Source: an uncultured Lachnospiraceae bacterium
GTDB taxonomy: Bacteria; Bacillota; Clostridia; Lachnospirales; Lachnospiraceae
DNA length: 42,138 nucleotides
Assembly (NCBI GenBank): GCA_902793685.1
Contig: CADBEN010000019.1
Coordinates: 1 to 42,138, forward strand
Reading direction: 5' to 3'
In this document: positions 1-42,138 of the stretch, piece by piece
Layout: every line of letters starts with the position of its first letter
Numbering within the stretch: position 1 is the first letter of the stretch
Notes under the pieces: model-generated
Databases searched by the model: none
What the model was told of the DNA's origin: nothing
Seen by the model: the letters and a program-made list of their open reading frames with translations, nothing else
Position numbers and translations under genes: made by a program

Positions 1-190
1 GGACGCTAATACACTATCGGAACACAGATGGCTTTTCAATATGAAACTGTCAACTCAGGAGGCATGAGTACCCACTATCATGCCAGAAGCCTCAAAAAAA
101 AGAGTATATATTCATTGTGGATATGAACTGTGTATAAAAAACCGGCATATAAAAAATCACAGGCCTGCCTCAGAAAAGGGTCTGCGGCAG
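1..190. other. AT-rich left edge with no assignable gene
   Basis: No gene can be supported here. Short open stretches run off the left edge on the plus strand (one ends with a stop near 67), so the tail of a truncated gene is possible but cannot be recognised. A 7-bp inverted repeat (GGCATGA ... TCATGCC) lies near 61-84, followed by a run of A, so it is not a plus-strand terminator. Confidence 0.4.
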
Positions 191-223
191 AAAAAACAGG
201 CCCGCGCTATGCCGCAGGCCTGT
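191..223 (-). terminator. intrinsic terminator of the que operon
   Basis: Read on the minus strand, ACAGGCC-T-GCG pairs across a short loop with CGC-G-GGCCTGT and is followed by six T. It lies about 20 nt past the queT stop codon and is a good factor-independent terminator for the operon. Confidence 0.85.
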
Positions 224-244
224 GACTCTCAGGTCCTTATGGTT

Positions 245-748
245 TTACCTTGCCCGGACGGTCCGGTCTTCGATGTACGGAGCGATCTGCTTCAGAACGC
301 CGAACAGAAGCATTCCCAGGACATAGCAGGCGATAAAGGCGCCGATGCCGATGTACAGCATGGAAAGCGGGATGGGAAGCGGGACACCGTAGCCGTATTT
401 CAGGATCTGCGGGACCACCAGAATGTTCAGGATCAGCGTCGGGAGCGGCATGAGCCACGGCGTGTTCCGGAGCAGCCGCGCGCCGATGGCGCCGAAGAGG
501 GTGACAAAGCTTCCCGCGACCACGTCGATCATGACACCGCCGCCGATCAGGTTTGCGATCAGGCAGCCCACGTACAGACCCGGGATCGCCGCACTGGTGA
601 AAAAGGGCAGGATCATCAGGGCGTTTGCCACGCGGACCTGGATCGGGCCGAAGGAGATGGACTGGAGCGCAAGGCAGAGCCCGGCGTAAAGCGCAGCGAT
701 CAGGCCGGCCTTTGCAATGTAATCAGCTTTTGAGGTTTTTGTTCTCAT
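245..748 (-). CDS. queT: QueT-family queuosine precursor transporter
   Basis: This 167-residue hydrophobic protein is a QueT-family membrane protein. The family is thought to be the substrate-binding (S) component of an ECF-type importer for preQ0/preQ1-like queuosine precursors. About five membrane segments are visible, starting near residue 12 (AGLIAALYAGLCLAL), with a glycine-rich stretch near 67-72 and conserved charged ends. It is the last gene of the operon, 94 nt after queF, and is followed by a strong terminator. Its place behind queC and queF supports a role in queuosine supply. No ECF energising module (A, A', T components) is in the window, so it would have to share one encoded elsewhere. 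The family call rests on sequence feel plus context; transport specificity is inferred. Confidence 0.88.
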   Translation of the reverse strand: MRTKTSKADYIAKAGLIAALYAGLCLALQSISFGPIQVRVANALMILPFFTSAAIPGLYVGCLIANLIGGGVMIDVVAGSFVTLFGAIGARLLRNTPWLMPLPTLILNILVVPQILKYGYGVPLPIPLSMLYIGIGAFIACYVLGMLLFGVLKQIAPYIEDRTVRAR

Positions 749-842
749 TTCTACTCATTTCTCCGGCATCCGCGCCGGTGCATCGTAAAACGGGTGGGGA
801 TCAGTTCTTTATCCGGATCCTGCCGGTGGCTGGTTCCGGAAT

Positions 843-1334
843 TCAGACCCGGCCCGGAACCTTTTCCGGATACATATCGTGGCGGGACAGGCGGTCCCAG
901 GCGACTTCTTCCCAGCGGGTCCCCGGACGTCCGTAGTTGCAGTAGGGGTCGATGGAAAGGCCGCCCCGCGGATAGAACCAGCCGCGGACTTCAATGTACT
1001 TCGGATCCATCAGTCTGATCAGATCCTTCATGATCTTGTTGATGCAGTCCTCATGGAAATCCCCGTGATTCCGGTAGGAGAAGAGGTAAAGCTTCAGGCT
1101 CTTGCTCTCCACCATGCGCTTGTCCGGGACGTAGGAGATGCTGATGGTCGCGAAATCCGGCTGTCCCGTGATGGGGCAGAGGCTCGTGAATTCCGGGCAG
1201 TTGAACTTGACGAAATAGTCGTTGTCCGGATGCCGGTTCTCAAAGGTCTCCAGGACCGAAGGGTCGTAGTCCATGCTGTAGTTCGTGACTTTGCTTCCAA
1301 GAGATTTCAGGTTTTCGTTTTCCCGTCCGCTCAT
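843..1334 (-). CDS. queF: preQ0 reductase QueF (7-cyano-7-deazaguanine reductase)
   Basis: QueF reduces preQ0 to preQ1 with two NADPH in the cytoplasm, a step in making the tRNA base queuosine. The 163-residue length fits the short single-domain (YkvM-like) type. The catalytic Cys lies in the [16 protein letters not shown] region near residues 45-60, and the family motif [13 protein letters not shown] follows near 76-88, with HGDFHED just after. The ATG overlaps the queC stop by 4 nt (ATGA), so the two are translationally coupled. The family is a homologue of GTP cyclohydrolase I, but the ESKS motif and the queC partner make QueF clear. Confidence 0.96.
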
Positions 1335-2047
1335 TTCTGTTCTCCTTCCGTTTCCGGCGTCCCGTTTTCCAGCGCCGGGTCTTTCACATGGTTTGCCGCG
1401 AAGGCTGCCGCCCGGTCAATGCAGGTGCCGCATTTCCCGCAGGGCCTGTCACCGCCCTCATAGCAGGACCAGGTCAGGTGGTAAGGAACCTTGATCTTCA
1501 GTCCGGTCCGCACCACGTCTGCCTTGTTTCCGTTCACGAAGGGCGCTTCGATCCGGAGCTGGCGGCCGGTGCCTTCCCAGACTGCCTCACTCATGGCCTT
1601 GTTGAAGACCGGCGAGCAGTCAGGATAGGCGCACCCGGCAGCATCGTCCGCGTGGGCACCGTAATAGATGACCTCGCAGTCTCTGCTGAGGGCGATGCTG
1701 GCAGCCGCGGAGAGGAAGAGGCCGTTCCGGAAGGGCACATAGGTGCTGACCGGCTTCGCGCCGTCCGTCTTCTGAAGCTGTTCCGCGTAGCTCTCTTCGG
1801 GAATCGCCTTGTCCGACTGCTGAAGCAGGGAACAGCTGCTGTACTGAAAGATCAGGCTCAGATCCAGAAACTGCTGTTCCACCCCGTAATATTCCGCCAC
1901 CGCTTTGGCGGCCCGGATCTCCCGGTCATGCTTCTGCCCATAGGAAACGGACAGGGCGATGACGTTTTCTTTTCCGTATTTCTGAACTGCCAGTCCCAGC
2001 GCGGTCGAGGAATCCACCCCGCCGCTGGACAGCACAAGTGCTTTCAT
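1331..2047 (-). CDS. queC: preQ0 synthase QueC (7-cyano-7-deazaguanine synthase)
   Basis: QueC converts 7-carboxy-7-deazaguanine to preQ0 using ATP and ammonia. The protein is 238 residues. The N-terminal PP-loop [11 protein letters not shown] (about residues 7-17) binds ATP, and the C-terminal zinc site is the [15 protein letters not shown] stretch, with four Cys. An open frame extends further upstream to 2365, but the start at 2047 has GGAGGAAG seven bases before it and begins exactly at the family N-terminus, so the longer frame is leader sequence. It is first in queC-queF-queT. No queD or queE is in the window, so the earlier steps are encoded elsewhere or the cell relies partly on salvage. 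Confidence 0.97.
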
Positions 2048-2064
2048 AAACTTCCTCCGGATAC

Positions 2065-2096
2065 AAAAAAAGGACCGGCACCATTCGTCCGGACCT
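2065..2096 (-). terminator. attenuator-like terminator just before queC
   Basis: On the minus strand AGGTCCGG and CCGGTCCT pair with one mismatch over a short loop, followed by about seven T. It ends only about 18 nt before the queC ATG, inside the leader transcript, so it fits premature termination control and not the end of another gene. Confidence 0.65.
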
Positions 2097-2195
2097 GTTT
2101 TTTTACGCACAAAAAAACTGTCCCGGTTTTGTTTAACGGCAGGAAGGTACAAATGAACTGCCGGCGGCATGCGGGAAGACCCGTAAAAAGCCGCA
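2097..2195 (-). promoter_or_regulatory. structured queC leader, candidate preQ1-responsive element
   Basis: Between the promoter and the terminator the leader can fold into nested hairpins (GCGGC ... GCCGC enclosing GGG-TCTT-CCC). A second hairpin is CGGCAG/CTGCCG at 2137-2163. Its loop contains TTTGT, complementary to ACAAA in the A-rich tail just downstream (2128-2132), giving an H-type pseudoknot topology like that of preQ1-I riboswitches. The sequence does not cleanly match any preQ1 class known to me. The call rests on position, architecture and gene content. Confidence 0.35.
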
Positions 2196-2201
2196 AGTGC
2201 A

Positions 2202-2230
2202 AGTATACAGGGAGACTTCCGGTCTGTCAA
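2202..2230 (-). promoter_or_regulatory. sigma-A promoter of the que operon
   Basis: The minus strand carries a perfect TTGACA (2225-2230), a 17-nt spacer and TATACT (2202-2207). Transcription should start near 2195, leaving a leader of about 150 nt before queC. Confidence 0.85.
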
Positions 2231-2290
2231 CCGAAGTCTTACCCCGGATGGAGAAGACCCGCAGGCAAATCCCAAACTCAGCGGGAGAAG

Positions 2291-2313
2291 CTCCGGAACG
2301 AAATGTTCCGGAG
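2291..2313. repeat. perfect 9-bp inverted repeat between divergent promoters
   Basis: CTCCGGAAC and GTTCCGGAG are separated by 5 nt. The palindrome lies between the que promoter and the divergent nuclease promoter. It could be an operator; no regulator can be assigned. Confidence 0.5.
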
Positions 2314-2338
2314 CGAAACGCCGTCTCCGGCGCCGCAT

Positions 2339-2366
2339 TTGCTTCGCCGTCCGTCTGTTGTACAAT
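2339..2366 (+). promoter_or_regulatory. probable promoter of the nuclease gene
   Basis: TTGCTT (2339-2344), a 16-nt spacer and TACAAT (2361-2366) precede the AGGGGAGG ribosome binding site of the downstream reading frame. Confidence 0.55.
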
Positions 2367-2398
2367 GAAGCGTAGAAAAGACAGGGGAGGAAAAGGCT

Positions 2399-3295
2399 AC
2401 GGGAAGCAGGTCTTCATTTCGAAAATTTTTCGCGCTGGCGCTGCTGGCGGTTTGTCTCGGCGCCGCGTATAAAGGCGGTCTGTCCGGCGGTCAGTCCGGA
2501 TGGAACGGACTTCCCGGCGGCGGTTCCTTTGGCGGGAACGGCCTGTTCGGGGGGAATGGCGCCGGAAGCGGCGCTGAGGCAGGCGGAGGGGCCGGCGCCG
2601 ACGGAGAGGCTGCGGGTTTTCCGGTGTTTTCCGATGCGGAGCCGTCAAAAAGCATTGCGGAGGCGGCGCCGGAACTGATCCCGGACTATGACGGCCGGGA
2701 TGTGATCGAGCTGAACGGAAACCGGCCCGGATTTACGAAGTACGACCGGGAGAATTTCTCCGGAGAATCTTACAGTGAGCCGGACGAGCTGGGACGCTGC
2801 GGAAGCGCCATGGCGCTTCTCCACTGGTCCATGATGCCGGAGACAGAGCGGGGGCAGATCGGGGAGATCCGGCCCAGCGGCTGGAGACAGAAAAAGTATC
2901 CCGGGATCATCGATTCGGAGCCGCCGTTTCTCTATCACCGCTGCCATCTGATCGCCTATTCCCTGACAGGGCAGAACGCAAACGAGCGGAATCTGATCAC
3001 CGGCACGGAATATATGAATATGGAGCTGATGCGGCCTTTGGAAATCAGTGTGGCCAGGGTGCTGGATGATTCGGATGAGCATGTCCTGTACCGGGCGACA
3101 CCGTATTTTAAAGGCCGGGAAACGGTGGCCCGGGGGGTGGAACTGGAGGCACTGTCCCTGGAAGACAAGGGGGTCGACGTCTGTTTCCATGTTTTCCTCT
3201 ACAATGTCCAGCCGGGAATTGAGATCGACTACGCCACCGGAGAGAGCAGGGCGGATCACCCGAGGCCGCGGGAACAGACCGGGAACTCGAAGTAG
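2399..3295 (+). CDS. secreted or membrane-anchored DNA/RNA non-specific endonuclease, apparent ACG start
   Basis: The C-terminal 200 residues match the DNA/RNA non-specific endonuclease family, including the active-site segment YHRCHLIAYSLTGQNANERN, where the catalytic His follows Arg-Cys instead of the usual Arg-Gly. The frame is open upstream to 2369. It encodes a basic-hydrophobic N-terminus (SFRKFFALALLAVCLGAAY), then a Gly-rich linker of about 45 residues, so the true protein is exported or anchored. No ATG, GTG or TTG exists in that frame before the signal segment. The ribosome binding site GGGGAGG (2384-2390) is followed 8 nt later by ACG at 2399, which I take as the start or as a mutated or misread ATG. 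A GTG at 2624 would give a cytoplasmic form without the leader. The 3' end overlaps the facing VanX-like gene by 40 nt. Confidence 0.75.
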   Translation, partial: TGSRSSFRKFFALALLAVCLGAAYKGGLSGGQSGWNGLPGGGSFGGNGLFGGNGAGSGAEAGGGAGADGEAAGFPVFSDAEPSKSIAEAAPELIPDYDGRDVIELNGNRPGFTKYDRENFSGESYSEPDELGRCGSAMALLHWSMMPETERGQIGEIRPSGWRQKKYPGIIDSEPPFLYHRCHLIAYSLTGQNANERNLITGTEYMNMELMRPLEISVARVLDDSDEHVLYRATPYFKGRETVARGVELEALSLEDKGVDVCFHVFLYNVQPGIEIDYATGESRADHPRPREQTGNSK

Positions 3296-3903
3296 GTATC
3301 GGGATAGGGTTCATTTTCCAGGGTGAAATGCCACCATTCGCAGTCTATCGGCAGGAATCCGCTTTTTATCATGATATTCCGGAGATTCTGGCGGTTATGG
3401 TACTGTTCCTCCGTAATGCCGCGGTAATCCGGATGGGAGACCTGGCTGAAGAAATCGAAGGGAGAGCCCATATCCACCTCTTTTCCGGTCTCCATGTCCA
3501 GAAGCGTCAGGTCGATGGTGCTGCCCCTGCTGTGGCTGGAGCGGGAGGCGACATAGCCCCGCTCAAAGATCTCCGGCTTTGTGAGTTCCGGATAAAAGAA
3601 CGGTTTCATGCGGATATCCGTGTCCTCGATGCCCCACAGAAGGAAGTGGCGGACTGCACAGGCCGGGCGATATGCGTCAAAGACTTTGATCATATAGCCT
3701 TGGGCCATGAACGCAGCCGCCGCGTTTTTTACGGCTCTTGCCGCTTCCCGGGTCAGAATGGCGCAGGGCTCCTCATAGCCGCTGATCCGTTCACCGATGA
3801 AATTGTGGGATGAAAAATAGCGGATCTCCTGAATGATATGGGGAACCATGTCGGAAAGAAGGACAAAGTCGGACGTGTCCTGACGGATATCTCTGATGAC
3901 CAT
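3256..3903 (-). CDS. VanX-like D-Ala-D-Ala dipeptidase (peptidase family M15D)
   Basis: This 215-residue zinc peptidase probably cleaves D-Ala-D-Ala or similar dipeptides. The visible M15D signature is DAYRP (activating Arg) near residues 76-80. SSHSRGSTIDL near 122-132 supplies the zinc His and Asp, and EWWH near 190-193 supplies the catalytic Glu and the third ligand His. GGAGG precedes the ATG by 8 nt. There is no signal peptide, so it acts in the cytoplasm like VanX, recycling wall peptides or lowering D-Ala-D-Ala. No vanH/vanA ligase is nearby, so I do not infer glycopeptide resistance. It is the last gene of a minus-strand run beginning with the S24 regulator. Confidence 0.9.
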   Translation of the reverse strand: MVIRDIRQDTSDFVLLSDMVPHIIQEIRYFSSHNFIGERISGYEEPCAILTREAARAVKNAAAAFMAQGYMIKVFDAYRPACAVRHFLLWGIEDTDIRMKPFFYPELTKPEIFERGYVASRSSHSRGSTIDLTLLDMETGKEVDMGSPFDFFSQVSHPDYRGITEEQYHNRQNLRNIMIKSGFLPIDCEWWHFTLENEPYPDTYFEFPVCSRGLG

Positions 3904-3924
3904 GACGGTACCTCCGGATGCTGT

Positions 3925-4155
3925 TTAGTAGATGGTCGCGACCTCTTCTTTTTTCAGACCGTACGTCTCCAGAAATTCCTCCAGATCCGCGTCGGTCCGG
4001 ATCAGCTGGATCTCATGGAACTTTCCGGAATTGATCTCCTGGAACCCGGCAACCTTTTCACCGGAGCAGATGCTGACCCGGATGGCAGGTTTCCGGGTCT
4101 CTTTATCGTAGGTTTTCCGGGGAGCGGTCTTTTTCTCTTTTTTCCAGAATAACAT
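3925..4155 (-). CDS. conserved small basic protein of unknown function
   Basis: A 76-residue soluble protein with a very basic N-terminus (KKEKKTAPRKTY) and an acidic C-terminal half. It has one Cys in SICSGEKVAGF and an LIRTDADLEEFLETYGL helix. A good AGGGAGG site precedes the ATG. Similar short proteins are common hypothetical proteins in Lachnospiraceae; I know no function for them. It sits 18 nt after the previous gene and 21 nt before the VanX-like gene, so it is cotranscribed. Confidence 0.8.
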   Translation of the reverse strand: MLFWKKEKKTAPRKTYDKETRKPAIRVSICSGEKVAGFQEINSGKFHEIQLIRTDADLEEFLETYGLKKEEVATIY

Positions 4156-4173
4156 AGTTTCTCCTCCCTTGGT

Positions 4174-4386
4174 TCAGGTTTCCTGCGCGGCATCGACGGC
4201 GGCAAGGGCGTCGCTGAAGCCCGCCAGCGCGTCGAAGGGCGCGAAGATCTTGGCGCGTTTTCCGGGATCCATGCTGGGGTGCCGGAGCCGGAAGCTGTCA
4301 TTTCTGCTGTGCCGGGGCTTTCCCCGGGCGTAGATCTCCCGGTAGCGGAAGCCGGCCGGCATGGGAAGATATCCGAGCTCAGCCAT
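4174..4386 (-). CDS. small YolD-like companion of the Y-family polymerase
   Basis: A 70-residue protein with the segment HPSMDPGKRAKIFAPFDALA, typical of small proteins encoded next to UmuC-like polymerases in Clostridia. GAGGAGG lies 9 nt before the ATG. Direct action on the polymerase is an inference from gene order. The 127-nt gap to the polymerase gene holds a TATAAT-like box and a hairpin with a repeated CAAACTGCCGG, so this gene may have an extra promoter. Confidence 0.75.
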   Translation of the reverse strand: MAELGYLPMPAGFRYREIYARGKPRHSRNDSFRLRHPSMDPGKRAKIFAPFDALAGFSDALAAVDAAQET

Positions 4387-4513
4387 GGAAGCTGCCTCCT
4401 CTTTTCATTATAAAGCAGGATCGTAAAATACGGGACACGGACGGCGCTTTTCCGGCAGTTTGGAACGGCTGTCCCGGCAGTTTGGGACAGCCGCGTGCGG
4501 CGGTTCCGTGCCG
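4387..4513 (-). promoter_or_regulatory. spacer with possible internal promoter and hairpin
   Basis: On the minus strand GGCTGTCCC and GGGACAGCC form a hairpin straight after the polymerase stop, CAAACTGCCGG occurs twice, and TATAAT lies about 25 nt before the next ATG. No convincing -35 box is visible. The hairpin lacks a T run and is not a clear terminator. Confidence 0.35.
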
Positions 4514-5911
4514 TCACGCGCGGTGGCCGCCGATCTGCCGGTTCCGCTCCAGAGTCGTGGCCCCTTCCAGAAGGTCCCGCCCTTTGAAGACGGCATTCGG
4601 GCCATACTTCCGGCGGATGGAAAGCTCCGCCAGCCGGATCCGCTGTTCCTTTTCCAGTGCGTCATAGTCGGTGAACAGGTCCAGCTGGAAGAAGCCGCTG
4701 TCCTCCGCGGTGTTTTCGGCACATACGCCGAGGCGGCGGAAGAGCAGGCGGGGATCAGTCCGCCGGTCGAAGGACTGAACCAGGGCGTCCGAGACGGCGG
4801 ACGGGGAGTTGGTGTGCGTCCGCATGTTCACGGTCCCGCCGGTGTGCTTTGGGTGCAGGCGGCCGTAGAAATCCACCGCGAGGGGGCCGTTGTATCCGGG
4901 GCAGGCCTCCAGGCTTTTCCAGTCGTAGGAGACCCACCAGGTGAAAGCGGGCGCCGACAGGTGCTTTCGCAGCATGTCGGCGCACAGAGTTTCGATCATT
5001 TCCAGGAAGACGAGCCGGGCCTCCTCAAAGCGGTAGGGGCGGGGCAGGACCTGGCCGTTGGAGAGACTGTGGCTGTCCGAACGGTAATTTTTGATGTCCT
5101 GCATGGTGACAGGTTCGATCCCCCAGGCGTGGTCGATGAGGATCTCCCCGTTGATCCCGAAGGTACGGTAAAAATACTCTTCATCCCACTGGGTGCGCTC
5201 CGCGACCTCTCCCATGGTGAACATGTAAGCGGCGGCGAGGCGCCGGGTAGTTCCGGGGCCGATCTGCCAGAAATCCGTGAGAGGCCGGTGGTCCCAGAGC
5301 AGAAATTTGTAGGAGTCCTCGTTCAGCTCGGCGATGCGGACGCCGTCCCGGTCCGCAGGGGAACGTTTCGCGACGATATCCATCGCGACTTTGGCGAGGT
5401 AGAGGTTGGTGCCGATGCCGGCGGTGGCAGTGATGCCGGTGGTCTTCAGAACGTCCCGGATCATGGTCATCGCCAGGACGCGGGCCGGGTGGACGCCGGT
5501 TTTTTCCGCCTCCTTCCGGTAGAAGTGAAGGTACGCCGTGCAGTCGATAAAGCACTCGTCAATGGAGTAAATGTGGATGTCGTCCGGGGCGACGTATTTC
5601 AGATAGATGGAATAGATCAGGGCGGAGATCCGCTCATATTCCGCCATCCGCGGGATGGCGATGATGTAGTCCACCTTTGTGCGGTGCAGGGATTCGTAGA
5701 GCCGGATGGCCTGTTTGGCCTCGAAGAGCCGGGGCCGCGGCGGGACGCCGATGGCCTTCAGGGCGGGAGAGACCGCGAGACAGATAGTCTGGTCGGACCG
5801 GGTCGGGTCCGCGACCAGGAGCCGGGCCTTCAGCGGGTCCAGATGCCGGTAGACACATTCCACCGAGGCATAGTAGGATTTCAGGTCGATGCAGAGGCAG
5901 ACCCGGTCCAT
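4514..5911 (-). CDS. UmuC-like Y-family translesion DNA polymerase
   Basis: A 465-residue Y-family polymerase, expected to insert bases opposite damaged template. The N-terminus CLCIDLKSYYASVECV holds the first metal-binding Asp and the steric-gate region. IYSIDECFIDCTAYL near 125-140 carries the second Asp-Glu pair. A helix-hairpin-helix segment (DFWQIGPGTTRRLA) follows near 215-228, then the little-finger domain. The length fits UmuC/UvrX-type enzymes, longer than DinB. GGAGG lies 4 nt before the ATG, inside the end of the upstream S24 regulator gene, with a 31-nt overlap, so translation is coupled to its presumed regulator. Confidence 0.93.
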   Translation of the reverse strand: MDRVCLCIDLKSYYASVECVYRHLDPLKARLLVADPTRSDQTICLAVSPALKAIGVPPRPRLFEAKQAIRLYESLHRTKVDYIIAIPRMAEYERISALIYSIYLKYVAPDDIHIYSIDECFIDCTAYLHFYRKEAEKTGVHPARVLAMTMIRDVLKTTGITATAGIGTNLYLAKVAMDIVAKRSPADRDGVRIAELNEDSYKFLLWDHRPLTDFWQIGPGTTRRLAAAYMFTMGEVAERTQWDEEYFYRTFGINGEILIDHAWGIEPVTMQDIKNYRSDSHSLSNGQVLPRPYRFEEARLVFLEMIETLCADMLRKHLSAPAFTWWVSYDWKSLEACPGYNGPLAVDFYGRLHPKHTGGTVNMRTHTNSPSAVSDALVQSFDRRTDPRLLFRRLGVCAENTAEDSGFFQLDLFTDYDALEKEQRIRLAELSIRRKYGPNAVFKGRDLLEGATTLERNRQIGGHRA

Positions 5912-6768
5912 GATTCCTCCGGATGCAGCAGCCGGTATTTTTCCACGTCCTCCGCGGAAGCGATCTGCGACGGATCCAGGATCCCGGTGACGCGGCCGAT
6001 GAGATAGACGGCATCAGTCTCCGCGAAGCGCAGCGGCGCGTACTTCGGATTCAGGGATTCCAGCCCTTCCCGACCGTAGACCTTGATATAGGTCTCGTTT
6101 CCGACAATGAATGCGCCGATCTCTCCGTGCTGCAGGTCCGGGGCGTCCGGGATGCGGGAGACGAGCACCAGGTCGCGGTCGTGGAAGCGGGGCTCCATGC
6201 TGTCGCCGCTGACGGTGAAGACACAGTCGGCGCGGTCCACCTCCCGGGAAGCGTAGAGGAAGACCGGCGTCCCTTTGCCGTCAAACTCGGTGGGATCACC
6301 GAAACCGGCGGAGAGGGAGCGGTCAAAGCGGGTGAGGCGCCGGATGGGCGGACAGCTTTCCGCCTCCTGGACCTTCACCAGGGTCTCCGCCATCTGGACG
6401 ACGGCCCGGCGATGGCCCGGAGAGAGGATCCGGAAGGTCTCCAGAAACTGCTGCTCTTCGGCGGACCAGCGGACGGAGGGGTCTTCGAGGGCGTAGAGAT
6501 CATACATGGTGATCCCCAGAGCGGCGCAGATGTCCGGCAGGAGATTGATGTCCGGCCGTCCCCGGCCGTTCTCCCAGTTGCTGACGGCATTGGAGCTGAC
6601 GCCGATCTGTTTTGCCAGGGCCTTCTGCTCCAGCCCGGATTTTTCCCGGAAAAACCGGATCCTCTCACAGAGGACGGGGTAGACTGGTTTTTCGGCGAGC
6701 TGACCCGTCTTCAGGTCGATCAGGTCGCCGGTTCCTTTGGTGGAGCGGTCGATGCTTCTTCGCGGCAT
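5881..6768 (-). CDS. XRE-family repressor with S24 (LexA/UmuD-like) autoprotease domain
   Basis: Residues 35-90 form a Cro/CI-type helix-turn-helix (KQIGVSSNAVSNWENGRGRP). Residues 165-290 form an S24 peptidase domain with catalytic Ser190 in SGDSM and Lys229 in TYIKVYG. An Ala154-Gly155 pair in SLSAGFG sits where LexA/CI proteins self-cleave. The 295-residue start at 6768 is chosen because AAGGAGG precedes it; an upstream frame to 6894 lacks a ribosome site. By family it should cut itself on damage signalling by RecA and release its own operon. The cleaved C-terminal half might also act as UmuD' for the coupled polymerase; that is inference. Confidence 0.92.
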   Translation of the reverse strand: MPRRSIDRSTKGTGDLIDLKTGQLAEKPVYPVLCERIRFFREKSGLEQKALAKQIGVSSNAVSNWENGRGRPDINLLPDICAALGITMYDLYALEDPSVRWSAEEQQFLETFRILSPGHRRAVVQMAETLVKVQEAESCPPIRRLTRFDRSLSAGFGDPTEFDGKGTPVFLYASREVDRADCVFTVSGDSMEPRFHDRDLVLVSRIPDAPDLQHGEIGAFIVGNETYIKVYGREGLESLNPKYAPLRFAETDAVYLIGRVTGILDPSQIASAEDVEKYRLLHPEESWTGSASAST

Positions 6769-6922
6769 GGATTCCTCCTTTCCCGCATGGATGTCTCCTT
6801 TTCCGGAAGCGCAGGCGGCCGCCGGAAAGGGACTCCCGGAAGGACTCCCCGGCCGGCCGCAGTGTGTGGCTCTTCTGAGATAACGGTAACACATAAATGA
6901 AAGGATGTAAAGCCTGTAAAAG

Positions 6923-6944
6923 CATATATAAACGCTTAAATATG
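6923..6944. promoter_or_regulatory. AT-rich imperfect palindrome upstream of the S24 operon
   Basis: CATATATAA-ACG-CTTAAATATG reads as an imperfect dyad in an AT-rich block within otherwise GC-rich DNA, about 155 nt before the repressor start. It is a candidate operator for the S24 repressor. A TTTACA box with a 17-nt spacer lies just downstream on the minus strand. No LexA-type GAACnnnnGTTC box was found. Confidence 0.35.
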
Positions 6945-7032
6945 TGATGCGGCATCGGAAAACGCTGCCGCGGCACAGGCGATGCCGGAAACAGATACTG
7001 CGGCATAAGCCCGCCGGATCCGTCAGCTGTTC

Positions 7033-8391
7033 TTACGGCACGGGTCCGCCGCCGGTGCCCCACACGATGTGCGTTGCCTGATCCATGACATCCGTGAGAC
7101 TGCGGGCGTCGAGATATTCCTTCCATACGGCCGCGGTGTCATTTCCGCCGGTCTTCGCGCCGGCGGCATCGCAGCCGTCCGCGCCACAGCCGTCCGTGCC
7201 GCAGCCGTCCGCGCCGGCGGCGCCGTTTCCTGCGCGGCCGATGTCGGCGAGCCCGCGGAAGCCTGCGCAGGCGGAGGGCTCAAGCCGGATCCCCTCCAGC
7301 TCCATCAGCTTCTGCTGATACACCGGCAGTTTTTCATCTGACACCGTGAAGGCGCCGGACATCAGGGGCTTCATCCTTTCACAGGCAAAGCCGGAGGGGC
7401 GGCCCACGGCGAGTCCGTCGGCGATGGTCTGCCCGGTCAGGCCGATGTCCTGCACGCAGATCTCGCTCATCTTCCCGCTGGCCATGCCGAGGGTGAAACA
7501 GGGCGCCTCCACCGGTTCCGCGAAGAAGCAGTGGACATCGTCCCCGAAGACCTGCTTAAAGCCGTAGGTGATGCCGCCCGGCGCGCCGCCGACGCCGCAG
7601 GGCAGATACAGGAACAGCGGGTGCTGACGGTCCACCTGGATCTTCAGCTTCCGGAGCTGGACATGGACGCGCAGCGCGGCGGTGGCGTAGCCGAAGAAGA
7701 GGTCCTCGGAATTTTCGTCGTCGATGAAAAAGCTCTTTTCATCGGCCTCGGACTCCTTCCGTCCGCTGGCCACGGCCTGGCCGTAATCACCGGCATATTC
7801 CTTCACGATGACACCTTCGCTCCGGAGCAGATCCTTTTTCCACTGCTTCGCGTCGCAGGACATATGGACGATGGCCTGAAAGCCGAGGCGGGCAGCCATG
7901 CGGCCGATGCTGATCCCGAGGTTTCCGGTGGAGCCGACCTGGACCTTGTACTGTCCGAAGAAGGCCCGGAACTCGTCGGAGTCGAGCTTTGCGTAATTGT
8001 CCATGGGATGCAGCATGCCGGCGTTCATGGCCAGGGTCTCCGCGATCTTCAGGACCTCATGGATCCCGCCGCGGGCCTTCACGGAACCGGCGATGGGAAG
8101 CCGGGCATCGTCCTTTAAGAAAACACGGCCGCGGATGCCGGCATCGTCCGCGTTCATCCAGGCGGTCATGGCAGGGATCGGAATCAGGGCCGACTCGATC
8201 ACGCCTTTTTTCGCCGCGGTCTCCGGAAAAGCGGAGGCGATGTAGGGAAGGAAGCGCATGAAGCGTTCCTGGGCGGCTTTGACGTAGACAAAGCGGTAGC
8301 CCGCCATCCCGCTGCGGGGCTCGGCGTGGGCGAGGTCCGGGTTCAGCCATACGGTCTCTTTTCGTTCTTTCAGGGCGGTGATCACATCCAT
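7033..8391 (-). CDS. dsdA: D-serine ammonia-lyase (D-serine dehydratase)
   Basis: This pyridoxal-phosphate enzyme deaminates D-serine to pyruvate and ammonia. The 452-residue protein aligns along its length with E. coli DsdA: ALKERKETVWLNP near the start, the PLP lysine in GSVKARGGIHE, GSTGNLGISIGR for phosphate binding, and CGVGGAPGG and SACAGF near the end. The start at 8391 has GGAG 7 nt upstream and fits the family N-terminus; an in-frame extension to 8460 is possible. Near residues 405-435 there is an extra Gly/Ala/Asp/Cys-rich segment (ADGCGTDGCGADGC) from repeats of about 9-15 bases, lying in a surface position before the final ATHIVWGTGGG motif. It is a single gene on its strand. Confidence 0.95.
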   Translation of the reverse strand: MDVITALKERKETVWLNPDLAHAEPRSGMAGYRFVYVKAAQERFMRFLPYIASAFPETAAKKGVIESALIPIPAMTAWMNADDAGIRGRVFLKDDARLPIAGSVKARGGIHEVLKIAETLAMNAGMLHPMDNYAKLDSDEFRAFFGQYKVQVGSTGNLGISIGRMAARLGFQAIVHMSCDAKQWKKDLLRSEGVIVKEYAGDYGQAVASGRKESEADEKSFFIDDENSEDLFFGYATAALRVHVQLRKLKIQVDRQHPLFLYLPCGVGGAPGGITYGFKQVFGDDVHCFFAEPVEAPCFTLGMASGKMSEICVQDIGLTGQTIADGLAVGRPSGFACERMKPLMSGAFTVSDEKLPVYQQKLMELEGIRLEPSACAGFRGLADIGRAGNGAAGADGCGTDGCGADGCDAAGAKTGGNDTAAVWKEYLDARSLTDVMDQATHIVWGTGGGPVP

Positions 8392-8771
8392 AGGTTTCTC
8401 CGATCTGCGGCGGAGGGCCGCCGCGGGACAGTAAAGACATTTGCGATCCGTCAGCACCACGGACTCTTTTTCATTCGGAGTCCACTCCTTTACATTCGGG
8501 GTACACTCTTTTTCATTCGGAGTTCACTCTTTTTTCCGGGGTGCTGGTCGTTACGTACATTATATCCCGGCGCAATGGGGAAAAGTAAAAGTATTGTAAT
8601 AGTTTTCTGCGGGACTTTACGGGCAAAGGCGGGTATACTGACACTTGAAAGTCTCACTGCACGGGAGAATCCTTGCGGAGTAAAATGTTCTGCACGTGAG
8701 AATCCTTGCGGAGTGAAATGCTCTGCACGGGAGAACTTTTACGGAACAGAAGAGGAATGGTGGACGGAAGA
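8392..8771. repeat. intergenic region with two short tandem repeats
   Basis: This 380-nt gap holds two unrelated arrays. Three copies of a 21-nt unit start at 8472, 8493 and 8514 (core CATTCGG..TACACTC). Two and a half copies of a 33-nt unit start at 8657, 8690 and 8723 (core CTGCACGGGAGAATCCTTGC). A TATACT box at 8634-8639 may be the -10 of the carboxypeptidase gene. Both arrays keep a length divisible by three and can be read through in one frame, but I see no real gene there. Confidence 0.7.
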
Positions 8772-10352
8772 ATGATGACAAAGAATAAAATGCGCGGAGC
8801 GGCAGGTTTCCGGGCGGCCGCATGCGCGCTTATGATCTCGGCGGTTTCGGTTTTCTCCGCAATGCCGGCGGGAATGCTGACAAGCTATGCAGCGCCGAAT
8901 TTCCAGCTGGACACGGCGATGAACGGCGCAGGCCCGGGAACGGCGGCTGCGGTAAGTTCGAATGCGAATGTCCCGAAATACGAGCCCCGCGCGGTCTCGT
9001 CCAAGGTCGGCGGCTACTATTTCAACGGGACGGGCATGTATACCTATGACCAGCTGACGGCGGACCTGAACAGTCTGAAGAGCATTTCCGGCTTCGACTG
9101 CGGCTCCATGGGGCAGTCGCCGGACGGCCGGGAACTCTGGCACGCAGTCATCGGGAACCCCTCGGCTTCCAGAAAGATCCTGGTGATCGCGACCATGCAC
9201 GGCCGGGAATATATGGTGACTCCGGTCGTCATGCGCCAGATGAAGGATCTTCTGGACCGCAGAAACGCGGGCGACCAGATGCTGCAGGACGTCTGTTTCC
9301 ACGTGCTTCCGATGATCAATCCCGACGGTGTCGCCATCTCGCAGTACGGCGTGGACGGCATGAAGACGCAGAAGATGAAGAACACGGTCAACAACATCCT
9401 TCAGAGCTGGTCTTCCTGGGGTATCTTTGACGACGCGAACAAATATATCTGGTACCTGAACAAGTGGAAGAACACGGCGACCGGCGTCGACCTGAACCGG
9501 AATTTCGCCACCAACGGCTGGACCGGCCTGAACGATCTTCGCGCCAAGGCCTCGAATGATCTTTACAAGGGGCCCTTTGTCGAGTCGGAGCCGGAGACGC
9601 GGGTGATGGTCCAGATGATCCAGAGTACGCAGTTCGATGAGGTCCTGAGCTATCACATGCAGGGACAGGTCCTCTACTGGTATGCCCCCACCGGCTCGGA
9701 AGCGGTGAACAACCGGAGCCGGGAGATCGCCGAGGTCGTGAAGGCTTCGAGCGGATATGCCCTGGTGCCCGCGGAGAACAACGGTACCGGCGTGGGAAGC
9801 CTGAAGACCTGGCTCAGCGAAATGAAGGGGATTCCCTGTGTCACGATCGAGGCAGGAATCGGAACCTGCCCGCTGCCGGAATCGGATTTTGAGGGCGTCT
9901 GGCAGAGGAACAAGGACGTGCTCTATGAGGCGGCGCTGGAACTCACGGTGGGCCACGAGGCCTATGCGGAGATGAAGGGCTGGAACGCGGCGGCGCAGGC
10001 GGAGACTGCGGCAGCCGGTACTGTCACCGGGGACGATGCTGCCGAGGCAGCGCAGGGCGCGGCTGCCGCTCCGGCGGAAGCCACAGTGCAGGCGGCGCCG
10101 GCAGAGACGGCGGCCCAGAGTGTGGTTGCTGCTCCGGCGGAGACTGCGGCTCAGGGTGTGACTGCTGCTCCGGCGGAGACTGCGGCTCAGAGTGTGGTTG
10201 CTGCTCCGGTGGAGACGGCAGCCCAGGGTGTGGCGCCGGCTGAGACTGCCGCCCAGGGTGTCGTTCAGAGCTCGGGGGCTGCGGGAAGCACGGCCGGAGC
10301 CGGCGGGAGCAGTGACGGCGTCCTCTTCGTGGAAGCCTTCCCGGGGAACTGA
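8772..10352 (+). CDS. secreted M14-family zinc carboxypeptidase with Ala/Pro-rich repeat tail
   Basis: A signal peptide (ACALMISAVSVFSAMPAGML) is followed by an M14 metallopeptidase domain. From the start used here, His143 and Glu146 in MHGREYM and His295 in LSYHMQG are the zinc ligands, Glu360 in TIEAGIG is the catalytic base, and NPDGV and DLNRNF are further family motifs. Such enzymes trim peptidoglycan stem peptides (gamma-D-Glu-diamino acid bonds) or proteins; the substrate here is not decided. The last 110 residues are low-complexity repeats (APAETAAQ-type units), probably a wall-spanning linker. The start is uncertain among ATGs at 8757, 8772 and 8775; 8772 follows GGTGGACGGAAG. A strong terminator lies about 105 nt after the stop. 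Confidence 0.88.
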   Translation: MMTKNKMRGAAGFRAAACALMISAVSVFSAMPAGMLTSYAAPNFQLDTAMNGAGPGTAAAVSSNANVPKYEPRAVSSKVGGYYFNGTGMYTYDQLTADLNSLKSISGFDCGSMGQSPDGRELWHAVIGNPSASRKILVIATMHGREYMVTPVVMRQMKDLLDRRNAGDQMLQDVCFHVLPMINPDGVAISQYGVDGMKTQKMKNTVNNILQSWSSWGIFDDANKYIWYLNKWKNTATGVDLNRNFATNGWTGLNDLRAKASNDLYKGPFVESEPETRVMVQMIQSTQFDEVLSYHMQGQVLYWYAPTGSEAVNNRSREIAEVVKASSGYALVPAENNGTGVGSLKTWLSEMKGIPCVTIEAGIGTCPLPESDFEGVWQRNKDVLYEAALELTVGHEAYAEMKGWNAAAQAETAAAGTVTGDDAAEAAQGAAAAPAEATVQAAPAETAAQSVVAAPAETAAQGVTAAPAETAAQSVVAAPVETAAQGVAPAETAAQGVVQSSGAAGSTAGAGGSSDGVLFVEAFPGN

Positions 10353-10458
10353 TCCGGGGAACCTGCCTGTGGACCTGATTTGGGGAACCGGACCGGGGAG
10401 CCGGACTGGTCGGACTGAAAGGACTGGTCGGGCAGCGGAAATTGAATAGAATTGTAGA

Positions 10459-10494
10459 AGATGCGGCAGGAAAGGGTTTCCTGCCGCATCTTTT
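10459..10494. terminator. bidirectional terminator between carboxypeptidase and DUF554 genes
   Basis: GATGCGGCAGGAAA and TTTCCTGCCGCATC form a 14-bp perfect stem with a short loop, followed by five T on the plus strand. On the minus strand the flank reads only CTTC, so termination for the facing gene is plausible but weaker. Confidence 0.85.
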
Positions 10495-10524
10495 TAGCGG
10501 AGAAAGCATGCCGGCCGGCTTTGA

Positions 10525-11373
10525 TTATACCAGCGCGAAGATCACGGCGATGACCAGCGAAGGAAGAAGATTCGCGACCCGGATCGTCTTCGGGAAGACC
10601 AGGTTCACGCCGACGCAGGTAATCAGGATATTCCCGACAAGAGAAATGTTGCTCAGCGCATCCGGAGTCATGAACGGTGCCAGAAAACCGGCGAGCAGTG
10701 TGACGGAACCCTGCAGCATGGCGACCGGGATAGCAGAGAAGATGCAGCCCTTCCCGAGGGAAGCGGTCATCATCGCAATGATGATGAGGTCCAGGATAGA
10801 TTTGGCAAAAAGCGTCGACGGGTCGCCGTAAAGTCCGTCCTGGATAGAGCCGATAATGGCCATGGCGCCGATGCAGACGGTGAACGACGCGGTGAGAAAG
10901 GCATCAATGAAACCAGTGTCATTCTCATTCCCGGTCCGGTTCCGAAGCCAGGTCCCGAAGCGTTCAAACAGGCCGTCGAGGTCGATGATCTCGCCGATCA
11001 GCGCGCCCAGCGCAAGAGAGATGATCATCATCATGGTGCCCTGGGTGCCGAGGGCGGCGGAAAGCCCGGCGACCCCGGTTCCGGCGGCGGCCCCGGTTCC
11101 GGCAGCAGCCCCGGTTCCGGCAGCCGCAGCTCCGGCGCCGGACGCACCACCCACAGCGCCGGCGGATGCTTCAGCCGCGGCAGGTGCAGCGGTCAGCGTT
11201 ACAGTCAGCATCTTCGACATTGTGCTCCCGAGCCCCATCACGATAACGGCGAAGCCCATGGACTTTGTGACGGTCTCGCGCATGCGGTCCCGGATGAGTC
11301 CCCTGGAGACCATTCCGATAAATCCGCCGGCGACAATTGCGGCGGCATTGACGATCGTTCCTGTCCCAATCAT
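10525..11373 (-). CDS. DUF554-family integral membrane protein (YdfK-like)
   Basis: A 282-residue multi-pass protein that begins GTGTIVNAAAIVAGGFIGM, a hallmark of DUF554. It continues with seven or so membrane segments, including MMMIISLALGALIGEIID and the conserved GDPSTLFAKSILDLI region. Function is unknown for the family; a transport or channel role is often guessed. The start at 11373 has GAGG 8 nt upstream. Between segments two and three there is a Gly/Ala/Thr-rich insert (GTGAAAGTGAAAGTG) from an 18-nt repeat not typical of the family, probably a loop. It is monocistronic and convergent with the carboxypeptidase gene. Confidence 0.9.
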   Translation of the reverse strand: MIGTGTIVNAAAIVAGGFIGMVSRGLIRDRMRETVTKSMGFAVIVMGLGSTMSKMLTVTLTAAPAAAEASAGAVGGASGAGAAAAGTGAAAGTGAAAGTGVAGLSAALGTQGTMMMIISLALGALIGEIIDLDGLFERFGTWLRNRTGNENDTGFIDAFLTASFTVCIGAMAIIGSIQDGLYGDPSTLFAKSILDLIIIAMMTASLGKGCIFSAIPVAMLQGSVTLLAGFLAPFMTPDALSNISLVGNILITCVGVNLVFPKTIRVANLLPSLVIAVIFALV

Positions 11374-11591
11374 TGGTAAAACCTCAACGTGGTGAAATAC
11401 AAAGTGATGGTTCCGGCACTTGAGAGAAGCCGTTTCCGGATCGAAGCAGGAACGGAAGCCTGAGACCGGAACCGTAAATCCATGCAATTATAGCGCGAAT
11501 TTTGCGAATGGGGGATAAAATTTTGCGGCAGCGGCAGAAATCCGGCGGCTCAGGGAGAAATTACTGTTCTGCCGGCGGAAATCTGCCGGGA

Positions 11592-11616
11592 TCCGGGAAT
11601 ATTCGATATAATATAC
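11592..11616 (+). promoter_or_regulatory. probable promoter of the acyltransferase gene
   Basis: TATAAT at 11607-11612 is 33 nt upstream of the ATG. The context CCGGGAATATTCGATATAAT closely resembles the sequence before the YGPP lipoprotein gene at 12976-13000. No clear -35 box is seen. Confidence 0.5.
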
Positions 11617-11645
11617 AGAAGAATTCAAAAAAACGGGAGAAATCC

Positions 11646-12920
11646 ATGGAGAGAAATCCGGAAGAAAACAGAATAGAAGGTGCCGGTGCGACAGAAAGCG
11701 GAACGGCGAAGGCAGGTGGAGTAAAAGCCGGAATGGCGGGTGCCGGCACGCGGACGAGGCTGGCGTGGCCGGACTGGATCCGGGGAGCGGCGATCATCGC
11801 GGTGGTCTCGGTCCATCTTTCCGGAGTGTCCGGATTTCCGGAAAATCCGCTGCTTTTGTGGTTCAATTCCTTCGCCATGGCAGTCTTTTTCTTTGTTTCA
11901 GGAGATCTGATGATCCGGGGCCGGAAACCATCCGTCGGCAGCTTTGCGAAGCACAGAGCCGCGGCGGTCTTGTGGCCGTTTTTCACCTTTTCCGTCCTTG
12001 CGGTCTTCTTTGACTATGCGGTCCTCTGCCTGAACGGAGGGCAGATATCCCGGGAAATGGTCACCGTCTGGATGCGGTGCATCTTCACTTTGGTCGGGAA
12101 GGGGACCCTCTGGTTCCTGCCGGTGTTTTTTTTCGGAAGTGTGCTTGCTTTTGCAGCACTTGCCGGCCGGAATCCCGCAAAGACGAAAGCAGGCAGAGAA
12201 ACCGGGCAATCGGGAGAAACCGGGCAATCGGGAGAAACCGGGCAATCGGGAAAAACCGGGGAAACCGGCGCATTCACCCGTCCGTGCATTTGGGAGATCC
12301 TGGTGTTTCTTGCGGGACTGGGGGCGATGGCATTCATTGACCGGATCTTCGCAGTGACGGTTGCGGTGGTGACCGGCGGCGGAGACGGGATCGCCAGTGA
12401 TATTTTCCTGGTGGTGATCCGGAGTCTGGCTGCGGCGGCGATTATTCTGGAAGGCGCCTGGGTCGGACCGGTGTTTGACCGGATCGTCGGCACAAAAAAA
12501 GGAATGCCGGCTGCGATCCTGTGTTTTGCAGTCAGTCTGGTGATCCCGGCCGTTTACAGAATGGATTTCCGGACGGCGCAGTTCGGCCGCTTTCCGGTCC
12601 TGCTGCTGATCTCGGCTGCGGCTGCATACGGATTCCTGCGCCAGGCGGCGGAACTGCTGGAAAAATATTCTTCTGTTTTCACGTATTTCGGCAGGTATTC
12701 TCTGATCGTGATGGCGACGCATCTGGAGTGGTACCTTGTGAACCTGGTCTGGGGCGGCGTGGCAGCGGTGGCAGGCCAGGCGGCGGATTTCGGACCGGGA
12801 TATCTGGCGCGGCACCTGGCGGCGCTGACGCTGGTGATGATGATCGAATATCCCCTGTGCGGGATCATCGACCGCAGCTTCGGATTTCTTCTGCGGCTGC
12901 CGGAGAAACAGAAGCCGTGA
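11646..12920 (+). CDS. membrane acyltransferase, acyltransferase-3 family
   Basis: A 424-residue protein with about ten membrane segments. After a 38-residue charged head comes WPDWIRGAAIIAVVSVHLSG, the family pattern in which an Arg and a His in the first segment mark the active site. FFFVSGDLM follows, as in OatA-like O-acyltransferases. Such enzymes move acyl groups across the membrane onto wall or surface sugars; the acceptor here is unknown. A hydrophilic loop near 180-210 contains three to four copies of a 6-residue unit (ETGQSG) encoded by an 18-nt repeat. The start at 11646 has GGGAGA upstream. The next gene has its own promoter, so a functional tie is not implied. Confidence 0.87.
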   Translation: MERNPEENRIEGAGATESGTAKAGGVKAGMAGAGTRTRLAWPDWIRGAAIIAVVSVHLSGVSGFPENPLLLWFNSFAMAVFFFVSGDLMIRGRKPSVGSFAKHRAAAVLWPFFTFSVLAVFFDYAVLCLNGGQISREMVTVWMRCIFTLVGKGTLWFLPVFFFGSVLAFAALAGRNPAKTKAGRETGQSGETGQSGETGQSGKTGETGAFTRPCIWEILVFLAGLGAMAFIDRIFAVTVAVVTGGGDGIASDIFLVVIRSLAAAAIILEGAWVGPVFDRIVGTKKGMPAAILCFAVSLVIPAVYRMDFRTAQFGRFPVLLLISAAAAYGFLRQAAELLEKYSSVFTYFGRYSLIVMATHLEWYLVNLVWGGVAAVAGQAADFGPGYLARHLAALTLVMMIEYPLCGIIDRSFGFLLRLPEKQKP

Positions 12921-12975
12921 AATCCAGACCGGCTGCCGGAAGTGCAGGTCAAAGCGGTCTGCCGCGTGCAACCGC

Positions 12976-13000
12976 TCCGGAATATCTGATATAATATGCG
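12976..13000 (+). promoter_or_regulatory. probable promoter of the YGPP lipoprotein / radical SAM operon
   Basis: TATAAT at 12990-12995 lies 44 nt before the ATG in the context TCCGGAATATCTGATATAAT, very like the promoter region at 11592-11616. The -35 region is weak. Confidence 0.5.
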
Positions 13001-13038
13001 TACAGAATCACCTGTTGTGCATCAGGGAGGTGAAATTT

Positions 13039-13797
13039 ATGAAAAAATCAGTGAGACGTCTGGCGTTCGGCGCACTGGCAGCTGCTGCGGCAGTGCAGTT
13101 CGCGGCGTGCCGGAACCGCCCGGAGACGGTCTACGGCCCGCCGGAATATTTCACGAAAACAGACCCTTCGAACAATGTCCCGGAGGATGTCTACGGTCCG
13201 CCGGAGATGTTTGAGACGACTCAGCAGGGTACGGAATATGAACCTTCGGAGAATGTGCCGGAGGCAGTTTACGGCCCGTCGGAAATGTTCGGCATCGACG
13301 AGACACCGGAGGGCGATATCCCGGTGACGGAGTTCGTTCCGGAGGAAAATATCGTGGAGTGCCTTTACGGTCCGCCGGAGATGCTGGAGACGTATCATCC
13401 GGCAACAGAGTTCGTTCCCGAGGAGAATGAGCCGGAGGATGTCTATGGCCCGCCGTCGATGCTCGGAGCCGACGATCCGGAGGAAGGGCCGGAAAACACA
13501 GCTGCGGAAACTACAAAAGAAGGGCCGGAAAACACAGCTGCGGAAACTACAAAAGAAGAGCCGGAAAGCACAGCTGCGGAAACTACAAAAGAAGAGCCGG
13601 AAAGCACAGCTGCGGAAACTACAAAGGAAGAGCCGGAACCGGTAACGCCGGAAACCTGCTATGAACCTTCGAGAAATGAGATGATCGCACTTTACGGTCC
13701 GCCGGAGATGTTCCGGCAGATGGAAACCGCTGTGCCGCAGGCCGACGAGCCCGCGCAGGGGCCGGGTGAAGCTGCGGGAACAGGAGCCCGGAAATGA
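13039..13797 (+). CDS. predicted lipoprotein with six YGPP motifs, candidate radical SAM substrate
   Basis: This 252-residue protein has a basic signal peptide ending QFAAC, with Cys24 as likely lipid-attachment site. The rest is acidic and Pro-rich. Six copies of the pattern [V/L]-Y-G-P-[P/S]-[E/S]-[M/Y]-[F/L] start at residues 31, 51, 77, 109, 135 and 228, mostly preceded by ENVPEA- or EENEPED-like spacers. Between the fifth and sixth lie four 12-residue units (PESTAAETTKEE type). No enzyme domain is visible. The strict conservation of the YGPP octamer in otherwise drifting sequence suggests repeated modification or recognition sites. The stop overlaps the radical SAM gene start (ATGA), which makes the two a coupled pair. 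GGGAGGTGA precedes the ATG. I know no named Firmicute family that fits with certainty. Confidence 0.8.
   Translation: MKKSVRRLAFGALAAAAAVQFAACRNRPETVYGPPEYFTKTDPSNNVPEDVYGPPEMFETTQQGTEYEPSENVPEAVYGPSEMFGIDETPEGDIPVTEFVPEENIVECLYGPPEMLETYHPATEFVPEENEPEDVYGPPSMLGADDPEEGPENTAAETTKEGPENTAAETTKEEPESTAAETTKEEPESTAAETTKEEPEPVTPETCYEPSRNEMIALYGPPEMFRQMETAVPQADEPAQGPGEAAGTGARK
13489..13632 (+). repeat. four copies of a 36-nt in-frame repeat
   Basis: The unit encodes 12 residues of the type EGPENTAAETTK and is repeated four times with small changes inside the YGPP lipoprotein gene. It separates the first five YGPP motifs from the last. Confidence 0.85.
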
Positions 13798-14897
13798 GCG
13801 GTGTTCAGGCAACGCGGGAGATGCTGCTGGACCTGAAGAAAGCGCAGCTGGATCAGCTGGCGGCATACCGGAAACAGAAATTCATCGAGCCGGAGCTCAG
13901 GCACTTGTTTCTGGAGCTGACGCTGCAGTGCAACGCGCGCTGCTTTCACTGCGGGAGCAGCTGTGATCCCGGCGCACCCCAGGGCCTTGCGCCGGAGCAG
14001 TACCTCGCCGTGCTGGAGGATGTGAAAGAGAACTTCGACATCAGCCGCATGATGCTCTGCATTACCGGCGGGGAGCCGCTTCTGTACAAGGATTTCTTTC
14101 CGCTGATGCAGGAAGCGCACCGCATGGGCTTTTCATGGGGCATGACCTCAAATGCCACCTTCATCACCCGCGATGTGGCGCGGAAGCTGAGAGAAGCGGG
14201 GATGGGGACCATCTCCGTCAGCATTGACGGCCTTCCGGAGACCCATGACAGGCTGCGGGGGCTGCCCGGCGGATGGAAGCGGGCGATGCAGGGCATTCAG
14301 AATCTGATCGACGAAGGCGGATTCCGGGCGATCCAGGTCACGACCGTCCTGAATCATCAGAACATGCAGGAGCTGGACCGGCTCTATGAGATATTTGAGA
14401 AAGTGGACCTCGACTCCTGGCGCGTCGTCGGCCTGGAGCCGATCGGCCGCGCGAAGGAACATCCGGATCTCATGCTGACGCCGGAGGATCAGCGGCGGAT
14501 GTTTGACTTCATCCGGGAGAAGCGCGAGGCGGACATCCCGGTGCAGTACGGCTGCAGCCATTTCCTGGGACTGGATTACGAGCGCGAGGTGCGGGACTGG
14601 TACTTTTTCTGCAATGCGGGCGTCTACACCGCCAGCATCATGGCGAACGGGGACATCGGCGCATGTCTCGATATTGAGCGGCGGCCTGAGACTGTTCAGG
14701 GCAGTGTGCTGCAGGAAAAGTTCAGCGATGTGTGGCGGAACCGGTTCGGGCTTTTTCGGAAACCGCTGTCGACGCTTAACAGGACCTGCGCGGAGTGTCC
14801 GGAGGAGAAGTGGTGCGGCGGAGGAGCGGCCCACAGCTGGGACTACGACCGTAACGAGCAGCAGATCTGCTTCAGGAACATCCTGTGGAAGAATTGA
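13794..14897 (+). CDS. radical SAM/SPASM enzyme paired with the YGPP lipoprotein
   Basis: A 367-residue radical SAM protein. Cys46, Cys50 and Cys53 form the CX3CX2C motif for the SAM-binding iron-sulfur cluster (LQCNARCFHC), and GGEP at 92-95 binds the SAM methionine amino group. The C-terminus has SPASM-type cysteines at 254, 273, 291, 332, 335, 341 and 359 (TCAECPEEKWC), enough for auxiliary clusters. SPASM enzymes usually modify peptides or proteins, making thioether, carbon-carbon or related crosslinks. Coupled translation with the YGPP repeat lipoprotein makes that protein the best substrate candidate; this is inference. No protease, exporter or separate small precursor is adjacent. A GC-rich hairpin follows the gene. 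Confidence 0.92.
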   Translation: MSGVQATREMLLDLKKAQLDQLAAYRKQKFIEPELRHLFLELTLQCNARCFHCGSSCDPGAPQGLAPEQYLAVLEDVKENFDISRMMLCITGGEPLLYKDFFPLMQEAHRMGFSWGMTSNATFITRDVARKLREAGMGTISVSIDGLPETHDRLRGLPGGWKRAMQGIQNLIDEGGFRAIQVTTVLNHQNMQELDRLYEIFEKVDLDSWRVVGLEPIGRAKEHPDLMLTPEDQRRMFDFIREKREADIPVQYGCSHFLGLDYEREVRDWYFFCNAGVYTASIMANGDIGACLDIERRPETVQGSVLQEKFSDVWRNRFGLFRKPLSTLNRTCAECPEEKWCGGGAAHSWDYDRNEQQICFRNILWKN

Positions 14898-14920
14898 ACT
14901 GAAACGTTGAAATGATAAGG

Positions 14921-14957
14921 CAGCGGGGCCGGCAAATGCCGGCCCCGCTGCTGCCTT
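14921..14957. terminator. GC-rich hairpin after the radical SAM gene
   Basis: GCAGCGGGGCCGGCA and TGCCGGCCCCGCTGC form a near-perfect long stem over a 2-nt gap. There is no T run on either side, so it may stabilise the 3' end or act as a weak terminator between the convergent genes. Confidence 0.55.
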
Positions 14958-15008
14958 GGCCGGAGAGAATGCATACGCGGTGTGCAAGTCCCACCGGTGA
15001 GTCTTGAA

Positions 15009-16277
15009 TTAATATTCCGCCGCCGCGAGAAGCAGGAGGCAGTTTTTCTGCACGCCGAGATAAGCGTCTGCGGGGTCAAAGTGTTCATTCACGGAGTGAG
15101 TGCCGTAGCAGCGGCCGCCGCGGCCCAGGGTGACAGCAGGGATCCCGAGACTGATGGGGATGTTTGAATCGGTGCTGGCGGCTTTGGAGATCTGCGGTTC
15201 CATGCCGCAGGCGCGGTATGCGGCAACGGCGGTCCGCACCAGAGGCAGGTCCGGAGACTGGATTCCGCCGGGACGGCGGGTCAGGATCGTTTTTTCCACG
15301 GTGACCTTCCCGTCCGGATAAGCCCAGTGGGCATTCTCGGCATCGACCGCGTCCCGGACCGAGGTTTCCGTGTACGCGCAGATACGGTCCAGTTCTCCGC
15401 TGTCCACTGAGCGGAGATTCACGTCCATGTACGCTTCGGAGGGGATGGCATTCGGGGAGACGCCGCCCCGCATCACGCCGATGTTGAAGACGGTGCGCGG
15501 ATCTTCCGGAACTTCCATGTCAGCGATGCGGGCCGCTGCCCGGGCCATGGCATTGTTCACGTTCGGAACGCCGAAATCGCTCAGGGCGTGGCCGCCGCGG
15601 CCGGAGAAGGTAAAGCGGTACGTACAGCTGGCGATCGCGTTGGTGACCAGAGATTCGGGCTTTCCGCCGTCGATGGAGAGGAAGGCGCCGATATTCAGGC
15701 CGGAGGTGAACAGATGGCGGGTGCCTCGGAGATCGCCCACACTCTCCTCACCCACATCGCCCACGAAAAGGATATCCCGGGAGGCACGGATCCCCAGGGC
15801 GCAGAGAGCTTTCGCGATCATGTAGACCTCCGCCATGCCGCGGGTGTCGTCGCCGATGCCCGGCGCCCAGACCATGCCGTCCTCCTTCGTCACCGGCGTG
15901 CAGTCGGTGTCGGCGGAGAAGACGGTGTCCATGTGGGCGGCCAGGACCACGGCCGGGAGAGTTTTCCGGGCGGCGGTCCTGTTTTTCGTGTCTGCGCCGC
16001 GGAGCAGGCCGATCACGTTGCCGGCTTCGTCTATCCGGACTTCATCGAGGCCGATGCCGGAAAGCAGTGAATAATAGCGCGCTGCACGGGCTTCCTCGTG
16101 GTTCGAGGGGGAGGGGATGGAGCAGAGTTCCTTCTGGACGGCGAGAGTCTCCGCGTCCTTTTCTTTCAGGTATTCCATGACGGCGCGGACCGGCGCACAG
16201 GAAAGCAGCGACTGAATATAGTCTTCCGGACTGTTATGTCCGCCGGGGGCAAGGCTTAAGCGGTTCTGTTCTGGCAT
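15009..16277 (-). CDS. M20-family metallopeptidase
   Basis: A 422-residue zinc peptidase of the M20/M25/M40 clan. AAHMDTVFS near residue 100 supplies the His and Asp. APGIGDDTRG supplies the bridging Asp, GDVGEES the catalytic Glu and second zinc Glu, and GTHSVNEHF near the end the last His. The lid domain with GGVSPNAIPSEAYMDVNLRS lies between. It has no signal peptide and is probably an aminotripeptidase- or dipeptidase-like cytoplasmic enzyme; exact substrate is not evident. The start at 16277 follows AAAGGAA; the frame extends to 16328 without a good site. It appears monocistronic. Confidence 0.9.
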   Translation of the reverse strand: MPEQNRLSLAPGGHNSPEDYIQSLLSCAPVRAVMEYLKEKDAETLAVQKELCSIPSPSNHEEARAARYYSLLSGIGLDEVRIDEAGNVIGLLRGADTKNRTAARKTLPAVVLAAHMDTVFSADTDCTPVTKEDGMVWAPGIGDDTRGMAEVYMIAKALCALGIRASRDILFVGDVGEESVGDLRGTRHLFTSGLNIGAFLSIDGGKPESLVTNAIASCTYRFTFSGRGGHALSDFGVPNVNNAMARAAARIADMEVPEDPRTVFNIGVMRGGVSPNAIPSEAYMDVNLRSVDSGELDRICAYTETSVRDAVDAENAHWAYPDGKVTVEKTILTRRPGGIQSPDLPLVRTAVAAYRACGMEPQISKAASTDSNIPISLGIPAVTLGRGGRCYGTHSVNEHFDPADAYLGVQKNCLLLLAAAEY

Positions 16278-16488
16278 TCTGATTCCTTTCTGAGCAGTGA
16301 CAGGTGTACAGATGCAAGTATATAACAAATCCGTCCCGGCGGGACAGCGATTACAGATCTGCGGCTGTCCGGGGGTTCACGAAATTGTAATGCTTCCGGA
16401 GATGAAAGGGGAGGAAAAGTATTGTAAAATAGTCTTGCAAGGAGTTTTCAGCTGCAGTGACAAGATATGAACCGCAAGGAGGAGAACC

Positions 16489-17076
16489 ATGAAAAAGCAG
16501 AGGAAGATGTTTCTGACCGCGCTTGTTTCCGCAGCGGTCCTTTCCGTGACTGTCCTCGCCGGGGCGCTGACTGCCTGGGCGGGAGAGTGGACCCATACGT
16601 CTCCGCCGTCGGAGTTCTTCGGATCCAGCTATGACGAATCGCTCTGGTACTACATCAAGGATGACGGGACCTACGCGATCAGCCAGTGGGTCTATGACGA
16701 GGATGACAAAGAGTGGTACTGGCTGGATGAGACCGGATCGATTCCGCTGGTTGCCGGAGTCGCGGACGACGGCGATACCTACAATGCGTTCGGACAGTGG
16801 ATCGACGTGACCACGGAAGGGACGCCCTACAAGTTCATCACGAAGGAAGATTTCGAAAAGATCAAGGAAGGCATGACCTACGAAGAGGTCGTCGGTATTC
16901 TGGGCGCCTACCATGAATACAGCTCCAGTGAGGAGACCATGATCGGAAACGAGAAGGTGCTTGTCGAATCGCTGACCTGGTACACTGAAAAGGCGAAGGG
17001 TTACGGCATCGTCACCTTTAAGAACGACATCGTTGCGCTGGCGCTTCCCATGTTTGACATGAACTGGGATTTTTGA
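16489..17076 (+). CDS. secreted protein with cell-wall-binding-like repeat and SmpA/DUF3862-like domain
   Basis: A 195-residue exported protein. A signal peptide (MFLTALVSAAVLSVTVLAG) ends near AWA-G at residue 31. Residues 50-85 are Trp/Tyr-rich (LWYYIKDDGTYAISQW, then WYWLDETGSIP), resembling choline- or glucan-binding repeats. Residues 115-195 (KEDFEKIKEGMTYEEVVGIL) match the small SmpA/OmlA-like fold seen in DUF3862 lipoproteins. It probably sits on the wall; function is unknown. AAGGAGGAG precedes the ATG, and a good terminator follows. Confidence 0.82.
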   Translation: MKKQRKMFLTALVSAAVLSVTVLAGALTAWAGEWTHTSPPSEFFGSSYDESLWYYIKDDGTYAISQWVYDEDDKEWYWLDETGSIPLVAGVADDGDTYNAFGQWIDVTTEGTPYKFITKEDFEKIKEGMTYEEVVGILGAYHEYSSSEETMIGNEKVLVESLTWYTEKAKGYGIVTFKNDIVALALPMFDMNWDF

Positions 17077-17146
17077 TTTCTGACGGCGGCCGGTGCACAG
17101 ACACAGTCACAGAAAGAACGGCCGGTATCTGAAAAACGGTGTAAGC

Positions 17147-17187
17147 AAAAGACCTGCGGGATCATTTTGATCCGGCAGGTCTTTTTT
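17147..17187. terminator. bidirectional intrinsic terminator
   Basis: AAAAGACCTGCGGGATCA pairs with TGATCCGGCAGGTCTTTT with one internal mismatch, with T runs on both strands. It serves the wall protein gene and the convergent YdcF-like gene. Confidence 0.85.
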
Positions 17188-17225
17188 CGGGGCTGTACTA
17201 TTCGGTTTTGAGAAATACAGGTTCC

Positions 17226-18596
17226 TCAGAGATACACCACCAGGGTCATGCCGGCGTAGATGAGGACGATGCCGGTCAGGATCAGGGCCTGTTTCAGGCG
17301 GTGGGCGGTCAGGAGTCCCACAAACTCCCGGACCGCGGCGTTGGGCCAGAAGTACCAGCGGGTCGGAGCTCCCATGCCGAGGGCGCGCATTTTCACGCGC
17401 CGCGCGTGAAGACCGCTGCGGAAGACATGATAGTTGGTGGTGGAGAAGGCGATCCGGTTGATTGTCGGGAGCTTGCCGGGCCGGGAAGGCTCGACCGCGG
17501 GGCGAAGATCTGCGGGGCTGCCGGCATCGTCCGCAGGAGGAAGACCTTCCGGTCTGCCGGCATCGGCCGCGTCCGGATTCACTTTATTTTTGGCGGCAAG
17601 ATCTTTGAGGATGACCTCCCGCGAGAAGCGCATGTTCTCAGCGGTGTCGGTGGAACGGTCTTCTGTCAGGATCTGTCCGGGACGGATTCCGTGCTCCAGC
17701 AGGTAGTTCCGCATACACTCGCTTTCCGGGATGGATTCGTCAGGGCCCTTGCCGCCGGCGACGACAAAGATGAGTTCCCTCCCGGTCTCGTTGAGCTGGC
17801 GGTAATAGAACTCGATGGCCCGGTTCAGACGGCCCCGGAGAAGAGGTGTCGGAGTTCCGTCGGCCCGGATACCGCAGCCCAGGACGATCAGGTAGTCCCG
17901 GTCAAAGGGCGGCTCGATCAAAGCGGCGATCCCGTCGGCCACGATGGTGCCCATCAGCATGCATTCGAAATAGAGGAAGATAGCCGCAAAGAGGTTGATG
18001 CCGAGGTCGTGAAGCATGTGGCTGCGCGGCGGCCCGAAGACGCCGGTCTCGCAGAGGATCAGGAAGACTTCGCCCAGGAAGATCATGACGGACAGGATCA
18101 TCCCGAGAATGTTCGAAAAGCTTTTCCGCTCGCGCCGGATGAGGCCGATGTTGGAGATAAACAGTCCGGCGCAGAAGGTCATGAGGATCGGCAGGGACAG
18201 GATCACAAAGGTCCGGGCGGAGTAAAGCAGGGTCGTCATCAGCGCGTCCCAGGTGCCCAGCCGGTCTGCTTCCGTAAAGCTGCCCAGCATCAGGAACAGC
18301 AGGATCTCGAGAATGAAGAATGTGAAAAAGAAAAAGCCGGAGTAGTAAATTACGTTGTAGGAGTAGGGATTGTATTCCAGCTGCTTCCGGAAGGCGTTCC
18401 CGAGGAGAAACAGCGCAGCCATGTAATAGAGACAGAGAAGAACGGACGCGGAGCGGACCGTGCAGAGCTGGATTTCCTGAGTTCCGCCGGCAGTGCCGGT
18501 GCGGTAGAGGATGAGAAGGACGGGGATCATGGCCAGGGAGAGGACCAGAAGGCTCCAGAGCTTTGGTTTTTTTGTCCGGGAATCAAGGGAAATCAT
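17226..18596 (-). CDS. membrane protein with YdcF/ElyC/SanA-type (DUF218) domain
   Basis: A 456-residue protein. The first 230 residues hold six or so membrane segments. The DUF218 domain starts at DYLIVLGCGIRADGTPTPLL and includes VVAGGKGPDESIPES, EDRSTDTAENMRFSR and FSTTNYHVFRSGLHAR, the usual conserved core. A final membrane segment (LILTGIVLIYAGMTLVVYL) closes the protein. In E. coli relatives act in envelope integrity and undecaprenyl-phosphate metabolism; the role here is inferred from that. An Ala/Pro/Asp-rich insert of about 40 residues breaks the domain before the conserved INRIAFSTTNYH strand. The ATG at 18596 has only a weak ribosome site. Confidence 0.87.
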   Translation of the reverse strand: MISLDSRTKKPKLWSLLVLSLAMIPVLLILYRTGTAGGTQEIQLCTVRSASVLLCLYYMAALFLLGNAFRKQLEYNPYSYNVIYYSGFFFFTFFILEILLFLMLGSFTEADRLGTWDALMTTLLYSARTFVILSLPILMTFCAGLFISNIGLIRRERKSFSNILGMILSVMIFLGEVFLILCETGVFGPPRSHMLHDLGINLFAAIFLYFECMLMGTIVADGIAALIEPPFDRDYLIVLGCGIRADGTPTPLLRGRLNRAIEFYYRQLNETGRELIFVVAGGKGPDESIPESECMRNYLLEHGIRPGQILTEDRSTDTAENMRFSREVILKDLAAKNKVNPDAADAGRPEGLPPADDAGSPADLRPAVEPSRPGKLPTINRIAFSTTNYHVFRSGLHARRVKMRALGMGAPTRWYFWPNAAVREFVGLLTAHRLKQALILTGIVLIYAGMTLVVYL

Positions 18597-18695
18597 AATA
18601 TTGTAATCCGTCCTTCACATATTTTTCACGCATTCAGTATATTATAATCGACGACAGGAATCTATTATTTTGTTTTTTGAACGGGGGATCGTTAA

Positions 18696-18920
18696 ATGGC
18701 ATATATCATCTTTCTGCTGCTTGTGTTTTTCCTTCTGGGAATCACGGCAAAAGTCTTCTTTTTCTTCCTCGGGATCTTCGGGAAGGTGCTGGGCTTTATC
18801 TTTACCCTGGCAGGATACCTTTTTGTCGGCATTCTCGGCGTCGTCGGACTGGGCCTCGCGGTATTTGTGATCCCGGTCCTTCTGGTGGTCGGGGTCATCT
18901 CCCTCCTGAAACTGATCTGA
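18696..18920 (+). CDS. small hydrophobic membrane protein
   Basis: A 74-residue protein made almost entirely of two to three membrane helices (IIFLLLVFFLLGITAKVFFFF, then GYLFVGILGVVGLGLAVFVI), with Phe-rich and Gly-rich faces and a single Lys after the first helix. GGGGG lies 8 nt before the ATG, and an intrinsic terminator follows. It is divergent from the YdcF-like gene. I recognise no family; similar small proteins of unknown function are common in Clostridia. Confidence 0.75.
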   Translation: MAYIIFLLLVFFLLGITAKVFFFFLGIFGKVLGFIFTLAGYLFVGILGVVGLGLAVFVIPVLLVVGVISLLKLI

Positions 18921-18941
18921 AGCGGACAGAAAAAACTTAGG

Positions 18942-18976
18942 AAGCCTTACGGTGCGGAACCGTAGGGCTTTTTCTT
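18942..18976 (+). terminator. intrinsic terminator
   Basis: AAGCCTTACGGTT-like stem (AAGCCTTACGGT / AACCGTAGGGCTT) followed by five T, about 20 nt after the small membrane protein stop. Confidence 0.85.
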
Positions 18977-19136
18977 TGCGCCAGTGGCCCTGCAGGCATC
19001 TGCCTGCCTGTTTTGGAAAATAAAGGTATCCAATAATCCGCGCAGGGTATAGAATTCTTTTTAAAAGATGCCGGAAGACCGGCAGGAACAGAAAATATCA
19101 CGCCGGTGCGCCGGCAGAGAAGAACAGGACAGAAAA

Positions 19137-20441
19137 ATGGACAGAAAAGAAACAACGACAGCATCGTCCCCGTACCGGAAGGTGATCTGCATCTGCGGAC
19201 TGCTGATGGTCTTTATCAACATGGGTATGCTGAGCACGGCCTTCTCCGTTTATTTCCCGTATCTCAGGGAAATGCGGGGATTCTCGAACACCCAGGTCTC
19301 TCTGCTCACGACGATCCGGTACGTCTCGTCCCTTTTTGTGATGGCGGTCTCGGACCGCTATTACCGGGCGATGGGGATCAAAAAGGGCGTCGCCGTCACC
19401 TTCCTGAATTCCTTCTGCGCGTATCTGATGTACGCCTTTGCGTCGGCGCACTTCATGTACCATATCGCGAGTCTGATGTTCGGCATTTCCTATGGTCTGG
19501 GGGCGATGATCCCGGCCTCGCTGCTGATCCGCCGCTGGTACCCGAAGGACAGCGGCTTCCCCATGGGAATCGCGGCCACGGGAAGCGGGTTTGCCATCAT
19601 GCTTCTGCCGCAGATCGTGAGGCGGACGGTGGAAGCTTACGGACTGACGGTTTCCTTCCTGACGGTTGCGGCGCTGATCGCCGTGATCTCCATCCCGACG
19701 GTGCTGCTGATTCGGAATGATCCCCCGGGACAGGAAAATGCAGGAGCTGCGGCGGAAAAACGCGGGGAAGGAAAGACGGAAGAAGAGAAGCGTAAAACTG
19801 AGACGGACGCGGCGGAAAGCCGGGCGGATCATGCAGCCGTCCGGACCGCAGCCGCCTTCCAGACCGGGATGCTGATCCTGGCTATGCTGATGAACGGCGT
19901 CGTGGGACTCACGGCATCCCAGGCAAAAAGCATGCTTTACCGCACCACGAATCATGAGATGGCAGTGATCTCCATTGTGTTCTCCCTCGGCGGAGGGATC
20001 CTGATCCTTTCCAAGATCCTGTTCGGAAAGATGACAGATATCCTCGGCGCGAAGACTACGACGGTCCTGTTCCTTGCGGTCCTGACGTTCTCGTTTTTCC
20101 TGATGACGCTCACTCAGGACGCACCGGACGCCTTCCTCTATGTGACGGAGACGCTCTACAACATCGGTGCGCCGGTGTGCACTGTGGGAATCTCGATCCT
20201 GGCGGCAGATTTCAGCACGCAGGCAACCTTCCCGCGGGTCCTGAAAAACTGTCAGGTCAGCTACACCTTCGGAGGACTGATGTCCAGCATCATGCCGGGC
20301 GCCATCGCGGATCTGACGGGAAGCTACATCCCGGCGTTCCGCCTGATCGTGGGCTGCGGACTGGTGTTTATTGCATCGGTTCTTCTTCTGTACCGGTCCA
20401 AGGACGCGGAAGGATCCGCCGGGGCTGCGAAAAAGGCATAA
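19137..20441 (+). CDS. MFS transporter, monocarboxylate/oxalate-formate-like
   Basis: A 434-residue major facilitator with twelve predicted membrane segments in two halves. Motifs include the loop SDRYYRAMGIKKG between segments 2 and 3 and SLMFGISYGLGAMIPASLLI in segment 4. Helix patterns and length resemble the oxalate/formate or monocarboxylate group; the substrate is not evident. The central cytoplasmic loop is long and charged, from about residue 200 to 240 (EKRGEGKTEEEKRKTETD). The start at 19137 follows AGGACAGAAAA; an in-frame ATG at 19068 lacks a ribosome site. A GC-rich terminator follows. Confidence 0.85.
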   Translation: MDRKETTTASSPYRKVICICGLLMVFINMGMLSTAFSVYFPYLREMRGFSNTQVSLLTTIRYVSSLFVMAVSDRYYRAMGIKKGVAVTFLNSFCAYLMYAFASAHFMYHIASLMFGISYGLGAMIPASLLIRRWYPKDSGFPMGIAATGSGFAIMLLPQIVRRTVEAYGLTVSFLTVAALIAVISIPTVLLIRNDPPGQENAGAAAEKRGEGKTEEEKRKTETDAAESRADHAAVRTAAAFQTGMLILAMLMNGVVGLTASQAKSMLYRTTNHEMAVISIVFSLGGGILILSKILFGKMTDILGAKTTTVLFLAVLTFSFFLMTLTQDAPDAFLYVTETLYNIGAPVCTVGISILAADFSTQATFPRVLKNCQVSYTFGGLMSSIMPGAIADLTGSYIPAFRLIVGCGLVFIASVLLLYRSKDAEGSAGAAKKA

Positions 20442-20474
20442 AAAAACCGGGAAAAAGTCCCGTAAAAAGGAGAG

Positions 20475-20508
20475 TGGCCGGCGCTGAGAATACGCCGGCC
20501 ATTTATTT
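20475..20508 (+). terminator. probable terminator of the MFS gene
   Basis: GGCCGGCG and CGCCGGCC form a perfect 8-bp stem, followed by the T-rich ATTTATTTAT. Confidence 0.65.
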
Positions 20509-20713
20509 ATGAGATTTTTCGGTGAGGTGGGTCTCACCTGAGATGTTTATATCATACCGGAAGATTATGACCGGATTATGGACCGATTCTTGTGAAATTC
20601 TTAAGAGGATTGTAGGAAAGATTGAAGTTCCGTTTCCTGCGCCGTGTTATGATGAAAGAAATATTGTCAGGAGCGGGGGCTTCTCCCGCTGAGATATCAA
20701 GAGGCATATACGA

Positions 20714-21709
20714 ATGAAAAAGAATGGAATAAAATTCTCTCTCCGGAGGCTGGGGATGACCCTCTGCGGCCTCGCGGGGGCAGTGGCGCTTCTGGGCGGC
20801 GTCGCTCTTTCCGGGGCAGGACTGGTCCGGGCGCAGCGGGCTGCCCATACGGCGGAGCTTCTGGAAGCGCGATACGGGGAGCCCTTCACCGTGGAGCGGG
20901 TCTACGGGCGCTCAAATATCGTGGGTTATGAGCTCTGGCCCTTCATTCTTCTGGAGGATTATTATACGGCGGCGGCTCACAGCAACGCATACCCGGAGAT
21001 GCTGGTCCGCGTGGACGTGAACGTCAGGGATGACAAATTCTGGGACAATTACGCGGCCCAGCGCATCAGCCGCAACACCGAGGCATATCTCACGAAGGAA
21101 TGTCTGGAGGGGATGCCGGACGGGAAATGGTATTTCACGGTGGGACTCGCGGACACCGTGGGCTGGGGCCGGCCGTTGGAGGCGGAAAAAATCTCGGCGG
21201 ACCATGCCGGGGCATCCGGGGATGCCGGGGCATCCGGGGATGCCGGAGCATCCGGGGATGCCGGGAGTGCCGGTGTGGAAAAAGATCCCTCGGACGGGGG
21301 ACGGTTCGCCGCGCTGACCCATCTCGCGCTGCATGAACTGGAGGCGGAGGCTGTACGTCCTTCTGCGGTGATCTATGTTTCCCCGGCATCGGGGACTGCG
21401 GACGCGGATGCCCTTTATGAAGCTTCTGACCGGATCCTGGACTACTTTGTCTCCTGCGCGCCGGAGGACCCTGCATCGGTCACGCTCTATCTGATCACAA
21501 AACCCTCCGGAGTGGAGCAGGTACGGGCGTATCTCACGGGAAACCGGATCGGAAATTACAGTACGCTGGAGTATTTCGCCGCCATGGAGCCGGCGGTCTG
21601 TGCAACGCTGGAGTATTCACCCAAAGAAAAAACACGAACTCCCCGGGAGGAGTTCGTGTTTGAACCGCTGTACCCCGGAATGCGCGGGGACACGGTGAAG
21701 ATCAATTAA
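20714..21709 (+). CDS. membrane-anchored protein of unknown function with GASGDA repeats
   Basis: A 331-residue protein with a signal anchor at about residues 15-38 (LCGLAGAVALLGGVALSGAG) and an extracellular remainder. No family is recognised. Residues 164-185 contain three or four GASGDA units from an 18-nt repeat near 21207-21265, dividing two folded-looking parts. The first part has Tyr/Trp-rich segments (YELWPFILLEDYYTAAAHS) and the second has VTLYLITKPSGVEQV. Its last 30 codons contain the stem of a terminator that works for the facing gene on the minus strand. Confidence 0.75.
   Translation: MKKNGIKFSLRRLGMTLCGLAGAVALLGGVALSGAGLVRAQRAAHTAELLEARYGEPFTVERVYGRSNIVGYELWPFILLEDYYTAAAHSNAYPEMLVRVDVNVRDDKFWDNYAAQRISRNTEAYLTKECLEGMPDGKWYFTVGLADTVGWGRPLEAEKISADHAGASGDAGASGDAGASGDAGSAGVEKDPSDGGRFAALTHLALHELEAEAVRPSAVIYVSPASGTADADALYEASDRILDYFVSCAPEDPASVTLYLITKPSGVEQVRAYLTGNRIGNYSTLEYFAAMEPAVCATLEYSPKEKTRTPREEFVFEPLYPGMRGDTVKIN
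21626..21660 (-). terminator. minus-strand terminator inside the facing gene
   Basis: On the minus strand AACACGAACTCC pairs with GGAGTTCGTGTT (12 bp) and is followed by TTTTTTCTTT. It lies about 100 nt past the stop of the chagasin-like lipoprotein gene and within the last 30 codons of the convergent plus-strand gene. Confidence 0.85.
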
Positions 21710-21761
21710 ACCGGCCACAAACCGGCGTCTTCCGGAATCGTCCGGCAGGCGGTCCTGTGCT

Positions 21762-22787
21762 TTACTTCAGCGGCTGCGGGCCGTTGCCGAAATCAACGTT
21801 CTCGATGGTGATGCCGGCTGCGGAGCAGGCCTCCGCATAAGTTCCGAAGAAGGTATCTCTCACGGAGACTGCCTTCTCGCTCTCGATGTCAAATGCCTCG
21901 ACGATATCGGCCATGATCTCCGGGTCGTGGAAACGCTTCAGCGTCATGCTTCCGATGCTTCTCGGATCCAGGGGTTCGATGGAAAAAACGTCGTACTTCC
22001 CGTCCTGCTTCGCAAGGTGCAGGATGCCGCTCAGATTGGTGACCTTGTCCACCACCAGCGTCGTGCCGTCCAGTCTGCAGTTGTAGACCCAGTAGCCGCC
22101 GTAGGCCTGGACGTCGGAGCTGCTGCTGTCATCGGTATAGCCGACGACTGCGACCGGGACCGCAGTTTCGCCGGGCTTTCCGGTGCGGAAGTTCCCGCCC
22201 ATGTAGTCAGCGATGGCGCGGGTGATCACGCCGTTGCCTTCATAGGCGAAGACCGGAAGCTCCGGCAGTTCCTGAACGGAACCCATCTCGATGGTCTCCT
22301 TTGTCTCGAAGGAGATCTTCTTATCGCTGTCGACCTTGACGTCCGCCTTGATCTCAGCCAGTCTCTGACTCTCCCAGCTTCTCGCATAGGCGAAGGTGAC
22401 TTCGGAGCTGCCTTCCCCGGCGGCTTTGAGGACGATAGTCTGGATGCCGCCGACACCGGTCATGCCTTCCGCATGCTTTGCTTCTTCAAAGTCGTCGGAG
22501 GTGACGGCGATCACTTTCTCGTCAGAGGATTCCGCAGCCCAGGTGTATCCGGTGGTCGGATTTGAGTAAGCGCGGAAGGTAAGGGTGTCTCCGTCAGAGG
22601 TGACCTCGTAGTCGCCGAGCTCCTTCAGCTCCTTCGGCGCCGCGGTGGTCTCAGGAGCCGCGGTGGTCTCAGGCGCCGCAGTGGTTTCCGGAGCTGCAGT
22701 GGTTGCGGGAGTCCCGCCGTTGTTTCCGCAGGCGCAGAACAGTGCGACAGCACTGACTGCCGCTGCAAGCAGTACTTTCTTTCTCAT
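21762..22787 (-). CDS. lipoprotein with chagasin-like (I42) protease inhibitor domain
   Basis: A 341-residue lipoprotein. A signal peptide leads to lipobox ALFCACG (Cys about 20), then four TTAAPE-type units form a linker. Residues 60-155 resemble the chagasin/ICP family of cysteine peptidase inhibitors. NPTTGYTW is the first inhibitory loop, GMTGVGGIQ a GxGG-like second loop and YARSWE the third. The C-terminal 170 residues are a separate domain (EGNGVITRAIADYMG ... FGTYAEACSAAG) I do not recognise. It may protect the cell surface from thiol proteases of neighbours or host; that is inference. It is divergently spaced from Nudix and ends at a terminator in the facing gene. Confidence 0.82.
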   Translation of the reverse strand: MRKKVLLAAAVSAVALFCACGNNGGTPATTAAPETTAAPETTAAPETTAAPKELKELGDYEVTSDGDTLTFRAYSNPTTGYTWAAESSDEKVIAVTSDDFEEAKHAEGMTGVGGIQTIVLKAAGEGSSEVTFAYARSWESQRLAEIKADVKVDSDKKISFETKETIEMGSVQELPELPVFAYEGNGVITRAIADYMGGNFRTGKPGETAVPVAVVGYTDDSSSSDVQAYGGYWVYNCRLDGTTLVVDKVTNLSGILHLAKQDGKYDVFSIEPLDPRSIGSMTLKRFHDPEIMADIVEAFDIESEKAVSVRDTFFGTYAEACSAAGITIENVDFGNGPQPLK

Positions 22788-22987
22788 AGATCATATCTCC
22801 ATTCTGCCGCCGTTCCGGGCGGCTTTTGTTTTGCAGAAACTGATAAATCGGTTTTGTTTCTGCATTATACCGTATTTTACACATTCGGGAAGTGCCGCGG
22901 CCAAAACTTAAACCATTATTAAATCTTCTTTCACGGCGTTTTCATCCTTTTTCGGAAAATCCCGCGGATACTGTAGTTGTTCTGCTT

Positions 22988-23692
22988 TTACTCCTTCCAC
23001 AGCCCTGCGGTGAAGGAGGCAAGGCCGATCCAGGTGTACACAGAGTAGAAGTTGCCTGCTTCATCCCGGCCGGAGCGAAGGACCGCCCGGGCATCGTCCG
23101 CGGTCAGCAGATAACAGCCTTCAAACTGTTCGCTGCCGTTGGCGTCCTTGCCGGCGGAAAGCTCTTCCGCGATAGGATGGCGGACCACAGCGCAGACTAT
23201 GGCGTTGCTCTCGTCGGTCATGCCGGGAGAACTGAAAAGGCAGGGGTTCAGCACAAAAAGCCGGTCTTCCGGAGTGAGGACGATGCCGGTCTCCTCCTCC
23301 AGTTCCCGGGCAGCGGCACGGAGCAGGGGCGCATGGCCTTCCGGCGCGTCCTGGATCCCTGCGGGCAGCGGCTCTTCGGAGAAGGCGTCCTCCGGATCGA
23401 TGAGGCCTGCGGGGACGCTCAGCAGAAAGCGGCCGGTCGGGTAACGGTATTCCTGGGTGAGAAGGAGCCGCGGCTCCTCGTTTTCCGGGGCGATGACCAC
23501 GACCATGCTGACGGCGTCGGGGAGAAGCTTCCGGAACTCCTCATCTGTCTTTACGGCAACCAGGCGGTCCAGACCGCGGCGTGTGGCGTTGTAGTAGTGC
23601 TTTCCGGGGGCGTACTGAAGATCGTAGACCTTCAGAAACCTGGTTTCAAGCATGGCTTTTGCACAATCTTTGGTGATCACGGTTTTTTCCAT
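22988..23692 (-). CDS. Nudix hydrolase, ADP-ribose pyrophosphatase-like
   Basis: A 234-residue Nudix enzyme that probably hydrolyses ADP-ribose or other nucleoside diphosphate sugars. ARELEEETGI is the catalytic helix of the Nudix box, and VPAGLIDPED and LLTQEYRYPTGRF are typical of the ADP-ribose group. The box is stretched: a 20-residue insert separates AGLID from the helix, and the usual first Glu position reads Ala. SSPGMTDESNAIV follows as in the family. AGGAG is 9 nt before the ATG at 23692. The frame stays open upstream to 24553 across a facing gene, which I reject. Confidence 0.87.
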   Translation of the reverse strand: MEKTVITKDCAKAMLETRFLKVYDLQYAPGKHYYNATRRGLDRLVAVKTDEEFRKLLPDAVSMVVVIAPENEEPRLLLTQEYRYPTGRFLLSVPAGLIDPEDAFSEEPLPAGIQDAPEGHAPLLRAAARELEEETGIVLTPEDRLFVLNPCLFSSPGMTDESNAIVCAVVRHPIAEELSAGKDANGSEQFEGCYLLTADDARAVLRSGRDEAGNFYSVYTWIGLASFTAGLWKE

Positions 23693-23836
23693 GGGCTGCT
23701 GCTCCTTCTGTGATATGATGAATCCGGAGCGTTTCCGCTCCATTGTTTTGTAAGCTTTGATTTGCATTATAGCATACGGATCCGGAAGAGGATCAAAGAA
23801 GGGCTGTAAATGCGGGCTTTTGCATTTGGAGGAATT

Positions 23837-24502
23837 GTGAAAAAGAGATTTTTCGGAATTTGTCTTTTCCTGTTCGTCCTGACTGCAGCGGCAGGCTGCG
23901 GGAGAACGGACGGGAGCGTGGAAAGCAGCGCAGCCGGTGAGGCGGGTGCTGCCGTACAGAATATGTCCGCGGAAGCGGAACTGCAGGGAGAGATGCTTGC
24001 GCTGACGCTGCACGGATACTGCGTCTCGGAAGTGAACGCGGCGGATCTGCAGGCGCTGGGGGAACCGGCCGGCCAGGAGAGCGCCGGTAAGGATCCGGAG
24101 GGCCCCGCAGGCCCGGAGAGCGCCGGTAAGGATCCGGAGGGCCCCGCAGGCCTGGAAAGCGCCGCGAAGGCCCTGGAGGCACTGCGGCGTGCCATGGAAG
24201 AGGATCGGCCGGAGCAGCAGTATCACGCGGAGGATATCACTGTCCTTCTCCCGACGACGGAAGAGGATCGGAAGTCCGGGCTCACCCCGCGGGAGCTGGC
24301 GGGCACGGTCCACGGATGGCAGGACGATGAAGGAGAGTACCACATTCTTGTCTCCGCGGGAAATGAGATCTTCTGGATCCGCTGGGGCGCCGGACAGACT
24401 GAAAATGCCGGACAGAATGAAAATGCCGGGGAAGATGATTCTGCCCGCGGCGGCGCTGCGTTGATCACCGGAAAGTGGGGAGACAAAAATGCGCAGCCGT
24501 GA
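23837..24502 (+). CDS. small lipoprotein of unknown function with a 13-residue tandem repeat
   Basis: The signal peptide KKRFFGICLFLFVLTAAAGC ends in a clear lipobox with Cys about 20. I place the start at GTG 23837, behind GGAGG; an ATG at 23810 would add nine residues. Residues 75-105 contain two-plus copies of a 39-nt repeat (ESAGKDPEGPAG). The remaining part (QYHAEDITVLLPTTEEDRKS, ... GEYHILVSAGNEIFWIRWG) looks like a small beta domain. The C-terminus has repeated GQNENAG-like units. The end of the gene overlaps the degV terminator. Confidence 0.75.
   Translation: MKKRFFGICLFLFVLTAAAGCGRTDGSVESSAAGEAGAAVQNMSAEAELQGEMLALTLHGYCVSEVNAADLQALGEPAGQESAGKDPEGPAGPESAGKDPEGPAGLESAAKALEALRRAMEEDRPEQQYHAEDITVLLPTTEEDRKSGLTPRELAGTVHGWQDDEGEYHILVSAGNEIFWIRWGAGQTENAGQNENAGEDDSARGGAALITGKWGDKNAQP
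24077..24170 (+). repeat. 39-nt in-frame tandem repeat
   Basis: Units start at 24077 and 24116 with a partial third copy; each encodes 13 residues (ESAGKDPEGPAG plus one). The copies are nearly identical, which suggests recent duplication. Confidence 0.85.
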
Positions 24503-24511
24503 TGGCTGCGC
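24485..24511 (-). terminator. minus-strand terminator of degV, overlapping the facing gene
   Basis: GCGCAGCC and GGCTGCGC form an 8-bp stem over a 5-nt loop, followed on the minus strand by ATTTTT. It overlaps the last codons of the lipoprotein gene. Confidence 0.8.
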
Positions 24512-24555
24512 AGAAGGAGCTTTATTTGACATGACAGTCGGAGACCGGCACAAAA

Positions 24556-25392
24556 TCAGTATGCCGTGACGATTCCATGGTCGCCGGCGTAAAGAGTCGG
24601 GATGCCGCCGGTGGGGAAGATATGGATCTTCATGTCCCGGAATTCCGCCAGCAGGCGGTCCCGGAGATCGGCGGCCCGATCCGGACAGTTGCAGTAGGAG
24701 ATCATCAGGAACTCCTTCGGGTCCTTGCGGAGGTCGTCGCAGATCTCTTTGAACAGGCGGTCCAGCGCCCGCTTTACGCCGCGGTGCTGGCTGCTGAGAA
24801 CGATCTCGCCCTCAATGGCCTTCAAGGTCGGGACGATCTTCAGCTGGCGTGCCAGAAAGGCCGCGAGCCTGCTGAGACGTCCGTTCTTCTCCAGAAAGCT
24901 TAAGTCTTCCAGGACGAAGCGGGTCTGCAGGCGGGGCTTGAACTTCTCGATCCAGTCTGTCAGTTCGGTGAAGGACAGACGGTCCTTCAGGCTCAGGATA
25001 TACTGGGCGATCAGGCCGGAGCCGGGAGTCGCGGTAAGACTGTCGATAACGGAGATCTTCGCGTCGGGATGTTCTTCCAGGAAGAGCCGGCATCCCAGGG
25101 CTGCGCTGTTGTAGGAGCCGGTCAGTTTAGAGGAAGCGCAGATCACAAAGGTCTCATGCGGGTATGCTTCACGGTAGGCTTCCATGAACTCTTCGGGAGA
25201 GGGGCACGCGGACCTGGGGCAGGTCTTGCTGTTTTTGATCTCCCGGAGCAGCATCATGGTGTCCAGGGAATCATCGTCCCGATATTCTTTTCCGTCAATG
25301 ATGACGGTCAGCGGCACCATGCGGACCGTTTTCTCCGCCTTCATTTCTTCGGTGCGGTCACCGACGCTGTCCATAATGATCCTGCAGTCCAT
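24556..25392 (-). CDS. DegV-family fatty-acid-binding protein
   Basis: A 278-residue DegV/FakB-type protein. It starts RIIMDSVGDRTEEM, has the early strand VRMVPLTVIIDGKEYRDDD, and carries the CPSPEEFM and CASSKLTGSYNSA segments that line the fatty-acid head-group site. It ends GIPTLYAGDHGIVTAY. Such proteins bind fatty acids for phosphorylation by FakA in Gram-positive bacteria; no fakA is in view. AAAGGA lies 6 nt before the ATG at 25392. The upstream open frame to 26313 is antisense to the metallo-beta-lactamase gene and rejected. Confidence 0.92.
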   Translation of the reverse strand: MDCRIIMDSVGDRTEEMKAEKTVRMVPLTVIIDGKEYRDDDSLDTMMLLREIKNSKTCPRSACPSPEEFMEAYREAYPHETFVICASSKLTGSYNSAALGCRLFLEEHPDAKISVIDSLTATPGSGLIAQYILSLKDRLSFTELTDWIEKFKPRLQTRFVLEDLSFLEKNGRLSRLAAFLARQLKIVPTLKAIEGEIVLSSQHRGVKRALDRLFKEICDDLRKDPKEFLMISYCNCPDRAADLRDRLLAEFRDMKIHIFPTGGIPTLYAGDHGIVTAY

Positions 25393-25617
25393 AGAGATCC
25401 TTTCTGCCGCTCTGCCGCGGCGTTCCGGAACCTGCGCCGCGGAAGGCGGGCGGTCCGGTCTGATGCGTTTTGATGCCGGGAGCGGCCCTGAGATCCGGCC
25501 GCTGATGCGTACAGTATAACAAATTAAATTGACACAAAAAAGCAAAATGCCGCTATTAATGAAAATCCAGATACAGTTAACTGAAAATTGCCCGGAATGC
25601 GGGCGGGAGGAAACATC

Positions 25618-26427
25618 ATGCGTCTCATCATGCTCGGCACCGGAATGGCCATGGTCACCAAATGCTACAATACCTGCTTTGTCCTCGCGGACCATACAGG
25701 CTCCTTCATGGTGGACGGGGGCGGTGGAAACGGTATCTTCCGCCAGGCGGATGCGGCGGGGGTGAAGATCGCGGAGATCCGGGATTTCTTTATCACCCAC
25801 AAGCACACGGACCACATTCTCGGGATGATCTGGGTCCTCCGGATGGTCACGAAGCGGCTGCACGCGGGCTGGGTCACGGGAGAGTACCGGTTTTACGGGC
25901 ATGAGGAGGTGATCCGGCTCCTGAAGAGCTTTGCGGAAGGCCTGTTCAAGCCGGCGCTGCTTAAGCAGATGGAGGAGAATGTCCGCTTCATCACGGTGGA
26001 GGACGGGGATACCTGCCGGATCATGGGGCGGAACGTGACCTTCTTCGACATCGGCTCCGCGAAAGCAAAGCAGTTCGGCTTCACCATGGAGCTGGAGGCG
26101 GGAGGAACGGAACGCCTCACCTGCTGCGGGGACGAGCCGCTGAAGGAATGCGGGCGCAGGTACGCCGAGGGCGTGCGCTGGCTTCTCCACGAGGCCTTCT
26201 GTGAGGACGCGCAGGAAGCTTTTTTCCACGCCCACGAATACTTCCACTCTACAGTGAAGGAAGCCTGTGAGACCGCGGAGCGCCTGGGTGTGAAGAACCT
26301 GGTGCTCTATCACTCGGAGGACGTTTTTCTGGAAGAGCGGAAGCGGCGCTATCTTGCGGAGGGAAGACAGTACTTTTCCGGCGGACTCTATGTGCCGGAT
26401 GATCTGGAAGTGATCGAACTTATCTGA
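25618..26427 (+). CDS. metallo-beta-lactamase-fold hydrolase, RNase Z-like
   Basis: A 269-residue metallohydrolase. THKHTDHILG near residues 59-68 is the HxHxDH motif. CCGDEPL near 175 gives the bridging Asp region, HEAFC with HAHEYFHST gives further His, and LVLYHSEDV gives the last. The arrangement resembles RNase Z and arylsulfatase-type members, but the long exosite arm of tRNase Z is absent, so a tRNA-processing role is uncertain. GGGAGG lies 7 nt before the ATG at 25618. It is divergent from degV and followed by a hairpin. Confidence 0.87.
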   Translation: MRLIMLGTGMAMVTKCYNTCFVLADHTGSFMVDGGGGNGIFRQADAAGVKIAEIRDFFITHKHTDHILGMIWVLRMVTKRLHAGWVTGEYRFYGHEEVIRLLKSFAEGLFKPALLKQMEENVRFITVEDGDTCRIMGRNVTFFDIGSAKAKQFGFTMELEAGGTERLTCCGDEPLKECGRRYAEGVRWLLHEAFCEDAQEAFFHAHEYFHSTVKEACETAERLGVKNLVLYHSEDVFLEERKRRYLAEGRQYFSGGLYVPDDLEVIELI

Positions 26428-26459
26428 AGCGCAGAAAGCAGAAACGCTGACGGCAGAAA

Positions 26460-26497
26460 AATGCCCCGATCCGGATCATCCCGGACCGGGGCATTCA
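26460..26497. terminator. hairpin terminator, stronger on the minus strand
   Basis: TGCCCCGATCCGG and CCGGACCGGGGCA pair with one bulge. The minus-strand side continues with TTTTTC, the plus-strand side only with TTC, so it mainly ends the acidic protein gene. Confidence 0.7.
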
Positions 26498-26525
26498 CTG
26501 TGTATACTTCCGGATGGACCGTTTC

Positions 26526-26605
26526 CCGGCCAGTCATTTTCTCTGACCGGTCAGTCGTTTTTTTTCGGCCGGTCAGTCGTTTTTTCCGGCCGGTCAGTCG
26601 TCATC
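26526..26605. repeat. four short tandem copies of the acidic gene's 3' end
   Basis: A unit of 21-22 nt (core CCGGTCAGTCGTTTTTTT) begins at 26526, 26547, 26569 and 26590. The last copy includes the stop codon region of the acidic protein gene, so the array looks like duplicated gene end. Confidence 0.8.
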
Positions 26606-27052
26606 TCCTGCCGGAGGGTCGTCCTCGTCCTCCGGCGGGTTGTCGTTGTCGATAAAGAAACCGGAATCGTCCTCGTTCAGCGCCCGGAGCAGAAGCTCCT
26701 CCGTTGCCTTGTCGAGGGAGGTATGCTCGTCGCCGCGGGGATCCATGCCGTACCAGAGAGACTCCACCGCGTTCAGAAAGTCGCGCTCCACGTCCTCTGC
26801 AGAGAAGCCGTACTCGCCGTCTTCCACGCCGCTGGCAGCGGTCAGCTCGCGGACCACATCGGCCGGAACACTGTTGTAGACGCGGCGCTCCGCGTGGACC
26901 CGGATCTCATAGGTGGGGCCGCCGGATTTGTACGCGGGATCCGTCTCTGTGACTTCGACGATCTCGCCTTCCTTTTCCGTGAAGTTTCCTTCATCGTCCT
27001 GGACCGCGAAGAAGACCGGAGTCCCTATGGCAAGAAGCTTGAATTTACTCAT
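26594..27052 (-). CDS. acidic small protein of unknown function
   Basis: A 152-residue soluble protein. The N-terminal half resembles a small beta fold (KLLAIGTPVFFAVQDDEG, TYEIRVHAERRVYNSVPAD). The C-terminal third is helical and ends in a strongly acidic tail (NDNPPEDEDDPPAGDDD). I do not recognise the family. The start at 27052 follows GGGAAAG; a start at 27073 lacks a ribosome site. It lies 78 nt after the PurF-like gene and may be cotranscribed with it. Confidence 0.72.
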   Translation of the reverse strand: MSKFKLLAIGTPVFFAVQDDEGNFTEKEGEIVEVTETDPAYKSGGPTYEIRVHAERRVYNSVPADVVRELTAASGVEDGEYGFSAEDVERDFLNAVESLWYGMDPRGDEHTSLDKATEELLLRALNEDDSGFFIDNDNPPEDEDDPPAGDDD

Positions 27053-27130
27053 TTTCTTTCCCTTCTTTTCCATAATTCGTTTTTCTGTGCCGCATTCTGC
27101 CTGCAGAGTACCGGGCAGGCCGGCCGGAGC

Positions 27131-28546
27131 TTATTCTCTGCCGTCCCAGCAGTAGGTGCAGAGCTTTTCCCGTGGCAGCCCGACGGCATCGATCATGTCG
27201 TCCAGGCGGTTGTAGCGCAGGGAGGTGAAGCCCAGCTGTTCGCAGATCCTGTCGAGCATCTTCGCGTAGCGTTCGGAATCCGGATCCGCATACTCCTCCA
27301 GAACCTCGCGGGGCACGTCATCGCCCTCGAATTCCCGGATCACCCGGCGGGCAATCAGCTCCATGTCGGAGTTCGAGCGGGAGAAATTGATGTACTTGCA
27401 GCCGAAGAGGATCGGCGGGCAGGCGGGCCGGACGTGGACCTCCTTCGCGCCGCTTCGGTACAGGAATTCCGTGGTCTCCCGGAGCTGGGTCCCGCGGACG
27501 ATGCTGTCGTCGATCAGCAGGAGCCGCTGCCCTTCGATGAGCTCACGCACCGGAATCAGCTTCATCTTCGCGATGAGGTCGCGCTTCGACTGGATGGTCG
27601 GCATGAAGGACCGGGGCCAGGTGGGCGTATACTTGATGAAGGGGCGGGAGAACGGCACGCCCGACTCATTCGCGTAGCCGATGGCGTGGGCAATTCCGGA
27701 GTCCGGGACACCGGCAACGCTGTCGATCTCGTTTTTCGTCAGCTTGTCGCGGCGCGCCAGGCGCTGGCCACAGCGCACGCGCATGGCCTCAACGGACACG
27801 TTCTCGTAGCTGGCGGAGGGATAGCCGTAATAGACCCACAGGAAGGTGCAGATCCGCATCTTCGGGCCGGGGGCGGAGAGGGTCGTGACACCGTCCGGCG
27901 TCATGATCGCGATCTCGCCGGGGCCTAACTGGCGGAAATCCTCGTACCCGATGTTAAGATAAGAGAAGCTCTCAAAGCTTGCACAGAAGCCCTCATCTTT
28001 CTTTCCGACCATGATCGGCGTCCTGCCCAAACGGTCGCGGGACAGGTAGATGCCCCTGTCTGTGAGGATCATCATGGTCAGGGAGCCGTCGATGATCTCC
28101 TGGGCATACCGGATGCCGTCGATGAAGTTGTCTTTTTCGTTGATCAGCGCCGCCACGAGCTCGGTGGGGTTGATGCTGCCGCCGCTCATTTCCTGGAACT
28201 GGGTCCCGCGGTTCTCAAGGATGTGGTCCGCAAGCTGGTTCAGGTTGTTGATCTTTCCGACGGTGGTGATGGCGAAGGTCCCATGGTGGGAGCGGGTGAT
28301 GAGGGGCTGAGGTTCAAAGTCGGAAATGCATCCGACACCCATGTTTCCGTGCATTTTCTGCACATCGTGCTCAAACTTCGTGCGGAAGGGGCTGTTTTCG
28401 ATGTTGTGGATCGCACGGTCGAAACCGTCCTCACCGTATACGACCATACCTGCCCTGCGGGTTCCGAGATGTGAGTGATAGTCCGTCCCGAAAAACAGGT
28501 CAAAGACACAGTCTTCTTTCAGTGCTGCTGCAAAAATACCGCCCAT
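27131..28546 (-). CDS. PurF-like amidophosphoribosyltransferase paralogue lacking the catalytic N-terminal Cys
   Basis: A 471-residue protein with the full PurF layout: an N-terminal glutaminase-like domain and a C-terminal phosphoribosyltransferase domain with the PRPP motif LLLIDDSIVRGTQL near residue 350. True PurF begins Met-Cys-Gly and uses Cys as nucleophile; this begins Met-Gly-Gly-Ile, so glutamine hydrolysis by that route is not possible. The rest of the glutaminase fold is kept (FGTDYHSHLGTRRAGM, SHHGTFAITTVGKI). From memory, a paralogue of this kind with Met-Gly-Gly ends is widespread in Clostridia and usually annotated purF. GGAGA lies 9 nt before the ATG, and no alternative start gives a Cys. 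No purine operon surrounds it. Confidence 0.88.
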   Translation of the reverse strand: MGGIFAAALKEDCVFDLFFGTDYHSHLGTRRAGMVVYGEDGFDRAIHNIENSPFRTKFEHDVQKMHGNMGVGCISDFEPQPLITRSHHGTFAITTVGKINNLNQLADHILENRGTQFQEMSGGSINPTELVAALINEKDNFIDGIRYAQEIIDGSLTMMILTDRGIYLSRDRLGRTPIMVGKKDEGFCASFESFSYLNIGYEDFRQLGPGEIAIMTPDGVTTLSAPGPKMRICTFLWVYYGYPSASYENVSVEAMRVRCGQRLARRDKLTKNEIDSVAGVPDSGIAHAIGYANESGVPFSRPFIKYTPTWPRSFMPTIQSKRDLIAKMKLIPVRELIEGQRLLLIDDSIVRGTQLRETTEFLYRSGAKEVHVRPACPPILFGCKYINFSRSNSDMELIARRVIREFEGDDVPREVLEEYADPDSERYAKMLDRICEQLGFTSLRYNRLDDMIDAVGLPREKLCTYCWDGRE

Positions 28547-28914
28547 TTAAAAATTCTCCGTTTTCCTTTCAAAGTCAGTCTGAGAAGCAGGTATTTCGGA
28601 AAATACCATTACAGGATTATAGAATACCCAATCTGTTCCTGAAAAACAACAAAAATCTAATATAGTTTTACGGCAGTGTCCAATACCGGGACCGGAGTGC
28701 CGGCCATACCGCTGAGGTATGAAGCCCTGTCCGGTACCGCTGCCGCTGAGGTATGAAGTCCTGTCCGGCACCCTGCCGCAGGGAGAGGGTAAAAAGAATC
28801 CCGGGAAACGGTTTCCGCCTTGTCTCCGGTGTGATATATTTATGTAAACGATGGCGGGTCGGTTCGGAAGTGCCTGCCGCCGTGGAAAAAAGCTTCAGAT
28901 TCGGGGGAATTTTT
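28547..28914. repeat. intergenic region with a 34-nt direct repeat
   Basis: This 368-nt gap separates two divergent genes. Two copies of a 34-nt unit (core CCGCTGAGGTATGAAG, then CCTGTCCGG) start near 28709 and 28743. The left 130 nt are AT-rich and probably hold the promoter of the PurF-like gene; the right part has an AT-rich stretch near 28830 (GATATATTTATG) that may serve the PAP2 gene. No gene was found. Confidence 0.6.
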
Positions 28915-29592
28915 ATGAGAAGAAGATTTGAGAACAGCAGGAGACCGGCGGATTTCCGGCCTTCGCTTGTGTGGCTTGCCATTTTTATTCTGTTCACGCT
29001 TCTGGTGGCTTTTGTGAACCGTCAGCCGGTGGGACCGCAGAACTCTGTAGTGGGCTTTGCCGACTTCAATCTTTCTGTCCATGAAGCGATCGGGACGAAT
29101 AAGATCTTTTACATTCTCTCAAAGATCCTGGGGATCCTGGCCATACTGCTGGCAGGGCTGGAGACAGTAAATGTGATACGGCAGTGCATCCAGCGGGGCG
29201 GTCCGGACCGGGTTGCCGCGGACAGCCTGGCGCTGATGGTCATCTATACCGTGACGGTGCTGATCTACATTCTGTTTGAGTTCGTCGTCATCAACTACCG
29301 TCCGGTGCTGGATGACGGTCAGCTGGCGGCGTCCTATCCTTCGTCTCACTCCCTGCTGGCGGTGGCGGTCTTCCTTACGGCGGCGGAGCAGATGAAGTTC
29401 CGGATCCGGAATTCCCGGGACCGCCTGGTCTTCACCGCAGTGCTGACTGCTGCCTGCATCCTGACCATCCTGACGCGCTTCCTTTCCGGCGTGCACTGGA
29501 TCACCGACATCATCGGCGGCATTCTGGCGGGATTCTTCGTCCTGTCCCTCTACCGCCCCGTCATCCGCCTCATCCGCAACATGCGCGTGTGA
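28915..29592 (+). CDS. PAP2-family membrane phosphatase
   Basis: A 225-residue protein with six membrane segments. The three PAP2 phosphatase motifs are present as NYRPVLDDG (motif 1), YPSSHS (motif 2, PSxH) and TRFLSGVHWITD (motif 3). These enzymes remove phosphate from lipid phosphates such as undecaprenyl pyrophosphate or phosphatidate on the outer face. The start at 28915 fits the hydrophobic N-terminus, although only GGGGG lies upstream. It is followed by a large hairpin. Confidence 0.9.
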   Translation: MRRRFENSRRPADFRPSLVWLAIFILFTLLVAFVNRQPVGPQNSVVGFADFNLSVHEAIGTNKIFYILSKILGILAILLAGLETVNVIRQCIQRGGPDRVAADSLALMVIYTVTVLIYILFEFVVINYRPVLDDGQLAASYPSSHSLLAVAVFLTAAEQMKFRIRNSRDRLVFTAVLTAACILTILTRFLSGVHWITDIIGGILAGFFVLSLYRPVIRLIRNMRV

Positions 29593-29621
29593 GTGAACGC
29601 ATCGGTGCCTAAAAATAATTG

Positions 29622-29688
29622 AGAGCGCCCGTATCCTTTTCAAAACCCTTGATCTACGATGGTTTTGAAGAAGGACACGGGCGCTTGT
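29622..29688. terminator. long bidirectional hairpin between PAP2 and por genes
   Basis: GCGCCCGT-A-TCCTT-TTCAAAACC pairs with GGTTTTGAA-GAAGGA-C-ACGGGCGC over a 13-nt loop, giving more than 20 bp with few mismatches. The minus-strand flank is T-rich (TCAATTATTTTT), so it mainly ends the por operon. Confidence 0.75.
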
Positions 29689-29712
29689 TCAATGATATGA
29701 GTAAGGATTCGT

Positions 29713-30642
29713 TTACTCGCACTTATTCTGCAGTTTCTCCCAGCGCTCGTCGACCCATTCCTGGGCGGCGGCGATGGTCCATTCGTTGTCCGGCTTGAAG
29801 CAGTGGCGGAAACGGCCCTGCAGCTTCATGAACTCCTCGACGGGGAGCTTCTTCCGCGGCACGTAGGAGAGGTACCAGCGGCCGTCGATCACCTCGTACA
29901 GGGGCCAGATGCAGGTCTCCACTGCCATCTTGCAGATCTCCGGCAGAAGGTGTGCGGGATACTGCCAGCCGCGGGGGCAGGGGGCCATGATGTTCACAAA
30001 GGCCGGCCCCTTGGTATAGATGGCCCGGTGGGCCTTGTTGTGGAAGTCTTTGAAGTTCCCGATGAAGGTGGTCTGGGCCACATAGGGGATCCCGTGGGCC
30101 GCCATGATCTCCGTCAGGTCCTTCTTGTTCTGCTTCTTGCCCGTAGAGACGGTGCCGGAGGGGCTCGTCGTGGCGCTGGCAAAGCGCGGGGTGGAGCTGG
30201 AACGCTGGATGCCGGTGTTCATGTAGGCTTCGTTGTCATAGCAGAAGTAGACCATGTCGTGACCGCGCTCCATGGCGCCGGACAGGGACTGGAAGCCGAT
30301 GTCGTAGGTGCCGCCGTCGCCGCCGATGGTCAGGAACTTGTAGTTTCCGCCGATCTTTCCCTTGCGGCGCAGGGCGTTGTATGCCGCCTCGACGCCGCCG
30401 CAGGTCGCGGACGCGTTCTCAAAGGCGGAGTGGATGTAACTGTCCTCCCACGCGGTGTAGGGATACAGGAAGGAGGAGACCTCCAGGCAGCCGGTGGCGT
30501 TGGTGATGACGGCCCGGTCGCCCGGCTCCAGGGCGCGGGTCATAGCGCGGCAGGCAATTCCGGCGCCGCAGCCTGCGCAGAGACGGTGTCCGCCGACAAA
30601 GCGTTCCGGCTTGGAAAGCTCGACTTTGTGATTGTATGCCAT
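29713..30642 (-). CDS. 2-oxoacid:ferredoxin oxidoreductase beta subunit (PorB-like)
   Basis: A 309-residue thiamine-diphosphate-binding subunit. GDGGTYDIGFQS near 110-121 and YDNEAYMNTG near 137-146 form the TPP/Mg motif, and Cys pairs at 22 and 25 (LCAGCGAG) with further Cys fit the proximal iron-sulfur cluster. With the alpha, gamma and delta subunits it oxidises a 2-oxoacid to acyl-CoA and reduces ferredoxin, or runs in reverse. It is last in the operon and its ATG shares one base with the alpha-subunit stop (TGATG), indicating coupling. Substrate (pyruvate versus branched 2-oxoacids) cannot be read from sequence alone. Confidence 0.93.
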   Translation of the reverse strand: MAYNHKVELSKPERFVGGHRLCAGCGAGIACRAMTRALEPGDRAVITNATGCLEVSSFLYPYTAWEDSYIHSAFENASATCGGVEAAYNALRRKGKIGGNYKFLTIGGDGGTYDIGFQSLSGAMERGHDMVYFCYDNEAYMNTGIQRSSSTPRFASATTSPSGTVSTGKKQNKKDLTEIMAAHGIPYVAQTTFIGNFKDFHNKAHRAIYTKGPAFVNIMAPCPRGWQYPAHLLPEICKMAVETCIWPLYEVIDGRWYLSYVPRKKLPVEEFMKLQGRFRHCFKPDNEWTIAAAQEWVDERWEKLQNKCE

Positions 30643-31841
30643 CAGAGCACCTCCTCAGCGCTGGAGCGCTGTCCCATGTGAATGTAGAGCGGACCCGGCT
30701 TTCCGGTCCGGACCATTTCTTCCAGGTGACGGTAAACGCGTTCGATGTCCTCGACCGCGCAGTCTCTTCCTGCCAGGCCGAAGACCACGTCGGTCATCAG
30801 CGGACGATTCGGAAGATCGTAGCAGGCGGAGCGGACCTCGGCAAAGAGGGGACCGCCGGCGGCAGAGTAGCCTTCACTCTTGTCCATGACGGCGACGGCC
30901 TTCACGCCGGAGAGGGCTTTTGCGATCTCTTCCATGGGGAAGGGACGGAAGACGCGCAGCTTGACAAGGCCGGCCTTCACACCCTTCGCGCGGAGCTGTT
31001 CCACGCAGGCTTTCGCGGTGCCGGCGGTGGAGCCGATCAGCACCAGGGCAAGCTCGGCGTCCTCCATGCGGTATTCCTCAAAGAAGCCGTACTTTCTGCC
31101 GAAGGTCTTTTCAAAGTCCGCGGCGACCTCCAGAATGGCCCGCTTCGCGTTTTTCATGGCCTCGGCCTGCTGGACCTTGTGCTCCATACAATAGGGGCAG
31201 GTGTCGTAGGGGCCGACCGCCAGCGGGTGGTCGCGGCCGATGAGGGCGTGTTCGGGGTTCCATTCGCCCACAAATGCTTTCACGTCAGCATCGTCCTCGA
31301 GAAGAATGTTCTCGACGGCGTGGGAAGTGATAAAGCCGTCCTGGCAGATCATGATGGGCAGGCGGACGTCCGGCGTCTCGGAGATCCGCATCGCCTGAAG
31401 GTAGTTGTCGTAGGCTTCCTGGTTGTTCTCGGAGTAGATCTGGATCCAGCCCGTGTCCCGGGCGCCCATGGAATCTGAATGGTCGTTGTTGATGTTGATG
31501 GGGCCGGTCAGGGTGCGGTTCACGCATGCCAGGGTGATGGGCAGGCGGGAAGACGCCGCGACGTAGAGGACCTCATACATGAAGGCGAGGCCTGCGGAGC
31601 TGGTGGCGGTCACGGCTCTGGCGCCGGCTGCCGCCGCACCGATGCAGGTGGACATGGAAGAGTGTTCGCTCTCCACGGTGACGTATTCCGTATCGACCTT
31701 GCCGTCCGCAACGTACTGCGCGAAATACTGCGGGATCTCGGTGGACGGGGTGATGGGGAAGGCTGCGAAGACGTCCGGATTGATCTGGCGCATCGCGTAG
31801 GCGACAGCTTCATTTCCGGAGAGACGTTCCCGGATGCTCAT
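30642..31841 (-). CDS. 2-oxoacid:ferredoxin oxidoreductase alpha subunit (PorA-like)
   Basis: A 399-residue alpha subunit. LSGNEAVAYAMRQINPDVFA starts the protein as in PorA/VorA. TEYVTVESEHSSMS carries the Glu that touches the thiamine ring, and TATSSAGLAFMYE follows. The C-terminal transketolase-like domain includes LVKLRVFRPFPMEEI. GGAGGTGC lies before the ATG at 31841, which overlaps the delta gene stop by 4 nt. Order in the operon is gamma-delta-alpha-beta, the four-subunit arrangement found in archaea and many anaerobes, unlike the fused single-chain enzyme of many Clostridia. Confidence 0.93.
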   Translation of the reverse strand: MSIRERLSGNEAVAYAMRQINPDVFAAFPITPSTEIPQYFAQYVADGKVDTEYVTVESEHSSMSTCIGAAAAGARAVTATSSAGLAFMYEVLYVAASSRLPITLACVNRTLTGPININNDHSDSMGARDTGWIQIYSENNQEAYDNYLQAMRISETPDVRLPIMICQDGFITSHAVENILLEDDADVKAFVGEWNPEHALIGRDHPLAVGPYDTCPYCMEHKVQQAEAMKNAKRAILEVAADFEKTFGRKYGFFEEYRMEDAELALVLIGSTAGTAKACVEQLRAKGVKAGLVKLRVFRPFPMEEIAKALSGVKAVAVMDKSEGYSAAGGPLFAEVRSACYDLPNRPLMTDVVFGLAGRDCAVEDIERVYRHLEEMVRTGKPGPLYIHMGQRSSAEEVL

Positions 31842-32149
31842 TCGCGCACCTCCTTCCGCATTTCGATGGCATGGAAGGGACATACGTTCCAGCAGATGCC
31901 GCAGCCCTTGCAGTGGTCAAGGTCAAAGTCCACACGCTTTCCCGCGATGACCGGGATGGAAGAGTCCGGGCAGAAGGGGGCGCAGAGCAGGCACTGACGG
32001 CACAGCCCCTGATCCCAGACCGGGACGTTGGAGCGCCATTCGCCGGTTTTCGTGAGGCGGGCAGTTCCGCCCTCGTAGATCTCGCCGCCCGGTGTCATCT
32101 CCTGCCAGGGAGACTTTTCATTGATATTTTCCGCTTTGATGTAGCTCAT
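31838..32149 (-). CDS. 2-oxoacid:ferredoxin oxidoreductase delta subunit (2x[4Fe-4S] ferredoxin-like)
   Basis: A 103-residue electron-transfer subunit. Two four-cysteine motifs are clear: CRQCLLCAPFC near 50-60 and CKGCGICWNVC near 80-90, each followed by Pro, for two [4Fe-4S] clusters carrying electrons from the thiamine site to ferredoxin. Start and stop overlap the gamma and alpha genes by 4 nt on each side, so all three are coupled in translation. Confidence 0.94.
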   Translation of the reverse strand: MSYIKAENINEKSPWQEMTPGGEIYEGGTARLTKTGEWRSNVPVWDQGLCRQCLLCAPFCPDSSIPVIAGKRVDFDLDHCKGCGICWNVCPFHAIEMRKEVRE

Positions 32150-32817
32150 GCCTGTCCCTCCTTTTCCGCCGCGCCGCTGCTGCAGGCTGTGCTGCTGTTG
32201 CGGGCCGCGCCGCTGCTGCAGGCTGCGCCGCTGGCCGCGCCGCCTTTCACCTGCTTCATGGATTCACGCAGGCACTCGAGATTTCCTTCGATGACCTGGG
32301 GCTTCGTCGCGAACTTGTGGCGGAAGCTGGCTTCCATGTCCTCAATGAAGCGTTCCGGGTCCAGGATTCCGCTGACCTTCACGACAGCCGCCAGCATCGG
32401 GGTATTCGGGAAATAGCCGCCGAGATACTTCTCGGAGATCTCGCGGCAGCTTATAGTGTAGACCGCGCCTTCATAGCCGCGGAGCATGGGCCGCAGCTCT
32501 TCCGGCGACCGGGAGGAATTCACGATGATGGCGCCTTCCGGATCCAGCCCGTCGGTCACATGGACCGAGGAGAGCAGGGATTCGTCCGCCACAGCTACGA
32601 AATTGGGCTTGTAAATGTTGGAGTGGATGGTGCAGGGCACGTCGCTGATGCGGTTGTAGGCCGTGATCGGCGCGCCCATGCGCTCCGGGCCGTATTCCGG
32701 GAAGCCCTGGACATATTTTCCGGATGAGAAGGCGGCGTCCGCCAGAAGAAGGCAAGCTGTCTTCGCGCCCTGGCCGCCGCGTCCGTGCCAGCGGATCTCT
32801 GTGATCTGCCTGTTCAT
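32146..32817 (-). CDS. 2-oxoacid:ferredoxin oxidoreductase gamma subunit (PorC-like)
   Basis: A 223-residue subunit beginning ITEIRWHGRGGQGAKTA, the usual start of gamma subunits (IRWHGRGGQG), followed by KYVQGFPEYGPERMGAP, where CoA is handled. AGGAGGAACA precedes the ATG at 32817. The last 30 residues are an Ala/Ser/Cys/Gly-rich repeat tail (GAACSSGAARNSS) beyond the normal fold, another in-frame repeat expansion. It is the first gene after the T-box leader. Confidence 0.93.
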   Translation of the reverse strand: MNRQITEIRWHGRGGQGAKTACLLLADAAFSSGKYVQGFPEYGPERMGAPITAYNRISDVPCTIHSNIYKPNFVAVADESLLSSVHVTDGLDPEGAIIVNSSRSPEELRPMLRGYEGAVYTISCREISEKYLGGYFPNTPMLAAVVKVSGILDPERFIEDMEASFRHKFATKPQVIEGNLECLRESMKQVKGGAASGAACSSGAARNSSTACSSGAAEKEGQA

Positions 32818-32833
32818 ATTGTTCCTCCTGTGC

Positions 32834-33205
32834 AAAAAAAAAGCCTCCATCCCTGTCACGGGACGAAGACTCCTGTACTGTTCGTATCCTGATACCTTCG
32901 CTGTACCACCCTTGACTGCGTGCTCCCATCGCAAACAGCCGGGAAGAAAACCATCTTCCCGTGCCTGCTCTGTTCCAGACGCGCTTCCTGTAACGGGGAA
33001 AACCGTCGGCTTCTATTCCGCGGGGGACCGTTCCGGTTCACAGACCGTGCCGGGCCGCGTTTCTGGCCGCAATTCCGGAGTGATGTTCAGATCCGCGCTC
33101 TGATGCCGGCTTCCACCATATCGCGTGAGGTGCGCTTCACGTGCGATCCCGGCTCTCTGGAATCGTCCTTCGGATCCTACTGTCTCCATCAATATCTTTC
33201 TTTGG
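32834..33205 (-). promoter_or_regulatory. T-box riboswitch upstream of the por operon
   Basis: On the minus strand AAGGGTGGTACAGCG at 32899-32913 is the conserved T-box sequence that pairs with the tRNA acceptor end. It is followed by a terminator stem (CTTCGTCCC/GGGATGGAG) and nine T at 32834-32842, ending 17 nt before the gamma gene. Upstream are Stem I hallmarks: AGTA near 33175, CAGAGAGC near 33145 and a GATCTGAAC segment near 33087-33095. The triplet before TGAAC reads ATC, suggesting an isoleucine specifier; the exact register is my inference. Uncharged tRNA should allow read-through into the operon. Confidence 0.88.
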
Positions 33206-33273
33206 GCTATGCCGGCGTCACCGCCGGATTTTTGATGACGTCCTGCCGTTCACAGACGGCACGAACTTGTGCC
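33206..33273 (-). other. leader 5' of the T-box with small hairpins
   Basis: Between the predicted transcription start near 33267 and Stem I the RNA has hairpins such as CCGGCG-GTGA-CGCCGG and GCAC-AAGTTC-GTGC. No reading frame with a ribosome site was seen. This makes the leader about 450 nt, long for a T-box. Confidence 0.4.
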
Positions 33274-33303
33274 AGTATATCTGTTGTCGCGGACATCTGT
33301 CAA
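33274..33303 (-). promoter_or_regulatory. sigma-A promoter of the por operon
   Basis: Minus strand: TTGACA (33298-33303), an 18-nt spacer and TATACT (33274-33279). The start point should lie near 33267. Confidence 0.85.
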
Positions 33304-33361
33304 GAGACGGAGGACAAATTCGAGGCGCGATACACCGGCAAACTGAGCAATTATCTCGTTT

Positions 33362-33458
33362 TTCGGGGTGAGGAAGGTCTCCGGGTAGGTCAGGCCCCGA
33401 AAAGCAGCCAGGAAGCTTAATGTTCCATCGGGGTGAGGAGGGTCTCCGGGCGGGTCAG
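33362..33458. repeat. 65-nt structured repeat, family C, two copies
   Basis: Two units with cores CTCCGGGTAGGTCAGGCC and CTCCGGGCGGGTCAGA are spaced exactly 65 nt (33381 and 33446). The first forms a hairpin TTCGGGG ... CCCCGAA. The same family recurs four times at 40471-40695, 7 kb away. Confidence 0.85.
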
Positions 33459-33502
33459 ACACGTGGTGGTTGTGAAAATATCCAGTTTTTTCCTGCGAGG
33501 CA

Positions 33503-33630
33503 GCGCCGACACTGAGAATAATTGTTTATTGCGCCATTTCAGTGTATTGCGGGCCGGGTTGGCATCGCGCCGACACTGAAAATAAATGTTTGTTGAGCCG
33601 ATTCAGTGTATCGCGGACCGGGTTGGCGGA
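33503..33630. repeat. 64-nt structured repeat, family B, two copies
   Basis: Units begin at 33503 and 33567 (GCGCCGACACTGA), exactly 64 nt apart. Each contains the inverted repeat ACACTGA ... TCAGTGT around an AT-rich loop, followed by GGCCGGGTTGGC or a close variant. The loops differ more than the stems. Confidence 0.85.
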
Positions 33631-33750
33631 AAAGGCTACGGAAAAGTCCGGGGAAAACACCGCGGAAAAGCAAAAAGTGTCGGAAATAGCCGGGAAAGGT
33701 TCACCCGGTGCCGGAAAAAGAGCATAATGGAACCAGAAGAGAAGCCGAAC

Positions 33751-33830
33751 AGAAGCTGGAAGGAACCAAGGGTGAGAAGATCCGAAGGACGGAAGCTGGA
33801 AGGAACCAAGGGTGAGAAGATCGGAAGAAC
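33751..33830 (+). repeat. 40-nt direct repeat upstream of the amidotransferase gene
   Basis: Two nearly identical 40-nt units (core AGCTGGAAGGAACCAAGGG) start at 33751 and 33791, just before the ribosome binding site region of the PuuD-like gene. Confidence 0.9.
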
Positions 33831-33853
33831 GGATGCAGGAAGGAGCGAATCCT

Positions 33854-34603
33854 ATGTCAGAAAGAAAACCTTTGATCGCTGTGATGGGGGCGCACAAGCT
33901 CTCGGTGCTTTACAATGAGAACCCGGTGCCGGCGGCGGCACTGAATGAGACCTACGCGAATGCCGTGACCCGGGCCGGCGGGATCCCGGTGATCCTGCCG
34001 CCCTTTGCGGACGATGCTGACCTGTTCCGGATCATGGAGCTCTGCGGCGGACTTCTGCTTCCCGGAGGGGAGGACGTGGACCCGCGGTATTTCGGCGAAG
34101 ATCCGTCCCCGAAACTCGGGCGGATCACGGGATATTACGACCGGGCGTGGATCGCCGCCCTGGAGTATGCCGCGGAACAGGGCATGCCCGTCCTCGGGAT
34201 CTGCCGGGGGCACCAGCTGGCGAATGCCGTGTTCGGCGGGACGCTTTACCAGGATCTCTCGGAATATCCGGGAAAGACGCTTCTTCACGGCCAGCATCAC
34301 GACAGGACCAGTACGGTACATAAGGTCAGCATCGTCCCCGAAAGCCATCTGGCCCGGATCCTGGGCTGCACCGAGGTCTACACGAACACCATGCACCACC
34401 AGTGCGTAAAAGAACCGGGCGCAGGACTGTACGTCAGCGCCCGGACCGGGGACGGTGTGATCGAAGGACTGGAGACCATGGACGGATCCATGATCTTTGT
34501 CCAGTGGCATCCGGAGGAATTGCAGGACACTGTGCCCTGTATGCAGGGACTTTTCACGGACCTGGTGAAAAAAGCCGGAGCCTGTTTCAATCGGCAGAAA
34601 TAG
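33854..34603 (+). CDS. class I glutamine amidotransferase-like hydrolase (PuuD/gamma-glutamyl-GABA hydrolase family)
   Basis: A 249-residue peptidase C26 family enzyme expected to hydrolyse gamma-glutamyl amides, as PuuD does for gamma-glutamyl-GABA. The nucleophile is Cys in GICRGHQLANAVFGG near 114-128, and the His/Glu pair is QWHPEE near 220-225. GGLLLPGGEDVDPRYF is the oxyanion-loop region typical of the family. AAGGAG lies about 8 nt before the ATG at 33854. There is no puu operon around it, so the natural amide is open. It stands alone after a 550-nt repeat-filled gap. Confidence 0.92.
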   Translation: MSERKPLIAVMGAHKLSVLYNENPVPAAALNETYANAVTRAGGIPVILPPFADDADLFRIMELCGGLLLPGGEDVDPRYFGEDPSPKLGRITGYYDRAWIAALEYAAEQGMPVLGICRGHQLANAVFGGTLYQDLSEYPGKTLLHGQHHDRTSTVHKVSIVPESHLARILGCTEVYTNTMHHQCVKEPGAGLYVSARTGDGVIEGLETMDGSMIFVQWHPEELQDTVPCMQGLFTDLVKKAGACFNRQK

Positions 34604-34668
34604 GGCAGTGAGAAGAAGACAGCGAAAACCGGCAGGCAAAAAACCTGCAGGAATAAAAGAAATAACGA

Positions 34669-34712
34669 AGCGGCTGCATTAAGCTTTTTGAAACCAGCTT
34701 AATGCAGCCGCT
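34669..34712. terminator. long perfect inverted repeat between convergent genes
   Basis: AGCGGCTGCATTAAGCT and AGCTTAATGCAGCCGCT (17 bp) flank a 10-nt loop. The minus-strand flank is T-rich but broken (TCGTTATTTCTTTTATT). It probably ends transcription from both sides. Confidence 0.65.
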
Positions 34713-34753
34713 CCGCCGTGTTAATTACTCAATGTTTCAACTGCCCGCCGTGA

Positions 34754-36601
34754 TTACTGCTCGCAGAGAATGATCAGCTGATCCTCCGGTCTCAGGTCCA
34801 GCTCCTGGTCCAGCGGAGGATTGAAGAGACTTTCGGGCGCGGCGGCAGTGCCGCCCAGAAGGCCCAGCAGGATGCAGCGCTTCCGGCAGAGAATGCCGCG
34901 GAGACTGCGTATGGTCTGCTTTCCGGTGCAGCCAAGCTCTTCCGCAGTCCGCAGGAAAAGCTCGTTTCCATCGTTTGACAGGATCTCCTGGAATACCTTG
35001 ATCAGCTCCGGGCTTTCCGACAGCTGGGCGAGGATCAGGGAGGACATGCTGGAAGAAACGATGTAGTCTGTACCGTCCGAAGTGGAGATGAGAGCTTCAT
35101 TGCTGCTGAGGCACAGTTCCGCAGTAATGTTGAACTGGAGTCCGAAGCGGCTGCGGATATCCCGGAGATTCAGGATGTGGAAGATGACCTCCATGTCTGC
35201 GTCATCGTCCTCCATACTGTAGTCGCTGAGGATCGCGATATGGTCAGACTGTTCCGCCAGCGCCAGATAGGAATCTTCTTCCTCCAGAGATTCTTCGAAA
35301 AAGGTGATCTTGAGATCTCTGCGGCCCCCAAAGCGGGAGAGGATCTTTGCCTGCTGTGCCTCGTCGAGACCGGCAAGCAGGATCTCCGAAACATCTTCCG
35401 GGAGATCCCGGATGACAGTCTTCAGTTCCTTGTTGTAGCCGATGATCGTGACCTTCCGGCTACTGAGGGCAGGTTCCGGACTGTCAGAAGTCCGGGCCGG
35501 GATTTCGTCCGGCTTGTGCCGGTCGGGAGAAAGCTTCGGAAGATACCGGTTTTCCGCGAACACCAGGATCCGGTCCCCTTCCTGTATGACGGTTTCCGGC
35601 GCAGGATTGAGCATGACGGTCCCGTCGTGCAGGATGCCTGCAGGAACGCCGGCATCTGTGTTGATGATCAGCTCCAGGAAGGTGATGCCGTAAGACTCCG
35701 GGAAGTCCAGCAGATAGAATTCGGAGCCCTCGAAGTTGAAGATCTCCTGGAAAGCCTGGGAGAGACCGCTCTGGGTGCAGGAGTGGGCGATCATCTTTGC
35801 CAGGACGATATTCGCCTGGACGGCGGAAACGTTGTGGCGCTCCATGAGGGAGGCAGGGAGACGGTGTTCGACCCCCGACAGGATCGCACTGACCCTGACG
35901 GTGCAGTCTTCCTCTTTTTCTATGAAGTTTGATACTGCCAGCAGCGTCTTGATGGTATTCCGGTCGTCCTGGGGACTGATGATGACGGAGCGCGCCTCTG
36001 TGATCATCAGCCGCTCCAGCGTGGCAGCGTCATGGACGTCCGCCTGGCGGCAGATGAGTCTGATGTTGTCCGGGATAGTGATGTTGTCCGTAATGCTCTG
36101 CCACATTTCTTCGGGATCCAGGTCTGCCGCGACCACGATCACCTCGGGTTTTCCTGCGGCGGAGAGGATCAGCTGACGGATCAGGGTGCATTCCCCGGGC
36201 GTAAAGCCGAGGAGTATGACGTGCCCGCTCTCCAGGATGATGGAGCGCCCCTGTCTCAGACTGGTGATCTTTTCCTCGATGGCGGTGGAAATGAGACCGA
36301 TCAGTACGCTGGTGATGAACAGGCCGCCCACTGCTGCCAGTGACAGCATGATGAGATAGGACAGGGGGCCGTCCTCGCTGGAGGGCATCCAGGCATTGAT
36401 GACGGTGGCGAAGCTCTCCCAGAGTGTGGCCCCGAAATTCTGCTCCGGATTGAAGTGCAGGCCGGTAATGATCAGCGTGATCACCAGGATCATCAGCAGG
36501 GAACAGATCAGAAGCAGACGGAGCAGGCCCATGCTGCCCCCGGACATGCGGTTGTCAAACCAGTACTGCAGTCGTTCTTTCAAAGTGAATTTTCTTTTCA
36601 T
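34754..36601 (-). CDS. CASTOR/POLLUX-like ion channel with two RCK/TrkA-N-type domains
   Basis: A 615-residue protein. Membrane segments lie at about 25-47 and 80-105, with a short pore-like region between (FGATLWESFATVINAW). Two cytosolic Rossmann-like regulatory domains follow: HVILLGFTPGECTLIRQL near 127 and KVTIIGYNKELKTVIRD near 385. Plant CASTOR/POLLUX (DMI1) channels share this layout, with an unusual filter instead of TVGYG, and bacterial relatives are little studied. It is 32 nt downstream of the methyltransferase-like gene and cotranscribed. The ion passed is not known from sequence; potassium or calcium are the usual suggestions. Confidence 0.85.
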   Translation of the reverse strand: MKRKFTLKERLQYWFDNRMSGGSMGLLRLLLICSLLMILVITLIITGLHFNPEQNFGATLWESFATVINAWMPSSEDGPLSYLIMLSLAAVGGLFITSVLIGLISTAIEEKITSLRQGRSIILESGHVILLGFTPGECTLIRQLILSAAGKPEVIVVAADLDPEEMWQSITDNITIPDNIRLICRQADVHDAATLERLMITEARSVIISPQDDRNTIKTLLAVSNFIEKEEDCTVRVSAILSGVEHRLPASLMERHNVSAVQANIVLAKMIAHSCTQSGLSQAFQEIFNFEGSEFYLLDFPESYGITFLELIINTDAGVPAGILHDGTVMLNPAPETVIQEGDRILVFAENRYLPKLSPDRHKPDEIPARTSDSPEPALSSRKVTIIGYNKELKTVIRDLPEDVSEILLAGLDEAQQAKILSRFGGRRDLKITFFEESLEEEDSYLALAEQSDHIAILSDYSMEDDDADMEVIFHILNLRDIRSRFGLQFNITAELCLSSNEALISTSDGTDYIVSSSMSSLILAQLSESPELIKVFQEILSNDGNELFLRTAEELGCTGKQTIRSLRGILCRKRCILLGLLGGTAAAPESLFNPPLDQELDLRPEDQLIILCEQ

Positions 36602-36633
36602 AGTTCCTCCGGAAGCATGACTTGAACTGCTGT

Positions 36634-37539
36634 TCAGGCCTGCCCGGTGATGAGCCAGGGCGCGGGTTCCGCGACCATGTTCCGCTTTGCGTTCAGCTTG
36701 CTGACGGAGATCTGGATCACCTCGGTATCGCCGATGCCGTAGTGGTCAAACAGCGCCGGCAGGGAAGCGGCACACTGGAAATCCAGGGTGTAGATCAGGA
36801 ACTCCATGTGGGGGTTCACCCGGAGAAGGGCTTCGATCTCCTGCTCCATGCTGGCAGAGGCCACAAGCATGGTGAAAGTCGGGACGGGAAGCCCCTTCAG
36901 GGATTCATCGTCCACGTGGTCGATGATCTCGATGTTGTGGAGGCCGAACTCGTGGGCATTGTCCTCAAGGGTCCGGCGGTCACGCTGACTGTATTCCACC
37001 GCGATGATCGTGCCTTCCGGCGCAAGGAGGGCAGCCTCGACCGCGAGGCTCTCGCCGCTGATGATACAGATATTATCCGCCTGGTCGATATGCATCTTCG
37101 ACATCATGGCGGCGCGGATCTCGCTGCCCACGTAGTGGACGGAACCGCGGGAGAAGTTCATGTTCTTCATGCCGATCTTCGAGGTGGACCGGGCGTTGGG
37201 GTTCATGATCAGCATGGCGGCCGATGCATTGATGCCGCGGTTGATCATCTCACGGATGGGTTTGTGCAGGATCTGGCCGGAGGGATCGCTGCCCTCGTTG
37301 TACCAGACGGTGCATTCGCCGAGCCCTGCGGTCCACATGCGGTAGAAGATGTCCGGGTGTCCGGCTTCCGTGAAGACAAGGGTCGCGTTGTGGGACTCGA
37401 CGGTGGGGATCAGGTTTTTGTTTTTGCGGGTGATGTCCAGGATCTTGACCTTCTGGAGATCGACATTGGTCGTTTCCGCGTAGTAGGTAAGCCATGCAAG
37501 AATGCTGTCATTCGAAAACATCTGTTTTTCCTGTTCCAT
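36634..37539 (-). CDS. SAM-methyltransferase-like protein (CbiT-type fold) paired with the channel
   Basis: A 301-residue soluble protein. GSEIRAAMMSKMHIDQADNI followed by ICIISGESLAVEAALL and GTIIAVEYSQRDRRTLEDNA resembles the class I methyltransferase fold of CbiT-like precorrin enzymes, where Gly-rich motif I is replaced here by SGESLAV. No corrin biosynthesis gene is near. The only partner is the channel gene 32 nt downstream, so a role in controlling or modifying the channel, or sensing SAM, is possible but not shown. GGGGG precedes the ATG at 37539; upstream open frame to 37698 is repeat sequence. Confidence 0.72.
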   Translation of the reverse strand: MEQEKQMFSNDSILAWLTYYAETTNVDLQKVKILDITRKNKNLIPTVESHNATLVFTEAGHPDIFYRMWTAGLGECTVWYNEGSDPSGQILHKPIREMINRGINASAAMLIMNPNARSTSKIGMKNMNFSRGSVHYVGSEIRAAMMSKMHIDQADNICIISGESLAVEAALLAPEGTIIAVEYSQRDRRTLEDNAHEFGLHNIEIIDHVDDESLKGLPVPTFTMLVASASMEQEIEALLRVNPHMEFLIYTLDFQCAASLPALFDHYGIGDTEVIQISVSKLNAKRNMVAEPAPWLITGQA

Positions 37540-37969
37540 GGTGAAACCCCCTTTTGCGTTAGATGATCTTATGTACGGCGCGTGCCCTGTCCGGCAGGGT
37601 GCCCTGTCCGACGGGGTGCCCTGTCCGGCGGGGTGCGCGTTCTTCACTTTCAGTATACCATCACAAGTATTTTCCCGCCTACCTGTCAAGGCTTGCAAAG
37701 CGCGGATTTTTCTGTATCATGTTTTCTGACCGGCACTCCGCAGAAAATGAGCATACCCTGAACAGGGAGCCTGCTCACCGGACAGGGTATACCCATTTTT
37801 TGCGGGTGAGCAAGGCGCAGCGCGCCTCCGGCCGCCCGCAGCGAGGAGTGCTGCGGTAAAAAAGATGAAGTTATCCCCAAAAAGCCGCATAAAATCTGGG
37901 GATAATGTGGATAAATGTCGAAAAACCCGCGTAAATCCGGGGAAAATGACCTTTTGATGGAGGAAAACT
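37540..37969. other. 430-nt intergenic region: 17-nt repeats, hairpin and DnaA-box-like cluster
   Basis: From left to right: three copies of a 17-nt unit (GTGCCCTGTCCG core at 37582, 37599, 37616). Next is a hairpin with ATACCCTG/CAGGGTAT extended by AAAATG/CATTTT and a T run on the plus strand at about 37751-37803. Last come three DnaA-box-like 9-mers at 37871-37914. No gene is visible. Confidence 0.6.
37871..37914. promoter_or_regulatory. cluster of DnaA-box-like sequences upstream of tex
   Basis: TTATCCCCA (37871-37879), its inverse TGGGGATAA (37897-37905) and, directly abutting, TGTGGATAA (37906-37914), which is the inverse of the perfect box TTATCCACA. They lie 56 nt before the tex start. 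Binding by DnaA is unproven. Confidence 0.4.
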
Positions 37970-40123
37970 GTGGATATCATTCAGAAAATCGCGTCGGAGC
38001 TCAGCGTTCAGGACTGGCAGGTGGACGCTGCCGCGAAGCTGATCGACGAAGGCTGCACCATTCCGTTCATCGCCCGCTACCGGAAAGAGGCCACGGGCAC
38101 GCTGAACGACGAACAGCTGCGTACTCTGGGAACGCGACTGACCGCGCTGAGAAACCTGGAGGAAAAGAAAGAGAAGATCCTGGAGACCATCGAGTCCCAG
38201 GGAAAGCTGACCGAGGAGCTGCGGGCCGCCATCGAAGCTGCGGAGACCAGCGTCGCCCTCGACGACCTGTACCGTCCTTTCCGGCCGAAGCGGACTACCC
38301 GCGCGACCATCGCCATGGAGAAGGGGCTGAGCGGCCTGGCGGACATTCTGTGGGCCCAGAAGACGGAAAAGACCCTGGAAGAGGAGGCGCAGGCCTATCT
38401 TTCCGAGGAAAAGGGCGTCACGACTGTGGAGGAAGCGATCCAGGGAGCCTGTGACATTCTGGCGGAGCGTTTCTCCGACTCTTCCGCGATCCGCAGCTAT
38501 GTGCGCTCCGTGACGGAGCGTAGGGGCATCCTTTCCTCCGAGGCGAAGGATGAGGAAGAGAAGACGGTCTACGAGACTTACTATCACTTCACGGAACCGG
38601 TGGCGAAGGCCTCCGGATACCGTGTTCTGGCGATCAACCGCGGCGAGAAGGAGAAGATCCTGAAAGTGGCCATCGAGGCGCCGGAGGACGAGATCCTTGG
38701 ATTTCTGGAGAGCCGGCTGATCCGGGGGAATAACCCGGCGACCCGGGACGCGATGAAGCGGACCATCGAGGACAGCTACGCAAGGCTGATCGCGCCTTCT
38801 ATTGAGCGCGAACTCAGGAACAGCCTTACGGAGAAGGCCGAGGACGGCGCCATCCTGGTGTTCCGGAAGAACCTGCACCAGCTCCTCATGCAGCCGCCCA
38901 TCGAGGGCGCAGTGGTGCTGGGCTGGGATCCGGCCTTCCGCACCGGCTGCAAGCTGGCGGTGGTGGACGCCACCGGAAAGGTCCTGGACACGGCGGTGAT
39001 CTATCCCACCATGCCGACGAACGAGCGGAAGCAGGCGGAGGCCGCGAAGAAGATCCGCGAGCTGGTGGCCCGATACGGCGTGAATCTGGTCTCTGTGGGC
39101 AACGGCACGGCTTCCCGTGAATCGGAGCAGTTCCTGACGGGAGTCCTGAAGGAACTTCCGAACAAGGTCTCTTACGTTATTACCAACGAGGCGGGCGCAT
39201 CGGTCTATTCCGCCAGTGCCCTGGCGACGGAGGAATTCCCGGAGTTCGATGTGGGACAGCGCTCCGCGGCCAGTATAGCCCGCAGGGTCCAGGATCCGCT
39301 GGCGGAGCTCGTGAAGATCGACCCGAAATCCATCGGCGTCGGACAGTATCAGCACGACATGGACCAGAAGAAGCTCGGTGAAGCCCTTTCCGGGGTGGTC
39401 GAGGACTGCGTGAACGCGGTGGGTGTCGACCTGAACACGGCATCGGCCCCGCTTCTGCAGTATATCTCCGGCATCACGAAGACCACCGCGAAGAATATCG
39501 TCGCCTATCGTGAGGAGAACGGCCGTTTTACCAGCCGGAAGCAGATCCTGAAGGTGCCGAAGCTCGGGCCGAAGGCCTTTGAACAGTGCGCGGGCTTCAT
39601 GCGGATCAGCGGCGGCAAGGAGCCGCTGGATGCCACCGGCGTCCATCCGGAGAGCTACAAACTGGCGGAGCAGCTTCTTGCGAAGCTCGGCGTGGACAAG
39701 GAATCGCTGAAGGACGGCCCGCTCTCGGTCATGGTTTCCGGGAAGTTCGTGAAGGAAGCGGCTGAGGAGTTCGGCGTGGGAGAGATCACCGTGCAGAGCG
39801 TCCTCAAGGAGCTCACCACCGCAGGCCGCGACCCGCGCGACGAGATGCCGAAGCCCATCCTGAAGAGCGACGTCCTGAGCATGGAAGACCTGAAGCCCGG
39901 CATGGTGCTGAAGGGGACGGTGCGGAACGTCATCGATTTCGGCGCCTTTGTAGATATAGGTGTCCATCAGGACGGCCTGGTGCATATCTCCCGCATGTCA
40001 AAGAAGCGCTTTGTGAAGCATCCCATGGAAGTGGTCAGCGTGGGCGATATCGTCGACGTCAAGGTGGTCGAGGTGGATCTGAAGAAGAAGCGTATCGGCC
40101 TTTCCATGATTCTGGACAAATGA
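37970..40123 (+). CDS. tex: Tex family S1 RNA-binding transcription accessory protein
   Basis: A 717-residue full-length Tex. The helical N-terminal region (LIDEGCTIPFIARYRKEATG) leads to a YqgF/RNase H-like domain (VVLGWDPAFRTGCKLAVVD near 320-340). Helix-hairpin-helix segments follow (LQYISGITKTTAKNIVAYR, then VPKLGPKAFEQCAGFMRISG near 490-545), and a C-terminal S1 domain (GMVLKGTVRNVIDFGAFVDI near 645-665). Tex binds nucleic acid and is related to Spt6; in bacteria it affects transcription and RNA decay. The start is GTG at 37970, behind GGAGG. It is monocistronic; a G-rich run follows the stop. Confidence 0.96.
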   Translation: MDIIQKIASELSVQDWQVDAAAKLIDEGCTIPFIARYRKEATGTLNDEQLRTLGTRLTALRNLEEKKEKILETIESQGKLTEELRAAIEAAETSVALDDLYRPFRPKRTTRATIAMEKGLSGLADILWAQKTEKTLEEEAQAYLSEEKGVTTVEEAIQGACDILAERFSDSSAIRSYVRSVTERRGILSSEAKDEEEKTVYETYYHFTEPVAKASGYRVLAINRGEKEKILKVAIEAPEDEILGFLESRLIRGNNPATRDAMKRTIEDSYARLIAPSIERELRNSLTEKAEDGAILVFRKNLHQLLMQPPIEGAVVLGWDPAFRTGCKLAVVDATGKVLDTAVIYPTMPTNERKQAEAAKKIRELVARYGVNLVSVGNGTASRESEQFLTGVLKELPNKVSYVITNEAGASVYSASALATEEFPEFDVGQRSAASIARRVQDPLAELVKIDPKSIGVGQYQHDMDQKKLGEALSGVVEDCVNAVGVDLNTASAPLLQYISGITKTTAKNIVAYREENGRFTSRKQILKVPKLGPKAFEQCAGFMRISGGKEPLDATGVHPESYKLAEQLLAKLGVDKESLKDGPLSVMVSGKFVKEAAEEFGVGEITVQSVLKELTTAGRDPRDEMPKPILKSDVLSMEDLKPGMVLKGTVRNVIDFGAFVDIGVHQDGLVHISRMSKKRFVKHPMEVVSVGDIVDVKVVEVDLKKKRIGLSMILDK

Positions 40124-40127
40124 TGTG

Positions 40128-40198
40128 ACGGGGGGGCCGGCGGGGGATGTCGGCGGCTGCCGAAGGGTTTCGGGGGCTGCCGGGGGCTGTCGGGGGTC
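40128..40198 (+). repeat. G-rich tract with several G5-G7 runs after tex
   Basis: Runs GGGGGGG, GGGGG, GGGGG, GGGGG and GGGGG occur within 70 nt on the plus strand, the last part as repeats of CGGGGGCTG-like units. The tract could form G-quadruplexes in DNA or in the tex mRNA tail. No ordinary terminator was seen after tex. Confidence 0.65.
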
Positions 40199-40231
40199 TT
40201 ATGCCGGCGGTTTCATGCCGGCGGGGCAGAA

Positions 40232-40460
40232 ATACACGTCAAACGGGCTATTATGCCGTGTTTTACGTGTAAATGAGGCTTGATGCCGGTCAAGCATACA
40301 CGTCAAACAGCCAATTCTGCCGCGTTTTACGTGTAAATGAGGCTTGAGGCAAGGCAAGCATACACGTCAAACGGGCTATTATGCCGTGTTTTACGTGTAA
40401 ATGAGGCTTGAGGCAAGGCAAGCATACACGTCAAACGGCCAATTCTGCCGCGTTTTACGT
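40232..40460. repeat. 64-nt structured tandem repeat, family A, four copies
   Basis: Units start at 40232, 40296, 40360 and 40424, exactly 64 nt apart. Each begins ATACACGTCAAAC and contains the dyad ACACGT-C-AAAC ... GTTT-T-ACGTGT, then a spacer ATGAGGCTTGAGGCAAGGC. Copies 1 and 3 share one loop and inner stem; copies 2 and 4 share another, so a 128-nt dimer was probably the unit that duplicated. Confidence 0.9.
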
Positions 40461-40470
40461 GTCATAGAGG

Positions 40471-40695
40471 CATTCCGGGTGGGTCAGGCCCCGAAGAGCG
40501 ACCGGGAGGCATTGTGTTCCTTCGGGGCGAGAAGGCATTCCGGGTGGGTCAGGCCCCGAAGAGCGACCAGGAAACATTGCGTTCCTTCGGGGCGGGAAGG
40601 CGTCCCGGGTGGGTCAGGCCCCGAAGAGCGACCGGGAAGTATTGTGTTCCTTCGGGGCGGGAAGGCGCCCCGGGTGGGTCAGGCCCCGAAAAACA
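40471..40695. repeat. 65-nt structured tandem repeat, family C, four copies
   Basis: Cores CCGGGTGGGTCAGGCCCC start at 40475, 40540, 40605 and 40670, exactly 65 nt apart. Complete units fold by TTCGGGGC ... GCCCCGAA. The array abuts family A and matches two copies at 33362-33458. Confidence 0.9.
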
Positions 40696-40841
40696 ACCGG
40701 GAAGCTGGCGTGGCTGAACCGTATACGCCAATAGAAAATATGAATGAGATAGATAGATGATCCGGGCTATATCAAATGCGAATATGGCTATAACAGACAG
40801 TTTTCCGGGAAAAACATGAAAATCTTCGGTGACTTTCGCCG
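40696..40841. other. intergenic spacer, nothing recognised
   Basis: This 146-nt stretch of lower GC follows the repeat arrays. It holds short open stretches without ribosome sites and no clear structure. It forms the end of an 820-nt gap between tex and the small peptide gene. Confidence 0.4.
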
Positions 40842-40870
40842 TTGCGCATTTCTCTGCAAACCGCTATGAT
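40842..40870 (+). promoter_or_regulatory. promoter of the 35-residue peptide gene
   Basis: TTGCGC (40842-40847), a 17-nt spacer and TATGAT (40865-40870), about 70 nt before the ATG. Confidence 0.55.
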
Positions 40871-40943
40871 GTAAGCGCTGCATCAAGCAGGAAACTGATC
40901 AGGCTGAAAACTGTTGAACTACAGAAAAAGAGGAGAAAGATAT

Positions 40944-41051
40944 ATGACCGGCGAACTGATCGCGGCATCTGTCTGCGGATTGATCGTGGTGTCCGAGACC
41001 ATTTACTGTGTCGTGGACATGCTGAAGCATTCCGGAAAAGGCAGACGCTGA
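40944..41051 (+). CDS. 35-residue single-span membrane peptide
   Basis: A short frame with all the parts of a real gene: promoter, AGGAG 9 nt before the ATG, and a strong terminator about 40 nt past the stop. The peptide starts MTGELIAASVCGLIVVSE, continues TIYCVVDMLK and ends in a basic tail HSGKGRR. One hydrophobic helix of about 20 residues with a Lys/Arg-rich C-terminus recalls type I toxin or holin-like peptides, and also small regulatory membrane peptides. No antisense RNA promoter is obvious. Function is not assigned. Confidence 0.6.
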   Translation: MTGELIAASVCGLIVVSETIYCVVDMLKHSGKGRR

Positions 41052-41087
41052 ACAGCAAAAACCACACATCAACATTAAACATAAATC

Positions 41088-41128
41088 AAAAGCTGCGTAC
41101 GGAGACATTTCCGTACGCAGCTTTTTTG
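41088..41128. terminator. strong intrinsic terminator between the peptide and HAD genes
   Basis: AGCTGCGTACGGA and TCCGTACGCAGCT form a 13-bp stem with a 6-nt loop, followed by TTTTTT on the plus strand. It lies 15 nt past the convergent HAD gene stop and may serve both, though the minus-strand T run is short. Confidence 0.85.
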
Positions 41129-41142
41129 CGCCCGCCCGATGA

Positions 41143-41958
41143 TCACAGAACAAATTTTTCAATAACTTCCGCGACGCCGTCGTGGTTGTTGTCCCGCTCC
41201 GTGATATAATCCGCGGCGGCTTTCACTTCGGGAATGCCGTTGGCCATGCAGACGCCGAGACCGGCAGCCTCCACCATGGTGAGATCGTTGGCCTCGTCCC
41301 CGACGCCGATGGTGTCCTCCACCGGGATCTCAAGGATCTCCGCCAGCCGGAGGAGCGCCAGGCCTTTGCCGCAGGTCTTCGGGATGATCTCGATGTATTC
41401 CTTGCAGGAGAAGAAGGAATTCAGCCGGTCTCCGTACTTCGCGAGGATGTCCTTCCGGAAATTCTCCTCCGCAGTCTGGTCGTAATAGTCGATCAGCAGC
41501 ATCTTTGCCGGCGGCTGCTTCAGCCGGTCGATGCGGTCGATGATGGAAAAGTCCATGTTGACTTTCGCACAGTAGCGGTCCAGAAATTCGTCGTCGCAGC
41601 GGGGCTCGACGATGACCTGCTCGTCGTCAAAGGTCTGGATATGGATCTTGCGGACCTCCGCCTCGCGGAAGATCGTCTTGACCAGATCCATGGGAATGGC
41701 GCTGCGTTCCAGAATACAGTCCTGTCCTATGTCGTAAAGCACTCCGCCGTTAAAGGCGATAAGGTAGCAGCCAGAGCCGTCGATCCCGAGCTTCCGGGCC
41801 TGTTTCTTGGCGCTGACCGTAGCGCGGCCGGTGCAGATGATGATCTTGTGGCCGGCATCCAGCGCTTTCCGGATGGCGGCGCGATTTCCTTCGGTGATCT
41901 CGCGCGAGTCGTTCAGCAGAGTGCCGTCCAGATCAAGAAAGATTGCTTTTGTTTTCAT
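41143..41958 (-). CDS. Cof-type HAD-superfamily phosphatase
   Basis: A 271-residue HAD hydrolase with a C2B cap. DLDGTLLND at residues 9-17 holds the nucleophile and acid Asp, CTGRA near 44 is motif II, and GVGDEANDLTMVEAAG near 218 is motif IV. These enzymes dephosphorylate sugar phosphates or flavin/PLP precursors; substrate is open. The start at 41958 is chosen because it puts the Asp motif at the usual place, though its ribosome site is poor; starts at 41994 and 42039 are possible. It is divergent from the gene at the right edge. Confidence 0.9.
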   Translation of the reverse strand: MKTKAIFLDLDGTLLNDSREITEGNRAAIRKALDAGHKIIICTGRATVSAKKQARKLGIDGSGCYLIAFNGGVLYDIGQDCILERSAIPMDLVKTIFREAEVRKIHIQTFDDEQVIVEPRCDDEFLDRYCAKVNMDFSIIDRIDRLKQPPAKMLLIDYYDQTAEENFRKDILAKYGDRLNSFFSCKEYIEIIPKTCGKGLALLRLAEILEIPVEDTIGVGDEANDLTMVEAAGLGVCMANGIPEVKAAADYITERDNNHDGVAEVIEKFVL

Positions 41959-42032
41959 AATTTTTGGCGCATGGATACTCGTGACTTCAGTCATGAGAGG
42001 AAATGCGCCATACCCCTTTCTTCGAACATACA

Positions 42033-42062
42033 TTCGCATTTTCTGCTCTTTTGTGTTATAAT
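42033..42062 (+). promoter_or_regulatory. promoter of the right-edge gene
   Basis: TTCGCA (42033-42038), an 18-nt spacer and a perfect TATAAT (42057-42062), only 24 nt before the ATG at 42086, so the leader is very short. Confidence 0.5.
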
Positions 42063-42085
42063 TATCTTAAGGAGGCAGCGAACTG

Positions 42086-42138
42086 ATGCAGCAGGTACTG
42101 ACCATTAAACTGAAGATCCTTCCTGATGAGGCCGGGAA
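42086..42138 (+). CDS. start of a gene, possibly TnpB/IS605 OrfB-like, cut by the window edge
   Basis: AAGGAGG lies 8 nt before this ATG. The 17 visible residues (QQVLTIKLKILPDEAG) resemble the first strand of TnpB-type RNA-guided nucleases or IS605 OrfB proteins (usually LTxKLKxxP). This is too little for a firm call. If right, a transposon end and guide RNA should lie beyond the edge. Confidence 0.35.
   Translation, partial: MQQVLTIKLKILPDEAG

Follow-up and report, generated by a model that had tools for sequence, protein, structure and literature searches.

The locus raises the question of what a radical SAM/SPASM enzyme does to the lipoprotein encoded directly before it, a protein in which one short motif recurs six times. 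The window, i.e., the whole stretch of DNA analyzed, comprises 42,138 nucleotides from an uncultured Lachnospiraceae bacterium, and the features relevant here are the following.

13024..13032, + strand: Shine-Dalgarno-like sequence AGGGAGGTG before the lipoprotein ATG
13039..13797, + strand: candidate substrate lipoprotein, 252 aa, with signal peptide, lipobox, acidic linkers and six YGP[P/S] tags
13108-13110, + strand: Cys24 of the lipobox FAAC
13129..13152, + strand: tag 1, VYGPPEYF, residues 31-38
13189..13212, + strand: tag 2, VYGPPEMF, residues 51-58
13267..13290, + strand: tag 3, VYGPSEMF, residues 77-84
13363..13386, + strand: tag 4, LYGPPEML, residues 109-116
13441..13464, + strand: tag 5, VYGPPSML, residues 135-142
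13690..13713, + strand: tag 6, LYGPPEMF, residues 218-225
13794..13797, + strand: ATGA, 4-nt overlap of the lipoprotein stop and the enzyme start
13794..14897, + strand: radical SAM/SPASM enzyme, splicease-like, 367 aa, CxxxCxxC at residues 46-53
14553..14870, + strand: SPASM region with seven invariant cysteines, residues 254-359
14920..14951, + strand: GC-rich hairpin after the enzyme gene, apparent operon end (read by eye)

The first-pass annotation had described six YGPP octamers and an overlapping radical SAM/SPASM gene with seven SPASM-region cysteines, and all of these were confirmed in the sequence. The octamers follow the consensus [V/L]YGP[P/S][E/S][M/Y][F/L] (n = 6), and each of the six YG dipeptides of the lipoprotein is part of a YGP triplet. 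Six such triplets compare with a maximum of three by chance, which was reached in four of 20,000 shuffled versions of the mature sequence. The lipobox F-A-A-C is slightly off consensus at the -3 position. The protein has no Pfam match, and no leader family of the Nif11/NHLP kind was detected in it, the NCBIfam search returning three weak matches (best E 0.13). Many of the linkers are acidic, apparently unstructured and spacer-like.

The enzyme matches the Pfam families Radical_SAM (2.4e-22) and SPASM (6.8e-06) and is present as a single copy in its own genome. Its CxxxCxxC motif corresponds to C46/C50/C53, and the SPASM-region residues C254, C273, C291, C332, C335, C341 and C359 do not vary among ten aligned sequences, i.e., that of the window and nine others at 43-63% identity. 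The ATGA overlap suggests translational coupling of lipoprotein and enzyme; it would also fit a modification that precedes export. The operon seems to consist of these two genes, since the hairpin read by eye follows the enzyme gene and an M20 peptidase gene lies on the opposite strand past it. The operon shows no PlpY/RRE partner, and the best match of the PqqD model in the organism’s own genome remained under the cut-off (E 0.37), so that a divergent PlpY encoded elsewhere is possible. Lacking a signal peptide, the enzyme is expected in the cytosol. AlphaFold modeling from ten sequences (mean pLDDT 83, pTM 0.85; below 50 in the CxxxCxxC loop) predicted a generic radical SAM/SPASM fold in which a lone N-terminal helix precedes the barrel, and structure comparison found no RRE-like domain in the model. 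The closest solved folds include SkfB, anSME and SuiB, in agreement with a PDB sequence search; as modeled, the fold does not discriminate between chemistries.

To place the pair among its relatives, an alignment query was run against one-genome-per-species contigs, a single-enzyme query having returned no confirmed relative. It yielded 573 confirmed relatives, the best 80 of which were taken, so the loci examined are the nearest ones; together with the loci of a family sample (enzyme in 11 of 150 genomes at 1e-60) they make up 91 enzyme loci. Among these, the best 80 of 573 included, a YGP[PAS] gene lies within ~700 nt of the enzyme in 83, upstream in 81 and downstream only in two. At least two such genes follow one another in 21 of the 91 loci (best 80 of 573 included), or in 20 tandem loci without L083, where one counted ORF is an incidental glycoside-hydrolase-like frame; L004 and L051 have an identical substrate sequence. 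Eight of the 91 loci have no YGP[PAS] neighbor. In two of them (L008, L010) a zinc-ribbon neighbor carries IYGPMP or IYGPKP instead, in L011 the enzyme has lost CxxxCxxC, and the genome of L007 encodes tagged proteins elsewhere; the remaining four (L012, L027, L069, L081), for which only the neighborhood was read, are unaccounted for. As background, 6 of 5,023 other frames in the 91 loci (stop-to-stop, at least 60 aa, enzyme frames excluded) contain [VLIM]YGP[PAS], and four of these 6, in L063 and L073, resemble further members of tandem substrate arrays. The pair of enzyme and YGPP gene is widespread; viral contigs contributed a single locus.

Motif statistics were compiled from 117 substrate ORFs of the 91 loci (best 80 of 573 included), positions +2 and +3 being left unrestricted for the YG counts. 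The 380 YG dipeptides are followed directly by proline in 351 cases, and proline occupies +3 in 339. Valine or leucine directly precedes the tyrosine in 315 of 343 YGP[PAS] motifs, the other residues there being A, M, D, I, T, S and E, with G or C in relatives. Past +3 no strong conservation was seen, the commonest residue at +6 being F (122 of 343), and positions +4 to +6 and -2 to -4 vary across the 343 motifs. A weaker [FY]DPxxN pattern lies at -11 to -6 of the tag. The conserved core is (V/L)-Y-G-P-P only: across homologs this part of the octamer is kept, and its Met/Phe part is not.

The distribution of the tag was then followed with a motif profile (A2) of 21 columns, made from 63 motif contexts out of 81 chosen, 18 having been dropped by hand. 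In the family sample of 150 genomes the enzyme was found in 11 and the profile in seven (E ≤ 0.01), all seven within the 11; in an order sample of 344 genomes the corresponding numbers were 10 (1e-50) and five, again all within the enzyme-positive set. Enzyme-negative genomes gave no profile match, 0 of 139 and 0 of 334, which is no proof of absence as the profile overlooks true substrates. In the order sample it missed five enzyme-positive genomes of one genus (L134-L138), whose adjacent lipoproteins carry ACGYGP(P/A) or, for L136, ACAYGPP; four of the five add a second tag, VYGPP. The misses of the family sample were G041 (L011), the two zinc-ribbon genomes G029 and G092, and G052, whose locus L006 is tagged. 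Since the two samples have genomes in common and the profile was partly built from positive genomes, the informative part lies in the zeros among negatives and in matches away from the enzyme. Such matches exist. Genome G120 has an enzyme without a tagged neighbor, while genes away from that enzyme specify a DUF805 protein bearing three VYGPPEM tags and a zinc ribbon bearing one; in G007 an extra small ORF (47 aa from Met) with one tag lies ~4.5 kb from the enzyme. The co-occurrence expected of an enzyme and its multi-site substrate, as the first-pass annotation had read the pair, is thus borne out: in both samples profile matches fall only in enzyme-bearing genomes, and what these otherwise variable proteins conserve is the motif.

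The proteins carrying the tag are diverse. A rough pattern sorted the 117 ORFs into 69 lipoprotein-like, 40 with a signal-like start but no lipobox, and 8 with neither. The L063 protein scanned contains a type I dockerin over the cut-off (41.6 bits), the dockerin of L055 stays under it (20.7 of 22.9 bits), the L014 scaffold contains Big_2, and L008, L010 and L124 have zinc ribbons. Judged by their sequences, the scaffolds are otherwise unrelated and the tag is the sole element common to all. By eye, no N-terminus is common to the remote tagged proteins (DUF805, zinc ribbon, small ORF) and the lipoproteins, and a leader peptide common to the substrates, which is a criterion for RiPPs, was not found.

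The nearest named relatives of the enzyme belong to TIGR04133 (rSAM_w_lipo), its best NCBIfam model, which scores 273.5 bits, under the cut-off of 425; the partner lipoprotein family TIGR04134 had no match in the organism’s own genome at E ≤ 1. Three TIGR04133-type loci were obtained from plasmid records of Parabacteroides, Treponema and Phocaeicola, the last one unannotated. In their lipoproteins CEYGSP, CYGMP and CEYGTP include the lipobox cysteine or lie close to it, and the feature drawn from these three loci, an adjacent lipoprotein with YGxP, is also present in the window. The two groups, the TIGR04133/TIGR04134 pairs being from Bacteroidota and Treponema, thus have in common sister enzymes (35% identity to the Treponema row) and an adjacent lipoprotein with X-Y-G-x-P. 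They differ in that the window lipoprotein has six tags versus one there, and in that the Parabacteroides lipoprotein contains CarboxypepD_reg, unlike the window protein with its lack of any Pfam domain.

Three trees were computed, with 24, 37 and 41 rows. In each of them TIGR04133 and the YGPP enzymes formed a clade (100/99, 97/98 and 100/99, respectively), which joined a group of PlpX-like, GDL/TIGR03913 and Agathobacter (L097) enzymes (97/94, 99/98 and 95/87.9). The window was the only YGPP row of the 24-row tree; two long-branched Rhizobium rows and one of six TIGR04545-like rows were left out of the two larger ones, and in the 41-row tree four YGPP rows were thinned out and SCIFF, ACGX and anSME added. 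Outgroups were MftC, TIGR04545-like enzymes (matches under the AhbD cut-off), TIGR04053 and TIGR04347, which represent a part of the SPASM families. By this sampling, the YGPP enzymes are placed as sister to TIGR04133, and both as sister to the PlpX group rather than nested in it. The suggestion in the first-pass annotation of kinship with radical SAM/lipoprotein pairs of Bacteroidetes therefore stands as a relationship, although the window pair belongs to a sister group and is not a member.

Plain HMM scores do not favor the PlpX model TIGR04103, which we take to be IPR026482, so the kinship with PlpX rests on the trees and the shared tag. The window enzyme scores 116.9 bits against TIGR04103, far under the cut-off of 725 and behind NirJ2 (131.5), AhbD (130.9) and TIGR04053 (121.9). 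The plasmid records also yielded an enzyme from Nostoc that exceeds the TIGR04103 cut-off (853 bits; 27.7% identity); it is accompanied by a Nif11 precursor ending in ALYGLPPELF, a core that resembles LYGPPEMF of the window. Peptides of the GDL family carry RPYGPAM (L099) or QPYGAG (one of three in L100, where another of the three has no YG), the ORF upstream of the Agathobacter enzyme ends in FGPVMYGTGVRM, and near the PlpX relative L101 no YGxP precursor was found. PlpX, placed in IPR026482, excises tyramine from Xaa-Tyr-Gly, according to the accessible part of one report (PMC11002830). The available text of another describes PlpXY as acting on MYG and LYG, with PIRPLYGLPI used as a tag, no leader required and a mass loss of C8H9NO (PMC10533398); several sites per substrate are possible in spliceotides, as far as an excerpted source goes (PMC10373908). 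The window pair thus resembles PlpX/PlpY (TIGR04103; GDL TIGR03913) in its SPASM enzyme, its joint clade and its X-Y-G-x-P core. In contrast, its substrate is a surface lipoprotein with a signal peptide and without a Nif11/NHLP leader, and its operon has no visible PlpY-like RRE gene.

On these grounds we lean, with modest confidence, towards a splicease-like enzyme whose targets are the YGPP tags of the partner, modified in the cytosol ahead of export, the displayed ketoamides being most plausibly protease inhibitors. The tag is very likely the modified site, and PlpX-type tyramine excision, by analogy, is likely to be the exact chemistry. The enzyme would cut a piece of each tag tyrosine out of the backbone, leaving reactive beta-amino acids; by formula mass this would amount to a loss of ~135.07 Da per tag and 810.41 Da for six, the value printed in a legend of PMC10533398 being 135.0757. 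The enzyme would be directed by the tag alone, not by a leader or an RRE, which is suggested by the single N-terminal helix of the model and by the failure to find an RRE gene, and for this reason one enzyme could serve many scaffolds, including some that are encoded remotely. Modification is placed before export since the enzyme should be cytosolic and most substrates look exported. The nearest characterized chemistry being tyramine excision by PlpX, the term ‘new modification system’, used in the first-pass annotation, is probably too strong.

The function that we assign to the modified tags is speculative and argued from analogy. Six ketoamides tethered to the cell surface could inhibit serine or cysteine proteases. 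This is our best guess because spliceotides are reported as protease inhibitors, as stated in the accessible parts of two sources (PMC10373908, PMC11117315), and cellulosomes contain dockerin-borne protease inhibitors, as stated in those of two others (PMC12484212, PMC2721979). Cellulosomal serpins and Dpi inhibitors are dockerin-borne, and one tagged Ruminococcus-type protein also has a dockerin; they are, however, inhibitors of other kinds, and the analogy is one of role only. An appreciable, if lesser, possibility is that the lipoprotein is a splicease substrate whose ketone serves covalent attachment or protection from proteolysis rather than inhibition. Ketoamides have served for covalent labeling, at least in the portion of text available (PMC10533398), and the acidic, apparently unstructured linkers resemble spacers; the inhibitory activity reported for spliceotides (PMC10373908, PMC11117315) and the dockerin-linked inhibitors known from cellulosomes (PMC12484212), each as described in partial text, speak for protease inhibition instead.

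Some other radical chemistry on tyrosine or glycine, such as a decarboxylation-type reaction, Y-G backbone cleavage, desaturation or a novel rearrangement, we regard as unlikely. It would be compatible with the distance of the clade from PlpX (27.7% identity, Nostoc), with the RRE partner not found, and with the presence in the trees of further SPASM groups including MftC. MftC acts on a C-terminal Val-Tyr. It is likewise a SPASM enzyme, and its substrate MftA ends in GVY; it differs in its C-terminal tyrosine, its MftB partner and its position outside the joint clade, and decarboxylation of its type is inapplicable here because the tags are internal and repeated. Grouping YGPP/TIGR04133 with MftC instead was rejected in an AU test on the 37 rows (p 0.0187), a moderate result for an alternative picked after the first tree. 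The X-Y-G-x-P tag and the joint clade in common with PlpX argue for tyramine excision over these reactions.

Less probable still is that side chains become crosslinked at the tag, as a cyclophane, an ether or the Tyr-Met/Phe link that the first-pass annotation had called plausible, with -2 Da per octamer. SPASM peptide enzymes commonly form such crosslinks, SkfB, anSME and SuiB are among the nearest solved folds, and Met, Phe, Leu or Tyr recur at +5/+6 of the window tags. Triceptide and cyclophane crosslinkers, however, are defined by a conserved residue to which the aromatic side chain is joined, and over the 343 motifs no constant partner stands near the tyrosine, the fixed proline aside: +4 to +6, -2 to -4 and the residue before the tyrosine all vary. 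The crosslink was dropped as the main reading for this reason. Backbone chemistry at X-Y-G fits better, given that Y, G and Pro are constant and the surrounding side chains are not, and the core X-Y-G-(x)-P is splicease-like.

That YGPP is a docking motif only, the enzyme modifying something else or the lipoprotein anchoring an unmodified partner, is very improbable: the tag is short, repeated and found on many scaffolds, as with binding motifs, but in both samples tagged proteins were found in enzyme-bearing genomes only, most of them look exported from cells in which the enzyme should be cytosolic, and relatives are described, in the available part of one paper, as acting directly on such tags (PMC10533398).

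The proposed chemistry is already known; its setting is that of leader-less, RRE-less, multi-tag surface, dockerin and zinc-ribbon proteins in Firmicutes and Coriobacteria. The likeliest place for an earlier account is Scott et al. 2022 (Chem), which may already cover part of the YGPP system. Searches of the literature for YGPP with radical SAM, for TIGR04133 and for TIGR04134 returned nothing, and no description of the setting was found among the matches listed, whose coverage of subscription journals is thin and whose text is partial. The accessible portions of PMC4573289, PMC10036551, PMC10352776, PMC10885120 and PMC8326336 contain nothing on the YGPP system.

More tentatively, we hypothesize a widespread leader-less and RRE-less splicease branch of Firmicutes and Coriobacteria, in which a portable YGPP tag would serve for editing the backbone of ordinary proteins and not for the production of a natural product. 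One to seven alpha-keto-beta-amino acids would thereby be installed in surface lipoproteins and in cellulosome-docking, DUF805 and zinc-ribbon proteins, turning them into tethered multi-headed protease inhibitors. If true, bacteria of the gut and rumen would routinely carry reactive-ketone beta-amino acids in surface proteins, at sites set by a genetically encoded tag, and these residues would no longer be a rarity of cyanobacterial natural products. The orphan TIGR04133/TIGR04134 pairs would be explained, surface-bound protease inhibitors would be predicted in the gut, and leader-independent enzymes would become available for site-specific protein labeling.

YGxP or YGPP strings, one or more per locus, also occur near enzymes outside the joint clade, at 7 of 15 loci; the frames that hold them are 13 to 139 aa long.

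The arrangement of putative substrates around the radical SAM/SPASM enzyme varied among the loci of its homologues. At two of them, L063 and L073, at least six tandem genes for secreted YGPP-tagged proteins lie upstream of the enzyme gene, a single enzyme serving all; the one tagged protein taken from this pair for a Pfam scan, from L063, contains a dockerin. At L086 and L088, lipoproteins are encoded downstream of the enzyme; one or two tags sit close to their N-terminus, and a stretch of roughly 200 residues comes after the tags; the L086 lipoprotein, scanned for the pair, gave no Pfam match. In the window lipoprotein, a 12-residue unit, E[GE]PE[NS]TAAETTK, is repeated four times in tandem (13483-13626) and extends the linker ahead of the last tag.

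Across the contexts of the 343 YGP[PAS] motifs, a second, weaker pattern, [FY]DPxxN, was found 11 to 6 residues N-terminal of the tag tyrosine, and may be part of enzyme recognition. Coriobacterial tagged proteins encoded upstream in L030, L035 and L036 begin with MKKLTRR[QEG]FTAAG. This start resembles a twin-arginine signal, which would fit modification in the cytosol followed by export.

One enzyme homologue (L011:1077-2541; 42-45% identity) has lost CxxxCxxC and retains the SPASM-region cysteines. The adjoining ORF ends in PRSGPPEMAG, with serine at the position expected for the tag tyrosine; enzyme and substrate have possibly decayed jointly.

On a Tropicibacter plasmid (L101:2674-5482), the gene for a relative of the tyramine-excising splicease PlpX overlaps that for a trypsin-like peptidase, and no YGxP precursor was seen at the locus. 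On a contig from a viral collection (L092:3988-6065), an enzyme of the YGPP clade adjoins a protein with repeated CxxC pairs, which by eye appear to be zinc ribbons, the Pfam Zn_ribbon_8 match falling below the cut-off. The same protein contains IYGSP and LYGSP.
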